From Fodinibius sp. Rm-B-1B1-1 (GTDB lineage Bacteria; Bacteroidota; Rhodothermia; Balneolales; Balneolaceae), in the NCBI RefSeq assembly GCF_038594945.1, contig NZ_JBCFYD010000002.1, positions 310,001 through 374,000 of the forward strand: a DNA stretch of 64,000 nt, in the 5' to 3' direction. Position 1 is the stretch's first letter. The number at the start of each line of letters is the position of its first letter. The notes beneath the pieces were generated by a model, which was not told the DNA's origin, searched no databases, and saw only the letters and a list, made by a program, of their open reading frames with translations. Below are positions 1 through 64,000 of the stretch, one piece after another. Both the position numbers and the translations under genes were made by a program.

Positions 1-2378
1 TCACCAGCACTGATAGCAGAGTTCGAGGTAAACGTTACGGGTCCATTAAATGAAGTTACGGTATTTCCCAGGTCATCAACTGCATGAACATCTATTTCGA
101 AAGGGGCCCCAGCCGTTTGTGTTGCGGGACTACCATTTGATTGGGGCAGCGCGATTGTAAAGGAGGTAACCTCTCCAGGTTCAAAATTAACAGTAGCTTC
201 ATCAGTGATGTCATTGCTATTTACAGTGGCTGAAATTGTAGCTGTTTCACCTGCAGTTGTAGAAGAGATAAGCACAGCAGTATAGGTGCCGTCTCCTTCA
301 TCATTAGCTGTAATAGTTGTAACACCACCGTTGAATGTACCTGCTGTAGTTGTTAGTTCAACGGTTTCTCCACCTGATACCAAGTTGTTACCAAATTCAT
401 CTTTTAATTGCACAGTGATGGTGGATGTACTGTTGCCGTCGGCAGTAATTAAGGTTGGATTTGCGGTTATCGTAGATTGCGTTTCATCGATGGTGCTCGA
501 TGGAGTTACATTAAAAGTGTTGCTGGTTCCTGAAACATCTTGACCCTCATCAGCAAATATTTTTGTATCTCCGGATGAGGTAATTGTTAAATCAGTATTT
601 AAACTACTTTCACCACTTGGAATAGTAATTTGGAAACTACTTGTTGAAGATCCATTCTTTTGGATGTCTCCATCAGAGGTTATTTCGACTGTTCTATCAC
701 TGGAAAAGGTATAATCACTTTTGCTGCCATCCTTGGCTGTAACTGTAATGTTAAAACTGGAGCCAGCCTGTTGTTCGCCAATATCATTCCCATTAGTATC
801 TGTTATAATAAATCTTGCCAGCTCATCAGCAGCAATAATCAGAAATGATTCACTTGAAACCGGTGAAGAAATGCCACTAAATTGAGCAGTTAGATTAACG
901 GAACCTTTTGAGGCACCACTGGCAATATTTAGACCATCAAATGTAGCAATACCATCTGAATCCGTATCGCTTGTAAAGTCACTGGTGCCACTATCTAAGA
1001 AAGATTCATCATTAATAGTAACTTGTGTACCGCTATTTGTTACTATATTTTCAAATTCATCGAGAAGTTGCAGCTCGACTGCTGGATCGATATTACTGCC
1101 TTGGGCTGTATTGCTGGGTTGTTGGGTATAAGTTAAATCGGAAGGAGATGCGGGATTTATAGTTATTTGATCAGAAGTAACAGTAGAAAATTCAGGGTTT
1201 TCAAATTGAAGTGTAATCGTTTCTGCAACCGTAGCAAACAAATCTGTAAACGTGATTTCACCGTTTGATGCCGTTTGAGTAAGTGTACCAGATAATGATC
1301 CGTTCCCAGAACTGATACTTACCGTAACTTCTGTAGAATTATCTGTAGTTACTTTGTTCCCAAATTGATCCTGTAAATAAATAACAGGTTGGGTTGGGAA
1401 GGGATCTCCGGCTGTAGCGGTGCCGGAAGGTTGGGTGTTAATAACCATCTCATCCGCAGCCCTTGGCAGTACTGTGATGGTTTCGGAAGGAGTTAGGCTG
1501 ACATTGCTGTAGTTTGCCTGAATTTGTGCCGTACCGGTTTTTTGGGAGGAAAAGGTTGCATTTTTAAGATCTGCTGAAGGAGTAAGGGCAGTTTGTGGGA
1601 CATTTCCTGTAATATTAATTAGGTTCCAATCACTTTCATCATTAAGTCCTATATTTTCTACAAAATTGTCTCCAACATCACGTCCAATAGCATATCCGGT
1701 AATAGGTTCGCCGGCTAAAATGTCTTGGCTTGATATTTGTTGCCCTGATCCGTCAGCAGCAGACTCAACAATTATTTCTTGAATGGCCCCCACGGCCGTG
1801 CTTAGATCTCCATAATTTTTGTCTGGGCCAGTACCACCGGTATTTGATATTTGACCGATTGTAGGTACGTCCAAGGTAGTAGGTTTAAGTTGTAGACCAC
1901 TTATTTCCACTCGTCCTGGTCCTTTACCTCGACCACCTCCGGTTGTTCTACTTTCACTTGTTACATCAATAACTACTTGTGATGCATTGCTGCTGTTAGC
2001 GTTAAATTCTACCTCTAACTCCGTATTATTACCACCTGTAGGTGTAATAATGATACCAATAGTTCCCCCATTATCGATATGTTGAAGGTCGGGATTCCAT
2101 TCGAAACCATTTGGGAGTTCCAAAACAAGACTTAAACCTTCTTCAAGTTGTCCTGATGCTGTTTCTCGAATGGTTAGCGTATCTAAGGTTGTGTATCCCC
2201 CATTTTGAACATTAACTGAATCGATAGAAAGATTCGTGCCCCCTGCCGCCTTAATAACATCGGCTTCTTGTCCCATAGTAACAGAGGGGATAATGCATAG
2301 TAACCCAATGCCTGAAAGCAAGAAAACAAGGATCAGGTTGCTATACTTAGAAAATGTTTTAGTGATTGTGCTATCCAA
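1..2378 (-). CDS. Large secreted protein with repeated Ig-like (invasin/Big-type) domains, 3' end outside window
   Basis: The minus strand is open without a stop from the left edge to an in-frame stop just upstream of 2378, giving about 792 visible codons. No ATG is available before the signal peptide, so the best start is TTG at 2378; the product begins MDSTITKTFSKYSNLI. A hydrophobic stretch at about residues 14-32 ending near TMGQEA looks like an export signal. From about residue 305 there are recurring Ig-like modules of the kind QPSGTATAG...LQDQFGN and QLLDEFEN, and near residue 626 a module TITANPTLITADGNSTSTI of the invasin/intimin (Big_1) type. The role is probably extracellular or surface adhesion. 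The C-terminus, where a T9SS sorting domain would sit, is not visible. It lies 158 bp downstream of another secreted protein on the same strand. Confidence 0.75.
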   Translation of the reverse strand, partial: MDSTITKTFSKYSNLILVFLLSGIGLLCIIPSVTMGQEADVIKAAGGTNLSIDSVNVQNGGYTTLDTLTIRETASGQLEEGLSLVLELPNGFEWNPDLQHIDNGGTIGIIITPTGGNNTELEVEFNANSSNASQVVIDVTSESRTTGGGRGKGPGRVEISGLQLKPTTLDVPTIGQISNTGGTGPDKNYGDLSTAVGAIQEIIVESAADGSGQQISSQDILAGEPITGYAIGRDVGDNFVENIGLNDESDWNLINITGNVPQTALTPSADLKNATFSSQKTGTAQIQANYSNVSLTPSETITVLPRAADEMVINTQPSGTATAGDPFPTQPVIYLQDQFGNKVTTDNSTEVTVSISSGNGSLSGTLTQTASNGEITFTDLFATVAETITLQFENPEFSTVTSDQITINPASPSDLTYTQQPSNTAQGSNIDPAVELQLLDEFENIVTNSGTQVTINDESFLDSGTSDFTSDTDSDGIATFDGLNIASGASKGSVNLTAQFSGISSPVSSESFLIIAADELARFIITDTNGNDIGEQQAGSSFNITVTAKDGSKSDYTFSSDRTVEITSDGDIQKNGSSTSSFQITIPSGESSLNTDLTITSSGDTKIFADEGQDVSGTSNTFNVTPSSTIDETQSTITANPTLITADGNSTSTITVQLKDEFGNNLVSGGETVELTTTAGTFNGGVTTITANDEGDGTYTAVLISSTTAGETATISATVNSNDITDEATVNFEPGEVTSFTIALPQSNGSPATQTAGAPFEIDVHAVDDLGNTVTSFNGPVTFTSNSAISAG

Positions 2379-2536
2379 GCCGCCGAATTGTAGATGTTAT
2401 TAATTTATGCCGATAACCATACCTAAGATAGGAAGTACGGTGACAAAGGTTGAATTAAAAAGCTTTAAAGATAAATAACTATGGAATATCTGCAGATTAT
2501 AATCACTTAATTTATTAGGTACAGGGACGAGATGAC

Positions 2537-5500
2537 CTATTTGATAACCGTCATTTTTTGGGAGATGACACGATCCCCTGTAGTTAAACGATAAATATAG
2601 GTGCCGCTGGCAACGTTTGAAGCATTCCAGCTTATACTATGTAACCCTGCCTGATAGGACCGGTTGTCTAAAAGTGTAGCTACTTTTCGGCCTAAAATAT
2701 TGAATACTTCCAGTGTTACTTCATTTTGGATGGGCAAGGTAAATCGGATAGTAGTTGTAGGATTAAAAGGATTGGGATAATTCTGTTTGAGATCAATTTT
2801 GTTGGGTAATCCCGTTCCGGAAGCACCGGGATGAATTTGAAGGGCAAACCGGGCATCCGATGGATCAGCCTCCGTTAATATTTGGTAGTCTTTTTGTAAG
2901 GCATTTTTATTTTTTTCGTTTCCATTATTATTGCCGGTGGTCTTAAATTGATAGTTTGATCCTTTAGAGGTCGATAAATCTTGACCTGTTTTCCGATCGA
3001 CCAATGTTACCTCCCAACTTGATGGAATATTCTTGATTTCAGCAATTTGTAGCTCTACAGATTCTGAGACCTTTTGATGATTCTTGATAACATTGGCAGT
3101 GATGGGTATTTCTATGGGGACCCCAAATGAAATTGGGAGAGCATTAATATTAAAGCGATTGTTTTTCCGGCCGATAGAAAAGAGTTCAGAATACGTGGAA
3201 GTACCCAGAGGAGGTTGCAAATGGTAGGCATCACGGGCGTCCTTTCCTACTTTGGCATTGTCATAAAAGCTAAAGAAAATGCTGTTTGTATTATTGTTGT
3301 AATTTAAGTGAATCTTAATTTCGGGATTTGTATCACTTCGTGTTTTACCTACAAAATAAAAGGAGGAATCCATTGTTTTGGCATTTTCATTAACCACAAG
3401 CTCCGGCTGACTGTTTGGTTGGGGCGTATTGGCTTTAATCCAAAAAGCTTGAAAGGGGGGGATAATGCCATTTCCCAGCGTGCCAGTAGATCCGTTCCAG
3501 GTTTTGTAGGAATTGTCATCGGGTTCCCACACATAGATCGTTTGATCGATATTAGTTTTATTCCACCCACCAGAATTATCCCAATTTACAGGAGCGCCAT
3601 ACGGATTTCCAACGAGGTTCCATCCGGTGTCTGCTTCGGCTGTATATGTTACAGCAAGATCTACAGGTCCGGCATGTTCCTGACCACTTACTGTGAGGGT
3701 GGCGGGCAGAGGATTATTATATCGCTCGTCGACTTCTACATTTCCAAACAGGTATACATTGTAACCCAGTCCAGGTATAACTTCTTCAGATGCAGATGAA
3801 GGTGTTCTCCAGCGCTGATTATCAGTACCCTCATAGGTTTCATTATAATATAAGACGTTTGGTTGCAGAGTATCATTCGGCGCTACGCTGGCATCATAAT
3901 AAGCCCCTTCGTAACCCTGGGTAATAATATTACTTAAAAAATTATTAAACGAAGCTGAAACAGGTGAAGAAAGCATTCTCCAGCCCGGATCTCCTGAGAG
4001 AATTCGTTCAAATGATAGATTTCCATTATTGATTGATTTGGTATTAGCAATAAGTGCTTGTCCGGATGGAATTGTTAACGTTCCATTCTGTAGATAGAGA
4101 GTCCCTTTAACTTGAAGATCGTTTGAAGCTGTTACCTCCGAATTGTTATCAATGCGTAGATCATTGACGGTTACAGGCAAGCCCGAACCGGTTTTTTGGT
4201 CAGTTGAACCAGCATAGATATAATTAGCAGTCTCGCTATAACTTCGGTTTTCAGACTGGATATTTCCGGCTTCGTTACCTGGAGCTGTGATTCCTTCAGA
4301 TAATCCTAATTGCAGAGTCCCGTTATTCTGAAGATCAAAAGTACCGCCGCCAATAATGGGAAACTCATTTAGAATAAGAGTATCTCCGGCACTTACGGCC
4401 AGAGTTCCTGTATCGTCGATGGTCAATTCATTGAGGTTACTAATATCTTGTGTTGATCCTATCGTGATCGTATGATTATTCCCGATTATGACATCTTCAC
4501 CATCGTGGGCGTTGGGGATACTGGAGGCTGCTGATCCGGTGTGACTTTGCGTGGACCATGAATTGAGATTATCCCAGCTACCGGTTTGACGACTGTAATA
4601 GGTGATATCAACCATGGGCGTAAATCGCTTAATATGATTATCTGATATTTCTTCACCGGCGGCTGACTGTACATTATTAACTGTAAGCTTATATTCTATA
4701 TTTTCTGTTAGCTGTGGTGAAACCTGTAGCGTTACGGTCGAATCAGATGGAGTTAACGTAGCATTGGATACGGATATCCCATTATTGATTGAGTAATTGG
4801 AGGTGTTCTGGGTAGTTGAAGGATCCATCTTTTTGTCGTAAGCAACTATTACTTCTGAGAGGGAAGGAGTTGTTATTGCATAAACAAAGGGTCGTTTAGC
4901 TTGTACGTTTCCTTGATTATTAAGATCACCCTGAACATCGATAGTATCATCTCCCTGAACGCCAACTTGACCATTTTCTTCAACAGTAAGGTCATTTTCA
5001 ATATTTACTGTGTTGTCCGCCGACCCGTCTGTTTGGACTGATGATCCCGAATCAACTTTTACATTATGGAAGGTAATGTCATTACCATTGGTATTAATAG
5101 TTTGGGTTTGATCACCACTAAAAGAAACGGTACTGCTGTCAGAATTGAAATTCCCACCATTTTGGACCGTTAAATCGCCCTTGAGGTCTATTTGGGACTT
5201 GCCGGCATTAAAGGTTCCTCCGTTTTGAAAGGTTGAGTTACCCCCCACGTTAAGCGAACCCTCATTAAAATTAAAATTGCCTCCGTTTTGCAGGCTGGCA
5301 TCTCCGGTAACATTTACATTCCCATTATCAGATGATAAATTCCCGTTGTTCTGGAAAGTTGCATTACCCTGTACGTTAAGGTTTCCGTTCTGTACATTTA
5401 CGTTACCGTCACTTTCGGCGGTTAAGCCGGCATTGAGATTGACGGTGCCCGTACCCATATTTAGCGTTCCATTGTTTCGTATTTGAGCTTGACCATTAAA

Positions 5501-6199
5501 GATGATAGTTCCAGTATCTAAGTTAATAACGCCACCATCTCGAACGTCAGTGTTACCATTAAACGTTGTATAGCCATTATCTCCATTATAAATACCGTTA
5601 ATTTTGGTATTGTTGGTGACGGTAACGGTAGCTTCTTCAGTATTAAATGAATTACCACTCGGAACAGTTAATTGTCCGCCAATTTGAATATCGCCGCTAC
5701 CACCGTAAAATGTTCCCGAGAGACTAAAATCTGAGGTAGTTGAAAATTGGGCGTTGCCGTTTATATCAATGACTTGTGAACCATCTCCATTAAAATTTAT
5801 ATTTCCCGTTATTGATATCGATGAATTAGATTCTATAAATAAGTTAGAGTTGCTATACATATTTAACTGGTTAGTAATGGTTAAATAAGCACCATTACTA
5901 ACTGTTAGGTCTCCGCCGCTATACCAAAGTGAAATTGTTACAGTTGAAATTGTGACATCTTTGGAGATAACAGGATAGGGATTTCCATTCTGTGGGCGTA
6001 TTTCAACTGTTGCATCAGATGCAGGTACTCCTGATGGGTTCCAGTTACCAGCTTTGTGCCATTCCGAATCGATAGCTCCAGTCCAAGTTTTCGTTTGTGC
6101 TTGTAGGTGGAAAGGAATTAAAGCCAAGATCAGTATAGCAATCGTAAAAAGAATTCCCTGTGTGAATATAGAGAACTTATATTGTATCTTCGAGAGCAA
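2537..6199 (-). CDS. T9SS-exported surface protein with beta-solenoid-like repeats and a C-terminal sorting domain
   Basis: This protein of 1220 residues begins with a signal peptide (hydrophobic about 15-33, cleavage near FHLQAQ). Residues about 180-440 are short asparagine/glycine-rich repeats such as NGNLNVQGNATFQNNG, suggestive of a beta-solenoid. About 450-545 looks like an SbsA-type Ig domain (AYDKKMDPSTTQNTSNYSI). A second solenoid-like part follows, then a module with GWNLVGNPYGAPVNWDN and PPFQAFWIKAN that is common in T9SS substrates. The C-terminus (QNYPNPFNPTTTIRF ... GTYIYRLTTGD ... VIK) is a typical type A sorting domain recognised by the T9SS. The inferred location is secreted or attached to the outer surface; the ligand is unknown. 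The gene is divergent from rfbA across about 106 bp. Antisense ORFs inside it are artefacts of the repetitive sequence. Confidence 0.85.
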   Translation of the reverse strand: MLSKIQYKFSIFTQGILFTIAILILALIPFHLQAQTKTWTGAIDSEWHKAGNWNPSGVPASDATVEIRPQNGNPYPVISKDVTISTVTISLWYSGGDLTVSNGAYLTITNQLNMYSNSNLFIESNSSISITGNINFNGDGSQVIDINGNAQFSTTSDFSLSGTFYGGSGDIQIGGQLTVPSGNSFNTEEATVTVTNNTKINGIYNGDNGYTTFNGNTDVRDGGVINLDTGTIIFNGQAQIRNNGTLNMGTGTVNLNAGLTAESDGNVNVQNGNLNVQGNATFQNNGNLSSDNGNVNVTGDASLQNGGNFNFNEGSLNVGGNSTFQNGGTFNAGKSQIDLKGDLTVQNGGNFNSDSSTVSFSGDQTQTINTNGNDITFHNVKVDSGSSVQTDGSADNTVNIENDLTVEENGQVGVQGDDTIDVQGDLNNQGNVQAKRPFVYAITTPSLSEVIVAYDKKMDPSTTQNTSNYSINNGISVSNATLTPSDSTVTLQVSPQLTENIEYKLTVNNVQSAAGEEISDNHIKRFTPMVDITYYSRQTGSWDNLNSWSTQSHTGSAASSIPNAHDGEDVIIGNNHTITIGSTQDISNLNELTIDDTGTLAVSAGDTLILNEFPIIGGGTFDLQNNGTLQLGLSEGITAPGNEAGNIQSENRSYSETANYIYAGSTDQKTGSGLPVTVNDLRIDNNSEVTASNDLQVKGTLYLQNGTLTIPSGQALIANTKSINNGNLSFERILSGDPGWRMLSSPVSASFNNFLSNIITQGYEGAYYDASVAPNDTLQPNVLYYNETYEGTDNQRWRTPSSASEEVIPGLGYNVYLFGNVEVDERYNNPLPATLTVSGQEHAGPVDLAVTYTAEADTGWNLVGNPYGAPVNWDNSGGWNKTNIDQTIYVWEPDDNSYKTWNGSTGTLGNGIIPPFQAFWIKANTPQPNSQPELVVNENAKTMDSSFYFVGKTRSDTNPEIKIHLNYNNNTNSIFFSFYDNAKVGKDARDAYHLQPPLGTSTYSELFSIGRKNNRFNINALPISFGVPIEIPITANVIKNHQKVSESVELQIAEIKNIPSSWEVTLVDRKTGQDLSTSKGSNYQFKTTGNNNGNEKNKNALQKDYQILTEADPSDARFALQIHPGASGTGLPNKIDLKQNYPNPFNPTTTIRFTLPIQNEVTLEVFNILGRKVATLLDNRSYQAGLHSISWNASNVASGTYIYRLTTGDRVISQKMTVIK

Positions 6200-6305
6200 G
6201 TTTTTTTACAAATAGAAGTTTTATTGAAACTGAATATAAAATAAAGGTCTCGTTGTACTTATCGGAATAATTAAATAAATGTTAATGTGAAATTATTTTA
6301 AAAAG

Positions 6306-7010
6306 ATGAAAGGAATTATCTTGGCAGGTGGTACGGGATCTCGGTTGTATCCGTTAACAAAAGTTACCAACAAACACCTGTTACCAGTTGGTAACCAACC
6401 GATGATTTATCATCCCATAGCAAAACTAACCGAAGCAGGTATTGAAGAGATTTTAATTGTTACCGGTACCGAGCACATGGGGGATGTGGTGAACCTGTTG
6501 GGATCAGGAAAGGATTTTGGATGTCGTTTTACCTATAAGGTACAAGACGAGGCTGGAGGTATTGCGCAGGCACTGGGATTGGCTGAGAATTTTGTCGGGG
6601 ATGATTCGATGACTGTTATTTTAGGGGATAATATTTTCCAGACGTCGTTGGATGAGGCCCTAAAATCATATCCCGGGAGCGGCGCCCAGATTTTGTTAAA
6701 AGAAGTGGATGATCCCGAGCGTTTTGGGGTGGCTGAAGTTGCCGGTGACAAAATTATAGATATAGAAGAAAAACCGGATCAGCCTAAAAGTAACTTGGCA
6801 GTGACTGGCGTTTATATATATGATGCCCGGGTGTTTGATTTTATTCGTCAGTTGGAGCCATCAGATCGCGGGGAGCTCGAAATTACGGATGTGAATAATC
6901 ATTACATTAAAGAAGAATCTATGCGATTTTCGGTGATGGAGGGCTGGTGGACAGATGCGGGAACACCGTCGTCATATAAGCGGGCTAATAAACTGGTGGA
7001 TTCGGAGTAA
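6306..7010 (+). CDS. rfbA: Glucose-1-phosphate thymidylyltransferase (short form)
   Basis: This is the first step of dTDP-L-rhamnose synthesis: dTTP plus glucose-1-phosphate gives dTDP-glucose and pyrophosphate. The N-terminus MKGIILAGGTGSRLYPLT carries the nucleotidyltransferase glycine-rich loop, followed by NKHLLPVGNQPMI and the metal/sugar-site segment ILGDNIF near residue 105. The length of 234 residues matches the short sub-group rather than the roughly 290-residue RmlA with its extra C-terminal part. An alternative would be a related sugar-nucleotide transferase, but the next three genes complete the rhamnose pathway. It starts an operon, with the stop 2 bases before the rfbD start. 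Confidence 0.9.
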   Translation: MKGIILAGGTGSRLYPLTKVTNKHLLPVGNQPMIYHPIAKLTEAGIEEILIVTGTEHMGDVVNLLGSGKDFGCRFTYKVQDEAGGIAQALGLAENFVGDDSMTVILGDNIFQTSLDEALKSYPGSGAQILLKEVDDPERFGVAEVAGDKIIDIEEKPDQPKSNLAVTGVYIYDARVFDFIRQLEPSDRGELEITDVNNHYIKEESMRFSVMEGWWTDAGTPSSYKRANKLVDSE

Positions 7011-7012
7011 TA

Positions 7013-7879
7013 ATGAAAGTATTACTACTTGGAGCGTCTGGACAGTTAGGCAGAGAATGGCAACGGATTATTGAAGCCGGGTATGGAGATGAAATTGAGC
7101 TAATAACTTATACTTCGGATGGTTTGGATATTACGCATTACCGAGAAATGTCGGATAAGTTTCGTAATCAGAAGCCGGATGTGGTGATCAACTGTGCGGC
7201 GTATACTGATGTTGATGGTGCAGAGGAGCACCGTAAATTGGCCCGAAAGGTAAATACTGAAGCAGTGCTTTATCTTGCTGAGTTAAGTAATGAGTTGGAT
7301 TTTAAGCTTATCCATTACTCAACGGATTATGTTTTTCCCGGTACAAAATTGAATCGCAGGGAATTTCCTGAGGGATATCACGAAACGTATCCTGCTGAGC
7401 CTATTAATTGGTACGGCAAAACGAAGTGGGAGGGAGAACAGGCCATTCGTCAGACGACTGAAAACCATTTAATTATCCGTGTGTCGTGGCTGTGTGGTCA
7501 GTTTGGTTCTAACTTTGTAAAAACGATGCTTAAGCTGGGACAAGAACGGGATGAGTTACAGATTGTGAACGACCAGTGGGGTAGCCCTACTTTTACTGAG
7601 AATGTGGTGCAGAATTGTCTAAACTTGCTTAATCAAGAAGCAAACGGAACGTATCATATTACATCAGAGGGATTGATAACGTGGTATGATTTTGCCAAAG
7701 CTATCTTTAAGGTTTGTGGTACCAAGGTAAACCTTGAAGCTGTTGATTCGAATGCTTTTCCCACCAAGGCGAAACGCCCGTATTTCTCGAAATTGAATAC
7801 GCAAAAAATTGAAGGTATAGAAGACAGCCGGATTATTAATTGGCAAGAAGGTCTGCGGAAGTTGTTAAGGCAGTTATAG
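7013..7879 (+). CDS. rfbD: dTDP-4-dehydrorhamnose reductase
   Basis: This is the last step of the pathway, NAD(P)H-dependent reduction of dTDP-4-dehydro-L-rhamnose to dTDP-L-rhamnose. The 288-residue protein opens with the Rossmann motif LLLGASGQLG, has STDYVF near residue 105, and shows the short-chain dehydrogenase YxxxK catalytic pair in WYGKTKWEGEQ near residue 135. ITSEGLITWYDFAKAIF near the C-terminus is typical of the family. It is tightly spaced behind rfbA. Order A-D-C-B differs from the enterobacterial B-D-A-C order, but the set is complete. Confidence 0.93.
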   Translation: MKVLLLGASGQLGREWQRIIEAGYGDEIELITYTSDGLDITHYREMSDKFRNQKPDVVINCAAYTDVDGAEEHRKLARKVNTEAVLYLAELSNELDFKLIHYSTDYVFPGTKLNRREFPEGYHETYPAEPINWYGKTKWEGEQAIRQTTENHLIIRVSWLCGQFGSNFVKTMLKLGQERDELQIVNDQWGSPTFTENVVQNCLNLLNQEANGTYHITSEGLITWYDFAKAIFKVCGTKVNLEAVDSNAFPTKAKRPYFSKLNTQKIEGIEDSRIINWQEGLRKLLRQL

Positions 7880-7964
7880 AACCAGCTTGCTATTGTGAAG
7901 TAGTAAAATTCTGTACTCAAATTCTTATATTCTTTTTCAATTTTAACTCGTCAAAGATTAATGA

Positions 7965-8510
7965 ATGGAGATTGTAGAAACGAATATCCCAGACGTATTA
8001 CTACTCAAGCCTGATGTTTACAAAGATGAACGGGGATTTTTTCTGGAGACCTACCGCGAAGAGCATTTGCAATCAAGAAATATAGATGTTCATTTCGTCC
8101 AGGATAATCTGTCACAATCTCAAAAGAATACCGTTCGGGGGTTGCATTACCAGATAGAAAATCAGCAAGACAAATTATTGATGGTGATGCAGGGGGCGAT
8201 CCGGGATGTAGCTGTTGATCTGCGAAAGGGGTCGCCAACATTTGGAGAACATGTTGCTACTGAGCTTTCAGCTGATAACAAACACCAGATGTTTATTCCC
8301 AAGGGATTTGCACACGGGTTTTCTGTTTTATCAGATACTGCGCTGGTATATTACAAATGCAGCGACTATTATAATCCAGAAGGGGAGCGGGGATTATATT
8401 GGGATGACCCTGATCTGGATATCGATTGGCAGATTTCAGATGCTATCGTATCTGAGAAGGATCAGGCTCAACCACAATTAAATGAAATTCAAAAAGAGGA
8501 TTTGTTCTGA
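7965..8510 (+). CDS. rfbC: dTDP-4-dehydrorhamnose 3,5-epimerase
   Basis: This enzyme epimerises C3 and C5 of dTDP-4-dehydro-6-deoxyglucose. The 181-residue protein is a full-length cupin of the RmlC family, with FLETYRE, the catalytic-histidine segment VRGLHYQ near residue 60, KLLMVMQGAIRDVAVDLR, and IPKGFAHGFSVL. The ATG at 7965 is chosen over the out-of-frame ATG at 7961 because it gives the usual family N-terminus (MEIVETNIPDVLLL). It sits 85 bp downstream of rfbD and its TGA stop overlaps the rfbB ATG by one base (TGATG), which suggests translational coupling. Confidence 0.94.
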   Translation: MEIVETNIPDVLLLKPDVYKDERGFFLETYREEHLQSRNIDVHFVQDNLSQSQKNTVRGLHYQIENQQDKLLMVMQGAIRDVAVDLRKGSPTFGEHVATELSADNKHQMFIPKGFAHGFSVLSDTALVYYKCSDYYNPEGERGLYWDDPDLDIDWQISDAIVSEKDQAQPQLNEIQKEDLF

Positions 8511-9517
8511 TGAAGAAGAGAATTTTAGTTACAGGGGGTGCGGGATTTATAGGATCTAATTTACTACTACATCTGCATGAAAAATATCCAGAGGCCCATT
8601 TTTTAAATATTGATAAGCTGAGTTACGCATCGGACTTATCGTATCTTGATCCCATCAAGGGATCGAATCGTTATACGTTTAAAAAACTTGATATTGTCGA
8701 CCGGAAAGCGGTTCGAGACATCATTCGAAGTTATAAGCCTGAAGGGGTATTTCATCTGGCGGCCGAATCACATGTTGATAATTCGATCAAAGGCCCGGAG
8801 CCATTTATAAAGTCGAATGTGTTGGGGACATTTAACTTGCTCGAAGAATGCCGACAGTTTTGGAAAGAGGATGAAGGGCGTTGGCAAAATAACCGTTTTT
8901 TACACGTTTCAACTGACGAAGTGTATGGCGAATTGGGCGAACAGGGAGCTTTTTCTGAGGATTCGCCGTACGCGCCCAATTCTCCGTATTCAGCATCAAA
9001 GGCGGGGAGTGATTTTGTTGTACGATCTTATTTCCATACCTACGGGATGAATGTAGTGACGACCAATTGTTCCAATAACTTTGGTCCGCACCAGCATGAT
9101 GAGAAGTTAATTCCCACGGTTATTCGTACGGCATTAAACAAAAATAATATTCCCGTATATGGTAAAGGAGAAAATGTGCGGGATTGGCTGTATGTAACAG
9201 ATCATTGTGAAGCGATGGATTTAGTTTTTCGAGAGGGAACAACAGGGGAAACTTATATTGTTGGCGGTAATAATGAGTGGAAGAATATTGACTTGGTAAA
9301 AAAGATTTGTGATATCTTGAATGAAGAGGTAGGGGAGGGACCTGAATCAGATTATAAGTCCCTCATCACGTTTGTTACTGATCGTCCGGGCCATGATTTT
9401 CGGTATGCGATTGATGCTTCTAAAATCAAGGAAGAGCTGGGATGGAAAAGCCAAGAATCTTTTGAAGAGCGTCTGAGAGAGACTATTCAATGGTATGTTA
9501 AGCGTTATAACAAATAG
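8510..9517 (+). CDS. rfbB: dTDP-glucose 4,6-dehydratase
   Basis: This enzyme converts dTDP-glucose to dTDP-4-dehydro-6-deoxyglucose using tightly bound NAD+. The 335-residue extended SDR protein shows the nucleotide-binding motif VTGGAGFIGSN at the N-terminus, HLAAESHVDNSI, the catalytic threonine/acid segment STDEVYGE, and YSASKAGSD carrying the catalytic Tyr and Lys. VRDWLYVTDHCEA follows, as in characterised RmlB enzymes. It ends the rhamnose operon. Activated rhamnose made here could feed the glycan locus at 44-64 kb, but no rhamnosyltransferase can be assigned. Confidence 0.94.
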   Translation: MKKRILVTGGAGFIGSNLLLHLHEKYPEAHFLNIDKLSYASDLSYLDPIKGSNRYTFKKLDIVDRKAVRDIIRSYKPEGVFHLAAESHVDNSIKGPEPFIKSNVLGTFNLLEECRQFWKEDEGRWQNNRFLHVSTDEVYGELGEQGAFSEDSPYAPNSPYSASKAGSDFVVRSYFHTYGMNVVTTNCSNNFGPHQHDEKLIPTVIRTALNKNNIPVYGKGENVRDWLYVTDHCEAMDLVFREGTTGETYIVGGNNEWKNIDLVKKICDILNEEVGEGPESDYKSLITFVTDRPGHDFRYAIDASKIKEELGWKSQESFEERLRETIQWYVKRYNK

Positions 9518-9569
9518 TGTAGTTAGCTGTGTATATGGAATTGGTTTGTATTGGTAGAAATATCAAAAG

Positions 9570-9774
9570 ATGAAGCAACCAATTATAGGCTATCATAAAG
9601 ATGAGGATGGCGACTGGGTAGCTGAACTGCAGTGCGGATATAATCGCATGTACGACATAATCCACCGTGGATGCTACGTCCCTGGGTAACAACGAAAGAG
9701 GAGAGATAGCTGGGGAACGAGTTGGCGTGCAAAAAAAATGCGATTGCAACGAACCTAAGATTTTGATTAAGTAA
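9570..9774 (+). pseudogene. DUF3565-like small protein gene broken by two single-base deletions
   Basis: Three reading frames must be joined to recover one recognisable small protein. Frame one starts at ATG 9570 and gives MKQPIIGYHKDEDGDWVAEL, then CGYN. About 9645 the sequence shifts to a frame giving HVRHNPPWMLRPWVTTKE. Near 9702 a second shift gives EIAGERVGVQKKCDCNEPK and a stop at 9772-9774. The recalled family pattern (DEDGDWVA..CGH..HVRHNPPW..RPWV and a C-terminal cysteine pair) matches DUF3565, a roughly 65-residue family with probable metal-binding Cys/His residues. Each shift fits one missing base. Either the gene is freshly inactivated or the assembly has errors here. A perfect hairpin terminator follows. 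Confidence 0.7.
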
Positions 9775-9803
9775 TTGCCCCCATTGGATTTTGCCGTGCC
9801 AAT

Positions 9804-9836
9804 AAAAAAGGCGACTGGAAAATCAGCCGCCTTTTT
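9804..9836. terminator. Bidirectional intrinsic terminator
   Basis: The arms AAAAAGGCG and CGCCTTTTT enclose an inner CTG/CAG pairing, giving a long stem with an A-run on one side and a T-run on the other. It sits between the plus-strand rfb/DUF3565 unit and the convergent minus-strand gene ending at 9862, so it can stop transcription from both directions. Confidence 0.85.
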
Positions 9837-9861
9837 AAATTAGATGCGTGTATAAAGAAAA

Positions 9862-10431
9862 TTATTCTTCAACATTAAGAGTACCTACCATGCCACCAGC
9901 AAAGTGTCCGGTAAAGCTACAGAGATAATCATATTCTCCGGTCTCTTCTGGTACAGTAAAAGTTACTTCAACCGTTTCTCCGCCGGCAGCGAGGTCGGAG
10001 TGTGCGATGATCTGATCTTCTCTGTCAGCAGGGATATATTCATTATCACGGGCTTGTGCTGCAGCGTTGGCAAATGCTTGGGCATCTGCATCCATGGTCA
10101 GCAGTACAAAATTGTGCGACATTGCTTGGGCAGGCATCTCGCTTTCGGTGTGCAACCGAATTCGAAGCTCTTCCCCAGGAGCTGCTGTTATCGATTCAAG
10201 GAGTAGGTAATCTCCTACTTCGTCTCCAGTTGTAATACCTTCGGCATCATTTTCAACTACATATTTCATCCGGTCGATACCGATCACTTCTATTGTCCGA
10301 ATATTGTCAGTTTGTTCGGTAGCTTGTGTTTCTGCTGTTTGATTTTCAGTCTGTTGCTGATCAGATCCACCGCCGCAAGCAGTTACAAAAAGTAGCACTA
10401 ATGAAAGTAAATAAGGAGCAAAACGTGTCAT
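9862..10431 (-). CDS. Azurin/plastocyanin-like blue copper lipoprotein
   Basis: This is a probable periplasmic electron carrier. Starting at the ATG at 10431, the 189-residue product begins MTRFAPYLLSLVLLFVTAC, a lipoprotein signal with lipobox VTAC; a longer in-frame start at 10497 would bury this signal and is rejected. A low-complexity Q/T/E-rich linker follows. The C-terminal cupredoxin domain has the first copper histidine in SHNFVLL and the Cys/His/Met cluster in YLCSFTGHFAGGM, matching azurin. The partner is unknown; cytochrome oxidases or denitrification enzymes are typical for the family, but none is in the window. It shares a terminator with the rhamnose unit. Confidence 0.85.
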   Translation of the reverse strand: MTRFAPYLLSLVLLFVTACGGGSDQQQTENQTAETQATEQTDNIRTIEVIGIDRMKYVVENDAEGITTGDEVGDYLLLESITAAPGEELRIRLHTESEMPAQAMSHNFVLLTMDADAQAFANAAAQARDNEYIPADREDQIIAHSDLAAGGETVEVTFTVPEETGEYDYLCSFTGHFAGGMVGTLNVEE

Positions 10432-10650
10432 AAATTTGTGTAATTCTTTGGTTAATATTTGAGTATAAAAGATACGGAAGTATTTAATTGATTGCATATA
10501 TTTTAACTACATTTCTGTAACAACTTTTATTAAGAATCCGTTGGTGTGCAAAGAGTTTGTTGATATTTTTATTTCATCAATTAGGTAATCGAAACATAAA
10601 AGTGTTTATGTAAAGGGGGCTCAAGTATTTTTTAAAAAAAATGATAACTG

Positions 10651-11013
10651 ATGAGTAAGAATCAATTTTTGACCAAACGAATTTACCAAGAGTACTCTCC
10701 TGATGATGGGTACCGGGTGTTGGTAGATCGGCTTTGGCCGAGGGGAGTATCTAAAGAGGAGGCCCGGTTAAATGAGTGGCTTAAGAATATCGCGCCCTCA
10801 ACAGAGCTTCGAAAATGGTTCGATCATGATGCCCAAAAATTTGATGAGTTTCGAAACCGATATAAAGTAGAGTTACAGCAGAAGCCAGAGTTAACAGAAC
10901 ACTTGATTAAAATTGCTGAGGATCAGCAAGTAACTTTGCTTTATGCAGCTAAAGAGGAGAGGCATAATCATGCTTCTGTATTGAAAAGATTTCTTGAATC
11001 TGTTAGTACGTGA
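10651..11013 (+). CDS. DUF488 family protein (YeaO-like)
   Basis: This 120-residue soluble protein has the DUF488 signature: KRIYQEYSPDDGYRVLVDRL near the N-terminus, WPRGVSKEEARL, WLKNIAPSTELRKWF, and a C-terminal TLLYAAKEERHNHASVL. The length is typical of the single-domain family (E. coli YeaO type). The biochemical function is not established. The gene stands alone, convergent with the downstream thioesterase gene whose 3' end lies 25 bases away. Confidence 0.85.
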   Translation: MSKNQFLTKRIYQEYSPDDGYRVLVDRLWPRGVSKEEARLNEWLKNIAPSTELRKWFDHDAQKFDEFRNRYKVELQQKPELTEHLIKIAEDQQVTLLYAAKEERHNHASVLKRFLESVST

Positions 11014-11038
11014 AACGAGTATTGAATGGGTACGCCAG

Positions 11039-12070
11039 CTACTGGTCAAGTCGTTCCATCCGTCGTCGGTGTGCTTTTAGATACCGTTCATCTTCGGCAT
11101 AAGTGGTTGGATATATCTTAGGCACTGGTTTGGGAGTTAGCTCCTCATCCACATTTACAAAAGTAAAGACGCAGGTATTTGACAAGGCTTTGGTTACTTT
11201 ATCCATGCTGGTGCGTTCGATATCAATTTCAAGGGTCATAGATGTGTTGCCGGTATACACAATGCGGCTGGTGAAATCGAGCTTATCGCCAATGCGAATG
11301 GGCTGCAAAAAGTTAATGCGATTTACGCGTACAAAAACGGGACGATCGGGTAGTATTTCCTCAGCTTGGATTAAGGCCAATTCAAAAGCCCTGCGAATAA
11401 CGTATCCACCAAATATTTTCTGGGGCACATTTTCCAGATCCGGGTACATACGTTCTACGCTATTTCGGATCTGATTGCCGGCCAGCAGCCCGTCAAAATC
11501 CTCCTTTTCTTGTGCCTTGTGAAGTTCCCGAAGCATCTGGTACTCTTCTTTGCTGGGGGGTTCTTCCAGGGCGTCGATCTGCTCGCGGTATTTTTCACGT
11601 CGTTTAATAGCGGCATTGTAACGCTCTTTTTCGATGGTACTTTCATACTCTAATGGAGGAATGGGTAGACTCTCGGCCTCATCTCCTTCCCCTTTACGTG
11701 CGACCATGGTAAAGTAACAGGCCGCCAGTGATTGGTCGGCCTCTTTATCCTGATCTACCCGGATACCGACCTCCATCGATGTTCGCCCCACATAATTAAT
11801 GCGTGCCCGCAGGTATACATCTTTGGTGATATCGGCCGGAACATGCAGAGCGATATCATCCACCGCAGCGGTAACTACCCGACCTTCGGGATCGAACCTG
11901 TGGACATAATCGAGGGCGATATCTTCGGCGATTTTGTCAAGCTCTTCCAACAGGCGTCCCCATCTGATATTTCCCGGTATTTCCTTATCAACAATCATAA
12001 ATCTTTTACGTAATTCTTGATCACTACTAAAGGGAAGAGTTCGTTCAATGGAGGTATCGAGTGGTCGCAT
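11039..12070 (-). CDS. Acyl-CoA thioesterase with two hotdog domains
   Basis: The predicted activity is hydrolysis of acyl-CoA to free acid and CoA in the cytoplasm. The 343-residue protein has two hotdog domains, about residues 40-170 (LHVPADITKDVYLRARINYV, GRTSMEVGIRV) and 215-325 (IFGGYVIRRAFELALIQAEE, NRINFLQPIRIGDKLDFTSR, GNTSMTLEIDI). This matches the mitochondrial ACOT9-like/BFIT architecture also common in Bacteroidota. A charged helical linker (EKERYNAAIKRREKYREQI) separates the domains. The substrate chain length cannot be read from the sequence. The acyl-CoA dehydrogenases 4 kb downstream suggest a role in acyl-CoA turnover. Confidence 0.82.
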   Translation of the reverse strand: MRPLDTSIERTLPFSSDQELRKRFMIVDKEIPGNIRWGRLLEELDKIAEDIALDYVHRFDPEGRVVTAAVDDIALHVPADITKDVYLRARINYVGRTSMEVGIRVDQDKEADQSLAACYFTMVARKGEGDEAESLPIPPLEYESTIEKERYNAAIKRREKYREQIDALEEPPSKEEYQMLRELHKAQEKEDFDGLLAGNQIRNSVERMYPDLENVPQKIFGGYVIRRAFELALIQAEEILPDRPVFVRVNRINFLQPIRIGDKLDFTSRIVYTGNTSMTLEIDIERTSMDKVTKALSNTCVFTFVNVDEELTPKPVPKIYPTTYAEDERYLKAHRRRMERLDQ

Positions 12071-12520
12071 AATTGATAACTAATTTTTTGATCTTTTGAA
12101 CTGTTTGAAAATAGTAATCTGTATATACTTTCGAAGATTCTTTCTGATGATATACCACATAGTTTTTGATGATAGAACGCGAATTACACTGATCTGTTAG
12201 ATCTTTATAGATTAATCAAAACAGCGATTATCTGTTTAATCAGTATAATGTGCATTCGGTGTAAAAATGTATGTGGAATCTAAACAATCCACAGATGGTG
12301 CAGGCATCCGCTTAGGCCGTATATTATTCTTTGTATCTTTTTTCGAATCTCTCTTGAAGTTAGCCTGCCCTACAACGTTTTCTTGATCTCTGAAGCTTTA
12401 ACGTAGGAGATTGATTTAGTTGAAATGAATATATGGGGAATTTGAGCGTACTATTTTTAGTTACAACTACAGACACTTATTTTAACATTAAAATAAATTA
12501 CCTTCTAAAAGATATTACCT
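12071..12520. other. Divergent intergenic region, 450 bp, with a decayed repeat phrase
   Basis: No gene is supported here. It must hold the promoters of the divergent thioesterase and oxidoreductase genes. Between about 12190 and 12250 there is a decayed 'cacagatt/aatctgt' phrase (GATTATCTGTTTAATCAG) resembling the better preserved copy at 61455-61535. A 71-codon ORF at 12433-12648 overlaps the real gene in another frame and is not believed. Confidence 0.5.
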
Positions 12521-13552
12521 ATGGAATTTGGTTTATACACCTTTGTCGAAAATACCCCGCATCCCGAGTTGGATCGTATGTTAACACCCGCCGAACGATT
12601 CGAAAATCTGATGGAGGAAATAGAATTGGCAGACGAAGCGGGACTTGATCTGTTTGGGATAGGGGAACACCATCGCGAGGAGTATTTGTCATCATCGCCT
12701 ACCACCATCCTCGCAGCGGCTGCAGCAAGGACAAAGCAAATTCGATTGAGTAGTGCCGTAACGGTGCTCGGTTCTGAAGATCCAGTTCGAGCATATCAGC
12801 AGTTTGCGACTATCGATCAACTTGCCAAAGGTCGGGCCGAGATTATGGTGGGACGTGGTTCCTTTGTAGAATCCTTTCCGCTGTTTGGCTATGATCTGCA
12901 AGATTACGAAGAACTGTTTGAAGAAAAATTGGATCTGTTGCTTGAACTCCGTGAAAACGAAACCATTTCCTGGAGTGGAAAGCATCGTCCCGATATAGAC
13001 AATCGTGGCGTATATCCGCAGCCATACCAAGATCAAATTCCCGTATGGAGGGCCGTGGGGGGAACCCCGAAATCAGCATACTCAGCCGGAGCACTGGGGC
13101 TGCCCATGGCGCTGGGTATTATTGGCGGTCAGCCCGAGCAGTTCAAACAGCTGGCTGATATCCATAAAAGGGGAGCAGAAGAAAATGGTCACCAGCCGCC
13201 CAAGTTGAGTATCAACTCACACGGTTTCATAGCCGAAAATTCCAATGAAGCCGCTGATATTGCATTTCCGGCTTTTAAGGTAACAATGGACAAGATTGGC
13301 AAGGAGCGTGGTTGGCCACCGATGACGCGCGACAAGTTTGAAGCCTCTCGAACATTGCGTGGGGCCAATGCTGTAGGCGATCCACAAGAAATAATTGATA
13401 AAGTGCTGTTTCAACACGAAATTTTTGGTCACGATCGGTTTTTGCTGCAGATGAGCGTGGGATCAATCCCACACAAGAAGCTGCTTAAATCCATAGAACT
13501 GTTTGCCACTGAAGTAAAGCCGGCGGTAAATAAAGCACTTAATGAAACATAA
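12521..13552 (+). CDS. LLM-class flavin-dependent oxidoreductase (luciferase-like)
   Basis: This 343-residue protein has the bacterial-luciferase-like TIM-barrel fold: [15 protein letters not shown] at the N-terminus, [18 protein letters not shown] near residue 47, a central [21 protein letters not shown], and [20 protein letters not shown]. Such enzymes use FMNH2 or F420 with oxygen to act on small organic substrates; the substrate here is unknown. It is the first gene of a short run, with a PH-like membrane protein 15 bases downstream. Confidence 0.85.
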
Positions 13553-13567
13553 ATTATTTGGAATGCT

Positions 13568-14050
13568 ATGGGAGAAGCCAGAACAACCTTCAAAGCACCG
13601 TGGGATTGGCTGCTGATCCTAATGACGAGCGGAATTACCATATTGCTCTTGGGGCTAAATTACGTTATGCCTGGAACGATACCTACTCTTATAACATGGT
13701 CAATTATTTTGGGTGCACTCAGCTTTGGCATATTTGGATATCACCTTGAGGATGATCAGCTTAAAATTTTACGGCTCGGATGGTCGAAGGATATCGATTT
13801 CTCGGAGATCAAAAATGTTGAATTTAAACCTCATGCGATGACGGGATCAGTGCGAACATTTGGTATTGGCGGGCTGTTCGGCTACGTCGGGTATTTCCGA
13901 AATAGTATCCTGAAAAGCTACAAAGCGTATGTTACCCATCGGGATAAAACGGTAGTATTAACAACCGAAGAGGGAGAAGTTGTTGTTTCACCTGATGATC
14001 CCAAGGCGTTCGTAGCCTCACTGAAATTAGTTTTAGGGAATGATCAGTGA
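13568..14050 (+). CDS. Membrane protein with two N-terminal TM helices and a PH-like domain
   Basis: The product has 160 residues. Two hydrophobic helices lie near residues 13-33 (WLLILMTSGITILLLGLNYV) and 38-55. A soluble C-terminal part (HLEDDQLKILRLGWSKDIDF, then EIKNVEFKPHAMTGSVRTFG and TEEGEVVVSPDDPKAFVASL) matches the general pattern of bacterial PH domain (bPH) proteins. The function is unknown; membrane-proximal scaffolding is the usual guess. The ATG at 13568 is chosen, 15 bases after the oxidoreductase stop, so the two are probably cotranscribed. A 63-codon ORF at 13558 in another frame is a shadow. Confidence 0.7.
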   Translation: MGEARTTFKAPWDWLLILMTSGITILLLGLNYVMPGTIPTLITWSIILGALSFGIFGYHLEDDQLKILRLGWSKDIDFSEIKNVEFKPHAMTGSVRTFGIGGLFGYVGYFRNSILKSYKAYVTHRDKTVVLTTEEGEVVVSPDDPKAFVASLKLVLGNDQ

Positions 14051-14176
14051 GTAGAATTGCCATTGTTTTTTGAGGACAAATCTCCCTCAGTTATGTAGTC
14101 GATTTTAGTTTCTGTTTCAATGGCAGTTTCGTATTATTGAGCCACTCAAAATCAAACTTTTAAAAATCTGTTCACC

Positions 14177-14611
14177 ATGTACACCGGCTTTCAACATCTG
14201 CACTCCGGCATCGCGTATTTGGTACTGCTCATTTTAGTAGGCGTAGTGATTTATGCTGCTATGAATTTCATTAACAACAAGCCTTTTACTGAAAAATCGC
14301 GCAAGATTTCGTTGATTGGACTCATCGCCGCCCATACACAACTGCTCATCGGATTAGTACTTTATGTTATATCACCGGTTGGGCTTTCAAACTTCTCCGG
14401 CGAAGCAATGGGCGATGCCATGTCGCGATTGTATATGTTGGAGCATCCGTTGACCATGATTATCGGAATCGTATTAATCACTATCGGCTATTCCAAAGCC
14501 AAAAGTGGAGATGATGATGCTGCACGGCACAAGAAAATTTTCATTTTTTACGGGCTGGGATTATTCTTGATTCTGCTTCGTATTCCATGGTCAGTTTGGC
14601 CGGGCATGTAG
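14177..14611 (+). CDS. Small four-helix integral membrane protein (cytochrome b-like)
   Basis: This 144-residue protein has four predicted transmembrane helices, at about residues 10-30, 45-66, 87-106 and 120-137. Histidines lie at HLHSGIAY near the N-terminus, AAHTQLLIG in helix 2, LEHPLTMIIG in helix 3 and ARHKKIFIF before helix 4. Such proteins are often annotated as cytochrome B in this phylum because of the conserved histidines, but haem binding is unproven. It stands 126 bp after the PH-like gene and 57 bp before uppP. Confidence 0.65.
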   Translation: MYTGFQHLHSGIAYLVLLILVGVVIYAAMNFINNKPFTEKSRKISLIGLIAAHTQLLIGLVLYVISPVGLSNFSGEAMGDAMSRLYMLEHPLTMIIGIVLITIGYSKAKSGDDDAARHKKIFIFYGLGLFLILLRIPWSVWPGM

Positions 14612-14668
14612 TTATTGGTGTATTAGGATTTAAACCGAAAACCTCTTTCCCATCCAACCATTTGCGGC

Positions 14669-15457
14669 ATGAGCATTATTGAAGTTATTATCCTCAGCAT
14701 TATTGAGGGCATTACTGAGTTTTTACCGATTTCATCAACGGGACACATGATTTTGGCTTCCCACATGCTGGGGATGGAGAACTCTGAGTTCCTTAAGACT
14801 TTTGAAATCTCCATCCAGCTTTCGGCGGTGCTGGCCATTGTGGTAATGTATCGCGATAAGCTGTTTGCCGGTCTGCAGCTGTACTTTAAATTATTTTGGG
14901 CGTTTATTCCCGTGTCGGTGGTAGGATTGTTGTTCTATGATGCCATCAAAGCGGTGCTTTTTAATACGGTTGTGGTAAGCGTGATGCTTATTTTAGGGGG
15001 TATTGTGCTTATCTGGCTCGACAAGTGGACCCGCAACCGCGAAACCCAATATGAGGAGCTGGAAGACATCTCCACGAAGAGTGCCCTGATGATTGGAGTT
15101 GCCCAGTGTTTTGCACTTATTCCCGGCACCTCACGAGCTGCAGCTACCATAATCGGTGGAGCAGCAATTGGCTATAATGAGCGTCAGGCTACCGAATTTT
15201 CCTTTCTGTTGGCTATTCCCACCATGGCAGCAGCTACAGGCTATGATCTGTTCAAAACAGCATCAGTAATTTCAATGGAGCAATTTATGCTATTAGGAGT
15301 GGGAAGTGTCTTTGCTTTTATTTTTGCCTGGATCGCCGTAAAAGGATTTTTAAAAATTGTGGACCATTACGGTTTCCGTCATTTCGGCTATTACCGTATT
15401 GGACTGGCTACGATATTTTTGATCCTGGCGTACGGCTTCGGCATTACATTGTATTAA
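14669..15457 (+). CDS. uppP: Undecaprenyl-diphosphate phosphatase
   Basis: UppP (BacA) removes a phosphate from undecaprenyl pyrophosphate to recycle the lipid carrier for peptidoglycan and surface polysaccharide. The 262-residue polytopic membrane protein shows both family motifs: EGITEFLPISSTGH at about residues 13-26 and PGTSRAAATI near residue 152, which form the active site. The family length is normal. The carrier is also needed by the Wzx/Wzy glycan locus 30 kb away, but linkage here is loose. A perfect hairpin follows. Confidence 0.94.
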   Translation: MSIIEVIILSIIEGITEFLPISSTGHMILASHMLGMENSEFLKTFEISIQLSAVLAIVVMYRDKLFAGLQLYFKLFWAFIPVSVVGLLFYDAIKAVLFNTVVVSVMLILGGIVLIWLDKWTRNRETQYEELEDISTKSALMIGVAQCFALIPGTSRAAATIIGGAAIGYNERQATEFSFLLAIPTMAAATGYDLFKTASVISMEQFMLLGVGSVFAFIFAWIAVKGFLKIVDHYGFRHFGYYRIGLATIFLILAYGFGITLY

Positions 15458-15481
15458 AGAAATCCTATCATTAAATAAACA

Positions 15482-15514
15482 AACCCTGTCAGGGTGTTGA
15501 ATCCTGACAGGGTT
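15482..15514. terminator. Perfect 12-bp hairpin between convergent genes
   Basis: The arms AACCCTGTCAGG and CCTGACAGGGTT pair perfectly around a 9-base loop. There is no long T-run, so termination is likely but not certain. It lies between uppP (plus) and the acyl-CoA dehydrogenase ending at 15536 (minus). Confidence 0.65.
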
Positions 15515-15535
15515 ACGTAATTTAAAATGGTAACG

Positions 15536-16756
15536 TTAATTCTCCGGCATATCATTTCCACGGGGAACAAACGCCTGAATATCGGTAATTTCACGCCCCA
15601 ATATTAATCCGTGAATATCGTAGGTGCCTTCGTAAGTGTTTACAGATTCGAGATTCATGACATGGTGAATTACGCGATATTCACCGGTAATGCCGTTAGC
15701 ACCATGCATATCTCGGGCAATACGCGCAATTTCTAATGCCGTACCACAGTTATTACGTTTGGCCATTGATACCATAGAATGATGAGCACGTCCCTCGTCT
15801 TTGAGCTTACCCAACCGCCATGCGAGCAGTTGCATCTGAGTGATATCGGTTAACATATTTGCCAATTTGGTCTGCGGCAGTTGATTGGCTCCGATGGGAT
15901 ACCCAAACTGCTTGCGATCGAGTACATACTCCCGTGCTTTCTGATAGCAGAATTCCGCTGCACCAACCGTTCCCCAGGCAATGCCATAGCGTGCAGAGTT
16001 CAGGCAGGTAAAGGGACCTTTGAGTCCGCGGATATCCGGGAAAGCATTTTCGTCTGGGACAAAAACATCCTCAAATACCATTTCGCCCGTTTCTGATGCG
16101 CGGAGTGACATTTTATGCTTAGTAGATGGCGTGCTGTATCCATCCATGTCGCTTTCGACAATAAAACCACGAATTTCGCCTTCGTCATCTTTGCTTTCTT
16201 TGGCTTTTGCCCAGACAATTCCCACATCGGCAATGGGGGAATTTGTAATCCACATTTTAGCACCGTTTAAAATCCAGCCGCCGTCCGTTTTTACAGCGGT
16301 CGTAGCCATTGATCCGGGATCAGAACCGTGATCGGGCTCGGTCAATCCAAAGCAGCCAATGAGTTCTCCGGTTGCTAACTTTGGCAGAAATCGTTCTTTC
16401 TGTTCCTCAGTTCCGAATTTGAAAATAGGAAACATAACCAACGACGATTGTACCGACATAAAGGAGCGGTAACCTGAATCTACCCGTTCGACTTCTCGGG
16501 CAATAAGTCCATAAGCCGTCTGGCTTGCGTCTACCCCGCCATATTTAGGCGGAAGGTAGGAACCAAGTAGTCCCAAGTCGCCCATTTCTGTAGCGATATC
16601 TTTGTCAAAATACTCTTCTTGATTTCCTTTCAGTGCTCGCGGCTCTAATTTGCTCTGGGCATAATCGCGAGCTGTTTCCATGATCATGCGATCATCTTCA
16701 GAAAGCTCGGATTCAAATTGAAAGGGATCGTCAATATTAAAACTATTGCTGGACAT
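15536..16756 (-). CDS. gcdH: Glutaryl-CoA dehydrogenase-type acyl-CoA dehydrogenase
   Basis: The predicted activity is FAD-dependent oxidation of glutaryl-CoA (to crotonyl-CoA and CO2), with electrons passed to ETF. From the start at 16756 the protein has 406 residues. Signatures close to GCDH are REVERVDSGYRSFMSVQSSL, CFGLTEPDHGSDPGSM, KMWITNSPIADVGIVWAK, and the catalytic-glutamate segment NTYEGTYDIHGLILGREITD. A longer in-frame start at 16849 would add FNLQPATLNH-like residues, which are a translation of an intergenic repeat, so it is rejected. It sits beside a second acyl-CoA dehydrogenase and 2.5 kb from ETF genes, the expected electron acceptor. Confidence 0.88.
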   Translation of the reverse strand: MSSNSFNIDDPFQFESELSEDDRMIMETARDYAQSKLEPRALKGNQEEYFDKDIATEMGDLGLLGSYLPPKYGGVDASQTAYGLIAREVERVDSGYRSFMSVQSSLVMFPIFKFGTEEQKERFLPKLATGELIGCFGLTEPDHGSDPGSMATTAVKTDGGWILNGAKMWITNSPIADVGIVWAKAKESKDDEGEIRGFIVESDMDGYSTPSTKHKMSLRASETGEMVFEDVFVPDENAFPDIRGLKGPFTCLNSARYGIAWGTVGAAEFCYQKAREYVLDRKQFGYPIGANQLPQTKLANMLTDITQMQLLAWRLGKLKDEGRAHHSMVSMAKRNNCGTALEIARIARDMHGANGITGEYRVIHHVMNLESVNTYEGTYDIHGLILGREITDIQAFVPRGNDMPEN

Positions 16757-16827
16757 AAATGTATTAAGTTTGTTGCCTGAGTTATTTTCCTGTGCAAGGT
16801 AAGTTATATGGTTTAAAGTTGCAGGTT

Positions 16828-16865
16828 GCAAGTTAAAGGTATTAAACATTCAACCTTTAACTTGC
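16828..16865. repeat. Intergenic 13-bp hairpin of the 'AAGTTAAAGGT' word class
   Basis: The arms GCAAGTTAAAGGT and ACCTTTAACTTGC pair perfectly across a 12-base loop, next to a GTTGCAGGTTGCAAG stretch. It lies between two minus-strand acyl-CoA dehydrogenase genes. The same word style recurs at 21073-21119, 43525-43565 and 43835-43895. Confidence 0.7.
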
Positions 16866-16884
16866 TAATTTTCAACAACATTAA

Positions 16885-18069
16885 TTATCCCCAGAATTCT
16901 TTTTTGAGTTCCCGGGCGATAATCATGCGCTGTACTTCGGAAGTACCTTCGCCAATGGTCATAAGTTTGGCATCGCGCATAAAACGCTCCACGTGATATT
17001 CTTTGATGTAGCCGTAACCACCATGAATTTGCACAGCTTCATCTGCGGCGCGTACCGCCAGCTCAGAAGCAAACAACTTGGCCATCGAAACTTCTTTGGT
17101 AAAAGGCTTCTCCTGATCTTTGAGCCAGGCTGCGCGGTGGACCAGCATGCGAGCGGCATCCACTTCCGTAGCCATGTTTGCTATTTTCGTCTCAATAGCC
17201 TGGAAGTCGCCGATGGGAGATCCAAACTGCTTACGTTCTCCTGAATATTTCAGAGATTCCTCGAGAGCCCCGCGTGCAATGCCTACTGATAGGGCACCAA
17301 TGCCAATACGTCCGCCGTCGAGCACTTTCATCGTATCAACAAAACCACGGCCCAGTTCACCCAACAAATTTTCTTTGGGCACTTCCACATCCTCAAAAAT
17401 AACCTCGGTAGTATCGCTGGAATTCATGCCCAGCTTTTCCATCTTTTTGCCGGATTCAACGCCATCCCAATCTCCCTCCACAATAAAAGCACTGATGCCT
17501 TTTGTTCCTTTATCAGGATCCGTTTTTGCCAGTACTACGTATATATCTCCAACTGAGCCCTGGGTAATAAAAATCTTGGAGCCATTAAGAATATATTTCT
17601 CGCCTTTTTTTAGGGCTGTTGTTTTCATGCCCGATGCATCACTTCCCGATCCGGGTTCCGTCAGGCACCATGCCCCCAGTTTTTTACCTTTGGCAAGCGG
17701 CGTTAGGTACTTTTCCTTTTGGGATTCGTTGGCTGCCAGGGCGATGTGCCCTGAAGCCAGAGAAGTGTGTGAAGCTACAGTCAAAGCCAGTGAGGCATCC
17801 CATCGAGCAATCTCTTCAATAGCCAGACAAAAGCTGACGTGTCCCACACCACCGCCACCATATTTTTCGGGATGAACCATCCCCATAAACCCCTGTTCGG
17901 CTAACTGGTTAACGAGCTCATGCGGAAATTCTTTGCTGGCATCGCGCTCTTTTACGCCGGGTTTGACATGCCGTTCGACGAAATCCTTAATACTATCTTT
18001 GATGAGTTGTTGTTCCTCGGAAAGATTGAAGTTAAGCTCAGTTGAGCTATTCATTACGTCAGTGCTCAT
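16885..18069 (-). CDS. Acyl-CoA dehydrogenase (short/medium-chain type)
   Basis: This FAD enzyme catalyses the first step of beta-oxidation, introducing the alpha-beta double bond and handing electrons to ETF. The 394-residue protein has the usual three-part fold, with FAD/substrate motifs [19 protein letters not shown] near residue 134 and [20 protein letters not shown], then [32 protein letters not shown], and the catalytic glutamate in [18 protein letters not shown]. Sequence style is nearest to butyryl-CoA/short-chain enzymes; chain length is not certain. It is adjacent to gcdH on the same strand and upstream of fixABCX. Confidence 0.9.
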
Positions 18070-18296
18070 AAGATGAAAATAAGAAGGTTGATATTATTCT
18101 ATGATTAAAATAAAAATTTTTCTACAAAACGTTTTATCAAATCCCGTAAATATGGAAGAGATACACAGTTGATCAGGGAGACGGTGTACCCATTCTCATA
18201 CATGGAACAAAAGGCAGGGGCTACAGGTAAGGTTTAATAGTTGACTGAGAAAGAAGTCAACTATCTTAATTAAAAACAATAAAGCCATAGATTACT

Positions 18297-18641
18297 ATGC
18301 ATTTATTCAATAAAAAAGTTCTTATTTCAGCATTAACATTATTAATTGGAGTAACCATTATTTCAAATGAAGCACTGGCTCAAGAGACTGGTGCAAAACT
18401 ATCTGGACAGGTTATTGATGCCTCAACTCAAGAAGTGTTATCGGGCGTAGAGATAACCGTACAAGGCGAAGATATGCAGAAAACGTCCGGTGATGATGGA
18501 ACATTTAGTTTTAAAAACCTCAAGCCCGGAAGTTATACTGTTACTGCCAATGCAGAAGGTTACCAAGATTGGGAGCAAGAAGTTGAGGTTACCAAGAAAG
18601 GTGGTGCTTTAAAGATTGAAATGAAACCGGCAGGTAGTTAA
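18297..18641 (+). CDS. Small secreted carboxypeptidase-regulatory-like (transthyretin-fold) protein
   Basis: This 114-residue protein consists of a signal peptide (hydrophobic residues 9-24, cleavage near ALAQE) followed by a single CarboxypepD_reg-like beta-sandwich: KLSGQVIDASTQEVLSG, then VEITVQGEDMQ, DDGTFSFKNLKPGSYTVTA, EGYQDWEQEVEV. In this phylum the module usually sits at the front of TonB-dependent receptors; here it stands alone, so the role is unknown. It is the first of a tandem paralogous pair (next at 18858). Its own terminator follows at 18667. Confidence 0.75.
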   Translation: MHLFNKKVLISALTLLIGVTIISNEALAQETGAKLSGQVIDASTQEVLSGVEITVQGEDMQKTSGDDGTFSFKNLKPGSYTVTANAEGYQDWEQEVEVTKKGGALKIEMKPAGS

Positions 18642-18666
18642 AGTTTAATCAAATTATTAAAACGAT

Positions 18667-18692
18667 AAAGGTCGTCCTGATGGGCGACCTTT
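18667..18692 (+). terminator. Intrinsic terminator
   Basis: The arms AAAGGTCG and CGACCTTT enclose a 10-base loop directly downstream of the first small secreted protein. This implies that the two paralogues are transcribed separately. Confidence 0.8.
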
Positions 18693-18857
18693 ATAATTTG
18701 GTTGCGATTATTTTTGGGGACTTAAGATTAAAATAAACAATAGGTTATGTGTATTGTTTTCGGAACAAAGAAGTAGTTGTTGCGGTAAAATCATTGAAAG
18801 TTGACGTAAAACGTCAATAAAATTTCATTGAGATATAACTCTAAAATTGAGGATGTT

Positions 18858-19205
18858 ATGAATTGGTTCAAGAAAACAACAATCTTTTCTGCAGTAATAC
18901 TTTTGATAGGAATGACAATTATGGCAGGAAATGCGGTTGCTCAAGAAAACGTTGAGGTATCACTAACTGGTGAAGTTGTTGATGCGTCAACGCAAGAGGC
19001 GTTATCTGGAGTTCAGTTAACCCTTGAAGGTGCTGATAAGGAAACAACAAGTTCTGATGATGGCTCTTTCACTTTTGAAATGGTTAGTGCCGGAACTTAT
19101 ACGCTTACAGCAACAGCTGATGGATATGAGGATTGGGAGCAAGAAGTAGAAGTTAAAGAAAGTGGAAATTCAATAACTGTTGAGCTGCAACCCAAAGACT
19201 ACTAA
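18858..19205 (+). CDS. Second small secreted carboxypeptidase-regulatory-like protein (paralogue)
   Basis: From ATG 18858, preceded by a GAGG at about 18849, the product has 115 residues; an in-frame ATG at 18828 would add a hydrophilic leader before the signal peptide. The signal peptide (FSAVILLIGMTIMAGNAVAQ) is followed by LTGEVVDASTQEALSG, VQLTLEGADKETTSSDDGSF, GTYTLTATADGYEDWEQEVE. It is clearly paralogous to the protein at 18297 over its whole length, so this is a local gene duplication. The function is unknown. It has a strong terminator at 19228. Confidence 0.75.
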   Translation: MNWFKKTTIFSAVILLIGMTIMAGNAVAQENVEVSLTGEVVDASTQEALSGVQLTLEGADKETTSSDDGSFTFEMVSAGTYTLTATADGYEDWEQEVEVKESGNSITVELQPKDY

Positions 19206-19227
19206 TAGATAATCGAAAACATAATGT

Positions 19228-19263
19228 AAAAAGGCCATTCAATTACGGGATGGCCTTTTTTTT
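19228..19263. terminator. Strong intrinsic terminator, probably bidirectional
   Basis: The arms AAAAAGGCCAT and ATGGCCTTTTT surround an 11-base loop and are followed by extra T residues. It separates the small secreted protein gene (plus) from the convergent fixX-like gene ending at 19296. Confidence 0.9.
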
Positions 19264-19295
19264 ATTGGGCAACTACTCGTTGCGATGGAAACAGG

Positions 19296-19598
19296 TTATC
19301 CAAAATTCCAAGTTACACCGCGGCCAATTTCAGGATCGGGATAATTCCAGTCTACAGCTCCCTGATCACATGCATACATGCACGTCCCACATTCAATACA
19401 GTCTTCTACCTGGAAATGCACTTTGCCGTCCTCATCCATCGTATAGCAGTTAGCGGGGCACACATAGGTGGTACATTTATGTGGACAAGTTGAGTTACAG
19501 ATATCTGTATCTACCTCAATATGGGGTTTAATATCTGATTTTGCCTGGTTGCGATAGCTGACCAGTCCCAGTCGTTCAGTAAGATCCATTAATTTCAT
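19296..19598 (-). CDS. fixX: FixX-like ferredoxin, partner of the ETF:quinone oxidoreductase
   Basis: This is an iron-sulfur protein that works with FixC to pass electrons from ETF to quinone. From ATG 19598 the product has 100 residues: MKLMDLTERLGLVSYRNQAK, then a cysteine-rich segment DICNSTCPHKCTTYVCPANC and the cluster motif CIECGTCMYAC, ending WNYPDPEIGRGVTWNFG as in FixX and the C-terminus of ETF-QO. The start at 19631 adds LINGKSSFFI and is less likely. It is last in the minus-strand fixA-B-C-X order, separated from fixC by a palindromic repeat. Confidence 0.88.
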   Translation of the reverse strand: MKLMDLTERLGLVSYRNQAKSDIKPHIEVDTDICNSTCPHKCTTYVCPANCYTMDEDGKVHFQVEDCIECGTCMYACDQGAVDWNYPDPEIGRGVTWNFG

Positions 19599-19632
19599 AA
19601 TAAAAAATGATGACTTGCCATTAATTAGCACG

Positions 19633-19705
19633 TGTCATTCTGAACTCGTTTCAGAATCTATAAAATATTTAGCTTCAGATCCTGAAATAAATTCAGGATG
19701 ACACA
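19633..19705. repeat. Palindromic 'TGTCATTCTGAA ... TTCAGGATGACA' intergenic repeat
   Basis: The outer arms TGTCATTCTGAA and TTCAGGATGACA face each other, with smaller inner hairpins (CTGAACTCGTTTCAG; CCTGAAATAAATTCAGG). Related pieces occur near 28250-28390, 30687-30740, 32789-32920, 43577-43610 and 62925-63090. It lies between fixX and fixC. Widespread intergenic phrases of this wording are known in several phyla; their function is unsettled. Confidence 0.75.
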
Positions 19706-19723
19706 TAAACCTATTTCAAATTC

Positions 19724-21052
19724 CTATAACGATTTTGCTCCTTTAAATCCGATTTTTATCAGATCCCAGTACGACGAGTGCTCTTTAATAGATTCACTCA
19801 TCAGCTCACGCGACTTCTTTGTAGGTTCATTATCAATGGTAAAGAACTTACGTCCGAAGTCACAAATCAAGTTTGGCACATCTTGGTACATCGTCGGGTT
19901 GTGGAGCATATGTACCGCATCCTGGAAGCTGTTGATATCCTTCATTACATAGCTGTCCTCAAGCGCCTGTTTGTACTCTTTGAGCGTATTGCTTGTAAAA
20001 TCATCGCGCTCTTTGGCCTTAACGATTGTTTCTGCTCCCAAGATGCCAGAGCGCATCGCATAATCCATACCTTGAATAGCCTTGCCAGCATTCATTAGCA
20101 AGTTCGCCGCTTCGCCGCATAATAAAACACCATCTTTATAGAGTTCCTTAGGCATGACGCGTTTATCACCGGAGGAAACCACATGTGCAGAATATTCAAC
20201 GACTTCACCGCCTTTGATGGTATCCTGAATGACCGGATGTGCTTTGAAGGTATTCAATAAATCATGCGGACTTTTCTCCTTCTCACGCATGTCTTTGATG
20301 CCAGCCACCAATCCTAATGAAATGGTATCGCGATTGGTATAGAGAAACCCACCGCCCTCAACGCCGTCAGTCGCAAAGCCGACAAACTCATTCGACATGC
20401 CGCTGAGTCCATTTAGCTGGAATCGATCTTCCAACACTTTTTGATCGTAGCGGATGACTTCCTTGATGCCGGTTAGCATATGATCAGCGGGCACATAATC
20501 ATCTTGCAAGCCCACCTGACGTGTAAGTAGATTATTGACTCCTTCCGAGATGATTACGCTGTCGGCATGAAATTTTTCATCACCGGTACGAATGCCCACC
20601 GCCTTGTTGTCTTCCATCAGGACTTCATCCACTTTAATATTGGTAGCGATGAACGATTCCATGGCATAGTCACTGTTGTCGATTTCTTCCTGGACTTTAC
20701 CGGCCAGCCAGCGGTCAAACTTGGAGCGTAGCACTACAACACCGGAGTAGGGGGTGTCGTTAAAGTGAGACGATTTAAAATCGATGGAAAATGTTGACTG
20801 ATCGTCCATGAAGGTGAGTCGGCGGTGGTTAATAAATCGCTCCCAGCCGCCGTCTTCTTCCTCCCAGTAATTGGGCACGAGCTTGGCCAGATCACTGCCC
20901 CAGAGCACCCCTCCCGAGACATTTTTTGATCCGGCAAATTCGCCTTTTTCAATGAGTAAAAACTTCATGTTGTTTTTTGCAAGCGTCATCGCTGCCGATA
21001 ATCCCGCAATGCCGGCTCCAACAATAATGCAGTCAAATTTCTCGTCCATCAT
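19724..21052 (-). CDS. fixC: FixC-like electron-transfer flavoprotein:quinone oxidoreductase
   Basis: This membrane-associated flavoprotein oxidises ETF and reduces the quinone pool. The 442-residue protein starts with the FAD motif FDCIIVGAGIAGLSAAMTLA, followed by KNVSGGVLWGSDLAKLVPNY, as in FixC. FRSKFDRWLAGKVQ-type residues (here VVLRSKFDRWLAGKVQEE) and LLCGEAANLLMNAGKAIQGM near residue 320 also match. The separate small ferredoxin gene (fixX) replaces the fused iron-sulfur domain of mitochondrial ETF-QO. It is in an operon-like run with fixB and fixA. Confidence 0.9.
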   Translation of the reverse strand: MMDEKFDCIIVGAGIAGLSAAMTLAKNNMKFLLIEKGEFAGSKNVSGGVLWGSDLAKLVPNYWEEEDGGWERFINHRRLTFMDDQSTFSIDFKSSHFNDTPYSGVVVLRSKFDRWLAGKVQEEIDNSDYAMESFIATNIKVDEVLMEDNKAVGIRTGDEKFHADSVIISEGVNNLLTRQVGLQDDYVPADHMLTGIKEVIRYDQKVLEDRFQLNGLSGMSNEFVGFATDGVEGGGFLYTNRDTISLGLVAGIKDMREKEKSPHDLLNTFKAHPVIQDTIKGGEVVEYSAHVVSSGDKRVMPKELYKDGVLLCGEAANLLMNAGKAIQGMDYAMRSGILGAETIVKAKERDDFTSNTLKEYKQALEDSYVMKDINSFQDAVHMLHNPTMYQDVPNLICDFGRKFFTIDNEPTKKSRELMSESIKEHSSYWDLIKIGFKGAKSL

Positions 21053-21072
21053 AATAAATGTTGAATTATTAA

Positions 21073-21119
21073 TTTTGGATGTTGAATGCAGAAACTAATT
21101 CAAAACTCAACATCCAAAA
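21073..21119. repeat. Intergenic hairpin with 'TTTTGGATGTTGA' arms
   Basis: TTTTGGATGTTGA (21073-21085) faces TCAACATCCAAAA (21107-21119), with further pairing of TTAA ends outside. It sits between fixB and fixC on the minus strand and belongs to the 'GTTGAATG' word class seen in other gaps. Confidence 0.75.
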
Positions 21120-21130
21120 CTTAAAATTAA

Positions 21131-22105
21131 CTACTCTTTAATCTTTTTTAATTCTTCAATAAAAGGAGGCAACACTTTATAAAGATCACCAACGATGCCG
21201 TAATCAGCAATATCGAAAATAGGGGCATCGGGATCCTTATTGATCGCTACAATGACTTTACTGTTGGCCATACCGGCTACGTGCTGGATAGCACCAGAAA
21301 TTCCGACGGCGATATAGAGCTGTGGAGAAACTACTTTTCCGGTTTGTCCAATTTGTAGGCTGGGATCCATAACGCCCGCTTCCGTAAGTGCTCGGGAAGC
21401 CCCCAGTGCAGCATTTAGTACAGAGGCTAATTCTTCAACTAACTCTTGCCCTTCGTCATCTTTGGCACCACGTCCTGCAGCTACAATTGTTTCGGCTTCG
21501 GATAGATCAATTTTGTCGCCCGAAGCACCGATAATTTCGCGAAGAGTTGCTTTGAGATCTCCTTCATCAAAGCTAAAATCAATATCGACGACTTCAGCTT
21601 CAGTTGGAGATTCATTTAAATCATAAGAACCCGAACGTACCGAAACCAGGATATTATCGCCGTGTGCTTCATTATCTGAAAGGATTTTAGCTGCCATAAC
21701 CGGACGTGTTGCTTTGATACCCCCGTCGATCAGTTCAAACTCAGAAACATCCGAGAGCACAGCAGCATCTGTATTGGCTGCGAGGGCACCTAAAATATCT
21801 TTGGTTCCCTCGGTTGAGCCGAATCCAAAGACAAAAGGATTGGCTTCGTCCATTACCTTCGAAAGTGCTTTAAGCAGTGGCGTGTTTTGATGGTTCTCGA
21901 AAATGGGATCAGAAATAGTATACACTTTGGAAGCACCATATTTTTGGACCTCATCTACATAGTTAGAGGCATTGGTATCAATAATTACGGCTTCTGAGGA
22001 ATGTCCGTTGGACTCGGCAAGTTGTGTCATCCGAGATAATACTTCCAGCGAAGATCGTTTAATCTTTCCGTCACTTACTGCGATGTGGGTTAGTAGGGTA
22101 CTCAT
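21131..22105 (-). CDS. fixB: Electron-transfer flavoprotein alpha subunit
   Basis: This ETF alpha subunit (FixB/EtfA) binds the redox-active FAD. The 324-residue protein shows VVAAGRGAKDDEGQELVEEL-type residues near position 205 and the conserved C-terminal FAD-binding signature LYIAVGISGAIQHVAGM, then NKDPDAPIFDIADYGIVGDL. It carries electrons from the neighbouring acyl-CoA dehydrogenases to FixC/FixX. The gene is 96 bp downstream of fixA and 78 bp upstream of fixC, the gap being filled by a hairpin repeat. Confidence 0.92.
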   Translation of the reverse strand: MSTLLTHIAVSDGKIKRSSLEVLSRMTQLAESNGHSSEAVIIDTNASNYVDEVQKYGASKVYTISDPIFENHQNTPLLKALSKVMDEANPFVFGFGSTEGTKDILGALAANTDAAVLSDVSEFELIDGGIKATRPVMAAKILSDNEAHGDNILVSVRSGSYDLNESPTEAEVVDIDFSFDEGDLKATLREIIGASGDKIDLSEAETIVAAGRGAKDDEGQELVEELASVLNAALGASRALTEAGVMDPSLQIGQTGKVVSPQLYIAVGISGAIQHVAGMANSKVIVAINKDPDAPIFDIADYGIVGDLYKVLPPFIEELKKIKE

Positions 22106-22201
22106 GGATAGCTAATATTTTATAGTGTTAACAATTTCAAAATGTGGTATTTCTTATGAAGATAACATAAGCTTTCAGCGGTTAGCTGAGATCTGAGAGC
22201 T

Positions 22202-22972
22202 TTAAATTACATTTTCTTCTTCGTCTAAGAGTTTAGCCACTTTTTCAGCCAGCTCATCAGGTTCACCCTCAAACTTCTGTCCCGGTTCGCGCGCGGGTTT
22301 TTCTTTGTAACCGGTTACTTGGGTTTTCGCAGAAAGGACCGATTCATCCACATTCATATCCGAAAGAGCGATGGTTTCCATCGGCTTGCGTTTCGATTGC
22401 ATAATCCCTTTAAGGCTGGGGATACGCGGCTCATTCATATCGTTGGAGCAAGTTACCAGGCAGGGAGCGGGCAGTGCAATAATTTCCTGTCCCGAATCTC
22501 CCTGACGTTTTACGACTAAATTTTCATCCTCGATTGAAAGCCCTACAGCGTTGGTGGCATAAGACAGGTTGAGGTGTTGAGCCAGCATACTACCTGCCAG
22601 GCCGGCATCGGTATCTTGCGACTGCTTTCCACAAGAAATAATATCGTATTCTTTATCCTCAAAAAAGGTAGCCAAGACGTTTGCATATACAGCTGAATCG
22701 TAGTCAACTTCGTCTTCGGTCGTGATATGTGTGGCTTTGTCGGCACCCATAGCCAGAGCTTTACGGATGGTTTCTTTGGCTTTTTCGGGACCAACAAGCA
22801 CGACTTCTACTTCGCCGCCGTGTTCCTCGGTAAGCACCAGTGCCTCTTCAACAGCTGACGCATCGTAGGCATTGAGAACCATACGATCGGTGTCTTGAAT
22901 TAAGTTGCCGTCTTTTATTTGGATGGGTGCATCCACGTCGGGGACTTGTTTGATACAGACGTAAAATTTCAT
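22202..22972 (-). CDS. fixA: Electron-transfer flavoprotein beta subunit
   Basis: This ETF beta subunit (FixA/EtfB) is a 256-residue protein with the family start MKFYVCIKQVPDVDAPIQI, NAYDASAVEEALVL, KALAMGADKATHI, and the signature LPAPCLVTCSNDMNEPRIPS followed by LKGIMQSKRKP. Classical ETF beta binds AMP, whereas electron-bifurcating FixA-type proteins bind a second FAD; sequence inspection alone cannot decide which applies. It is the first gene of the fixABCX run. No nitrogenase genes are nearby, so a role in fatty or amino acid oxidation is more likely than nitrogen fixation. Confidence 0.92.
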   Translation of the reverse strand: MKFYVCIKQVPDVDAPIQIKDGNLIQDTDRMVLNAYDASAVEEALVLTEEHGGEVEVVLVGPEKAKETIRKALAMGADKATHITTEDEVDYDSAVYANVLATFFEDKEYDIISCGKQSQDTDAGLAGSMLAQHLNLSYATNAVGLSIEDENLVVKRQGDSGQEIIALPAPCLVTCSNDMNEPRIPSLKGIMQSKRKPMETIALSDMNVDESVLSAKTQVTGYKEKPAREPGQKFEGEPDELAEKVAKLLDEEENVI

Positions 22973-23083
22973 ACGATGAAAATATTTTCAGTTAGAATGG
23001 AAAAAGATTTTACTCATCAGGCCGAGAATATACAAAACCTGACATTAAATGTTCAGTGTATTGGGTTGTAGGTTACAACCGTG

Positions 23084-23995
23084 TTACTGCAATTTTTCGT
23101 ATTCACTTAAATGGCTCTGGTCAATATTAGAAAGCAGATTATAGGCATCCAATCGAACTTGTGGTTCTGCATCCTCAAAAATAGAAGTAAGTTCACGGTA
23201 TTTGGCATTAAAGAAGGTATCAAATAGCAGGCTTGATGAGGTTTGTCGTTGGGCCTGCTGAAGTTTTTCCAAAGCACTCAAAATTTGTTGACGGGCTTCA
23301 GGCGGATCTTCTAAAAAGTGATCAAGTCCTTGTCGATGATACTCATAAAGAGCCATTCTAAAGGGTTCGTGATTGGCTTGTAGTAAATTAGTAATAAGTT
23401 GTGCCCGATTTCGGCGGTTGTTTGACCGCGACCATCCGACGGCCGAAGAGCTTTGGGCCAGCGATGCAATATTTTGTGCTTGTTGATAGTAGTCTGAGCC
23501 CCCAAGCGGTTCAAACGTATCAGCGTCATATCCTATAATTAGATAGACATAAAAATCAATGAGGCTGGTCAGAGGATTGAACTGCAGCTCATCATGTAAA
23601 AATGTTTGATTGGGGCGATATTCAAATCCCCAATCCTCATCATTAAATAAAAGGGTTACCGTTTCGCGCGGGGTATTGTAAATGGGACGTTGGCTGCGGA
23701 CAATAATTTGGGCTTCAAAGTTGTAATCCTGAACAGCCAGTAAATTGATCTGGAGAGAGACGTTAATACGTTCGTTTTCATTAAAATTATCATTTGTCCA
23801 ATCATGGTCGTTGATATACGCCTCAAGTTGTTGGGGCAGATTATCAATATATCCCAAAGAAGTACCGGAAATTTGACTCCTGTCAATATTTACGTCGGCA
23901 TTAATTTCTTGTGCTGCACCAGTAAATGGCAGGAAAAGAAGTCCCAATATTACCAAGAGGGCATTAAGATTTTTAATAATAGAAGAAATATTCAT
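23084..23995 (-). CDS. DUF4835 family exported protein (PorD-like)
   Basis: This 303-residue protein has a signal peptide (hydrophobic about 10-27, cleavage near GAAQE). The body matches DUF4835: EINADVNIDRSQISGTSLGY, INDHDWTNDNF, SQRPIYNTPRETVTLLFNDE, then FNPLTSLIDFYVYLIIGYDA and YYQQAQNIA. The family is restricted to Bacteroidota-like genomes and, as I recall, has been annotated as T9SS protein PorD; that link is recalled, not shown here. It is divergent from a PorV/PorQ-like outer-membrane protein 49 bp away, consistent with an envelope or secretion role. Confidence 0.8.
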   Translation of the reverse strand: MNISSIIKNLNALLVILGLLFLPFTGAAQEINADVNIDRSQISGTSLGYIDNLPQQLEAYINDHDWTNDNFNENERINVSLQINLLAVQDYNFEAQIIVRSQRPIYNTPRETVTLLFNDEDWGFEYRPNQTFLHDELQFNPLTSLIDFYVYLIIGYDADTFEPLGGSDYYQQAQNIASLAQSSSAVGWSRSNNRRNRAQLITNLLQANHEPFRMALYEYHRQGLDHFLEDPPEARQQILSALEKLQQAQRQTSSSLLFDTFFNAKYRELTSIFEDAEPQVRLDAYNLLSNIDQSHLSEYEKLQ

Positions 23996-24044
23996 TTTGA
24001 TTTTATAGATTGCTTTAAATCATCAGAGAGCAATATATGTATAT

Positions 24045-24890
24045 ATGATACGAAAGCTAATAGATATACACAGATTTAAGCTCACACTTTTGGGTAGTGT
24101 TCTTTTGGGGATAAGTGGGATTAGTTCAATAGTTCAGGCGCAAGCTGTAATTGGTGCCAGGGAGCTGGCCGTTGGTCAGGCCACTACAGCCTTATATAAC
24201 ACCGATTGGTCGATGTTTGGAAATCCTGCCTTGATGCCGGAAGATGAGCGTGCCGTGTCATTCTTTGGCGTACGCTATTTTAGTCTTGCTGAAATTACTG
24301 ATATGGCCATGTCGGTTGCATATCCAACCACATTTGGAACGCTGGGAGCCGGAGCACATCGCTACGGAGATGACCTTTTCAATGAAAACAGGATGCGCCT
24401 TGGATACAAGCATTCGTTTTCGGGATTTCATTTTGGAGCAATACTTAACTACAGCCATGTGGCCATGGGCGGGGGATATGGTTCGGCCGGAGCATTGGGT
24501 ATTAATGTGGGGTTAGCAGCATCTATTGTTTCTGATCTATGGGTTGGAGCAAAAGCTACCAATGTTAATCAGCCCGAATATGGTTCGCTAAATAACGAAA
24601 AGTTACCTCGGGAATTGAGTATAGGGTTTTCGTATCATTTATCTGATATCGCCTTATTTACGACTGATGTGGTTAAGGATGTACAGTTCCCAATATCGTA
24701 TCGCGGAGGAGTAGAAGTTTTCATAATAGAGGAGCTGGTTGGTCGGGCTGGCTTTACCATCAAACCGCTGACCTTTTCAGGTGGATTTGGGTACAACTCA
24801 GAATTATGGACCGTAAATATAGCAGTTCAGCGTCACGAGAACAGAGCGCTGGGGTATAGTCCTGCCATCGATTTTAAAATTTTGTGGTAA
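24045..24890 (+). CDS. PorV/PorQ-like outer-membrane beta-barrel protein
   Basis: The product has 281 residues. After a signal region (LGSVLLGISGISSIVQAQA) the mature part begins AVIGARELAVGQATTALYNT and continues WSMFGNPALM, a pattern typical of the PorV/PorQ/UPF0164 family, in which early outer-membrane strands carry 'NPA' motifs. Alternating amphipathic strands follow, ending AIDFKILW with the aromatic terminal residue expected for barrel insertion. The exact role (T9SS shuttle or general porin-like) is unresolved. Its stop overlaps the next ATG by one base. Confidence 0.7.
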   Translation: MIRKLIDIHRFKLTLLGSVLLGISGISSIVQAQAVIGARELAVGQATTALYNTDWSMFGNPALMPEDERAVSFFGVRYFSLAEITDMAMSVAYPTTFGTLGAGAHRYGDDLFNENRMRLGYKHSFSGFHFGAILNYSHVAMGGGYGSAGALGINVGLAASIVSDLWVGAKATNVNQPEYGSLNNEKLPRELSIGFSYHLSDIALFTTDVVKDVQFPISYRGGVEVFIIEELVGRAGFTIKPLTFSGGFGYNSELWTVNIAVQRHENRALGYSPAIDFKILW

Positions 24891-26947
24891 TGGTTATTCG
24901 GTTTTTACTTGTTTTGGGATGTATTTTTGCCTTCTCAGAGGTAGGGTATGCTCAGCAACAGGATACTACGCGTTCAGAGGTAGAAGACGATCTGGAAGGG
25001 GCTATCGAAAATTTTGATCCGGGCGATACTAATTTTGACAGCGAGCAGCTGACTCAATTTTTGCAAGAACTGGCCGAAAATCCCATTAATATTAATCAGG
25101 CTGGCGTAAATGATTTGTTGCAGCTGCCGGGATTAAATCTCAAGTTGGCCCGGGCCATTATTAAATACCGTTCGGATGTTAAGCCGTTTGAAACTACGGA
25201 TGAACTGGATGAAGTATCTGGTATTGGCCGGGTTACGTTGGAGCAGGTCCGCCCTTATATAACGGTGGGCAGTGGACTTGAATTGAGTCGTGAGCTTTAT
25301 ACCAGCCCTCGTTATTGGACCTCGGGCGGCCATTTTCAGGCCTTTTCGCGTTACCAGCGGGATTTACAGAAGGCCGAAGGATATGAGCAGTCGCCGCAGG
25401 AAGGGGGATATATCGGGAGTCCGGTAAAATATTACCAGCGGATAGGCTATCAGAGTGATCATCTGTCGGTGAACCTAACGCAGGAGAAAGATCCCGGGGA
25501 AGAGTTGGTTGGACCATTCCAATTTGACCACCGAACGTGGCACGTAGCATTAGAAGATAATGGCAATGTACAGATGTTAGTAGGTGGTGATTATAGCTTG
25601 GCTTTTGGTCAGGGGTTGGTGCTTTGGAGCGGTGCGGCTTTTGGAAAGGGAAGTAATGTGGTGGGAGCGGTAAGTCGAAACGGTCGAGGCATTAAACCCT
25701 ACACCTCGGCGCAGGAAACAAACTACTATCGCGGGGCTGCTGTAACCTATGGTGCCAGGCTACAGTTTACCGGTTTTTATTCGAATCGATATCGCAGTGC
25801 CAGTGATATTAATGCTGATACGACCCGTTTTCCCGGCACGGATGGATATCATCGTACCGAAACCGAGTTTCTGCAAAAGAATAATCTGCAGCAAAAGTTG
25901 TATGGAGGGCATATCCAGTGGGAGATTCCTTTTGGTATTATTGGCGCTACCGGCTATCAGACCATTTTTGATCGCTATATTACGGCCAGCGAGCAGACGT
26001 ATGCACAATATGATTTTGAGGGGACATCGAATTATGCCTATGGAGTAGATTATACGTTTATAGCAGGACCGGCTATTATATTTGGGGAAGTTGGCCAGAG
26101 CGAAAATGGTGGTTATGGACTTGTTTCGGGAGTTGAAAGTAGTCTTGGTAATGATACGGATATTACGTTAGCCTATCGGAATTACCAGGCGGAGTTCCAG
26201 TCTATTTTGGGGAATGGTTTTGGAGAGGTCTCCGGTCAGCCTAAAAATGAAGAGGGGGTTTACTTGGGAATGCGCCATACGATAGGAGCGAAGGTTACTT
26301 TGAGTGCTTATATCGATCAGTTTAGATTTCCGACGGCTCGGTTTGGAACCAATCAGCCTACACAGGGGTTCGACTGGCTGGCGAAAGCCGAGTTTGATCT
26401 GACGGATAGTTTCAATTTTTACGTGCAGCTGCGGAGCGAAATAGAGGATGATGAGTATGAGATTTCGGATTCCTATGGGAGGGTACAGCGCCGATTGGGA
26501 GATGCTGAACGAAGTAGCTTTCGGGTCAATTTGGAGTACTGGGTGAATCCCAAAGTACGGTTGCGATCGCGCGGTGAAATCGTCCGCAGTCAACAGGCCG
26601 GAGAAGATCTGGAGCTTGGATATTTGTTGTATCAGGATTTGCGATTGCGGATCAATGATCGGTTGAGGTTGGATACGCGAGTATCCATGTTTGATACCGA
26701 AAGTTTTGCCACGAGAGTGTATCAGTTTGAAAGTGATTTACTGTATGTGTTTTCCAGTCAGTCACTGTTTGATGAAGGTCAGCGTATATACGTGTTATTA
26801 AATTATGAACCGTTCGACTTTCTGGAGTTGTGGGCGAAGTTTGGGCTGACAGTATATGAGGATACCCAAGTTGTTGGCAGTGGACTCAATCGGGTTGAGG
26901 GGGATCGTCGAAGTGAGGTGGGAGTTCAGGCACGGGTACGGTTTTGA
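24890..26947 (+). CDS. Outer-membrane protein with N-terminal helix-hairpin-helix domain
   Basis: ATG 24890 shares its first base with the previous stop (TAATG); the GTG six bases upstream is less likely. The 685-residue product has a signal peptide (RFLLVLGCIFAFSEVGYAQQ), an acidic linker, then two helix-hairpin-helix repeats at about 65-125 (NININQAGVNDLLQLPGLN-like and DELDEVSGIGRVTLEQVRPY). The long C-terminal part has alternating aromatic beta-strands and ends in VQARVRF, as for an outer-membrane barrel. HhH motifs usually bind DNA; with an exported barrel this is a known but uncharacterised Bacteroidota family. A DNA-uptake role is conceivable but unproven. Confidence 0.75.
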   Translation: MVIRFLLVLGCIFAFSEVGYAQQQDTTRSEVEDDLEGAIENFDPGDTNFDSEQLTQFLQELAENPININQAGVNDLLQLPGLNLKLARAIIKYRSDVKPFETTDELDEVSGIGRVTLEQVRPYITVGSGLELSRELYTSPRYWTSGGHFQAFSRYQRDLQKAEGYEQSPQEGGYIGSPVKYYQRIGYQSDHLSVNLTQEKDPGEELVGPFQFDHRTWHVALEDNGNVQMLVGGDYSLAFGQGLVLWSGAAFGKGSNVVGAVSRNGRGIKPYTSAQETNYYRGAAVTYGARLQFTGFYSNRYRSASDINADTTRFPGTDGYHRTETEFLQKNNLQQKLYGGHIQWEIPFGIIGATGYQTIFDRYITASEQTYAQYDFEGTSNYAYGVDYTFIAGPAIIFGEVGQSENGGYGLVSGVESSLGNDTDITLAYRNYQAEFQSILGNGFGEVSGQPKNEEGVYLGMRHTIGAKVTLSAYIDQFRFPTARFGTNQPTQGFDWLAKAEFDLTDSFNFYVQLRSEIEDDEYEISDSYGRVQRRLGDAERSSFRVNLEYWVNPKVRLRSRGEIVRSQQAGEDLELGYLLYQDLRLRINDRLRLDTRVSMFDTESFATRVYQFESDLLYVFSSQSLFDEGQRIYVLLNYEPFDFLELWAKFGLTVYEDTQVVGSGLNRVEGDRRSEVGVQARVRF

Positions 26948-27520
26948 GGTTTCTGGAGGTGGTTTAGTGATTAGGTTACTAAGTGATGAAGTTATTAAGT
27001 AACAAAGTGGCAAAGGACTGGTGACGGAGGACCGATCTGTCATTTCGACCGGAGGCTGTGGGTTTGAGCCGGAGCGGAGAAATCTTTGTTTTTTTGACCC
27101 ACCCCAAATTCCTTCCTATAAGTATGGAGGGGTTTATGTTTATGAGATAATTAAGAACATTTTCCCCATAGAGAAGGGGATACCGAGGATTGAAAAACAG
27201 TGATTAGGTTATTAGGTGACCCATCCCTGTCCTCCCCTAACAATTAAGGAAGAAAGAAAACTTTGGAGCCGTCCCTTTTACCTTGATGCAAAAGAGACAA
27301 AAAGATTAAGACGTAAGAATTTTGTAACCAGCTACGGCCGGCAAAATGCATGTGTTTTAATAATTCTTATAGTATTGAAACAAGGTCGAAATGAGTTATC
27401 GGTATAAAATACATATGCGCATATTTGGGCTTCCGCATAAAATTCTTAGGTCCAATTAGAAAGCTGTGAAGTATTTTTCGTGTGATTTTCCTTGAACCTC
27501 TGGTGAGATTAAACATTTAT

Positions 27521-27549
27521 CTCGTTACTACGCTCTGTGTTGTAACGAA
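27521..27549. repeat. 29-bp palindromic repeat, copy 1
   Basis: The arms are CTCGTTACTA and TTGTAACGAAG around CGCTCTGTG. Same family as the copies at 27966, 30381, 30789, 32746 and 43163. Confidence 0.7.
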
Positions 27550-27965
27550 GGGATTAGCTTGTTCCCTCGTATTTATGACGGCATAGATAAGGTTTTACGT
27601 TGATGGAGGCGTTCATTTGTTCAATGATCAAGAACTGGTAATTGGGGTATTGTTCCATTTTTGGAACGATGCAAAAACGGAACCCAAAAACATCGCTGGC
27701 TTGGAATTCTGAAACCGCTTCGGCCTTTGGATGGGATAATTCTAATGGTCTATAAAGTTTAGAGACTATTTTAGGATAAATAACCGGTATAGAATTATCC
27801 TTTTCATCCTGCGACCTCTGGCACAGAATTCACTATGCCGAGATAGGGAAAACGGTGAAGTGGCCACTGGGATGTACCTCGTAAGGTACTATCTTCTTGA
27901 AAGAGAATAAGTGAAGTGCGCTGGCTTTATGATTTTTGAAGCCGGGAATGGCACGCTCACAATAT

Positions 27966-27993
27966 CTCGTTAATACGCTCTGCGTTGTAACGA
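27966..27993. repeat. 29-bp palindromic repeat, copy 2
   Basis: The arms are CTCGTTAATA and TTGTAACGA around CGCTCTGCG. Confidence 0.7.
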
Positions 27994-28459
27994 ATAGGTT
28001 TGCTTGAACTGTGCTCGTTTCGTATTTCTGGTGCGAAACGGATTTACCCGCAAAGTACCTTAAATGGGTATCTGCTCAAATATAGCAGCTCTACGCGTGC
28101 GTAGCAGGGGAAGGGTGTTTAGAAGTTTTTTATCCAGGCAAAAAGAAGTACAGCTTATCCCCACAAAAAAATCTATAGCATATAAAAAGAGTTCTGCTAT
28201 CTTATATAAGATTATGTATAACGTGTTTGACGGTTAAAAAAGCTATAGTGTCTCCTGAACTTGCCGTGTCCCGACACTTCGGGGTTTCAGGATCTCGCAA
28301 ATCTCGGTAACTTTGATATGAGCTGGTAACAGATCAACGATGATCACCACCGAGAGATCCCGGATCGGGGTCCGGGATGACACAGAGGGCTATGTGTCAT
28401 TTATTAGCCATTTCCCCCAGTAACTAAACGGGTTATTTATATTATAAACATAGGCCCAA

Positions 28460-30271
28460 ATGAGTATTGATGTACTGATCATATTAATTGTTTTGGTGCT
28501 AACCTTTTTAGCGTTGGCCGTCGATTTATGGAGCCCGGATGCTATTTTACTTACGGCTCTTGCAATTGTGACGGTAAGTGGGGTGATCAGTTTAGAAGAT
28601 GCTTTTTTAGGATTTGGGAATACGACGTTGCTGGCTTTGGGGAGTTTGTATGTAGTTGGGGCTGCATTGCGCGAAAGTGGGGCGCTGGATCGAGCCAGTC
28701 GCTTTATTCTGGGAGAAGAAACAAGAAGTATTCAACGTATTTTATTACGATTGTGTCCCAGCGTATCTGTTTATTCCGCCTTTTTAAATAATACGCCCAT
28801 CGTTGCTATGGGGATTCCTGCCATCAGAAGTTGGGCCCAGAAAAAAGGGATTCCCGTATCTAAATTATTGATGCCCCTCTCGTATGCGGCCATCTTGGGG
28901 GGACTTTGTACGCTTATTGGTACCAGTACGAATCTCATTGCTCACGGACTGCTGGAGAGTCACGGATTAGAAGGGTTTTCATTTTTTGAACTTGCCTGGG
29001 TGGGAGTTCCTTGTGCCATTGCCGGATTGTTGTACCTTGTTTTTATCTCACCAAGTGTGACCCCCGCCCGGCGCGATATTCGATACCAGGAGGAGCGGAA
29101 TCGAGAGCTGTTAGTAGAACTCGAAATTGTTGAGGGAGCTCCGGTCATTGGACAAACGATAGAACAAGCAGGGATCGCAAATATTTCTGAATTTTATTTA
29201 TCCCGAATTAATAGAAATGGGCAAGAGATTGCTCCCGTTACCGATGAGGAAAAACTACGAGCTGGCGATCACCTGTTTTATGCAGCCCAAGGGGGGATTG
29301 CAGCCAAAGCACCCAGATTAGATGATTATCCCAGTTTGCGATTGGCTTATCAGCCGCCGCGAAGAATTCAACGATCAGAACGAGATCGGGAGTTGCACCA
29401 AGTAGTTGTCAAAGAAGGATCTCGATTGGTGGGAGCTACAGTTGGGGAGGCGAAACTCTTAGAGCGATTTGGGGCGGCGGTTACAGGTGTACGTCGGAAG
29501 GGGAAGCGTATTGATCAGCCGCTGGGAGAGTTTGTATTGCATGCTGGAGATGTTTTGTTACTTGATACCGGCCGGGGATTTCGAGGAGCCTATGAAGATA
29601 CCGAAGATTTTTTCCTGACAAGTGAAGCTGGTGGCGAAGGTCCGGCAGCCCCTGAAGATATTATAGAACATCGTCCGGGCGGGAAAGATCTCTATATATC
29701 TGTAGGAGTACTTTTGGCTATTGTAGGATCGGTAGCTGCGGGACTGTTACATATTGCCTTGGCAGGTATTTTGGGGGTGGCTGTATTGTTGGTTTTTAAC
29801 ATTATTGAGGCTGGTGAAGCACGAAAGTCAGTAGACTGGACGGTATTGATTGTTATTGGGGCTGCTCTTGGATTGGGTAAAGCTATGGAGGTGAGTGGGG
29901 CGGCGGCACTTTTGGGGGAAGGACTGTTGGAGCTTACAAGTGCTTATGGCCCTCGAACAGTACTTGCAGGGGCAGTCATCGTTACGGTAGTATTGACTGA
30001 GATTATCACCAATAATGGGGCCATAGCTCTCATGTTTCCCGTTGTAATATCCATTGCAGAAACGCAGGGTATTGAGGCTCGTGGGTTGGTTGTTGGGATT
30101 ACATTGGCAGCTTCCATGTCACTGATAACTCCGATTGGGTATCAGACGAATCTTATGGTATATGGTCCCGGTAATTATAAGTTTACTGATTTCTTTAAGG
30201 TTGGGTTTCCTTTGCAGATTACTCTGTGGACGGTTGTTATTATACTTATCCCGATTATTTGGCCGATGTAG
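28460..30271 (+). CDS. SLC13/DASS-family permease with two RCK_C (TrkA-C) domains, probable sulfate transporter
   Basis: This 603-residue protein has an N-terminal membrane block (about 1-205) containing the DASS signature SVYSAFLNNTPIVAMGIPA and ILGGLCTLIGTSTNLIAHGL. Two soluble RCK_C-type regulatory domains follow, at about 218-300 (GAPVIGQTIEQAGIANISEF) and 308-390 (GSRLVGATVGEAKLLERFGA). The C-terminal membrane block (about 410-603) has TEIITNNGAIALMFPV and TPIGYQTNLMVYGPGNYKFT. DASS proteins of this build include sulfate and other dianion transporters. Proximity to cysQ, cysC, cysD and cysN argues for sulfate. A homologous permease follows. Confidence 0.85.
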   Translation: MSIDVLIILIVLVLTFLALAVDLWSPDAILLTALAIVTVSGVISLEDAFLGFGNTTLLALGSLYVVGAALRESGALDRASRFILGEETRSIQRILLRLCPSVSVYSAFLNNTPIVAMGIPAIRSWAQKKGIPVSKLLMPLSYAAILGGLCTLIGTSTNLIAHGLLESHGLEGFSFFELAWVGVPCAIAGLLYLVFISPSVTPARRDIRYQEERNRELLVELEIVEGAPVIGQTIEQAGIANISEFYLSRINRNGQEIAPVTDEEKLRAGDHLFYAAQGGIAAKAPRLDDYPSLRLAYQPPRRIQRSERDRELHQVVVKEGSRLVGATVGEAKLLERFGAAVTGVRRKGKRIDQPLGEFVLHAGDVLLLDTGRGFRGAYEDTEDFFLTSEAGGEGPAAPEDIIEHRPGGKDLYISVGVLLAIVGSVAAGLLHIALAGILGVAVLLVFNIIEAGEARKSVDWTVLIVIGAALGLGKAMEVSGAAALLGEGLLELTSAYGPRTVLAGAVIVTVVLTEIITNNGAIALMFPVVISIAETQGIEARGLVVGITLAASMSLITPIGYQTNLMVYGPGNYKFTDFFKVGFPLQITLWTVVIILIPIIWPM

Positions 30272-30380
30272 GGGGCAGAGGACGGGGGGACGGCCGACGG
30301 TTGGTTCAACTGATTATTTTATTTCTACGCTCCGTATTGAAACGCATTTTATGCTCTTTAGATTCTATGCACACTTGGTA

Positions 30381-30404
30381 CTCGTTACGGCGCAGCGTAA
30401 CAAG
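30381..30404. repeat. Palindromic repeat, shortened copy 3
   Basis: CTCGTTACG and CGTAACAAG arms with a short centre; a trimmed member of the CTCGTTAC/GTAACGAG family. Confidence 0.6.
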
Positions 30405-30788
30405 ATACCCTTTATGAGTCATTTCGAACGTAACGTAGTGAAGAGAGAAATCTGTGTTTTTATCCACCCCAACCCCTCCCTATAAATATGGAGGGGCTTA
30501 TTAAAGTCGTACTCCTAAGCTTTGGGATGCTATTATGCTAAGGATTTGCCGCAGATATTTAGGAAGTCCTTTTATAAGTGAGTCTAAGTTTGAGAGAGGG
30601 TTGTGTTGTACCCTTTGGAGCAACAGATCGTATTTCGGAAGTCAAATTGCCTCAAAACTTGGAGATAAAGTACTAGGTAAAAAGCAGTGTCATCCCGCCA
30701 TGTCTCGAAATTCGGGGAGCGCAGCCGAGGGATCTCCTGCCATCAGGTTTGTGTAGTATCTAAGAGTCACTCGTTCGATCAATCTGAT

Positions 30789-30818
30789 CTTGTTACGACG
30801 CAGAGCATTGTAACGGAG
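30789..30818. repeat. Palindromic repeat, copy 4
   Basis: The arms CTTGTTACGA and TTGTAACGGAG surround CGCAGAGCA, in the reverse orientation of copies 1 and 2. Confidence 0.65.
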
Positions 30819-30919
30819 TTTAGCAGTTACGGTACTTTTCTTTACTTCGATTTGAAAGCACAGGAGAATTCGTTTTCTTTGTGCTTCCAATATTATCCCA
30901 AAACAAGCGTGTAGCATTT

Positions 30920-32689
30920 ATGACCCTTGCCGGCTGGACGGTTATTGCTGTTATATTATTATGTGTTGTTCTGCTTATCGGCAGTCGCATATCCCCAGAT
31001 GTAGTTTTTGTTAGCGGACTTACCGTATTGTTTGTCAGCCAGGTTGTTGATCCGGCTGAAGCCCTGGTAGGGTTTTCCAATCAGGGGATGTTAACAGTGG
31101 CTGCGCTTTATGTAGTAGCGGCAGGGATGAAAGAAACGGGTGCTATTCAATATGTAGTTGAGAAAATTATCGGCCGCTTTAAAAGTATCCGCCGGACCCA
31201 GATTCGTATTATGGCTCCGGTGATGGTAGTCAGTGCCTTTCTTAATAATACGCCCGTAGTGGCCTCTTTCATCCCTGCTCTTGAAGACTGGGCTCGTAAA
31301 AATGAAGTAAAGGTCTCCAAGTTGCTGATTCCATTGAGCTATGCCGCTATTTTAGGAGGTACCTGTACGCTCATTGGTACCAGCACTAATCTTATTGTTA
31401 ACGGACTATTAATTCAGGAGGCCTCTACAAATACCATCGGTATTTTTGAGCCGGCCCTGATCGGGATACCCTGTGCTATTGTGGGCTTTTTATATTTGGT
31501 TTTCTTTGGGGATTCGCTACTGCCTGAACGTGGATCTGGATTCGATACCTTTAAAGATCCCCGTGAATATACCATTGAGATGATCGTAGAGGGTGATAGT
31601 CCACTGCCGGGAAAGACAATTGAGGAGGCCGGACTGCGTCATTTGCCTTCCCTTTATCTTGCGGAGATCTATCGCGAGGATCATGTATTAGCTGCAGTAG
31701 ACCCCGAACAGAAATTGCGGGCAGGCGACCGCCTTATATTTACCGGGGTAGTCGATTCTATTGTAGATTTACAGCAGGTAAAGGGCTTATCGCCGGCCAC
31801 CGAACAGATTTTTAAAATGGATTCCGAACGAGGGGAACGCGTGCTTATTGAGGCCGTTGTTTCGCCGAGTCACCCCATTAACGGGGAAACTATCAAAAGG
31901 GGGAGGTTCAGAAATAATTACGACGCAGTAGTGTTAGCGGTGTCGCGCAGCGGGGAACGAATTGAAGAAAAAGTAGGTGATATTCGCCTCAGAACCGGGG
32001 ATACCCTACTTTTGGAAGCCCATCCCAACTTTTTAAAACAGTACAAGAATTCGAGTGATTATTTTCTGATTAGTGGGATTCGTGACTCCAATCCGCCGAG
32101 CTATGACAAGTCGGCTTATGCATGGTCTATTTTGGGATTCATGGTAGGGACTGTAGCCTTTGGATTTTTAACCATGTTTCAAGCCTCTTTTTTAGCGGCG
32201 GGATTGATGATCTTTAGCCGCTGTTGTCGCTCATCAACAGCTAAAGAATATATTGACTGGTCGGTGCTGTTGGTTATTGCGGCCTCGCTGGGACTCGGTA
32301 ACGCCCTACAAGAGACAGGAGCAGCTTCCGTGTTGGCTGAGGAATTTTTAAGCTATACAGAAAACAACCCGTACCTGGCACTGGCAGGGGTTTATCTGTC
32401 TACATGGATATTAACCGAGATGGTCACCAATAATGCGGCGGCCGTGCTTATATTTCCCATTGCTATTTCGATGGCGGCCTCGTTTGGAGTGAGTTATATG
32501 CCCTTTGTGATGACGATTATCATGGCGGCCTCGGCCAGTTTTTCAACGCCAATAGGCTATCAAACGAATTTAATGGTGTATGGTCCCGGGGGATATAAGT
32601 TTACAGATTTTACGAAAATAGGGTTGCCTCTTAATTTGATGGTTGCGGTAATAACAATATCTTTGGTGCCTCAAATTTGGCCATTTTGA
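30920..32689 (+). CDS. Second SLC13/DASS-family permease with RCK_C domains
   Basis: From ATG 30920 the product has 589 residues; an in-frame ATG at 30881 would add 13 residues before the first helix and lies in repeat sequence. The architecture matches the permease at 28460: SAFLNNTPVVASFIPAL and GGTCTLIGTSTNLIVNGLL in the first membrane half, RCK_C-like domains (GDSPLPGKTIEEAGLRHLPS; SHPINGETIKRGRFRNNYDA), then LTEMVTNNAAAVLIFPIAIS and TPIGYQTNLMVYGPGGYKFT. The central soluble part has diverged from the first copy, suggesting different regulation or affinity. Its position 5' of cysQ supports a sulfate-related dianion substrate. Confidence 0.85.
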   Translation: MTLAGWTVIAVILLCVVLLIGSRISPDVVFVSGLTVLFVSQVVDPAEALVGFSNQGMLTVAALYVVAAGMKETGAIQYVVEKIIGRFKSIRRTQIRIMAPVMVVSAFLNNTPVVASFIPALEDWARKNEVKVSKLLIPLSYAAILGGTCTLIGTSTNLIVNGLLIQEASTNTIGIFEPALIGIPCAIVGFLYLVFFGDSLLPERGSGFDTFKDPREYTIEMIVEGDSPLPGKTIEEAGLRHLPSLYLAEIYREDHVLAAVDPEQKLRAGDRLIFTGVVDSIVDLQQVKGLSPATEQIFKMDSERGERVLIEAVVSPSHPINGETIKRGRFRNNYDAVVLAVSRSGERIEEKVGDIRLRTGDTLLLEAHPNFLKQYKNSSDYFLISGIRDSNPPSYDKSAYAWSILGFMVGTVAFGFLTMFQASFLAAGLMIFSRCCRSSTAKEYIDWSVLLVIAASLGLGNALQETGAASVLAEEFLSYTENNPYLALAGVYLSTWILTEMVTNNAAAVLIFPIAISMAASFGVSYMPFVMTIIMAASASFSTPIGYQTNLMVYGPGGYKFTDFTKIGLPLNLMVAVITISLVPQIWPF

Positions 32690-33014
32690 AAGGGCTAAAG
32701 TTATTAGATGATTAAGAAATTATGTGATAAATAACATTCTCACTTCTCGTGACAACGCAGAGCATTGTAACGAGATAAACCGTGGGTAGATGCTGAAATA
32801 AATTCAGCATGACACATCGGCTGGATGTTAGAAGTTAGGTGTTGGATAACAGTTTATAAATTGTGTCATCCTGAACTTGCCGTGTCCCAACATTTCGGGG
32901 GGGGCAGGATCTTTGGACACCCGGGTTATGACGATTGAGCTATTAAAAAACATATCAATAAGAAATAGAAAAAGTTAAGAGGGAGTTGTACTCCCAATAC
33001 ATACAAAATAAAAT
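32690..33014. repeat. 325-bp intergenic region with palindromes
   Basis: Contains the best-conserved palindrome (32746-32774), a GATGCTGAAATAAATTCAGC phrase at about 32789 and a TGTCATCCTGAACTTGCCGT phrase at about 32874, followed by a CATTTCGGGG run. The last 80 bp before cysQ are AT-rich and presumably hold its promoter. Confidence 0.6.
32746..32774. repeat. Palindromic repeat, copy 5
   Basis: The arms CTCGTGACAA and TTGTAACGAG pair with one mismatch around CGCAGAGCA. Confidence 0.75.
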
Positions 33015-33785
33015 ATGCTTAAAGAGATTATTGGAATAGCGAAGGAAGCCGGTCAGGCGATGCTGGAAATTTATCACGATGCGCAGGATGTGGAGATTAG
33101 CCGTAAGGATGATGATTCTCCCCTTACCAAGGCTGATTTGGCTTCGCACCATATTATTGTTGATGCGCTTAAAGAGCTCGATCCCGAAACTCCCATCATT
33201 TCGGAAGAATCAGGTATTCCAGATTATGAGGATCGCAAAGATTGGGGCAAGTTTTGGATTGTAGATCCGCTGGACGGTACCAAAGAGTTTATCAAAAAGA
33301 ATGGCGAATTTACGGTTAATATTGCACTGATAGATGACGGGGTTCCGGTGTTGGGCGTAGTGTACGTCCCAGATAAAGAGACGACCTATTATGCTGAGAA
33401 AGGGAAAGGTTCTTTTAAACAAGTTGGGGCCGATTCTCCGCAGCGAATTTTTTCATCTGCCAGTCATAAAGATGATGAGCTGACTGCTGTTCAAAGTCGG
33501 TCGCATGGGTCCGATAAATTGGTACAGCAGCTCAAAAAGCAGGGGTTGACGGTCAAAGAAACGGTTCCAGCAGGGAGCTCAATCAAGTTTTGCCTGGTGG
33601 CTGAAGGTAAAGCAGATATTTATCCGCGCATGGGCCCAACGATGGAATGGGATGTGGCGGCCGGCGACGCGGTATATCGTTACTCGGCGCGCGAAGGGGT
33701 TCATGAATCGCCGTTGACCTATAACAAGCCGGATTTAAAGAATGGTAGCTTTTTGATTGGACTTATTAAAAATGTTGAATTTTGA
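33015..33785 (+). CDS. cysQ: 3'(2'),5'-bisphosphate nucleotidase
   Basis: CysQ dephosphorylates 3'-phosphoadenosine 5'-phosphate (PAP) to AMP, clearing the by-product of PAPS-using enzymes. The 256-residue inositol-monophosphatase-fold protein shows DDSPLTKADLASHHII, PIISEESGIPDYEDR, the metal site WIVDPLDGTKEFIK near residue 85, and MEWDVAAGDAVYRYSAREG near residue 213. It opens the sulfate-activation cluster. Because PAP is also released by sulfotransferases, this fits the two sulfotransferase genes in the glycan locus. Confidence 0.92.
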   Translation: MLKEIIGIAKEAGQAMLEIYHDAQDVEISRKDDDSPLTKADLASHHIIVDALKELDPETPIISEESGIPDYEDRKDWGKFWIVDPLDGTKEFIKKNGEFTVNIALIDDGVPVLGVVYVPDKETTYYAEKGKGSFKQVGADSPQRIFSSASHKDDELTAVQSRSHGSDKLVQQLKKQGLTVKETVPAGSSIKFCLVAEGKADIYPRMGPTMEWDVAAGDAVYRYSAREGVHESPLTYNKPDLKNGSFLIGLIKNVEF

Positions 33786-33929
33786 GTGTTGTGAACGACT
33801 GTAGACCAAGGACGGATGACCGGTGCAGAAGTAGAAAGTTTGTAAGGTGTTGGTTAATAGATGGTCTAATAGATAAAGACGGTTGACCGATGACCGTTAA
33901 TCAACCTTTAAATTTAGACCTGACTACTC

Positions 33930-34289
33930 ATGACATATAAGTTTGAAAAATTAGAGGTTTGGGAGCTTGCAATGAAATTTAATGCTCTTTCTTATACTAT
34001 TGCAGGTACATTGCCAGATCATGAAAAGTATAACCTGACATCACAGTTAAAAAGAGCTTCAACATCAATAGCCTTAAATATTGCTGAAGGATCTACCGGA
34101 CAAAGTAATGCAGAACAATCTCGGTTTTTATCCTTTGCTATTCGTTCGCATGTTGAGGTTGTAGCTTGTATCAGGTTAATTCAAGAACGTAACTATATAG
34201 ATTCAAACACCGAATTGATGAATAGGTTTGAAGAGTTGGGAGCTGAATTATTTGCAAAACTCAATGCATTTAAAAGAGCAATAAAATAG
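33930..34289 (+). CDS. S23-type four-helix-bundle protein (23S rRNA intervening-sequence family), copy 1
   Basis: This 119-residue all-helical protein of the S23/TIGR02436 family has KFEKLEVWELAMKFNALSYT at the N-terminus, LTSQLKRASTSIALNIAEGS in the middle and SRFLSFAIRSHVEVVACIRL. The family was first met as ORFs inside 23S rRNA intervening sequences; diversity-generating retroelement accessory proteins (Avd) share the fold. The function is not established. It stands between cysQ and cysC, transcribed the same way, and is flanked by imperfect inverted repeats of the 'AAAGAC..GAC..TGAC' words (33875-33894 and 34300-34319, 14 of 20 positions paired). No reverse transcriptase is present. Confidence 0.85.
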   Translation: MTYKFEKLEVWELAMKFNALSYTIAGTLPDHEKYNLTSQLKRASTSIALNIAEGSTGQSNAEQSRFLSFAIRSHVEVVACIRLIQERNYIDSNTELMNRFEELGAELFAKLNAFKRAIK

Positions 34290-34355
34290 CCGGTCGATAG
34301 TCACTTGTCGTCTGTCTTTGTTTAAAATTTAAATTATTAGATAAGAAGTGGATTT

Positions 34356-34889
34356 ATGAATAGTAATAAAATGTCACTAAAACCTACTGTCCTTTGGTTT
34401 ACGGGGTTATCGGGATCGGGGAAGAGTACGATATCAGAAAAAGTATATGCCCGGCTAAAAGACCAGGGGTATGAGGTTGAGCATTTGGATGGGGATGCTG
34501 TTCGGGAAGTGTTTCCCCAAACGGGGTTTTCAAAAAAAGAACGGGATGATCACGTAAAACGAGTAGGCTTTATCGCCAGTTTGTTGCAGAAACATGGTGT
34601 TTTTGTAGTGGCTTCGTTTATTTCTCCTTATCAGGATGCCCGAGACTTTGTCCGCAATATGTGCCAGGACTTTACCGAAATTCATATTTCTACTCCGCTT
34701 GAAGTTTGTGAAGAGCGGGATGTGAAAGGACTATACGAGAAGGCGAGAAAGGGAGAGATCGATAACTTTACCGGTATTAGTGATCCGTATGAAGAGCCAG
34801 AAAATCCAGAATTGCGAATCGATACTACTGATATTACGCCTGAAGAGGGAGTACAGCGGGTATTTGAATATTTGCGTGAGAAAAGTTGA
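34356..34889 (+). CDS. cysC: Adenylylsulfate kinase
   Basis: APS kinase phosphorylates adenylylsulfate to PAPS, the universal sulfuryl donor. The 177-residue protein has the P-loop GLSGSGKSTIS near residue 19, LDGDAVREVFPQTGFSKKER with the APS-binding residues, VKRVGFIASLLQKHGVFVVA, SFISPYQDARDFVR, and CEERDVKGLYEKARKGEI. An in-frame ATG six codons in is also possible. It is a free-standing kinase, not fused to CysN. It is cut off from cysD by about 470 bp of repeats with a terminator-like hairpin. Confidence 0.93.
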   Translation: MNSNKMSLKPTVLWFTGLSGSGKSTISEKVYARLKDQGYEVEHLDGDAVREVFPQTGFSKKERDDHVKRVGFIASLLQKHGVFVVASFISPYQDARDFVRNMCQDFTEIHISTPLEVCEERDVKGLYEKARKGEIDNFTGISDPYEEPENPELRIDTTDITPEEGVQRVFEYLREKS

Positions 34890-35356
34890 CGGTCGACGAA
34901 GGACCGAAGACCGTGATTAGGTGATTGGGTTATAACGTGACGGAGTTGCAAAGTGGCAAAGTTGTGAAGAGACGGATGAGTGATGACCGAGGACCGACCT
35001 GTCATTTCGACCGGAGGCTGGGGGTTTGAGCCAGAATGGAGAAATCTTTGTTTTTTGACCCACCCCAAACCCCTCCTTATGACTATGGAGGGGCTTAAAA
35101 ATCGTGAAGTTGTTATCTGAAGTGACTACGTGATTGGGTTATTAAGTTACTGGGTGAGGGGGGGACAAAGATGCAAAGTGACAGAGCTGCAAAGTGTTTT
35201 CATGGGATACAATTCTCTTATAACTTTAGAGAGCCTGTTGTGATGACTATTCAAAAACAGTTACGAATTCCCTTATCTGATAAAATCCAATAGTCATTGG
35301 GTTTTAAAATTCTTACTTTAAGCCGTTTTAGTTTTACTGAAAAATAAAATCAACAA
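34890..35356. repeat. Composite intergenic repeat between cysC and cysD
   Basis: From about 34890 to 35190 the sequence repeats the composite seen at 27000 and 38030: 'gacggtcgacgaaggaccg' words, TGTCATTTCGACCGGAGGC, GAGAAATCTTTGTTTTTTG, CCACCCCAAACCCCTCC and TATGGAGGGG. The CCCCTCC/GGAGGGG pair at 35068-35096 makes a hairpin that could act as a terminator. The last 150 bp are unique AT-rich sequence that probably holds the cysD promoter. Confidence 0.7.
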
Positions 35357-36262
35357 ATGCATTTATATAAACTGAATCACATCCGGCAATTGGAGTCGGA
35401 ATCTATTCATATTTTCAGGGAGGTCGCTGCCCAGTTTGAGAATCCCGTCCTGATGTTTTCCGGAGGGAAGGATTCTATTACGATGGCGCGTTTGGCTCAA
35501 AAGGCATTCTGGCCCGGAAAAATTCCTTTCCCTTTTTTACATGTAGATACGGGACATAATTTTGACGAGACCATTGAATTTCGTGATCAATTGATGGATG
35601 ATCTGGGCGTTGAACTTATTGTAGCTCACGTGCAGGACATGATTGATTCTGGAAAAGTGAAAGAACCCAAAGGTCCCAATCCAAGTCGCAATAAGTTGCA
35701 GATCCCGACTTTGCTGAATGCGTTGGAAGAGCATGGTTTTGATGCCGCTTTTGGCGGGGCACGTCGTGATGAGGAAAAAGCACGGGCCAAAGAACGGTTT
35801 TTCTCCCACCGTGATGAATTTGGGCAGTGGGATCCCAAGAACCAGCGTCCGGAGTTATGGAATTTGTATAACGGCAATAAAAATCACGGAGAGCATTTTC
35901 GGGTATTTCCGCTGAGTAACTGGACGGAGATGGATGTATGGCAGTATATTGCTTCCGAAGGGATTGATATTCCCAGCTTGTATATGGCGCATACCCGTGA
36001 TGTGGTTGAACGCGAAGGGACCTATCTGGCAAAATCGCGTTTTATTACCTTGTCGGATGATGAGGAGTATGAGGAACGTCAAATTCGATTTCGTACTATT
36101 GGCGATATGACGTGTACCGGTGCTTTTGAATCTGATGCCGATACGCTCCCTCAAATTATTGAAGAGGTGGCATCGGCTCGTATTACCGAGCGTGGTAACC
36201 GTACGGATGACAAAAAAGCTGAAGCAGCAATGGAAGAACGTAAGAAGCAGGGATACTTTTAG
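35357..36262 (+). CDS. cysD: Sulfate adenylyltransferase subunit 2
   Basis: CysD is the catalytic subunit of ATP sulfurylase, making adenylylsulfate from ATP and sulfate with GTP energy from CysN. The 301-residue protein shows HIRQLESESIHIFREVAAQF, the PP-loop FSGGKDSITMARLAQKAF near residue 34, HVDTGHNFDETIEFRD, AFGGARRDEEKARAKERFFS, FPLSNWTEMDVWQYI and TIGDMTCTGAFESDA. The length is as usual. It is separated from its partner cysN by an S23 gene, an uncommon interruption because cysD and cysN are normally adjacent. Confidence 0.95.
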   Translation: MHLYKLNHIRQLESESIHIFREVAAQFENPVLMFSGGKDSITMARLAQKAFWPGKIPFPFLHVDTGHNFDETIEFRDQLMDDLGVELIVAHVQDMIDSGKVKEPKGPNPSRNKLQIPTLLNALEEHGFDAAFGGARRDEEKARAKERFFSHRDEFGQWDPKNQRPELWNLYNGNKNHGEHFRVFPLSNWTEMDVWQYIASEGIDIPSLYMAHTRDVVEREGTYLAKSRFITLSDDEEYEERQIRFRTIGDMTCTGAFESDADTLPQIIEEVASARITERGNRTDDKKAEAAMEERKKQGYF

Positions 36263-36274
36263 AGGGCAGTTCAA

Positions 36275-36680
36275 AGTGTTAAGTACTAAGTTTTAAGTGA
36301 TGTCCTACCAATCATTCGAAGATTTAAATGTGTGGAAGCGTTCAACACGATTATCGGTTGAGCTTACCAATTATCTGAGTGATTGCAATGACTATGCTTT
36401 TAAGAACCAGGTATTAAGATCAGCGTTGTCTATTCCCTCTAATATAGCTGAAGGAGCTGAACGTCATTCAGAAAAAGAGTTTCGCTATTTTTTGAATGTT
36501 GCTAAAGGTTCTGCTGCCGAGCTTAGAACTCAATTATATGTCGGTATGGAAACAACACTTGTAGAGAAAGAGATAGCTCAAAAAATGATAAAAGAGTTGA
36601 AAGAACTTTCATCAATGTTACAAGGATTAATTAAAAGCTTAGATAAAAAACTTAACACTTAAAACTTGTTACTTAACACC
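36275..36680. mobile_element. Inverted-repeat-bounded cassette carrying an S23 gene (IVS-like element)
   Basis: The left arm at 36275-36299 (AGTGTTAAGTACTAAG followed by TTTTAAGTG) and the right arm at 36656-36680 (CACTTAAAACTTGTTA followed by CTTAACACC) are inverted copies that match at 22 of 25 positions. The left arm ends exactly at the S23 start codon and the right arm overlaps its last codons and stop, so the whole 406-bp unit is arm-gene-arm. The arrangement resembles rRNA intervening sequences, where an S23 ORF sits inside an inverted-repeat stem, but the location is the cysD-cysN gap. No target-site duplication is obvious. That it moves or is processed is inference. Confidence 0.6.
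36300..36662 (+). CDS. S23-type four-helix-bundle protein, copy 2, inside inverted repeats
   Basis: The start at 36300 is the ATG directly after the left inverted-repeat arm; the GTG one codon upstream is within the arm. The 120-residue product has YQSFEDLNVWKRSTRLSVEL, VLRSALSIPSNIAEGAERHS, EFRYFLNVAKGSAAELRTQL and a lysine-rich C-terminus. It belongs to the same S23 family as the protein at 33930 but differs widely, so it is not a recent duplicate. The last residues (KLNT) and stop are encoded within the right arm. The function is unknown; nucleic-acid or RNA-hairpin interaction is a reasonable guess from family context. Confidence 0.85.
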   Translation: MSYQSFEDLNVWKRSTRLSVELTNYLSDCNDYAFKNQVLRSALSIPSNIAEGAERHSEKEFRYFLNVAKGSAAELRTQLYVGMETTLVEKEIAQKMIKELKELSSMLQGLIKSLDKKLNT

Positions 36681-36735
36681 TAACTTATCAGAAGTGATAG
36701 TAAGATTTTAATTTTTAAGATACTGAATAACCATA

Positions 36736-38016
36736 ATGAGCACTGAAAAGAACGAAGCACAGAAATATTTAGATATGGATTTGCTCCGCTTTACGACGGC
36801 GGGCAGCGTGGATGATGGTAAAAGTACTTTGATTGGTCGCTTGCTATATGATTCGAAAGCTATTTTTGACGACCAGATGGAGAAGATTGAAGAATCCAGT
36901 CGTAAGAAGGGAGATGAATATACGAACCTGGCACTGCTTACCGATGGACTATCGGCCGAACGCGAGCAGGGCATCACCATTGATGTGGCATACCGCTATT
37001 TTTCCACGCCGAACCGAAAGTTTATTATTGCCGATACGCCCGGACATGTGCAATACACGCGAAACATGGTTACAGGGGCATCTACAGCCAATTTGGCTAT
37101 TATTCTGGTGGACGCGCGTAATGGTGTGATTGAGCAAACTTGTCGACATTCGTTTATTTCTTCGCTATTAGGAATCAAGCACGTAGTACTATGTGTTAAT
37201 AAGATGGATTTGGTGGATTACAGTGAGGAGCGATATAACGAAATCAAGCAGGAGTTTAAGACCTTCTCTTCCAAGCTTGATGTCCCAGATATTCATTATG
37301 TGCCCATTAGCGCCCTGTATGGTGATAACGTTGTGGATAAATCCGATAATATGCCGTGGTACGGAGGGTCGACGCTGTTGTATACACTCGAAAACGTGCA
37401 GGTAGGTAGTGATTATAATCACGTTGACAGCCGTTTTCCCGTGCAGTGGGTTACACGTCCGCAATCTACCGACTATCCCGATTACCGTGGTTATGCCGGG
37501 CAAGTTGCCGGTGGCGTTTTTAAACCCGGTGATGAAGTTATTGCATTGCCCTCCGGATTTACCAGCAAAATTGACAAGATTCAAACCTTTGAGCAGGATG
37601 AAGAGGAAGCTTTTTCTCCGATGTCGGTAACGATGACTTTGGAAGACGATATTGATATCTCCCGCGGGGATATGATTGCCAAACCTGACAACCAGCCTAC
37701 TGTGGGACAAGATATTGAGATGATGGTCTGCTGGCTAAATAAAGAGCCGCTTGATCCTAATGGAAAGTACGCTATCAAGCATACCACCAAAGAGGCGCGA
37801 TGCATTGTCAAGGATGTGAAATACAAAGTAAACATCAATACGCTGCACCGCGTGGAAGGGGATAAGGAGATTGGGCTTAATGATATCGGACGTATTAAAA
37901 TCCGAACAACGAAGCCGCTCTTTTATGATTCCTATAAACGCAATCGCAAGACGGGCAGTATTATTCTTATTGATGAATATACCAATGAAACTGTTGGAGC
38001 AGGGATGATTCTTTAA
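36736..38016 (+). CDS. cysN: Sulfate adenylyltransferase subunit 1 (GTPase)
   Basis: CysN couples GTP hydrolysis to APS formation by CysD. The 426-residue translation-factor-type GTPase has the G1 motif TAGSVDDGKSTLIGRLLYDS near residue 21, DGLSAEREQGITIDVAYRYF, the G3 motif IADTPGHVQYTRNM, and the G4 motif CVNKMDLVDYSEE. Domains 2 and 3 follow (GYAGQVAGGVFKPGDEV; NTLHRVEGDKEIGLNDIGRI). It ends without a fused CysC domain, in keeping with the separate kinase gene at 34356. Confidence 0.95.
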   Translation: MSTEKNEAQKYLDMDLLRFTTAGSVDDGKSTLIGRLLYDSKAIFDDQMEKIEESSRKKGDEYTNLALLTDGLSAEREQGITIDVAYRYFSTPNRKFIIADTPGHVQYTRNMVTGASTANLAIILVDARNGVIEQTCRHSFISSLLGIKHVVLCVNKMDLVDYSEERYNEIKQEFKTFSSKLDVPDIHYVPISALYGDNVVDKSDNMPWYGGSTLLYTLENVQVGSDYNHVDSRFPVQWVTRPQSTDYPDYRGYAGQVAGGVFKPGDEVIALPSGFTSKIDKIQTFEQDEEEAFSPMSVTMTLEDDIDISRGDMIAKPDNQPTVGQDIEMMVCWLNKEPLDPNGKYAIKHTTKEARCIVKDVKYKVNINTLHRVEGDKEIGLNDIGRIKIRTTKPLFYDSYKRNRKTGSIILIDEYTNETVGAGMIL

Positions 38017-39189
38017 GGGCAGTTACTTAGTGATTAAGTAACAAGGTAACAGAGCTGCAAAGAGACAGAGTGGCAAAGGACTGACGACCGGTGACGGAGG
38101 ATCGATCTGTCATTTCGACCGGAGGCTGTGGTTTTGAGCCGGAGTGGAGAAATCTTTGTTTTTTGCCCCACCCTAAATCCCTCCCCACGAGTAGGGAGGG
38201 ACTTTTAAACCGTGAAGTTTTTTGGAGTGACTAAGTAACTGAGTAATAAAGATGCAAAGTGACAAAGGATTAAAACTCATGAGGTTGGTACTGGTAATTC
38301 CCCTTGGAGAAGGGGATTGACGTGAGGGCTACGTTTGGTAACTTCCAATTTTCTCGTGCTGTAGCTCTACTGTGGCATAGCTTTAGGTTTGGAGATGCCC
38401 CTTTTTTCTTGATAAAAAGGGGACTAAAAAAATCAAGGCTGAGAATAATCTACCCATTCCAGATCAGCGGATTGAATAAATTCGATGGACCGTTGCATGG
38501 TTGCCTGTGAAGGAAAGGGGCACCGGTGCGAATTTATTCCGGGCATCCGCTGACCTACACATATTATTCGTAGGCCGGGTTATAAGACTGTAAAGCATAT
38601 TTCTCTTGATGCATCCCGTCCCCAAACGTTTTAAAACCAAACTCCTGTACAAAGTTGTGAGTGAGCTGTACGTACGATTAATATTTTGACCCACCCCAAA
38701 CCCCTCCCTATAACTATGGAGGGGCTTTTGTTTATGAGATAATTAAGAACATTTTTCCCCTTGGAGAAGGGGATGCAGGGGATTGAAAAACAGTGATTAG
38801 GTGACCCATCCCCGGCCCTTCCCTAACAATTAGGGAAGGGGGAAACCCGTGAAAGTAGCAATTGGAAATCCCTCTACTATGTTTGGTGTTACTTCGTAGA
38901 GCAAGCTTAATCCCTTTCTATAAGTATGGAGGTGCTTTTTAAAACCGCATTCTTTTTCATGGTGAAAGTTACAGGTTGAAGGTTCACTTAGAAGCATCTA
39001 TGTGATGACGTTTCAGAGTTACAAGTGTAAAGTGACCGACGACGGTGTTTGAGGTTAAGGGTTTTATTTTGACCGGTGTTGGCCTGAAGGGGGCTGGGAT
39101 AGTGAGTGGATTCGAAAGGCAGGAGAGGGTTAAAAAATAAATTTATTTTGTAACAAGTATCTTCCAGCCTACTCTTGTCTGCAAATCAA
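38017..39189. repeat. 1.2-kb intergenic block packed with repeats
   Basis: Three repeat types follow one another: the composite repeat (about 38030-38225, with CCCTCCC/GGGAGGG hairpin), a long hairpin repeat (38389-38590, see separate entry), and another composite segment (38688-38860: CCACCCCAAACCCCTCC, TATGGAGGGG, CCCCTTGGAGAAGGGG, CCCTAACAATTAGGG). From 38860 to 39190 there are weaker copies of 'GTTACAGGTTGAAGG' words. No gene is supported. Confidence 0.65.
38389..38590. repeat. About 200-bp hairpin repeat, copy A
   Basis: It begins GGAGATGCCCCTTTTTTC, continues through AATCAAGGCTGAGAATAATC and ends near TATTATTCGTAGGCCGGGTT. Inside, TCAGCGGAT..AATAAATTCG (38464-38484) pairs with CGAATTTATT..ATCCGCTGA (38529-38553), and AATAAT/ATTATT extends the stem outward. 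A second copy lies at 43256-43452. It has no ORF and could be a miniature inverted-repeat element or a structured RNA. Confidence 0.7.
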
Positions 39190-39360
39190 ATAAAAATCAT
39201 CAATTGAAAAAAATATAAAACTTGAATCAAGAACGTGGACGTAGTTTCCAATTGCGTCCATCATAAACAAATAAAACCCGGTACCGGAGAGACGCTGCTT
39301 TGCCTATCGCGAAACGGGCTCGGTACGGACCGGCCAACCATAACTAAAACAATAGACTAT
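39190..39360 (+). promoter_or_regulatory. GC-rich structured leader upstream of the HU-like gene
   Basis: After an AT-rich stretch (39190-39225) suited to a promoter, GGACG at about 39236 faces CGTCC at 39254, and CCCGGTACCGG at 39277 faces CTCGGTACGGACCGG at about 39320. These can fold into two hairpins ahead of ATG 39361. An ORF can be read through from 39235, but its first 42 residues have no family match, so I treat this as an untranslated leader. The type is unknown. Confidence 0.4.
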
Positions 39361-40071
39361 ATGTCTTTAGAGTATTATTTAGTTCCGAACCATATCACTG
39401 ATAATCCCAATGACTATAGAGCTGTTAGTCGTAATTCTAATAGTTATACTATTGAGGATGTGTACAAGCAGATGACCCGAGAAGGATCTACCGTCACCAA
39501 AGCGGAAGCCCTTGCGGTGTTCGAGGAAATCACACAGGCTATTTCAAACATTCTTGAAGAAGGTCATTCAGTGGTGACGCCATTGGTGAATATTTCATCA
39601 AGTGTTACCGGTGTTTTTGACGAAGAGGAGGATCCGTTTGATGCTGACCGGCATAAGGTACAGTTAAATATCAACTCGGGTGTGAGGCTCAGAAACCTGA
39701 CAGCCTCTATAAAACCTACTCGCATAGAAGGATCGGAGCCGGCACCCGATATCAAATATCTGCATGATAATGTATCAGGGACGAGAAGTGAGCTGCTTAC
39801 CCCACAAGGTGGAGCTCGCATTAAAGGTTCTCTGCTCAAGTTTGATGAGGAAGATAATCAGCAAGGCATCTTCTTTATTAATACCCAAGACGGTACCGAA
39901 CACCGGGTAGAACGTTCTCCGCTGCGCAATATGCCGAAAGAGCTCATCTTTACGCTTCCGGACCTTCCTGCGGGTGAATACCGGCTGGAGGTTCGCAGCA
40001 TCCTAAACGGCACTACCACCATACGATCAGGTATCCTTTCAACTCCCTTGGTGGTAGAAGCTACTCCATAG
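39361..40071 (+). CDS. HU-like DNA-binding protein with C-terminal DUF4469-type domain
   Basis: From ATG 39361 the product has 236 residues. The N-terminal part, LEYYLVPNHITDNPNDYRAV, then SYTIEDVYKQMTREGSTVTK, EALAVFEEITQAISNILEEG and HSVVTPLVNISSSVTGVF, matches the Bacteroidota HU-family domain. The C-terminal part (GGARIKGSLLKFDEEDNQQG, GEYRLEVRSILNGTTTIRSG) is a small beta domain of the DUF4469 kind. Members are thought to bind DNA, but their role is unknown. It opens the GC-richer island at 39.3-43 kb and is followed by a 23-bp tandem repeat. Confidence 0.8.
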   Translation: MSLEYYLVPNHITDNPNDYRAVSRNSNSYTIEDVYKQMTREGSTVTKAEALAVFEEITQAISNILEEGHSVVTPLVNISSSVTGVFDEEEDPFDADRHKVQLNINSGVRLRNLTASIKPTRIEGSEPAPDIKYLHDNVSGTRSELLTPQGGARIKGSLLKFDEEDNQQGIFFINTQDGTEHRVERSPLRNMPKELIFTLPDLPAGEYRLEVRSILNGTTTIRSGILSTPLVVEATP

Positions 40072-40085
40072 TATATCGTCAGTAT

Positions 40086-40200
40086 CCTTATAAGGGGACT
40101 ATCACTCCCCTTAGTATGTCGGTGACACGCTCCTTATAAGGAGAGCAACACCGGCCTTATAAGGACAATATCACTGGCCTTATAATGACAATGTTACAAA
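40086..40200. repeat. Five 23-bp tandem repeats with CCTTATAAGG palindromes
   Basis: Units start at 40086, 40109, 40132, 40155 and 40178, exactly 23 bases apart. Four begin with the palindrome CCTTATAAGG or one-base variants; the second is degenerate (CCTTAGTATG). The rest of each unit is related to GACAATATCACTGG. There are no unique spacers, so it is not a CRISPR. A helical-phase array of palindromes could be a multi-site protein-binding region, perhaps for the HU-like protein encoded just upstream. Confidence 0.8.
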
Positions 40201-40201
40201 C

Positions 40202-40246
40202 AGTAAAAATTACCTGTCGGGGCTGGCGGCCCGGCAGGTTTACTAT
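40202..40246 (+). terminator. Hairpin between the tandem repeat and the patatin gene
   Basis: ACCTGTCGGG (40212-40221) pairs with CCCGGCAGGT (40230-40239), and AGTAAA/TTTACT extends the stem. The T-run is weak. It ends 25-30 bases before ATG 40271, so it could either terminate upstream transcription or act as a leader structure for the patatin gene. Confidence 0.5.
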
Positions 40247-40270
40247 TAATCAAAAATCAGGAGATAAGAG

Positions 40271-41266
40271 ATGAATATTCATAATGATTCATATAATTAT
40301 TCTTATAAAACCGAAGAACGTACGGCCCTGGTGCTGCCGGGCGGAGGAGCCAAAGGGGCTTTCCAGGCAGGGGTACTGCAGGTATTGCGCGAGCAGGGAT
40401 TCACCTACGATGTTATCAGCGGCATCAGCGTAGGTTCACTGAACGGAGCCATGTTGGCTACCGATCAGTTTGAGACCATGATTGAGGTGTGGAAGCAACT
40501 TACACCGAAACAGATATACCGAAAAAAGACGCTGGCCGGGCTGGCCCGCCGATACCTGCAATACAAAATTGGACTGGGCAAACCGCCCGTTTCCAAATAC
40601 GACAACGAGCCGCTGCACAGCCTGTTGCGGAAGCACCTGAACGGTCGGCCGACTACCGTGCCTTTCACCTTTGGCTACGTGAAGCTGGAAACCGGACGAT
40701 ATATACGCGCCTCCATTCCTCATCAAGAGCCGCATACCATCAACGAAGAAGAGATCTGCCGCATTCTGGCATCTACGGCCATCCCGGCAGTATTCAACCC
40801 GGTATCAGTCAATGGTTACCAATGTGTAGACGGCGGACTCCGCGATATTTCGCCCATCCGCGAAGTACTGCCGTATAACCCGCACCGCGCCATTATTATC
40901 CCCACTAAACCTACGGATGGCCTGCCGCGTCCGGTAAAAAGCCGTGATATCATCGACATCGCCTTCCGCTCGATCGATATCATGATGGATGAAATCTTCT
41001 ATGAGGATATCGCCCGCTTCCTGACGATCAATAACTTGGTACGTCAGGCAGAAGATGAGGGCGTCGAGCTGCGCCACCGTACCGGACGCATCTACCGGCA
41101 TGTTCATCCGCTGATTATTGCTCCCAAAGAGCCGCTGGGGGATGCGATGGATTTCAGCAACGATAACGTTCGCCGCCTGATGCAGGTTGGGCGCGACCGA
41201 GCACGCGAGGTGCTGTCGATGGAGCCGTATCCGAAACCGATGATTTTGTTTCGGGAAGCCCTGTAG
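40271..41266 (+). CDS. Patatin-like phospholipase
   Basis: This is a predicted lipid acyl hydrolase with the patatin Ser-Asp dyad. The 331-residue protein has the oxyanion-hole motif VLPGGGAKGAFQAGVLQVL near residue 21, the nucleophile elbow GISVGSLNGAML near residue 57, and the aspartate motif VDGGLRDISP near residue 186. It has no signal peptide or membrane helix, so it is probably cytoplasmic and acts on the inner membrane. An AGGAGAT-like sequence precedes the ATG. Patatins serve as membrane-degrading effectors in several anti-phage systems, but lone housekeeping patatins are also common. The GC content is clearly higher than in the flanks. Confidence 0.88.
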   Translation: MNIHNDSYNYSYKTEERTALVLPGGGAKGAFQAGVLQVLREQGFTYDVISGISVGSLNGAMLATDQFETMIEVWKQLTPKQIYRKKTLAGLARRYLQYKIGLGKPPVSKYDNEPLHSLLRKHLNGRPTTVPFTFGYVKLETGRYIRASIPHQEPHTINEEEICRILASTAIPAVFNPVSVNGYQCVDGGLRDISPIREVLPYNPHRAIIIPTKPTDGLPRPVKSRDIIDIAFRSIDIMMDEIFYEDIARFLTINNLVRQAEDEGVELRHRTGRIYRHVHPLIIAPKEPLGDAMDFSNDNVRRLMQVGRDRAREVLSMEPYPKPMILFREAL

Positions 41267-41586
41267 AAGGGGATCAGTTCGGCGGATTGTGGAATTCATA
41301 CCCTTATTATGCCCCCGACCCCTCCCTAATGGTTTAGGGAGGGGAGGGTATGAAATCAAAACGTGTTATTTCATTAAAAAAAGGTGGCAGAAGTGAATGT
41401 TATCAATCCTCCTGACCTCCTTCTCCCGCCGAATTACTCGGGGCAGGCAAGGAGGAACTCTTACACTTTGAGATTAGGCTTAAGACCAAATAGAGGCTTC
41501 AAAAAAATCCCTCTTGGAGAAGAGGGATTAAGGGAGATTGATTTGTAAAACATCATACTATCATAATCAAAAATTAGAGACATACT
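41267..41586. repeat. 320-bp intergenic region with a strong 11-bp hairpin
   Basis: CCCCTCCCTAA (41319-41329) pairs with TTAGGGAGGGG (41334-41344), and outer ATACCC/GGGTAT strengthens the stem. It probably ends patatin transcription. Farther on there is CTCGGGGCAGGCAAGGAGG and a CCCTCTTGGAGAAGAGGG hairpin (about 41508-41528) of the repeat class seen at 38297 and 38755. No gene. Confidence 0.6.
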
Positions 41587-42444
41587 ATGAGCAACCAACA
41601 AGAGGTACATTTCTTTGTATTCAATATCCGCCTGCTTACCGACCGGGAGCGCATGCCGGCCACTTACACGCGTCTGTTCCATACGTTGCATTGGCTGCGC
41701 AAGCCGGAGCCGATTCGCAAATCCCGTTGCTACATGATGCTTGCTTCGATGGAGGAGTGCTATATTGCCGGAACACCAGTGCTAAAGGGATACCTTGGCA
41801 AGTTCTGCGAAGAGCATAGCCATCAGTGGTATGATTTCAATCCATGTGAAGCCGAAAAACAATCCGGTGCCCAGATACCCTGTCCCAATTTTCGGGTCAT
41901 AGAATACCTATTTATTCCGGCCCTGCATCGCTTTTGCCTGCTAATGCGCCTCGATAAGTTATCCCTTTCGATGGTGGGGAAGTTTCTGAAGGCAGAACTC
42001 AACCGGGCCGCTCGGAAGGATGAAGAGGTGCACGTTACGTTAGAGAAATCCCCGAAATTTCTTGAGGATATCTTTAGTGCCCGCGACATCCTTGATATTA
42101 CGTTTCATGTCTCATTCAGCAATCAGGATCTCAATGACGAGTACACCACCCTTGTAGACAATCAGCTGAGGGATGCGGAGGTTGAGCACCTGGAGATCCG
42201 CGGACGAGCGCGGGATGGCAAGAGCGTAGACCTGAAGAAAAGCGAGTTTCTGATGGGGGCCGCCGGGCTGGTGCCGAGCAACGGTCGCGCTTCGGTGCAG
42301 ATTGTAAACGGCAAGGGAGAAAAGAAGACGGTAGATACTTCTAACTACCCGCGCATCTTCCAAATTCGCTGCGGTGAAGGAGAGAAGGCAGCGGCGGTGG
42401 TCCATCATATGATGAAAACATATGGGCGGCGCAATGAAGTATAA
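41587..42444 (+). CDS. Uncharacterised soluble protein (possibly DUF4747-like), paired with a membrane protein
   Basis: This 285-residue protein has no signal peptide or membrane helix. It begins EVHFFVFNIRLLTDRE, continues with RCYMMLASMEECYIAG, FRVIEYLFIPALHRFCLLMR, KLSLSMVGKFLKAELNRAAR, DEEVHVTLEKSPKFLEDIF and ends RIFQIRCGEGEKAAAVVHHM. The strand-rich N-terminus, the mid-protein beta-alpha pattern and the GRARDGKSVDLKKSEFLMGA segment remind me of DUF4747, but I cannot confirm this. The 3' end overlaps the next gene by 23 bp, a sign that the two are translated together. The GC-rich codon use matches the patatin gene. No function is assigned. Confidence 0.75.
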   Translation: MSNQQEVHFFVFNIRLLTDRERMPATYTRLFHTLHWLRKPEPIRKSRCYMMLASMEECYIAGTPVLKGYLGKFCEEHSHQWYDFNPCEAEKQSGAQIPCPNFRVIEYLFIPALHRFCLLMRLDKLSLSMVGKFLKAELNRAARKDEEVHVTLEKSPKFLEDIFSARDILDITFHVSFSNQDLNDEYTTLVDNQLRDAEVEHLEIRGRARDGKSVDLKKSEFLMGAAGLVPSNGRASVQIVNGKGEKKTVDTSNYPRIFQIRCGEGEKAAAVVHHMMKTYGRRNEV

Positions 42445-43051
42445 TAGCCAACTTCCAAAACAAATAAAGCGGTTGCGGGCCCGGCACCAGTCGGGTGCCC
42501 GTGACCTGTTCCGGTTGTATCCAAAGAATAAATTAAAACAGACCCTGGGTATTCCCCTGGCGGTTAGTGCAGCGATCATGGGCATACTGCTGTGGGTAGG
42601 CTTGCCGGCTCGAGATATGCTGCTCGGGCTTATCGATCTGGCCCTGCGTATCTTCCCTGACATGCAGGCCGTGCTGCTGGCCGGCTTCGGCATATTCTTT
42701 GGGCTTCGCGACCGCGCATTTCTGAGAAAAACCACAGTAGATGAAGGGGGACTGACGCTCTATCAAAAAGTTATTTTCGCCTTTACCTTTACGCTGGTGC
42801 TGCAATCAATGACCCTTATGACCGCCTTCCTGTTTCAGCTGTTTTCGAAGGTGTATATCGACTGGGTAGCCCCGGCATACAGACTGATAAATAATATAGG
42901 ATTCGGATTATTAATGCTTCTTATCTTGGTTTCGCTGTTTTCGATTTACCAGATGGTGATGATCATCTTTGGGCTGGCACAAAACTATCACCTGCATTTG
43001 GTGTTGAGGAAGAGGCAGCGAAGCTGCCGACGGTTGAGGGACGACCGATGA
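42422..43051 (+). CDS. Four-helix membrane protein overlapping the upstream gene
   Basis: This 209-residue protein is taken from ATG 42422; ATG 42434 (MKYNSQLPKQ) is equally plausible. A basic N-terminus (KQIKRLRARHQSGARDLFRL) precedes about four transmembrane helices near 43-63 (LGIPLAVSAAIMGILLWVGL), 78-96, 115-140 (YQKVIFAFTFTLVLQSMTLM) and 155-183 (FGLLMLLILVSLFSIYQMVM). The C-terminus is basic. I recognise no family. The overlap with the preceding soluble protein suggests a sensor-plus-membrane-effector pair, which is an inference from layout only. Confidence 0.7.
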   Translation: MGGAMKYNSQLPKQIKRLRARHQSGARDLFRLYPKNKLKQTLGIPLAVSAAIMGILLWVGLPARDMLLGLIDLALRIFPDMQAVLLAGFGIFFGLRDRAFLRKTTVDEGGLTLYQKVIFAFTFTLVLQSMTLMTAFLFQLFSKVYIDWVAPAYRLINNIGFGLLMLLILVSLFSIYQMVMIIFGLAQNYHLHLVLRKRQRSCRRLRDDR

Positions 43052-43162
43052 CGGCTTAAAAGCAGTGAATGGTGATTAGGTGATTAAGTGACAAAGTTGC
43101 AGAGTGCCAAAGCTGTGAAGAGACGGATGATGGGTGACCGAGGACCGTTATTACTTCGGTAT

Positions 43163-43190
43163 CTCGTTACAATGCTCAGCGTTGTAACGA
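43163..43190. repeat. Palindromic repeat, copy 6
   Basis: The arms CTCGTTACAA and TTGTAACGA surround TGCTCAGCG. Confidence 0.75.
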
Positions 43191-43255
43191 AGGAACTGGC
43201 TTATAATCTTTGGTGTAGTTTATATTAATCCATTCATTTTTGTAATTAAGAACGT

Positions 43256-43452
43256 TTGGAGATGCCCCTTTTTTCTTGATAAAAAAGGGACTAAAAAATC
43301 AAGGCTGAGAATAATCTAAGCGTTTCGGACAACGGATTGAATAAATTCGATGGTCCGTTATAGGGGGTACCTATTAATGGAAGAACCACCGGTGCGAATT
43401 TATTCCGGGCATCCGCTGCCCTGCACAGATTATTCGTAGGCCCGGTTAGAAA
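43256..43452. repeat. About 200-bp hairpin repeat, copy B
   Basis: It matches the copy at 38389-38590 from GGAGATGCCCCTTTTTTC to ATTATTCGTAGGCCCGGTTA, with the same internal inverted arms (GGATTGAATAAATTCG and CGAATTTATTCCGGGCATCC). The loop between the arms is the most diverged part. Confidence 0.7.
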
Positions 43453-43960
43453 ACCTTGAAATGGGCAGGAGTAATTCCCCTCTCGAGAGGGGTGGGCTGC
43501 CACGAAGTGGCGGCTCGGGGTGTGTTGGGTAGGTTGAATGTTGAAAGTTTCAGGTTGAAGGTGCAATTAAAAGCAGTGTCATTCTGAACGAAGTGAAGAA
43601 TCTCCTGCCATTGGGTTCGCGTAGGATTAAAGGACTGACGACGGTTGACGGAGGACCGAGGACAGGTGACGGGTGCCAATCCGTTTGGATCTGTGCCAAC
43701 AGTCGCGAAAAGAACAGCAAATACAGCTTTCTAAAAGATCGATATTTCCTTACTTTAAGCGACTGTTGAGATAGCCTCACTGATATGACTTGATTTAGGG
43801 ATCAAGGTTGAGGTTAAGAAGAGAGGCATAGTTAATTGTTGAAGGTTACATGTTGAATGTTGAAAGTTAACCTTCAACCTATGACGTTCAACCTGAATAC
43901 AATTGAATTACTTTTTACTTGCAATAAACTATAATAAGAACTACTAAATAATTCGCAGCG

Positions 43961-45169
43961 CTGAGCAACGAAAACCCACATAACGAGCATCACGATCCTC
44001 AACCTCGGAAAGGGCAAAGGCCCCAAAACCCACCGCCCCAAGGCTATTACGGCGGCCCACCCGAATACGGCTACCAACCCATCGAAGAAGATGAAATAGA
44101 CCTGATAGAGCTGGCGCAGACATTCTGGAATGAACGTATTCTTATCGCCAAGATTACCGGGGCTTTTTTAGTGTTAGGTTTACTAATCGCCCTTTTTAGC
44201 CCCAAAGAATATTCTACCGAAGCCACGCTTATGCCCGAAAGCCAATCGGCCCAAAGTGGGGCTGCTGGTTTGTTGCAGCAATATGGAGGCATGCTGGGGA
44301 TCAGTGGGGGACAGCTAAGTGGCGGACAGGAAGGTTCTATTCCCCCGCAGCTGTATCCGAATATTGTGCAGAGTTTGCCCTACCAGGTAGAACTGATGAA
44401 TACAAAAATCTATTTTTCGAGGTATGATACCACCGCCACGGTGCATGCCTTTTTTAATGAAATTCATTCCCCTTCATTATTTGGGTATATCGGGAAGTTT
44501 ACTATTGGTTTGCCCGGCAAGATTGCTGGGTTATTTGAAGAAGAGCAGGAAGATCGTCCGCTGCCACAGAAAGTAGATCGCGAAGCAGTATTATCGCTAT
44601 CGAAAGAACAGATGGAAACGGTAAAGACACTACGCGAAAGGCTTTCAATTTCGGTGGATCAGGAAACAGGAATATTAACGCTGACAAGTGAGTTCCCCAC
44701 CCCTCGGGCCGCAGCAGAGGTGGGACAGAAAGGGATTCAGTTACTGCGGAAAAATGTTGAAGAATATCGTACCGAAAAGGCCCGACAAAATCTGCAGTTT
44801 GTACAAGAGCAGGTGCAGGAAGCTAAAAAGCGTTTTGAAGAAGTACAGAGCAGGCTGGCAGAGTTTCGGGACAGTAATATAAATTTAGCGACGGCTAAGG
44901 CGCAGAGTCGAGAACAGGAATTGCAGTCGCAGTACGACCTGACCTTTAATTTATATAATTCTCTTGCCCAGCGACAGGAACAGGCAAAACTGGACCTGCA
45001 GGAGGAGACACCGGTGCTTTCGGTGTTGGAACCGGTGAGCGTTCCGTTGGAGGATAATACTTCGGGACTACTTGTTTTGATCGTATCTGGGATGTTGGGC
45101 GGTATTATTAGTTTGGGTTGGGTGTTGCTGAGCAGTTGGTGGAGAAGCGAGCAGGTTCGTTTTGAGTAG
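43961..45169 (+). CDS. wzz: Wzz-type polysaccharide chain-length determinant, apparent CTG start
   Basis: This inner-membrane protein sets glycan chain length. The open frame runs from a TAA at about 43955 with no ATG, GTG or TTG before the first helix. The only sensible N-terminus begins at CTG 43961: (M)SNENPHNEHHDPQPRKGQ, a proline-rich part, then EDEIDLIELAQTFWNERILI, the usual start of a Wzz domain, giving 402 residues. The first helix is near residues 60-82, a long coiled coil (ARQNLQFVQEQVQEAKKRFE) lies near 275-340, and the second helix (LLVLIVSGMLGGIISLGWVL) is near the C-terminus. A GTG at 44171 lies inside helix one and would destroy it. It is the first gene of the glycan locus. 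Confidence 0.82.
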   Translation: MSNENPHNEHHDPQPRKGQRPQNPPPQGYYGGPPEYGYQPIEEDEIDLIELAQTFWNERILIAKITGAFLVLGLLIALFSPKEYSTEATLMPESQSAQSGAAGLLQQYGGMLGISGGQLSGGQEGSIPPQLYPNIVQSLPYQVELMNTKIYFSRYDTTATVHAFFNEIHSPSLFGYIGKFTIGLPGKIAGLFEEEQEDRPLPQKVDREAVLSLSKEQMETVKTLRERLSISVDQETGILTLTSEFPTPRAAAEVGQKGIQLLRKNVEEYRTEKARQNLQFVQEQVQEAKKRFEEVQSRLAEFRDSNINLATAKAQSREQELQSQYDLTFNLYNSLAQRQEQAKLDLQEETPVLSVLEPVSVPLEDNTSGLLVLIVSGMLGGIISLGWVLLSSWWRSEQVRFE

Positions 45170-45226
45170 TATTCTTACTCACAGGTTGGATATTGAAATT
45201 TAAAGGTTAGAAAACTATTTGGCTGA

Positions 45227-46186
45227 ATGTTAGATAAGAAGTCGAAAATTTATATTGCCGGCCATCGAGGCATGGTCGGATCGGCTGTAAAGCGAAAGCT
45301 GGAACAGGAGGGATATGAGAATCTTCTTTACAGAACCAGTTCTGAGTTAGATCTCTGCAATCAACAGGCCGTAAAACAGTTCTTTGAAGAAGAGCACCCC
45401 GATGTGGTTGTAGACGCTGCGGCCCGAGTTGGAGGGATATTAGCTAATGATGAATACCCGTGGCAATTTCTATATGAAAATTTAGAGATACAGAATAATA
45501 TTATAGCGGCTTCACACCAGCAAGATATTAGCAAACTTATTTTTTTGGGCAGTTCTTGTATTTATCCAAAGCATACCGCCCAGCCGATGAGTGAAGATGC
45601 GTTATTGACCGGTGAGTTGGAGCCAACTAACCAATGGTATGCCATTGCCAAGATTGCAGGCGTAAAAATGGTAGAGGCTCTGCGGCGCCAGTATAATCGT
45701 AATTATGTATCACTGATGCCGACGAACCTGTACGGCCCCCATGATAATTTTGATTTGGAAACCTCGCATGTGCTACCGGCTATGATTCGAAAGTTCCATG
45801 AGGCTAAAGAAGAAGGTAATCGTCCCGTACCGTTGTGGGGAACCGGCACACCAATGCGCGAATTTTTGCATGTGGATGATGTAGCCGATGCGGTGTTCTT
45901 TACGCTGAAGAACCAGATGGAGCACGATCTGTATAATGTAGGAACAGGTAGGGATATCACAATCAAAGATTTGGCACTGTTGATACAGGATATCATTGGT
46001 CACGAAGGAAATATCAACTGGGATACTTCTAAGCCGGACGGTACGCCCAGAAAACTGATGGACGTGAGCCGTATGAACGAGGCAGGCTGGACGTATAATA
46101 TAGAGTTAGAAGATGGTATTCGATCGACGTATGAATGGTATTTAGAGTATGAAGATGAAATTAAGGAAGTGGAAATTGAACCTTAA
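45227..46186 (+). CDS. fcl: GDP-L-fucose synthase
   Basis: This enzyme makes GDP-L-fucose from GDP-4-dehydro-6-deoxy-mannose by epimerisation and NADPH reduction. The 319-residue SDR protein shows IYIAGHRGMVGSAVKRKLE, DAAARVGGILANDEYP, LGSSCIYPKHTAQPMSEDAL, the catalytic YAIAKIAGVKMVEAL, and SLMPTNLYGPHDNFD. This signature set is specific to GMER/Fcl. It is paired with gmd, 480 bp downstream in the same direction, though they are usually adjacent the other way round. Confidence 0.95.
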   Translation: MLDKKSKIYIAGHRGMVGSAVKRKLEQEGYENLLYRTSSELDLCNQQAVKQFFEEEHPDVVVDAAARVGGILANDEYPWQFLYENLEIQNNIIAASHQQDISKLIFLGSSCIYPKHTAQPMSEDALLTGELEPTNQWYAIAKIAGVKMVEALRRQYNRNYVSLMPTNLYGPHDNFDLETSHVLPAMIRKFHEAKEEGNRPVPLWGTGTPMREFLHVDDVADAVFFTLKNQMEHDLYNVGTGRDITIKDLALLIQDIIGHEGNINWDTSKPDGTPRKLMDVSRMNEAGWTYNIELEDGIRSTYEWYLEYEDEIKEVEIEP

Positions 46187-46663
46187 AAGACTCCCTTTGA
46201 AGAGGGGTCTGGGGATAACTCCTACAATTATTGATTATTTGTTCTTTAAAAGTTTTATAGTATGCCTTTTGGCTTAATCTAAAAGATCAAGACTTTGAAT
46301 TTTGAATTCAGCTTCAGCCTTCAAGATCCATGCATTTTTGTGATCCACATACATATTGAGATTGATATAAAATACTTATCGGTATTAAATGCATAAACGC
46401 ATCTTTTGACCTTTGCTCAAAATTTTTATGTCGAATTTGAAACCTTGAAAAAGGTAATAACTGTTAATTCATACTTTTGAAAGTGTCAAAACGAAACTGG
46501 AGAAATTTCTGTCTGACGAGGTGCTAATATAGAATGGTATCAGCGTTGATGAATAAAATCAGCACCGAGGAGTTAAAATTCTCTTGAGTTTTACGAACCT
46601 TTTGGGTCAAGCGAAAAGGCGGCAAGAAAAGATTTTTAGAAAATTTTAAATAAATACTACAAC
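46187..46663. other. Intergenic region between fcl and gmd, 477 bp
   Basis: No gene is seen. There are word-type fragments: CTCCCTTTGAAGAGGGGTCT after fcl, GCCTTTTGGCTTAATC near 46263, and ACCTTTTGGGTCAAGCGAAA near 46600, related to the 'CTTGATGCAAAAGAGACAAA' phrase at 27290. A gmd promoter must lie in the AT-rich last 100 bp. Confidence 0.5.
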
Positions 46664-47776
46664 GTGAGTGCATCAAGAAATAAAACAGCACTAATAACCG
46701 GAGTCACCGGACAGGATGGCTCGTACTTAGCCGAATTACTATTGAATAAAGGCTACGAAGTTCATGGCATAAAGCGAAGAGCTAGTCTCATTAAAACGGA
46801 CCGTGTAGATCACCTGTACCACGATCCACATTACGAAGGGTTGCCTTTTTATTTGCACTACGGTGATTTGACCGACTCTTCTAACCTGACCCGCATTATT
46901 CAGGAGACCCAACCCGATGAAGTTTATAATCTCGCGGCCCAAAGCCACGTGGGGGTGTCCTTTGAATCGCCGGAATATACCGCTGATGTAGATGCCATGG
47001 GGGTGTTGAGACTGTTGGAAGGAATTCGCATTCTTGGACTAGAAAACAAAACCAAATTTTATCAGGCTTCGACTTCTGAGCTCTATGGAAAAGTGCAGGA
47101 GATGCCTCAAAACGAAGATACCCCTTTTTATCCACGTTCCCCCTATGCTGCTGCGAAACTCTATGCTTACTGGATTTGCAAGAACTATCGTGAAGCCTAC
47201 GATATGTTTGCAGTAAACGGAATTTTGTTTAACCACGAGTCACCACGAAGGGGCGAAACCTTTGTGACCCGAAAGATTACCCGGGCAGCGGTGCGTATAG
47301 CAACCGGACAGCAAAAGAAACTCTTTCTTGGAAACCTTGATGCCAAGCGTGACTGGGGACATGCGAAAGACTACGTGCGTGGCATGTGGCTGATGCTTCA
47401 GCGGGAAGAACCGGAAGACTTTGTGTTGGCAACCGGAGAAACAACGAAAGTTAGAGAGTTTTGCGAAATGGCATTCAGCTATCTCGGTATTGATCTCAAA
47501 TGGGAAGGTGAGGGAGTCGATGAAAAAGGAGTTATTGATTCTGTTGATAAAGAACAGTTTTCAAATATTACCAAGCTTTCAACTTCAAAGCTTGAACTTT
47601 CAAAAGGCAAAGCAATTATCGAAGTCGACTCCCAGTATTTTCGGCCGACCGAAGTAGATGTTTTGTTGGGAAATGCCTCAAAAGCCAGAGAAAAATTGGG
47701 TTGGGAAGTCAACTATTCTATTGATGATTTAGTTCAGGATATGGTTAAAATGGATATGAAAAATATAGCTCTATAA
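46664..47776 (+). CDS. gmd: GDP-mannose 4,6-dehydratase
   Basis: Gmd converts GDP-mannose to GDP-4-dehydro-6-deoxymannose, the substrate of Fcl. It starts at GTG 46664 (M)[20 protein letters not shown]. The 370-residue protein has [65 protein letters not shown], the catalytic [12 protein letters not shown], and [20 protein letters not shown]. Between VDEKGVID and [12 protein letters not shown] there are about 22 residues more than I expect for the family ([18 protein letters not shown]), encoded by a 'CTTTCAACTTCAAAGCTTG' stretch that resembles intergenic repeat words. The insertion is in frame and lies in a surface loop region. Confidence 0.94.
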
Positions 47777-47801
47777 TCTATAAATAGTTATTAAAATATA
47801 G

Positions 47802-49148
47802 TTGAAGAATTTGTTACCAGATTTTTTTCAGACTTTATTAAAAGGAAAGGATTTAAAGAGTTCTATTTTTAAAGGGTCCCTTGGTAGTTTTTTTATACAG
47901 TTTGGTAATGCTATTTTGGGCTTTTTATTGGGAGTTGTTCTTGCAAGATTGCTTGGTGCTGAAAGTTATGGTAATTATGTATATGTATATGCATTAATTT
48001 CAACTTTGGCAATGCCAACTCAATTAGGCTTACCAAACTTATTAGTCCGTTTTGTCGCACAATACCAAGCAAATGAAGAATGGGGGAAATTGAAAGGACT
48101 AATCAAATGGAGCAATTGGGCTGTATTTGTGTTGTCTATAACAATGATAGGAGGTACTTATTTTGTTTTAAGGGTACTTTCTTTAACTACAGAACGACTT
48201 TCTACACTTCATTGGGGTTTATTATTATTACCAATCATAGCTTTGGGAGCACTTCGTGGGGCAGCTTTACGAGGATTACGATATGTTGTTCTAGGTAAAT
48301 TGCCTGATAAGATTCTAAGGCAAGCTTTTTTAGTAATAATGGTACTCGGGTACTTCTATTTTTTTAATAGAAGTATTTATGCCGATAATGCAATGATGCT
48401 ACATGTTATATCAGCACTCGTAGTTTTTCTTATAGGAACTTTTTGGTTATGGCAAAAGCTTCCATCTAAGGTATTTAGTTCTGATACAGAATATTTAAGT
48501 CGAAAATGGATTTCAATTGCCATACCTTTTTTATTAACAGGAGGGATGTTTGTCTTAAATAATAAGGTGGATATTTTAATGCTGGGATGGTTTAAAAGTT
48601 CTGAGAATGTTGGAGTATATGAAATAACGGTCAAAGCTTCTTCTTTAGTAGCATTTAGTCTGTTGGCGATGAATGCTGTATTAGCGCCATATTTTTCAAA
48701 ATTTTATACTGAGGGAAAAAATAAAGTTCTCAAAAAGATAGCCACGTGGGGCGTATTTATAAGTTTGGGTGTATCAGTACCTGTTGCAATCTTTTTGTCA
48801 TCCTTCGGTTATGAAATTCTTAGCTTTTTTTTTGGGGCTGAGTTTGCAACAGGTCACGTCACACTCATATTACTTTGTATAGGACAGTTAATAAATGTAG
48901 GGGCGGGATCAATAGGCTTGCTGTTAAATATGACAGGATATGAAAAGCTAGTTTTAAAAGGGGTGGCAATTTCTACAGTTTTGAATATTATTTTAAATTT
49001 ATTTTTAATTCCAAATCATGGAATGGAAGGAGCAGCACTTGCTACTATTGTTACATTTTTTATATGGAATTTTATTTTGGTTTACTGGGGAATTAAATAT
49101 TTAAATGTGAATACTTCAATATTTTCATTGAAGATATTATTTGATTAA
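47802..49148 (+). CDS. wzx: Polysaccharide flippase/transporter (Wzx-like)
   Basis: The predicted role is to flip undecaprenyl-linked repeat units across the inner membrane. From TTG 47802 the product has 448 residues and about 12-14 transmembrane helices. The N-terminus (GSLGSFFIQFGNAILGFLLG, then VVLARLLGAESYGNYVYVYA) is typical of the polysaccharide_synt/MATE-like family, as is PFLLTGGMFVLNNKVDILML near residue 240. The start is uncertain: no ATG precedes the first helix, and TTG at 47802 gives the family-like MKNLLPDFFQTLLKGKDL. From here to about 58.5 kb the DNA is visibly more AT-rich than the flanks. Confidence 0.85.
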   Translation: MKNLLPDFFQTLLKGKDLKSSIFKGSLGSFFIQFGNAILGFLLGVVLARLLGAESYGNYVYVYALISTLAMPTQLGLPNLLVRFVAQYQANEEWGKLKGLIKWSNWAVFVLSITMIGGTYFVLRVLSLTTERLSTLHWGLLLLPIIALGALRGAALRGLRYVVLGKLPDKILRQAFLVIMVLGYFYFFNRSIYADNAMMLHVISALVVFLIGTFWLWQKLPSKVFSSDTEYLSRKWISIAIPFLLTGGMFVLNNKVDILMLGWFKSSENVGVYEITVKASSLVAFSLLAMNAVLAPYFSKFYTEGKNKVLKKIATWGVFISLGVSVPVAIFLSSFGYEILSFFFGAEFATGHVTLILLCIGQLINVGAGSIGLLLNMTGYEKLVLKGVAISTVLNIILNLFLIPNHGMEGAALATIVTFFIWNFILVYWGIKYLNVNTSIFSLKILFD

Positions 49149-49159
49149 ATAATTAGAGA

Positions 49160-50101
49160 ATGCATAAAGAAATCCGTCCAATATTTATATTTTCACTTCC
49201 TAGGTCTGGGTCTACACTGTTACAACGAACCCTTGCTTCACACCCTATGGTATCTACAACGGCTGAGACGTGGTTCTTACTTCCGTTGATTTATATGTCA
49301 AAAGATAATGGTGTTAAAACAGAGTATGGTTATTCAAAATTCAGAAAAGGATTTAATGATTTTAGAAACCAAATTGATGCGGATAATAAAGCTTCCTATC
49401 AAAGGCTATTAAGACAGTTTGTATTGAATAACTATAAGTTGGCTTCGAATAATAATGCTATCTATTTTTTAGATAAAACTCCCAGATACAGTTTAATATG
49501 TGACCAAATTATAGAAATGTTCCCCCATGGAAAGTTTATCTTTTTATGGAGGAACCCGTTAGCTGTTATTTCTTCTATGATTGAATCTTGGGGGAAAGGT
49601 AGATGGAATGTCTATAAATATTACATCGATTTATTTGATGGATTGAATAATTTGATAAATACATGTAGTGATAATGAACATCAAATATTTCAAATTAAAT
49701 ATGAAGACCTTGTAAGTAATCCAGAAATACATATTAAGGAGATACTTCAATATTTGAACTTGGAATACACTTCTAACTTACTTAGTGAATTTAATGATAT
49801 TGATTTTACTGGTAGGATGGGTGATCAAACTGGTACAGATAAGTATTCCGAAATATCAGTTGACTCAATTGAAAAGTGGAGACGAACTTATAATACTCAT
49901 GTAAGAAAAAAATGGGCGTATAAATACTTGGATAATATTGGAGAAAAAAACTTAAATAAGATTGGGTACTCTATTTCAGAATTAAAAAATGGTTTGAATG
50001 TTTGCCCAAACCATTTTTTTAGGTTACCCTCTGATATTATCAGGATTGGATATGGTATAACTAAACAAAAAATTAAATCTATAATTCTTAATAATGCATA
50101 A
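49160..50101 (+). CDS. PAPS-dependent sulfotransferase family protein, copy 1
   Basis: The predicted role is transfer of a sulfuryl group from PAPS to a glycan. The 313-residue protein has the 5'-phosphosulfate-binding loop FSLPRSGSTLLQRTLASHP near residue 11, LDKTPRYSLICDQII near residue 108, the 3'-phosphate-binding segment FIFLWRNPLAVISSMIESW near residue 128, and IKYEDLVSNPEIHIKEIL. This matches the Sulfotransfer_3-type pattern. It lies directly behind wzx in the AT-rich block and its stop overlaps the next start by 8 bases. The acceptor sugar is unknown. CysC, CysDN and CysQ encoded at 33-38 kb would make PAPS and remove PAP. Confidence 0.82.
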   Translation: MHKEIRPIFIFSLPRSGSTLLQRTLASHPMVSTTAETWFLLPLIYMSKDNGVKTEYGYSKFRKGFNDFRNQIDADNKASYQRLLRQFVLNNYKLASNNNAIYFLDKTPRYSLICDQIIEMFPHGKFIFLWRNPLAVISSMIESWGKGRWNVYKYYIDLFDGLNNLINTCSDNEHQIFQIKYEDLVSNPEIHIKEILQYLNLEYTSNLLSEFNDIDFTGRMGDQTGTDKYSEISVDSIEKWRRTYNTHVRKKWAYKYLDNIGEKNLNKIGYSISELKNGLNVCPNHFFRLPSDIIRIGYGITKQKIKSIILNNA

Positions 50102-51122
50102 TACGATACTTTTACACAATAGCCATTGGGCTAACAATATCGGTAATTCTTTTTTTACACTTGGAGTCAAGTATATCTTAGAAAATACATTTGAAGACTC
50201 CAAAGTAATACAGACAGATCAGCTTTCGACTTTAGCATGGCACCAACCAAGGTTTTTGATAGAAAAAAATGATCTAAAATATCCAAGTTATTCTGAACCT
50301 GATTGGTTTGTTTTATCTGGTCCAATGTTCCAGAAAAAACCAATGAATAAATTAATTCCTGTATTTGAAAGGGTGTTTTCAAATAACGATAAAACGAAGT
50401 TAATCATAATGAATGCTGGTAGCATAGGTTATGATAAGGAGGAGGTAAAGTATTGCAGGTCTGTTTTAAAGAAATATAATCCATATTTATTTACAACAAG
50501 GGATGAATTTACTTACGAACATTATGCTGATTTAGCAGAAAATAGCTATAACGGCTTTGATACCGCTTTTTTTTGTAGCGATTATTTTACGAAATATGAA
50601 ACCCCAAAATTAGGAGATTATTGTACATTTACATTTGATAAAATTGTTGAGCCGAAAATTAATTTAAATGGGTTTGATGAAGAAGACAAGAATACTTGGA
50701 ATAACTTAACTATAAATCATAGACTTAAATTACCTTTTCGCATAAATAAGTATTTTGATTTAATTAGAAATTTTCCTCAAGAATCAGCTGGAAGAAAAAT
50801 TGTAAGACCAACTCATAAAATTCAAGGTAATAACTCAATTGAACTTTTTAGATTGCCCAATTCCTTTGTTTCTCAAACGCCTTTTGGGTATTTAAATTTA
50901 TATGCTAATACTGATCTTACTATAAGTGATAGAGTTCATGCATGTATACCAACATTGGCTTTTGGAAATGCTGCAATGTTAATTTCTTCAACAAAAAGAA
51001 AAGCTCTTTTTTCTAGATTAAATTTAGATGATATAAATGGTAATATTATTAAAATAGATCAAAGTTACTTAAAAGAGGAAAAAGACAAATATCTAGATTA
51101 TATGAAGAACTTATCTATATGA
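50094..51122 (+). CDS. Polysaccharide pyruvyl transferase family protein
   Basis: The predicted role is to add a ketal-linked pyruvate from phosphoenolpyruvate to a sugar of the repeat unit. The 342-residue protein has the family's N-terminal NSHWANNIGNSFFTLGVKYI, a mid-part RSVLKKYNPYLFTTRDEFTY with the RD.FTYE.Y pattern, and near the C-terminus TISDRVHACIPTLAFGNAAM, the conserved S-D-R-x-H motif. It overlaps the sulfotransferase gene by 8 bases. Sulfate and pyruvate would both add negative charge to the polymer. Confidence 0.8.
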   Translation: MHNTILLHNSHWANNIGNSFFTLGVKYILENTFEDSKVIQTDQLSTLAWHQPRFLIEKNDLKYPSYSEPDWFVLSGPMFQKKPMNKLIPVFERVFSNNDKTKLIIMNAGSIGYDKEEVKYCRSVLKKYNPYLFTTRDEFTYEHYADLAENSYNGFDTAFFCSDYFTKYETPKLGDYCTFTFDKIVEPKINLNGFDEEDKNTWNNLTINHRLKLPFRINKYFDLIRNFPQESAGRKIVRPTHKIQGNNSIELFRLPNSFVSQTPFGYLNLYANTDLTISDRVHACIPTLAFGNAAMLISSTKRKALFSRLNLDDINGNIIKIDQSYLKEEKDKYLDYMKNLSI

Positions 51123-51161
51123 CACCATACTACATTTCTCTTATTTATAAATACACGCAGG

Positions 51162-52370
51162 ATGCATAGGCTATCGAAATCCCTTGAATCTGTATTTGTA
51201 TTTTTGCTGTTCTTCATAACACTAAATTTAAGACCGGCTATATTACAAGAGTATGGGGAATTAGTATTCCTGTGTGTAATAGGTTTGATGATATTAATAC
51301 TGTTATTAGGGTTTCGTTTTAGGCTTTCTGAAAAGAAGAAAAGTTATATTGTCTTAGCAGGTATATATATGACATATTTGCTGTTACAGGCACTTGCTTT
51401 GTCAGTATTTGACTTATCGTTAGTATTTACTGAACTCTTTATACTTGTCGGTGTATTAATATCGCTCTATACAAAGGATGAGACTTGGCACTATGCTTTA
51501 TATGCAATCGTGTATCCCGTTTTATTCTTTGCATTATCATACTTTGTGACAATACTTATTACTCTTCTAACTGGTTATTCAATAATAGATCTTACTTATT
51601 TTGCCTTTCATATTTTTCAACCCAGAGTAATTGAAGATTTTTATAAGATAAATATAGTATTCCCATTTTCTCCTATGATGGGCCTTGGAAATGCTAATAT
51701 TGCCAACATTGATTTTGGAAGGGCAATTGGATATATGAGAGAACCGGGAATATATCAAATATTAGTGGTTATCAGTTTTTTTGGGTTAGATTATATTTCA
51801 ATTAAGTATCGGAAAATATTTAAAACCTTAGTGTTTTTATCTCTTTTAATCACATTTTCTACTACTGGTATGGTGGTATTTATATTGTCATATTTCTATT
51901 ACTATTACATTTCAGGAGATAGAAAGTTTAAAATGAATTTTTTTTATAAAGCAATTTCGTTCTTAATAATAAGTTTGGGATCATATTTTTTTGTGTTCAC
52001 AAATGAAAAGTTTGGATTATTGGCAAAGCTGACATATGAATCTGGTCTGCAGAGATTACAACATTATCAAGAGTCAATACAAATATTTTTAGATAACCCA
52101 ATAATTGGAGTAGGTTTATTTAATAGTTCTGTTCCAGGTTCTTCGATATTTGCAATATTAGCTTCTTTAGGTATTGTAGGTGCCGGGTTATTTTTTTTGA
52201 TGGTAATTTTACCGATTTGGCATTTGATTAAAAGAAGGGATCGTTTGCTGGTTTTTCTAATTCCAGTTTTAGTAACAGCTTTTTTTAGTCAACCTCTAAG
52301 TAATATGGCTATATTTTTCGTGATTTTATCTTTGGTCATATCATATCCAACTAAATATAAAAGTTTTTAA
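51162..52370 (+). CDS. O-antigen polymerase-like membrane protein (Wzy candidate)
   Basis: This 402-residue protein has about 10-12 transmembrane helices, including VFVFLLFFITLNLRPAIL, GELVFLCVIGLMILILLLGF and ILVVISFFGLDYISI. A periplasmic-type loop near 300-320 has RLQHYQESIQIFLDNPIIGV with the GVGLFN pattern typical of Wzy/O-antigen ligase-like proteins. Sequence identity within this class is always low, so the assignment rests on topology, that loop and position next to Wzx and glycosyltransferases. Its TAA is followed at once by the ATG of the next gene. Confidence 0.72.
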   Translation: MHRLSKSLESVFVFLLFFITLNLRPAILQEYGELVFLCVIGLMILILLLGFRFRLSEKKKSYIVLAGIYMTYLLLQALALSVFDLSLVFTELFILVGVLISLYTKDETWHYALYAIVYPVLFFALSYFVTILITLLTGYSIIDLTYFAFHIFQPRVIEDFYKINIVFPFSPMMGLGNANIANIDFGRAIGYMREPGIYQILVVISFFGLDYISIKYRKIFKTLVFLSLLITFSTTGMVVFILSYFYYYYISGDRKFKMNFFYKAISFLIISLGSYFFVFTNEKFGLLAKLTYESGLQRLQHYQESIQIFLDNPIIGVGLFNSSVPGSSIFAILASLGIVGAGLFFLMVILPIWHLIKRRDRLLVFLIPVLVTAFFSQPLSNMAIFFVILSLVISYPTKYKSF

Positions 52371-53201
52371 ATGTCTCGATTACCTAAGATTAGCATTATA
52401 ACGGTTTCATATAATGCGGAAAATACGATTGAGCGAACAATACGAAGTGTATTAAAGCAAAACTATGAGGGAGAATTGGAATATATTATAATTGATGGGG
52501 GGTCAACAGATAAAACCAAAGAAATTATTAGAAAGTATGGGGATGATTTAAAGTGGATTTCGGAAAACGATGAGGGAATATATGATGCAATGAATAAAGG
52601 TATAAGAATGGCTACTGGCGATTGGATAGGGATCTTGAACAGCGATGATTGGTATGCAAAAAACACGCTAAATATCGTAGGGAGATATGCTCAGGAGAAA
52701 TCAGATATTAATTTTTTAATTGGTAAGATGGGACGAGTGAATATCACTGGTACGATAGGAAAGAAAGTTTCTCCACCTGACCATCAATCAGGCATATTGG
52801 AACCCAATAATCATCCAGCTACTTTTGTTAAAAAGGATGCCTATTTAAAGATGGGTTTGTACAATTTAGCGTATAATATTGCTTCAGATATGGAATTGAT
52901 TATGAGAGCGAAACAACATCCACAAATTCAAATGGGATCTATTGATTTTTTATTGACATACATGCAAGAGGGAGGGATATCTAACGGTTTTTTAGGTTCT
53001 ATAGAAAGATTTAGAATTGAGAAGAAGTATTATGGATTATTATCGGCAATGAATGTATTAATTAAGACCACGTTGCAAAAAACAAGAAAAAGTATTCTAC
53101 AGACCTTATTACCTCAAGAAAACTTCATTCAACTACAAGAAGGGTGGTGGGATAAGCATAGAGATAGTTTTACTTTATCTGATGATGATTATTGGATGTA
53201 A
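52371..53201 (+). CDS. Family 2 glycosyltransferase
   Basis: This predicted inverting GT-A sugar transferase has 276 residues. The fold starts KISIITVSYNAENTIERTIR, with EYIIIDGGSTDKTKEIIRKY and the acceptor-side WISENDEGIYDAMNKGIRMA, GDWIGILNSDDWY (the DxD-like motif) near residue 87, and YLKMGLYNLAYNIASDMELI. This is close to WcaA/WfgD-like enzymes of colanic-acid and O-antigen loci. The donor is unknown. It has zero spacing from wzy, so coupled translation is likely. Confidence 0.85.
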   Translation: MSRLPKISIITVSYNAENTIERTIRSVLKQNYEGELEYIIIDGGSTDKTKEIIRKYGDDLKWISENDEGIYDAMNKGIRMATGDWIGILNSDDWYAKNTLNIVGRYAQEKSDINFLIGKMGRVNITGTIGKKVSPPDHQSGILEPNNHPATFVKKDAYLKMGLYNLAYNIASDMELIMRAKQHPQIQMGSIDFLLTYMQEGGISNGFLGSIERFRIEKKYYGLLSAMNVLIKTTLQKTRKSILQTLLPQENFIQLQEGWWDKHRDSFTLSDDDYWM

Positions 53202-53636
53202 ATAGAGTATTTAATATCGAGAAATTGAAATGTTGAATAATGTGCCAGATGTAGCATTTTAGGATCAGAAAAAAATATAGCGAAAGGGCCTTGCAGTTAC
53301 TTTGGATGATGTATCTTCTGAAAGTGGTGTTTGAATTTTAGGAAGAGTTGTAGAACCACGGATAAAATAGGGGGGGCAAAGTATGAACAAGTTACATGAA
53401 AGATTACCGAATATGAATCGTAAATTAAAAGAATAGATCCCCTTATGCTATGTAGGGATGGAAAAGGTTTAGCAAAAGCTTGTAAAATATCATCAAGCAG
53501 GCCCCATCAATTTTATTAAGAGTACAAATAAATTTGAAAGGTGGTGGTCATAGTTTATGAGAAAAAAAGCGCCCAATGGGACATGGTACTAAGCACTTTT
53601 AGGAGTTTAATTTAATGAATATGCAATTTAGTAATT
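53202..53636. other. 435-bp stretch with decayed coding-like sequence
   Basis: No intact gene is found. Short readable pieces on the plus strand include QAGPINFIKSTNKFERWWS and RKKAPNGTWY, broken by stops and frame changes, about 53485-53595. This may be the remains of a transposase or glycan gene, but I cannot name it. It splits the run of otherwise tightly packed genes. Confidence 0.4.
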
Positions 53637-54674
53637 ATGAAGGATAAATATCTTATAATAGGTAAAAGAGTTCCTACAAATGAACGATCCAATGTTGGGG
53701 GAGTGATTGTATTATTTGAACAATTATTGGAAGATTTGCAAAGAAATAATTTTAAGCATGAAGTAATTGATATCAACTACCGCAATTATGGAAATAAAAT
53801 TAAAGCTTATTTGCTGATACATTGGCAAATACTTTGCAAAATATGGAGTAGTGACAAAGTTTTATTGAATGGTGATAACAACCTAATCTACCTATATGCA
53901 CCTTTTTTATTAATTTGGAGCTTGATAGGTGGTCAAAAAGTTATATTCCGCTTTTTTGGTGGAAATTTTCATAATTATTATGAACAGAAAAACATTTTAC
54001 TGAGGTGTATATTTCTTTTGCAGCTTAGGAAAGCAGATTTGGTATTTTGGGAACAACACTACCAAGTAAATTACTTTAAGGATAAACAAATTAATGCTCA
54101 TTGGTTTCCCAATGTTCGAAGTATTACTGATGAATCTCTCATTCACGATCAGGAAAGAGATTTTAAAGGAAAATTTGTTTTTATAAGTCATATACGTGAG
54201 GAAAAGGGAGTAAACGCGATTTTAAAAGTTAAGTGTGAATTAGGATCGAATTTTGATATTCATCTATATGGCCCTGAACTTAATTATGAATGTCCTCAAC
54301 AATTAAAACCAATTTATAAAAACATCTATAAAGGTGCTATTGAGCCTGAAAACGTACTTCAGGTGTTAAGTGAATATGATGTTCTTGTACTTCCCACCTT
54401 TTGGAGTGGTGAAGGTTATCCCGGTATTATTATTGAGGCTTTTGGGCTTGGTATTCCAGTAATTGCTACAGATTTAATGGGAATTAAAGAAATGTTTGAA
54501 AAGGATGCAGGTATATTAATTGAACCACGATCAGTGTTAGAGTTAAAACAAGCGATAGAAGAAATCAATCAATCAAATTATTCAAAGTTAATTGCTGGTG
54601 CAAAAGAAGCTTTTAAAAGTTTTAATGCAGAAGTACAAATGCCAGCGATTTTAAAAAAGATTAAAAATATTTAG
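53637..54674 (+). CDS. GT4-type (GT-B fold) glycosyltransferase
   Basis: This 345-residue protein has a C-terminal nucleotide-sugar-binding half: KFVFISHIREEKGVNAILKV near residue 180, FDIHLYGPEL, YKGAIEPENVLQVLSEYDVL and the signature VLPTFWSGEGYPGIIIEAFG followed by GIPVIATDLMGIKEM, as in retaining GT4 enzymes. The N-terminal half (YLIIGKRVPTNERSNVGGVI) is the acceptor domain. The donor and linkage cannot be deduced. It is followed three bases later by asnB. Confidence 0.85.
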   Translation: MKDKYLIIGKRVPTNERSNVGGVIVLFEQLLEDLQRNNFKHEVIDINYRNYGNKIKAYLLIHWQILCKIWSSDKVLLNGDNNLIYLYAPFLLIWSLIGGQKVIFRFFGGNFHNYYEQKNILLRCIFLLQLRKADLVFWEQHYQVNYFKDKQINAHWFPNVRSITDESLIHDQERDFKGKFVFISHIREEKGVNAILKVKCELGSNFDIHLYGPELNYECPQQLKPIYKNIYKGAIEPENVLQVLSEYDVLVLPTFWSGEGYPGIIIEAFGLGIPVIATDLMGIKEMFEKDAGILIEPRSVLELKQAIEEINQSNYSKLIAGAKEAFKSFNAEVQMPAILKKIKNI

Positions 54675-54677
54675 AAT

Positions 54678-56525
54678 ATGTGTGGCATTGTAGGTTATGT
54701 ATCAAAAAAACAATGGAATTTAAAAAAGGGAGTTGATTCTATTTCCCATCGTGGACCAGATTATCAAAATTATGAAATAACTGAATATAGGGATAGTTAT
54801 GTTGGTTTTGGGCATGCAAGGCTTAGTATTATAGGCTTGAATCCTGAATCTAATCAGCCTATGAGTATAGAAGAGGGAAAGTTTAAAATAATATACAATG
54901 GGGAAATATATAATTATAAATCTTTACGAAGAGATTTAGAAAGTAAAAATGTTAATTTTAGAACCGACTCAGATACTGAAGTTCTATTAAAATATTATAA
55001 GGAATACGGAGTAAAGGGATTACGTGAGTTAAAGGGAATGTTTGCCTTCAGTATTCTTGATAGAACAAGGAATGAATTAATTTTTGTCCGAGACCCGTTG
55101 GGCATAAAACCTCTTTATTACTGGCAGAACAATAGGGGGGTATTTTGGTCATCAGAGTTGAAGGGTATATGGAATCTTATAGGTACTAAGGCAAATATTG
55201 ATCCTGATGTGCTAACGGAACACCTTTCTACAGGATTTTTGTATGAACCAGATACTGGATATAAGAATGTTTATAAGGTACCCCCAGCAAGTTATGTAAA
55301 GGTAAAACTTAATAGTTATAATGGAGATACTCTTATCCCAAAGAGATACTGGTCATTGAATAAAAGAGAGACAAATATTGAAGAATTAAGACAGAAGGTA
55401 AGAAGTTCTATAGAAAATCATTTAGTGAGTGATGTGCCAGTTGGTTTATTTTATTCAGGTGGGGTGGATTCTTCACTTATTCTTTCTAAAGTTGAAAAAA
55501 ATATTAAACCATTTATCGTTAAGTCTGAGGAAAAAGAATATGAAAAGGCAGGGATGACAAATGATTATGAATATGGAAAAAAAATAGCTGGTATTTTAAA
55601 CAAAGATATTAAGGAGGTTTCTCTTAATAATAAGGAAGGCAATCGGTCTTCAATATTAGAGGATATTACTCATATTGCTAAACTATCAGAAGAGCCCATT
55701 AAGGATTATACATTTATTTCTTCAATGGGATTGTCTAAAGAAGTAAGTAGAGAAGGCTATAAAGTAATGCTGAGCGGTATGGGAGCAGATGAAATTTTTT
55801 CGGGCTATCCCAGATATCAATTGGCAAAATATGGGAAGTATTTTGCTTTTTTCTTTCCATTCCTTAAACCTTTTATGAAATTATCAAATTATTTAGAAAA
55901 AAAGATTGAGAGATTTTCTAATTATTTTGGGGAAAGGGGATTTGCAAGAAAATATAATACACTCTTAACACCATTTTCTCGCGCTGAAATTGATAGATTA
56001 ATTATAGACGGAGCTAATTTTAATAAATTTGATAAAAAAATTGATAAAATACTTGACAAATGTCCTTTTCAGTCCCCCCTAAAAAAGGCAATGTTTTTAG
56101 ATAGATATGGGTTTTTGTCACATAATTTTTTAGTGGCTGATAAATCAAGTATGCAAGCTGGAATAGAGTTAAGAGTCCCTTTGGCTACTCACGAATTATT
56201 TGAGCTATCTATGAACTTGCCTGATAGGAAATTAATGAGTGTGAGTAAGACAAAAAAAATATTAAAAAATATGCTCTATGAAGAGCTCCCCAAAAAATTG
56301 GTTGATCGAAGAAAGGCAGGATTCCATCCACCGATTGATTCAAAAATCATGGAATTAGGAAATAATAAAATAATAAGTTACCTGAAAAATAATGAATTGT
56401 TTGATCTAATCTCTTACAAAGAAGTAAGAAAGATATTAGATGAACATTTTAATGGGAAACAAAATAATACATTCAAAATTTATAGATTATTATATTTAAG
56501 TGCTTGGTATAATGAAAATAAATAA
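54678..56525 (+). CDS. asnB: Asparagine synthase (glutamine-hydrolysing)
   Basis: The family has an N-terminal glutaminase with catalytic Cys2 (MCGIVGYVS) and a C-terminal ATP-dependent synthetase; both are present in this 615-residue protein. HRGPDYQNYE, HARLSIIGLNPESNQPM and FKIIYNGEIYNYKSLRRDLE define the glutaminase, and VGLFYSGGVDSSLILSKVE (residue about 254) is the PP-loop. In glycan loci AsnB homologues often amidate uronic acids (WbpS-type) rather than make asparagine, which fits here because a sugar dehydrogenase making uronic acids follows at 63.2 kb. Which activity applies is undecided. Confidence 0.88.
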   Translation: MCGIVGYVSKKQWNLKKGVDSISHRGPDYQNYEITEYRDSYVGFGHARLSIIGLNPESNQPMSIEEGKFKIIYNGEIYNYKSLRRDLESKNVNFRTDSDTEVLLKYYKEYGVKGLRELKGMFAFSILDRTRNELIFVRDPLGIKPLYYWQNNRGVFWSSELKGIWNLIGTKANIDPDVLTEHLSTGFLYEPDTGYKNVYKVPPASYVKVKLNSYNGDTLIPKRYWSLNKRETNIEELRQKVRSSIENHLVSDVPVGLFYSGGVDSSLILSKVEKNIKPFIVKSEEKEYEKAGMTNDYEYGKKIAGILNKDIKEVSLNNKEGNRSSILEDITHIAKLSEEPIKDYTFISSMGLSKEVSREGYKVMLSGMGADEIFSGYPRYQLAKYGKYFAFFFPFLKPFMKLSNYLEKKIERFSNYFGERGFARKYNTLLTPFSRAEIDRLIIDGANFNKFDKKIDKILDKCPFQSPLKKAMFLDRYGFLSHNFLVADKSSMQAGIELRVPLATHELFELSMNLPDRKLMSVSKTKKILKNMLYEELPKKLVDRRKAGFHPPIDSKIMELGNNKIISYLKNNELFDLISYKEVRKILDEHFNGKQNNTFKIYRLLYLSAWYNENK

Positions 56526-57459
56526 ATGTGTCTCCTTTTTTATTGTCGGGGTTGGACGTTCCGGTACTTCTTTATTACAAAGTATATTATCTAGCCATTC
56601 TAAAATATGTATGCCTCCAGAGACTGGGTTTGTTAGATCTAATATTTTATCATGGAGAAGGAATAGAGAGTTTACAGCCAATGAAATTGTATCAGCTAAT
56701 GGTAAGTTGGAAAGAATTGTCGAAGGTATTACTGATGGGCAACAACAGTTATTTACCAATAAATTGTACTTTTATTATTTCTTAATAGAGAGATATAAGG
56801 AAGTTCAAAATAAACAAAAGATTGGTGACAAAGATCCCCGATTGGTAGAATTTATGAAGGCTGCTTTGGAACTTTTTCCCAGTGCTAAATTTATTCATTT
56901 AGTAAGAGATCCCAGGGATGTTCTATTGTCGAAAAAGAAGGCAGAATGGTCAAAAGATAAGCCAAGTTGGTATCATATCTTTGCTAATTATATTCAATTG
57001 AAGATAGGAGAAAGCCAGGGGCAAAAATTATCTAAAGATAAATATCTACTTTTAACTTATGAGAAGTTATTGGATGAGCCTGAGATATCAATGGAAAAAG
57101 TTTGTAATTTTTTAGGAGTAAAGTTTGAAGAGAACATGCTTTCTTTCCAAGAAAAAGCTAAAGAATTAGTTTCTGAAGATGAAAAACAGTGGAAAAAAGA
57201 GACGATGGGTCCATTGTTAAAAAATAATACTGGAAAATGGAAGGGTAAGCTAACAGACACAGAAGTGGCACTGACTGAGTTGTTATGTAAGCAAGCGTTT
57301 AAAATTGGAGGTTATAAAAAAAGTGAATCTTATAGCAAACTCTCTTTTGTTAACAAGCTGAGGGTTTTATCTTTGAGCTTTCTATTAACAATACTGGGAG
57401 CTATTTATATACCTTGTAGATTATGGTCACAGAAGCTTTTGGTAGCATGGAAGTACTAG
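56512..57459 (+). CDS. PAPS-dependent sulfotransferase family protein, copy 2
   Basis: From ATG 56512, which overlaps the asnB end by 14 bases, the product has 315 residues; a GTG at 56500 would add four. The 5'-phosphosulfate loop FFIVGVGRSGTSLLQSILSS is near the N-terminus, with KICMPPETGFV after it. IGDKDPRLVEFMKAALELFP and FIHLVRDPRDVLLSKKKAEW near residue 132 carry the 3'-phosphate-binding residues, and LLTYEKLLDEPEISMEKVCN is typical. It is distinct from the first sulfotransferase, so two positions on the glycan may be sulfated. The C-terminal hydrophobic stretch (LSLSFLLTILGAIYIP) may contact the membrane. Confidence 0.84.
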   Translation: MKINKCVSFFIVGVGRSGTSLLQSILSSHSKICMPPETGFVRSNILSWRRNREFTANEIVSANGKLERIVEGITDGQQQLFTNKLYFYYFLIERYKEVQNKQKIGDKDPRLVEFMKAALELFPSAKFIHLVRDPRDVLLSKKKAEWSKDKPSWYHIFANYIQLKIGESQGQKLSKDKYLLLTYEKLLDEPEISMEKVCNFLGVKFEENMLSFQEKAKELVSEDEKQWKKETMGPLLKNNTGKWKGKLTDTEVALTELLCKQAFKIGGYKKSESYSKLSFVNKLRVLSLSFLLTILGAIYIPCRLWSQKLLVAWKY

Positions 57460-58451
57460 GGAAAGGAATAGTACAGTATGTCTCTTCTAATAAAATTATT
57501 ATTTCTAAAGGGAATAAATTGTTTTGTAAAAAAAGAAATAATTCCCATTGGAAACCTTGGTGTAACTTGCCGATATCTTTGTCTGAAAAGTTTTATAGTA
57601 GTAATCGTTGGTTGTCAAGACTATTCAGAAATGAAGTACATCATGTTATCAAGATAAGGGATGGAATTTTTGCCTGTTTTGCCTTTGGTAAAATTTACTT
57701 GGTGGAAGAAAATATTGGCCAAGTAGAGGTGATTGGGAATATTAAAGGTTCACGCCCATTAAAAATTTGCTCAGATGGCAGCTGTATTTATTATGGAGTT
57801 TATACAGGTAATACAGAACGAAAACCTATCAAACTTTTTTCCTATCTTTTAGAAGAAAGCAAATGGTCAGTATATCATATATTTAATAATATTCGCCACA
57901 TTCATGGCGTATTTTGGGATCAATATGAATCTAACTTATGGGTTACAACAGGAGATTTAGATCATGAATCAATTATATGGCGATTTAATGATAAAGGTGA
58001 GCCAGAAAAAATCGCAACAGGTTCGCAACAAACCAGGGCAGTTGACCTTTTATTTACTAAAGACGCTATTTTTTATACTACTGATGCCCCAAATGAACAA
58101 AACTATATATACTGTTTAGATCGTAAAAGTGGACAGGTAGAACAACTGCAAGAGATAGGCGGTCCTGTATTCTACGGTAAAGCGTTGGAAAACGGGCTAT
58201 TCTTTTCTACAGTAGTAGAACCTTCGGAAGTAAATAGAATGGATGCTGTGGAGTTATGGTATTCTAATGATGAGGGTAAGAATTGGAAAAAAATAAAAGA
58301 GTTTAAGAAGGATTTCGGACATATGAAATTGTTTCAATACGGGCAGATCAAGTTTCCGAATGGATCGGGAGATGGTAATAATTTATGGTTTACTCCTTAT
58401 GCTACTGAATATGATCATCAGATAATGAAGTTGCCATTGGATTCAGTTTGA
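57447..58451 (+). CDS. Predicted beta-propeller (BNR/sialidase-like) protein
   Basis: From ATG 57447 (MEVLGKGIVQYVSSNKIIIS) the product has 334 residues; an ATG at 57423 would add eight. It is built of repeating strands: DGIFACFAFGKIYLVEENIG, CSDGSCIYYGVYTG, FWDQYESNLWVTTGDLDHES, KDAIFYTTDAPNEQNYIYCL and ELWYSNDEGKNWKKIKEF. The last has the BNR/Asp-box form S.DEGKNW. No signal peptide is visible. Such proteins are common beside heparinase-like genes in glycan loci; a role in glycan binding or modification is likely but unproven. It overlaps the sulfotransferase gene by 13 bases. Confidence 0.7.
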   Translation: MEVLGKGIVQYVSSNKIIISKGNKLFCKKRNNSHWKPWCNLPISLSEKFYSSNRWLSRLFRNEVHHVIKIRDGIFACFAFGKIYLVEENIGQVEVIGNIKGSRPLKICSDGSCIYYGVYTGNTERKPIKLFSYLLEESKWSVYHIFNNIRHIHGVFWDQYESNLWVTTGDLDHESIIWRFNDKGEPEKIATGSQQTRAVDLLFTKDAIFYTTDAPNEQNYIYCLDRKSGQVEQLQEIGGPVFYGKALENGLFFSTVVEPSEVNRMDAVELWYSNDEGKNWKKIKEFKKDFGHMKLFQYGQIKFPNGSGDGNNLWFTPYATEYDHQIMKLPLDSV

Positions 58452-58511
58452 TATTTTTATAACTAAGTTAATACTAAAACTATTAAGGATCTTAGTGGTA
58501 AGTCCGTCAGT

Positions 58512-60176
58512 ATGTTAAACCAACTTGGATTGTATTACAGGACGATTAAGCACCTCAAGCCGATACAAATTCGATACCGCTTGTGGTATATGTTCCGAAA
58601 CAAAACCCGAAAACTCATTGGCCACTCCTGTCCACTTTCAATCCCCAAACTAGGAAACAGGCTAAACCTTGAAGAGGATATATCTAAACCTGCAACCTGC
58701 AACCTGCAACCTTTTTCTACTAAGGTAAGTTTCACTTTTTTAAATCTTACCCAATCATTTGAAGGGAATATAAATTGGAATACAAGAACCTACGGTAAAC
58801 TTTGGGTCTATAACCTCAATTATTTTGACTACTTGCACCAGACGGATATATCCAAAGAAGAGGGTCTAAAGCTTATTAGGGGGTTTATTCATCAGGTCAA
58901 AGAAAACAATGAGGGACTCGAACCCTATCCAATATCACTGAGAGGTATCAATTGGATAAAGTTTTTAAGTAAGCATGATATAGAAGATAAGGAGATTGAC
59001 TCAAGTCTTTATTCCCAGTATCAAATACTGTTAGACAATTTGGAATATCACTTGTTAGGAAATCACCTGCTGGAAAATGGATGCAGCCTGCTGTTTGGAG
59101 CCTATTATTTACAGGATCAGGAGTTATATAACAAGGCAAAAGAAATTTTGAGCGAAGAGCTGGAAGAACAGATCCTAAATGATGGGGGGCATTTTGAGCG
59201 TTCGACGATGTATCATTGCATCCTTCTAGAGCGGCTGATGGATTGCCATAATGTTATGTCTCATAATGATGCATTCGAAGACACAGACTTGGAGCAGAAA
59301 GTAAAAGAGAAAGTGAAATTAATGCTGGGGTGGCTTGCAAAGGTGTCTGTGGACCGACGACAGACGACCGGGGATAAGACCGCCCCAAACGAACCACAAT
59401 TACCTTTATTAAATGATGCTGCCAAAGGGATTGGCTCGGAGCCTGTTGAACTATTCGATTACGCCGATCGCCTGGGCCTGGAGGCAGGCAAAGTTGAGTT
59501 AGGACAAAGTGGTTATAGACGTTACTCATCAGGGAACATTGATATTATTTGTGATGTGGGGAGGGTTGGTCCGGATTATCAGCCGGGACATGCTCACAGC
59601 GATACATTTTCTTTTGTGTTATATGTGGATGGTAAACCGGTTATTATTGATCCCGGTATTTCTACCTATGAAAATAATGACCAGCGTCAGTTGGAACGGT
59701 CAACCAATTTTCATAATACAGTTCAGTACGGGGATAAAGAGCAGTCAGAAGTGTGGAGTGCCTTTAGGGTTGGGCGTAGGGCACAGGTTGAGATTAAGGC
59801 TGAGGATCAAAAGAAGTTGACTGCATCCCACAACGGATATCAGCCATGGGGGATTACTCACGAGCGGGAATGGACAGTGAAGGAAGATCATATTTATATT
59901 AGGGATCGCTTGATTGGGAAAGAGGGGGCAACAGGAAAGTTTTATCTACATTTTCATCCGTTGTTTTTAGGCGAAATATTGGTACAAGACAACAGTATAC
60001 AAACAAAGGGTATTAAAGTTGAAGTAGAAGGTGCTGTTGATATCAGAAAGTACAACTATGATTGCCCCGACGGTTATAATCAGTATATTAAGGCCCCAAA
60101 AATTAAGGTAACATTTTTTAATCATTTAATTACTAAAATCTTTTGGAACACAGAGACCACAGGGTTAAAAAAATAA
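58512..60176 (+). CDS. Heparinase II/III-like protein carrying in-frame repeat words
   Basis: This 554-residue protein is of the heparinase II/III family, which often acts on uronate-containing glycans in polysaccharide loci. It shows an alpha-helical N-terminal half (GLYYRTIKHLKPIQIRYRLW, NTRTYGKLWVYNLNYFDYLH, GNHLLENGCSLLFGAYYLQD) and a C-terminal beta part (GPDYQPGHAHSDTFSFVLYV, GKPVIIDPGISTYENNDQRQ with the family's HAHSDTFSF motif). Three parts look like intergenic repeats translated in frame: a CCTGCAA triplicate at 58689-58711 (PATCNLQP), 'ggaccgacgacagacgaccgg' wording at 59347-59372 (VDRRQTTGDK), and the C-terminus NTETTGLKK from a 'cacagagaccacagggtt' phrase. Confidence 0.85.
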   Translation: MLNQLGLYYRTIKHLKPIQIRYRLWYMFRNKTRKLIGHSCPLSIPKLGNRLNLEEDISKPATCNLQPFSTKVSFTFLNLTQSFEGNINWNTRTYGKLWVYNLNYFDYLHQTDISKEEGLKLIRGFIHQVKENNEGLEPYPISLRGINWIKFLSKHDIEDKEIDSSLYSQYQILLDNLEYHLLGNHLLENGCSLLFGAYYLQDQELYNKAKEILSEELEEQILNDGGHFERSTMYHCILLERLMDCHNVMSHNDAFEDTDLEQKVKEKVKLMLGWLAKVSVDRRQTTGDKTAPNEPQLPLLNDAAKGIGSEPVELFDYADRLGLEAGKVELGQSGYRRYSSGNIDIICDVGRVGPDYQPGHAHSDTFSFVLYVDGKPVIIDPGISTYENNDQRQLERSTNFHNTVQYGDKEQSEVWSAFRVGRRAQVEIKAEDQKKLTASHNGYQPWGITHEREWTVKEDHIYIRDRLIGKEGATGKFYLHFHPLFLGEILVQDNSIQTKGIKVEVEGAVDIRKYNYDCPDGYNQYIKAPKIKVTFFNHLITKIFWNTETTGLKK

Positions 60177-60214
60177 AATAGTGGGCTCTGTTTCTTCTCT
60201 GCGAACTCTGCGTT
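60147..60214. repeat. 'AACACAGAG ... CTCTGCGTT' repeat phrase spanning the end of the heparinase-like gene
   Basis: AACACAGAG (60147-60155) faces CTCTGCGTT (60206-60214) with one mismatch. The left arm and the following TAAAAAAATAA supply the last residues and the stop of the upstream gene. Phrases of this wording recur in many bacterial genomes in intergenic positions. Confidence 0.6.
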
Positions 60215-60224
60215 AAAAGATATT

Positions 60225-61439
60225 ATGCACATATTATTCATCACCGATAATTTCCCTCCAGAAGTAAATGCCCCTGCCACCCGTACTTACGAACATGCTA
60301 AAATATGGGCCGAAGAGGGTCACCAGGTAACAGTAATTACTTGTAACCCTAATTTCCCGCAGGGTGAAATATATGATGGCTATGAAAATAAGCTTTGCCA
60401 AAAAGAGGAAATAGATGGTATAAATGTTATTCGTGTGTGGTCATATATTACCTCTAATGAAGGATTTATTAAAAGAACGCTGGATTATTTTAGTTTTGCA
60501 GTTACTTCCTTTTGGGCTGGCCTGTTTCAAAAGACGGATATCTTAATTGCAACTTCGCCCCAGTTTTTTACAACGTGGAGCGGGTGGGGGTTGTCTAAGT
60601 TTAAACGCAAGCCATGGGTATTTGAGCTGCGTGATTTATGGCCGGAGTCTATTAAAACAGTAGGGGCGTTAGATGATGGGCTTATTTATGATACCTTAGA
60701 GCAAATAGAGTTGTTTTTATATCGTAGTGCGGATTTAGTTGTACCGGTAACAGATGCGTTTAAAAAGAATTTAGTTGATCGTAATATTGAATCTGACAAG
60801 CAGCTTGTTATTCCCAATGGATCAAACCTTGATCTATTTAATAAAGAGAACAGTGATGGTCAGAGAATACGTAAGCAGTTAAGTCTGGAATATAAGTTTA
60901 TAGTCGGTTATTTAGGTACTCACGGTATGGCTCATAGCCTGGATTTTATTCTGGAGTGTGTAGCCGATATTGAAGATCCGGATATACACTTTCTTTTTAT
61001 AGGAGATGGGGCAGAAAAAGAAAGATTAGTAGCAATGGCTAAGCAACGCAATTTGGAAAATGTTACTTTTGTAGATCCTATTCCCAAACAGGAAGTACCT
61101 GATTATTTAGATGCTGTTGATGTTTCTTTAGTTCCACTAAAGAAATCTGATACTTTTAAAACGGTGATACCTTCAAAGATTTTTGAGGCTGCTTCCATGC
61201 AACTACCTATTTTATTGGGAGTAGAAGGTCAAGCACAGGAAATTGTTGAAGCTTATGAAGCAGGTATCTGTTTTGAACCTGAGAATAAGGATGACTTTTT
61301 AGCTAAACTCAGGTTACTTAAAGAAGATAAAGAGCTATATGAAAAAGTTTCCAAGAATGGAGAAAAACTGGCTCAGGCTTATGATCGGGAGAAACTGGCC
61401 CGAAAGATGTTGGATGCCTTGGAAAAATTAACCTTATGA
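60225..61439 (+). CDS. wbuB: WbuB-like glycosyltransferase (GT4)
   Basis: The predicted activity is retaining transfer of an N-acetyl-fucosamine-type sugar, as in E. coli WbuB, although the donor here is not proven. The 404-residue GT-B protein starts MHILFITDNFPPEVNAPATR, then TYEHAKIWAEEGHQVTVITC, LIATSPQFFTTWSGWGLSKF, FELRDLWPESIKTVGAL, VPVTDAFKKNLVDRNIESDK, and FKTVIPSKIFEAASMQLPIL. This is the characteristic WbuB set. It fits with the UDP-sugar epimerase gene downstream. Confidence 0.85.
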   Translation: MHILFITDNFPPEVNAPATRTYEHAKIWAEEGHQVTVITCNPNFPQGEIYDGYENKLCQKEEIDGINVIRVWSYITSNEGFIKRTLDYFSFAVTSFWAGLFQKTDILIATSPQFFTTWSGWGLSKFKRKPWVFELRDLWPESIKTVGALDDGLIYDTLEQIELFLYRSADLVVPVTDAFKKNLVDRNIESDKQLVIPNGSNLDLFNKENSDGQRIRKQLSLEYKFIVGYLGTHGMAHSLDFILECVADIEDPDIHFLFIGDGAEKERLVAMAKQRNLENVTFVDPIPKQEVPDYLDAVDVSLVPLKKSDTFKTVIPSKIFEAASMQLPILLGVEGQAQEIVEAYEAGICFEPENKDDFLAKLRLLKEDKELYEKVSKNGEKLAQAYDREKLARKMLDALEKLTL

Positions 61440-61454
61440 AATAGTTAACGATAA

Positions 61455-61535
61455 ATAGCCGCAGATCTGCACAGATTAAAACCGATTTAAAAAGTTAAAT
61501 CAGTGAAAATCTGTGGCCAATCTAAATGTTAAATC
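61455..61535. repeat. 'CAGATCTGCACAGATTAAA ... AATCTGTGG' repeat phrase
   Basis: This gap between two glycan genes contains GCAGATCTGCACAGATT and, inverted, GTGAAAATCTGTGGCC, forming an imperfect stem. It is a second widespread phrase type, decayed also near 12190-12250. Confidence 0.55.
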
Positions 61536-61548
61536 AAAAAATATATAA

Positions 61549-62649
61549 ATGAAGATTATCAACGTTGCAAGCGCACGTCCTAATTTCATGAAAGTGGCGC
61601 CACTGTTAGAGGAATACAAAAATCATCAGGAGGTCGAAGCGCAGTTGCTGCATACCGGTCAGCATTATGATTACGAAATGTCCAAGATCTTTTTTGACGA
61701 GCTGGGCATTCCCAAACCCGATTTTCACTTGGGAGTAGGCAGCGGCAGCCACGCTGAGCAGACCGCCAAGGTGATGACCGAATTTGAGAAAGTTCTGGAG
61801 AAAGAACAACCTGACTGGGTGGTAGTGGTAGGTGATGTGAATCCGACTATGGCCTGTACTATTGTGGCTAATAAAATGGGCATTAAAGTGGCCCATGTGG
61901 AAGCAGGTTTACGCAGTTACGACCGTGATATGCCCGAAGAGATCAACCGGGTACTGACCGATAGTATCGCTGACTTGTTGCTTACTCCGTCTATTGATGG
62001 TAATATGAATTTGATCAAAGAGGGCATCCCCGAAGAAAAGATTCGTTTCGTAGGGAATATTATGATCGACACGCTCTTTAATATGCGGAAGCGGTCGGAT
62101 GAGTCTACTATTTTAGGCGATCTGGGTATCAGCGAAAAAGGATATGTGCTGGTGACTTTGCACCGTCCGTCAAATGTAGATCAGAAGAAAACGCTGAGTA
62201 ATTTTGTAGATATTTTGGAGGAAACTTCTAAAGAATTGCCGCTGGTGTGGCCCGTACATCCGCGATCTAAAAGCAATGCTGAAAAATTTGGGCTTTGGGA
62301 TGAATTACAGGCCATTGATAACCTCCACTTATTGGAGCCGGTGGGGTATCTGGATAATGTGAACCTAATGAATAATGCCCGATTAGTACTGACCGATTCC
62401 GGAGGTATACAGGAAGAAACTACAGCATTAGGTGTACCCTGTCTGACGGCCCGAGAAAACACCGAACGTCCTATTACCATTACTGAAGGGACAAATACCT
62501 TGGTGGGCACCGATCCTGAGGTGATTTTAGATCATATTACAAAGCATTTGCAAAATGGTGTGGCCGGTGATAAGGATCTTCCGAAACCGTTGTATTGGGA
62601 TGGTAATACGGCGAAGAGGATTGTTAAAGTGATTCTCGAAGTTAATTGA
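61549..62649 (+). CDS. wecB: UDP-N-acetylglucosamine 2-epimerase (non-hydrolysing)
   Basis: It interconverts UDP-GlcNAc and UDP-ManNAc, or a related UDP-N-acetylamino sugar. The 366-residue protein shows SARPNFMKVAPLLEEYKNHQ, LLHTGQHYDYEMSKIFFDEL, VVVGDVNPTMACTIVANKMG, VAHVEAGLRSYDRDMPEEIN, LLEPVGYLDNVNLMNNARLV, LTDSGGIQEETTALGVPCLT and TERPITITEGTNTLVG. With the dehydrogenase at 63.2 kb, the usual product would be UDP-ManNAcA. With a WbuB-like transferase, the FnlC-type reaction is a possible alternative. Confidence 0.92.
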   Translation: MKIINVASARPNFMKVAPLLEEYKNHQEVEAQLLHTGQHYDYEMSKIFFDELGIPKPDFHLGVGSGSHAEQTAKVMTEFEKVLEKEQPDWVVVVGDVNPTMACTIVANKMGIKVAHVEAGLRSYDRDMPEEINRVLTDSIADLLLTPSIDGNMNLIKEGIPEEKIRFVGNIMIDTLFNMRKRSDESTILGDLGISEKGYVLVTLHRPSNVDQKKTLSNFVDILEETSKELPLVWPVHPRSKSNAEKFGLWDELQAIDNLHLLEPVGYLDNVNLMNNARLVLTDSGGIQEETTALGVPCLTARENTERPITITEGTNTLVGTDPEVILDHITKHLQNGVAGDKDLPKPLYWDGNTAKRIVKVILEVN

Positions 62650-63175
62650 GTTATTAGGTGACTGAGTTACTAAGTCATTGAAGGGCAAAGAATGATTGAC
62701 GGTTGACGGTGGACCGATGACCGTTTTAATGTTGAAGGTTGAATTAGTTACTTCGCTTTAATCAGGAGTTACTCCTTTTCCTGCTCGCAGGGAAGGGAGA
62801 TAGAGGGATGGGTCGAAAGCAATCATTGAGTGATAATGATACAAAGTGTGTTGTTCATTTCTGTAAAGGCGGTAAGAAAATCAGATAGCCAGTAATAAAA
62901 GGGTTAATGAAGCTTCTCTTTTAGGATGAAAACATAGCGTAGCGGAATCTCAGAATCTCTGGCTAATTGTTTAAAAATGGTTGTATGATGAATTCCTAAG
63001 ATTCTACGTACACCTACGCCTAAGTTAGTTCTTAGGTGTACTTTGCGAGCTTAATGGTTGGAGATCCCTCCATGCTGGTCGGGATGATACAACGTTTAAT
63101 TAACTCTTTTACTTACAACACGAAGGCCTTATATTCAGCCTTTCCAAAATTTTAGATTGTTAAATAATATCAGAA
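62650..63175. repeat. 525-bp intergenic repeat region
   Basis: It begins with GTTATTAGGTGACTGAG-type words, then GACGGTTGACGGTGGACCG followed by ATGACCG at about 62698-62722, a GTTGAAGGTTGAATTAG stretch, and at about 62925-63090 pieces of the 'gaatctca / ggagatccctccatgctggtcgggatg' phrase class. No gene. Confidence 0.55.
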
Positions 63176-64000
63176 ATGCTTCAAGAGCTTTTGGGTAAAA
63201 TTGAGAACAAAGAATACACCGTCGGCATTGTAGGATTGGGATATGTGGGATTACCCTTGATGTGGACGTTCCATAGCAATAACATGCCGGTGTTGGGTTT
63301 CGATATTGATACCGATAAAATTGAGAGTATCGAGCAGGGTAAGCCCTATATAAAGCATCTCGGGCAAGAGATGATGCAGAAACTTTCTGATAGTGAAAAA
63401 TGTGATGCCACTACAGATTTTAGTCGCATTCCCGAAGTAGATGCCCTGTTGCTCTGTGTGCCAACTCCACTTGATCATCACCGTGAGCCTGATATGCAGT
63501 ATGTGGAAAAAACGTGTCTGACGGTTGGTGAGAATCTACGTAAAGGTCAGCTGGTGGTATTGGAATCGACTACTTATCCGGGTACTACCGAGGAACTGAT
63601 TATTCCCATATTGGAATCAAAGTCAGGGCTTACGGCAGGAGAAGATTTTTATGTGGCCTACAGCCCCGAGCGTGAAGATCCCGGCAATATCAATTTCGAT
63701 ACGGGTAGTATCCCCAAAGTAGTAGGGGGGCATACCCAAGAGGGGATAGATTTGGCCTGTGCCTTATACGATACCTCAATTGTAGAAACGGTTCCGGTAT
63801 CGGATACCAAAACAGCTGAAGCTGTAAAGATTACCGAAAATGTATTTCGGGCCGTTAATATTGCACTCGTCAATGAGCTGAAGGTCGTGTTTTCTGAAAT
63901 GGATATTGATGTCCATGAAGTATTGGATGCGGCAGATACCAAACCTTTTGGTTTCATGAAGTTTGTACCTGGACCGGGTCTCGGTGGGCATTGCATCCCC
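63176..64000 (+). CDS. Nucleotide-sugar dehydrogenase (WbpA/WecC type), cut by window end
   Basis: This NAD+-dependent UDP-sugar 6-dehydrogenase makes a UDP-uronic acid from UDP-N-acetyl sugar. The first 275 residues are visible: YTVGIVGLGYVGLPLMWTFH (Rossmann loop), VLGFDIDTDKIESIEQGKPY, LLLCVPTPLDHHREPDM, VVLESTTYPGTTEELIIPIL, AYSPEREDPGNIN, and the catalytic-cysteine segment PGPGLGGHCIP exactly at the right edge. YSPEREDPGN is nearer to WbpA-type UDP-GlcNAc dehydrogenases than to UDP-glucose dehydrogenase. With WecB the product may be a GlcNAcA or ManNAcA donor. Confidence 0.85.
   Translation, partial: MLQELLGKIENKEYTVGIVGLGYVGLPLMWTFHSNNMPVLGFDIDTDKIESIEQGKPYIKHLGQEMMQKLSDSEKCDATTDFSRIPEVDALLLCVPTPLDHHREPDMQYVEKTCLTVGENLRKGQLVVLESTTYPGTTEELIIPILESKSGLTAGEDFYVAYSPEREDPGNINFDTGSIPKVVGGHTQEGIDLACALYDTSIVETVPVSDTKTAEAVKITENVFRAVNIALVNELKVVFSEMDIDVHEVLDAADTKPFGFMKFVPGPGLGGHCIP

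Follow-up and report, generated by a model that had tools for sequence, protein, structure and literature searches.

S23 genes bounded by inverted heptamer arrays as candidate minimal mobile elements in Fodinibius and other bacteria

The S23 locus between cysD and cysN

The window, a stretch of 64,000 nucleotides of Fodinibius sp. Rm-B-1B1-1 (contig NZ_JBCFYD010000002.1, positions 310,001 to 374,000), contains a sulfate-assimilation cluster in which an S23 gene lies between cysD and cysN, within a protein operon and not in an rRNA gene (Table 1). Genes for S23 four-helix bundles are very common; their name dates from 1993 and refers to insertions in rRNA, and to our knowledge no function has been assigned to the family. 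A preliminary description of the locus had claimed an S23 gene exactly enclosed by a 25-bp inverted repeat, and our measurements bore this out. The arms at 36275-36299 and 36656-36680 showed inverted complementarity at 22 of 25 positions, the same figure as before; the left arm ended directly before the ATG at 36300, the right arm covered the last codon and the stop codon (36660-36662), and the reading frame between them matched the S23 profile.

The arm match was locally significant (p=6e-4; 5000 dinucleotide shuffles of the flanks). Both arms were periodic, with a match at a lag of 7 nt of 0.68 in the left and 0.70 in the right arm, while other lags gave about 0.2-0.35, and the heptamer arrays reached slightly beyond the 25-nt arms (Table 1). 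The product, here called S23-a, resembles the PDB entries 2gsc (E 8e-13) and 2rld and is 86% identical to an S23 protein of F. halophilus, the closest named relative. The gene is under strong purifying selection (pN approximately 0.1 versus pS 0.72-0.82).

Table 1. Features of the cys cluster in the window
Feature	Position	Strand	Remarks
S23-b	33930..34289	+	unrelated to S23-a; between cysQ (33015-33785) and cysC (34356-34889)
ORF-less word array	34890..34985	+	directly 3' of the cysC stop; lag-8 match 0.47
ORF-less word array	35130..35200	+	CAAAGTGA-type words; lag-8 match 0.51
cysD	35357..36262	+	host gene 5' of the putative insertion; orthologues compared
Left arm	36268..36299	+	degenerate heptamer array, TTAAGTG type; between the cysD stop (36262) and the S23 ATG
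S23-a	36300..36662	+	S23 / 23S_rRNA_IVP four-helix-bundle gene, 120 aa; PF05635 E 1.4e-30
Right arm	36650..36683	+	inverted heptamer array; first part encodes the S23 C-terminus and stop
cysN	36736..38016	+	host gene 3' of the putative insertion
ORF-less word array	38017..38075	+	directly 3' of the cysN stop; lag-8 match 0.55

A second S23 gene, S23-b, missed in the preliminary description, occurs between cysQ and cysC. It belongs to an unrelated lineage; its arms have decayed in the window and are clear in a relative (G008; L037, arm score 22). Among relatives the cluster is a repeated target of S23 insertion. A dispersed repeat, TGTCATTTCGACCGGAGGCTG...GGAGAAATCTTTG..., is present at about 34995-35095 and 38110-38200, 3' of the word arrays that follow cysC and cysN, and other copies of related type were seen in neighbouring stretches. 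Two further intergenic regions (L174:2350-3180 and L174:9950-10440; G000:C2 376350 and 383950) consist of word arrays without ORFs; these belong to several families and are nested, as if elements had been inserted into one another.

Arms around S23 genes in other bacteria

Inverted arms with a score of at least 16 were found at 71% of 118 S23 genes in relatives, whereas only 6% of permuted flank pairs and 6% of 137 control genes reached this score. The objection that such arms might be equally common around unrelated genes, raised in the preliminary description, is thereby answered. Scores of at least 15 were obtained for 16 of 19 further S23 loci elsewhere in the phylum and for 25 of 29 loci from Pseudomonadota, Desulfobacterota, Verrucomicrobia, Ignavibacteria, Omnitrophota, CPR and other groups, and all 12 S23 loci examined on cyanobacterial plasmids had arms (score 17-39). 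Across the phylum, 116 of 148 genomes contained PF05635, and the copy number among the relatives ranged from 0 to 16; a search for S23 genes on phages found none.

The best period was 7 nt in 74 and 8 nt in 18 of 96 arms, and again 7 nt in 11 of 12 cyanobacterial arms. G exceeded C in the left arm in 88 of 96 cases, so the element has a polarity. In the protein the residues Q37, R40, S44, N48, E51, S71 and E74 are invariant, which argues for a conserved biochemical task. Rfam gave no match in 12 S23 loci, and none of these matched rRNA.

Correlation of heptamer words with S23 protein lineage

Pairs of S23 genes from different genera that had no neighbouring gene in common were compared with respect to their arms. 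The arm-arm score was 8.2-8.4 for proteins less than 55% identical and 12.0-13.7 for proteins 55-80% identical. The difference between high- and low-identity pairs was 4.02, against 0.47 ± 0.24 (maximum 1.15) when arms were shuffled within genera (500 shuffles). At the same site, unrelated S23 proteins had unrelated words. The link extends beyond the phylum: an S23 protein from a Trichormus variabilis plasmid is 74% identical to one from the Balneolaceae and both genes have AATTCAG/AAGTCAG words (arm score 28), and a Desulfobacter S23 protein, 58% identical to that of the window, shares TTAAGTG-type words with it. The choice of heptamer correlates with the S23 lineage and not with the genomic site, across genera and phyla, so that the S23 gene and its arms move together. 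The genome-wide distribution of one word, present in four of six genomes with its S23 clade and in six of 53 without, weakly backs this link.

Comparison of the cysD-cysN and cysQ-cysC sites

The junction between cysD and cysN was compared among 30 relatives. S23-a was common to three genomes (G000, G010 and G005), while most congeners had no S23 gene here. In some relatives only 44-56 nt separate cysD from the conserved start of cysN, and others have ORF-less hairpins of words. One genome (G002) has an unrelated S23 gene with other words at this junction, and a further S23 type occurs there in other genera. The gene is not fixed at this position, and the pattern that would have spoken against the preliminary interpretation, an armless S23 gene at this site in all relatives, was not found. 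In two loci (L058 and L060) the right arm of the element apparently lies within the cysN frame and would thus give CysN a new N-terminal tail.

In F. halophilus the S23-a lineage is located between cysQ and cysC, with perfect 28-nt arms composed of the same words as in the window, where this slot is occupied by S23-b. The cysD-cysN junction of F. halophilus (L042, assigned to this genome from identical cysD coordinates and score) is free of S23. This change of site was seen between genomes, not within one strain. Comparison of G010 with F. halophilus gave a pN of 0.088 for S23-a and of 0.020 for cysD; this greater divergence of S23-a is at odds with simple vertical descent.

Empty sites, target duplication and decay

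Conjugative plasmids of cyanobacteria provide the same gene pair with and without an S23 element. The element is 423 bp long in plasmid C of T. variabilis and 409 bp in Scytonema NIES-4073, and the difference of 14 nt corresponds to two heptamers. In both it begins with AAATCAG, ends with TTCTTCTTT and is flanked by two copies of GTAAT; S23 is the only open reading frame, and a recognised transposase is absent. Removal of the element and one GTAAT yields the sequence of Nostoc linckia, with 1200 of 1223 positions identical (98%) and no gaps. Such a clean and perfect 5-bp target site duplication was seen at this one site only: a second cyanobacterial site has a less clean duplication of TTCT or TTCTA, at a third 8 nt of the target are missing, and 74 Balneolaceae flanks gave no overall duplication signal (p=0.16). 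Two plasmids of Nostoc sp. ATCC 53789 share an operon (92-98% identical) with different S23 elements in different slots, the slot filled in one being empty in the other.

The direction of change at filled and empty sites is an inference, and loss accounts for some of the empty ones. At one plasmid site (L270) the GGGAACA arms remain and the S23 gene is gone, and at another (L267) S23 is truncated; both represent decay of S23 elements. Of the g17 genomes, G037, G045 and G050 have the S23 unit and G027 and G181 lack it; since the outgroup G050 has the gene, the empty site is probably due to loss.

Armed S23 elements were also observed at cas6-cas4 and cmr2-cmr3 junctions of cyanobacterial plasmids (L255, L258 and L262). 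They are a likely explanation for the IVP genes reported, without explanation, from cas operons (PMC3936711).

The mobility of the unit formed by S23 and its arms is strongly supported by these comparisons. We believe, with a probability of roughly 0.7, that the locus is a copy of a minimal mobile element of approximately 400 bp, which consists of the S23 gene and its two inverted heptamer arms and contains no other gene. The preliminary description had likewise taken the locus for an intervening-sequence-like or miniature mobile element in a normally contiguous cysDN operon, and both the different position of S23-a in F. halophilus and the cyanobacterial empty site with its 5-bp duplication speak for it.

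Placement at gene ends and possible roles in mRNA

The left arm started no more than 15 nt from the stop codon of a codirectional upstream gene in 58 of 71 cases, and where the downstream gene was convergent the right arm abutted its stop. Placement at stop codons fits the survival of insertions at the 3' ends of genes; a target preference of the element for gene ends is also possible. With respect to S23, the upstream and downstream genes were oriented ++ in 61, -- in 17, +- in 10 and -+ in 2 cases.

It might be thought that the element acts at the RNA level only. According to this explanation the arms form an mRNA stem that is cut by RNase III and insulates S23 expression, and the unit spreads by nothing more than ordinary horizontal transfer and homologous recombination. 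Folding of the region, as had been suggested, gave a predicted RNA structure (36255-36735) in which both arms pair (MFE z -2.3), insertions co-oriented with the operon outnumber antisense ones (61 versus 17), and the terminal 28-bp stem of the Coxiella intervening sequence (IVS) is cut by RNase III (PMC4990558). However, homologous recombination does not explain insertion at new, unrelated sites with a target duplication, the 17 antisense insertions are armed as well, and a mere stem needs no coupling of words to protein lineage. We therefore regard a purely RNA-level element as unlikely. An IVS-like mRNA stem formed by the arms of S23-a is nevertheless possible for a mobile element too, judging from the predicted fold.

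Search for mobility proteins

The preliminary description had also considered that the unit is moved by a trans-acting enzyme. No such dedicated enzyme was detected. At the thresholds used, the genome of the window had no match to PF00078 (reverse transcriptase) and none to PF01797 (Y1 or HUH transposase), so neither is needed. Reverse transcriptases are also absent from most S23-rich genomes and were rejected as obligate movers; the same applies to Y1/RAYT enzymes, which are missing from the window's genome and whose repeats are different in kind.

The S23 gene could instead be a passenger captured in heptamer hairpins that are substrates of another enzyme, such as a Y1/RAYT transposase or a reverse transcriptase. 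The copy numbers of S23 and Y1_Tnp are in fact correlated (rho 0.73, 59 genomes), but the window's genome as well as G006, G008 and G017 contain S23 without Y1, and reverse transcriptases show the distribution just described. The Y1/RAYT-like genes of S23-carrying genomes (L144-L163), whose copy number tracks that of S23 with a rho of 0.73-0.84, have palindromes of their own, which are G+C-rich and unlike the S23 heptamers, and the coupling of words to S23 would be left unexplained. Capture of a passenger thus seems improbable. It is hardly credible that the arms are nothing but common intergenic repeats or terminators, such as could form at the end of any gene, with S23 merely among them: word arrays without S23 do occur in the window and elsewhere, but matching arms were found at only 6% of control genes, word identity follows the S23 lineage and not genome or site, and exact insertion units exist.

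A 30-nt motif with fixed spacing, the GTAAGG box TGTAAGGATT-N12-GGTCTTAC, was observed at G000:C2:191758-191787 (L168:11758) and nine more places of the genome. Genomes of Fodinibius and of some relatives have 2-14 copies each. The motif is located upstream of 27 of 135 S23 genes, had no match in Rfam and looks like an ECF-sigma promoter. It was rejected as a part of the element because solo copies are abundant where S23 is rare.

A model for the S23 element

A mobile S23 element might work as follows. An S23 oligomer would recognise its own heptamer ends, either as a DNA hairpin or as the stem in the RNA, and would move or maintain the unit with the help of host enzymes. Insertions at the 3' ends of genes would survive, as the arm, with its stop codon, would terminate the reading frame before it and leave the following ribosome-binding site intact. 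In the operon mRNA the two arms could form a stem that encloses the S23 frame, much as in a 23S rRNA intervening sequence, and decay of the S23 gene would leave ORF-less word hairpins behind.

We know of no catalytic activity of S23. A bolder proposal, to which we give somewhat less than an even chance, is that S23 itself provides the mobility function and that its elements are autonomous ones of a new class. A helical bundle of non-catalytic appearance would read lineage-specific heptamer arrays, perhaps by its helix face of invariant Q, R, S, N and E residues, and insert the unit of about 400 bp with host enzymes or by chemistry of its own; the intervening sequences of 23S rRNA, as well as the heptamer repeats found in Cyanobacteria and Bacteroidetes, would be its footprints. 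Such a protein would be categorically new.

If the units are mobile and have cognate heptamer ends, the S23 family would acquire a role and the presence of S23 genes within cas, tra and cys operons would be explained. Whether the reading frame of intervening sequences encodes a mobility protein also becomes a directly testable question. Heptamer repeats have been used as cyanobacterial fingerprints for decades, and those of Nostoc and Calothrix were reportedly described as STRRs by Mazel et al. in 1990; mobile S23 units would provide an origin for them. We found no paper in the open-access literature that ties S23 genes to heptamer arms.

Relation to known systems

Unlike classical insertion sequences, the S23 element has no recognised transposase. 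Avd of the diversity-generating retroelements is a homologue within the four-helix-bundle family (PMC10053308), but the S23-a locus lacks a template and a variable repeat, and a reverse transcriptase is missing both from the locus and from the whole genome. The resemblance to REPIN/RAYT is closer: a protein gene is located between cognate inverted short repeats, ORF-less hairpin relatives occur at gene ends, and a protein lineage is paired with its own flanking repeat, with S23 in the place of RAYT. The S23 protein, however, is a helical bundle without HUH/Y1 domain, and its degenerate heptamers are of many types whereas REP palindromes are G+C-rich.

Heptameric STRR repeats of cyanobacteria and the TAACTGA repeats, the latter with no known carrier, are likewise 7-nt tandem repeats that are intergenic, lie near stop or start codons and have a patchy distribution in Cyanobacteria and Bacteroidetes (PMC4679880). 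They were described as direct repeats without a protein or an inverted partner, whereas the arrays of the window type are tied to S23. These known repeats may be footprints of the S23 element.

The intervening sequences in the 23S rRNA of Leptospira and Coxiella share with the S23 element the S23 reading frame, a length near 400 bp, a stem built from terminal inverted repeats and a suspected mobile origin; mobility of the Coxiella sequence, which encodes S23, has been proposed and is unproven (PMC4990558). Several rRNA insertions of CPR bacteria also carry IVP (PMC11270868). The element described here differs in that it resides in protein operons, its heptamer arms are tied to the protein lineage, a target site duplication was seen once and its stem is a predicted one. 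Although it is not located in rRNA, S23-encoding intervening sequences are its nearest relatives.
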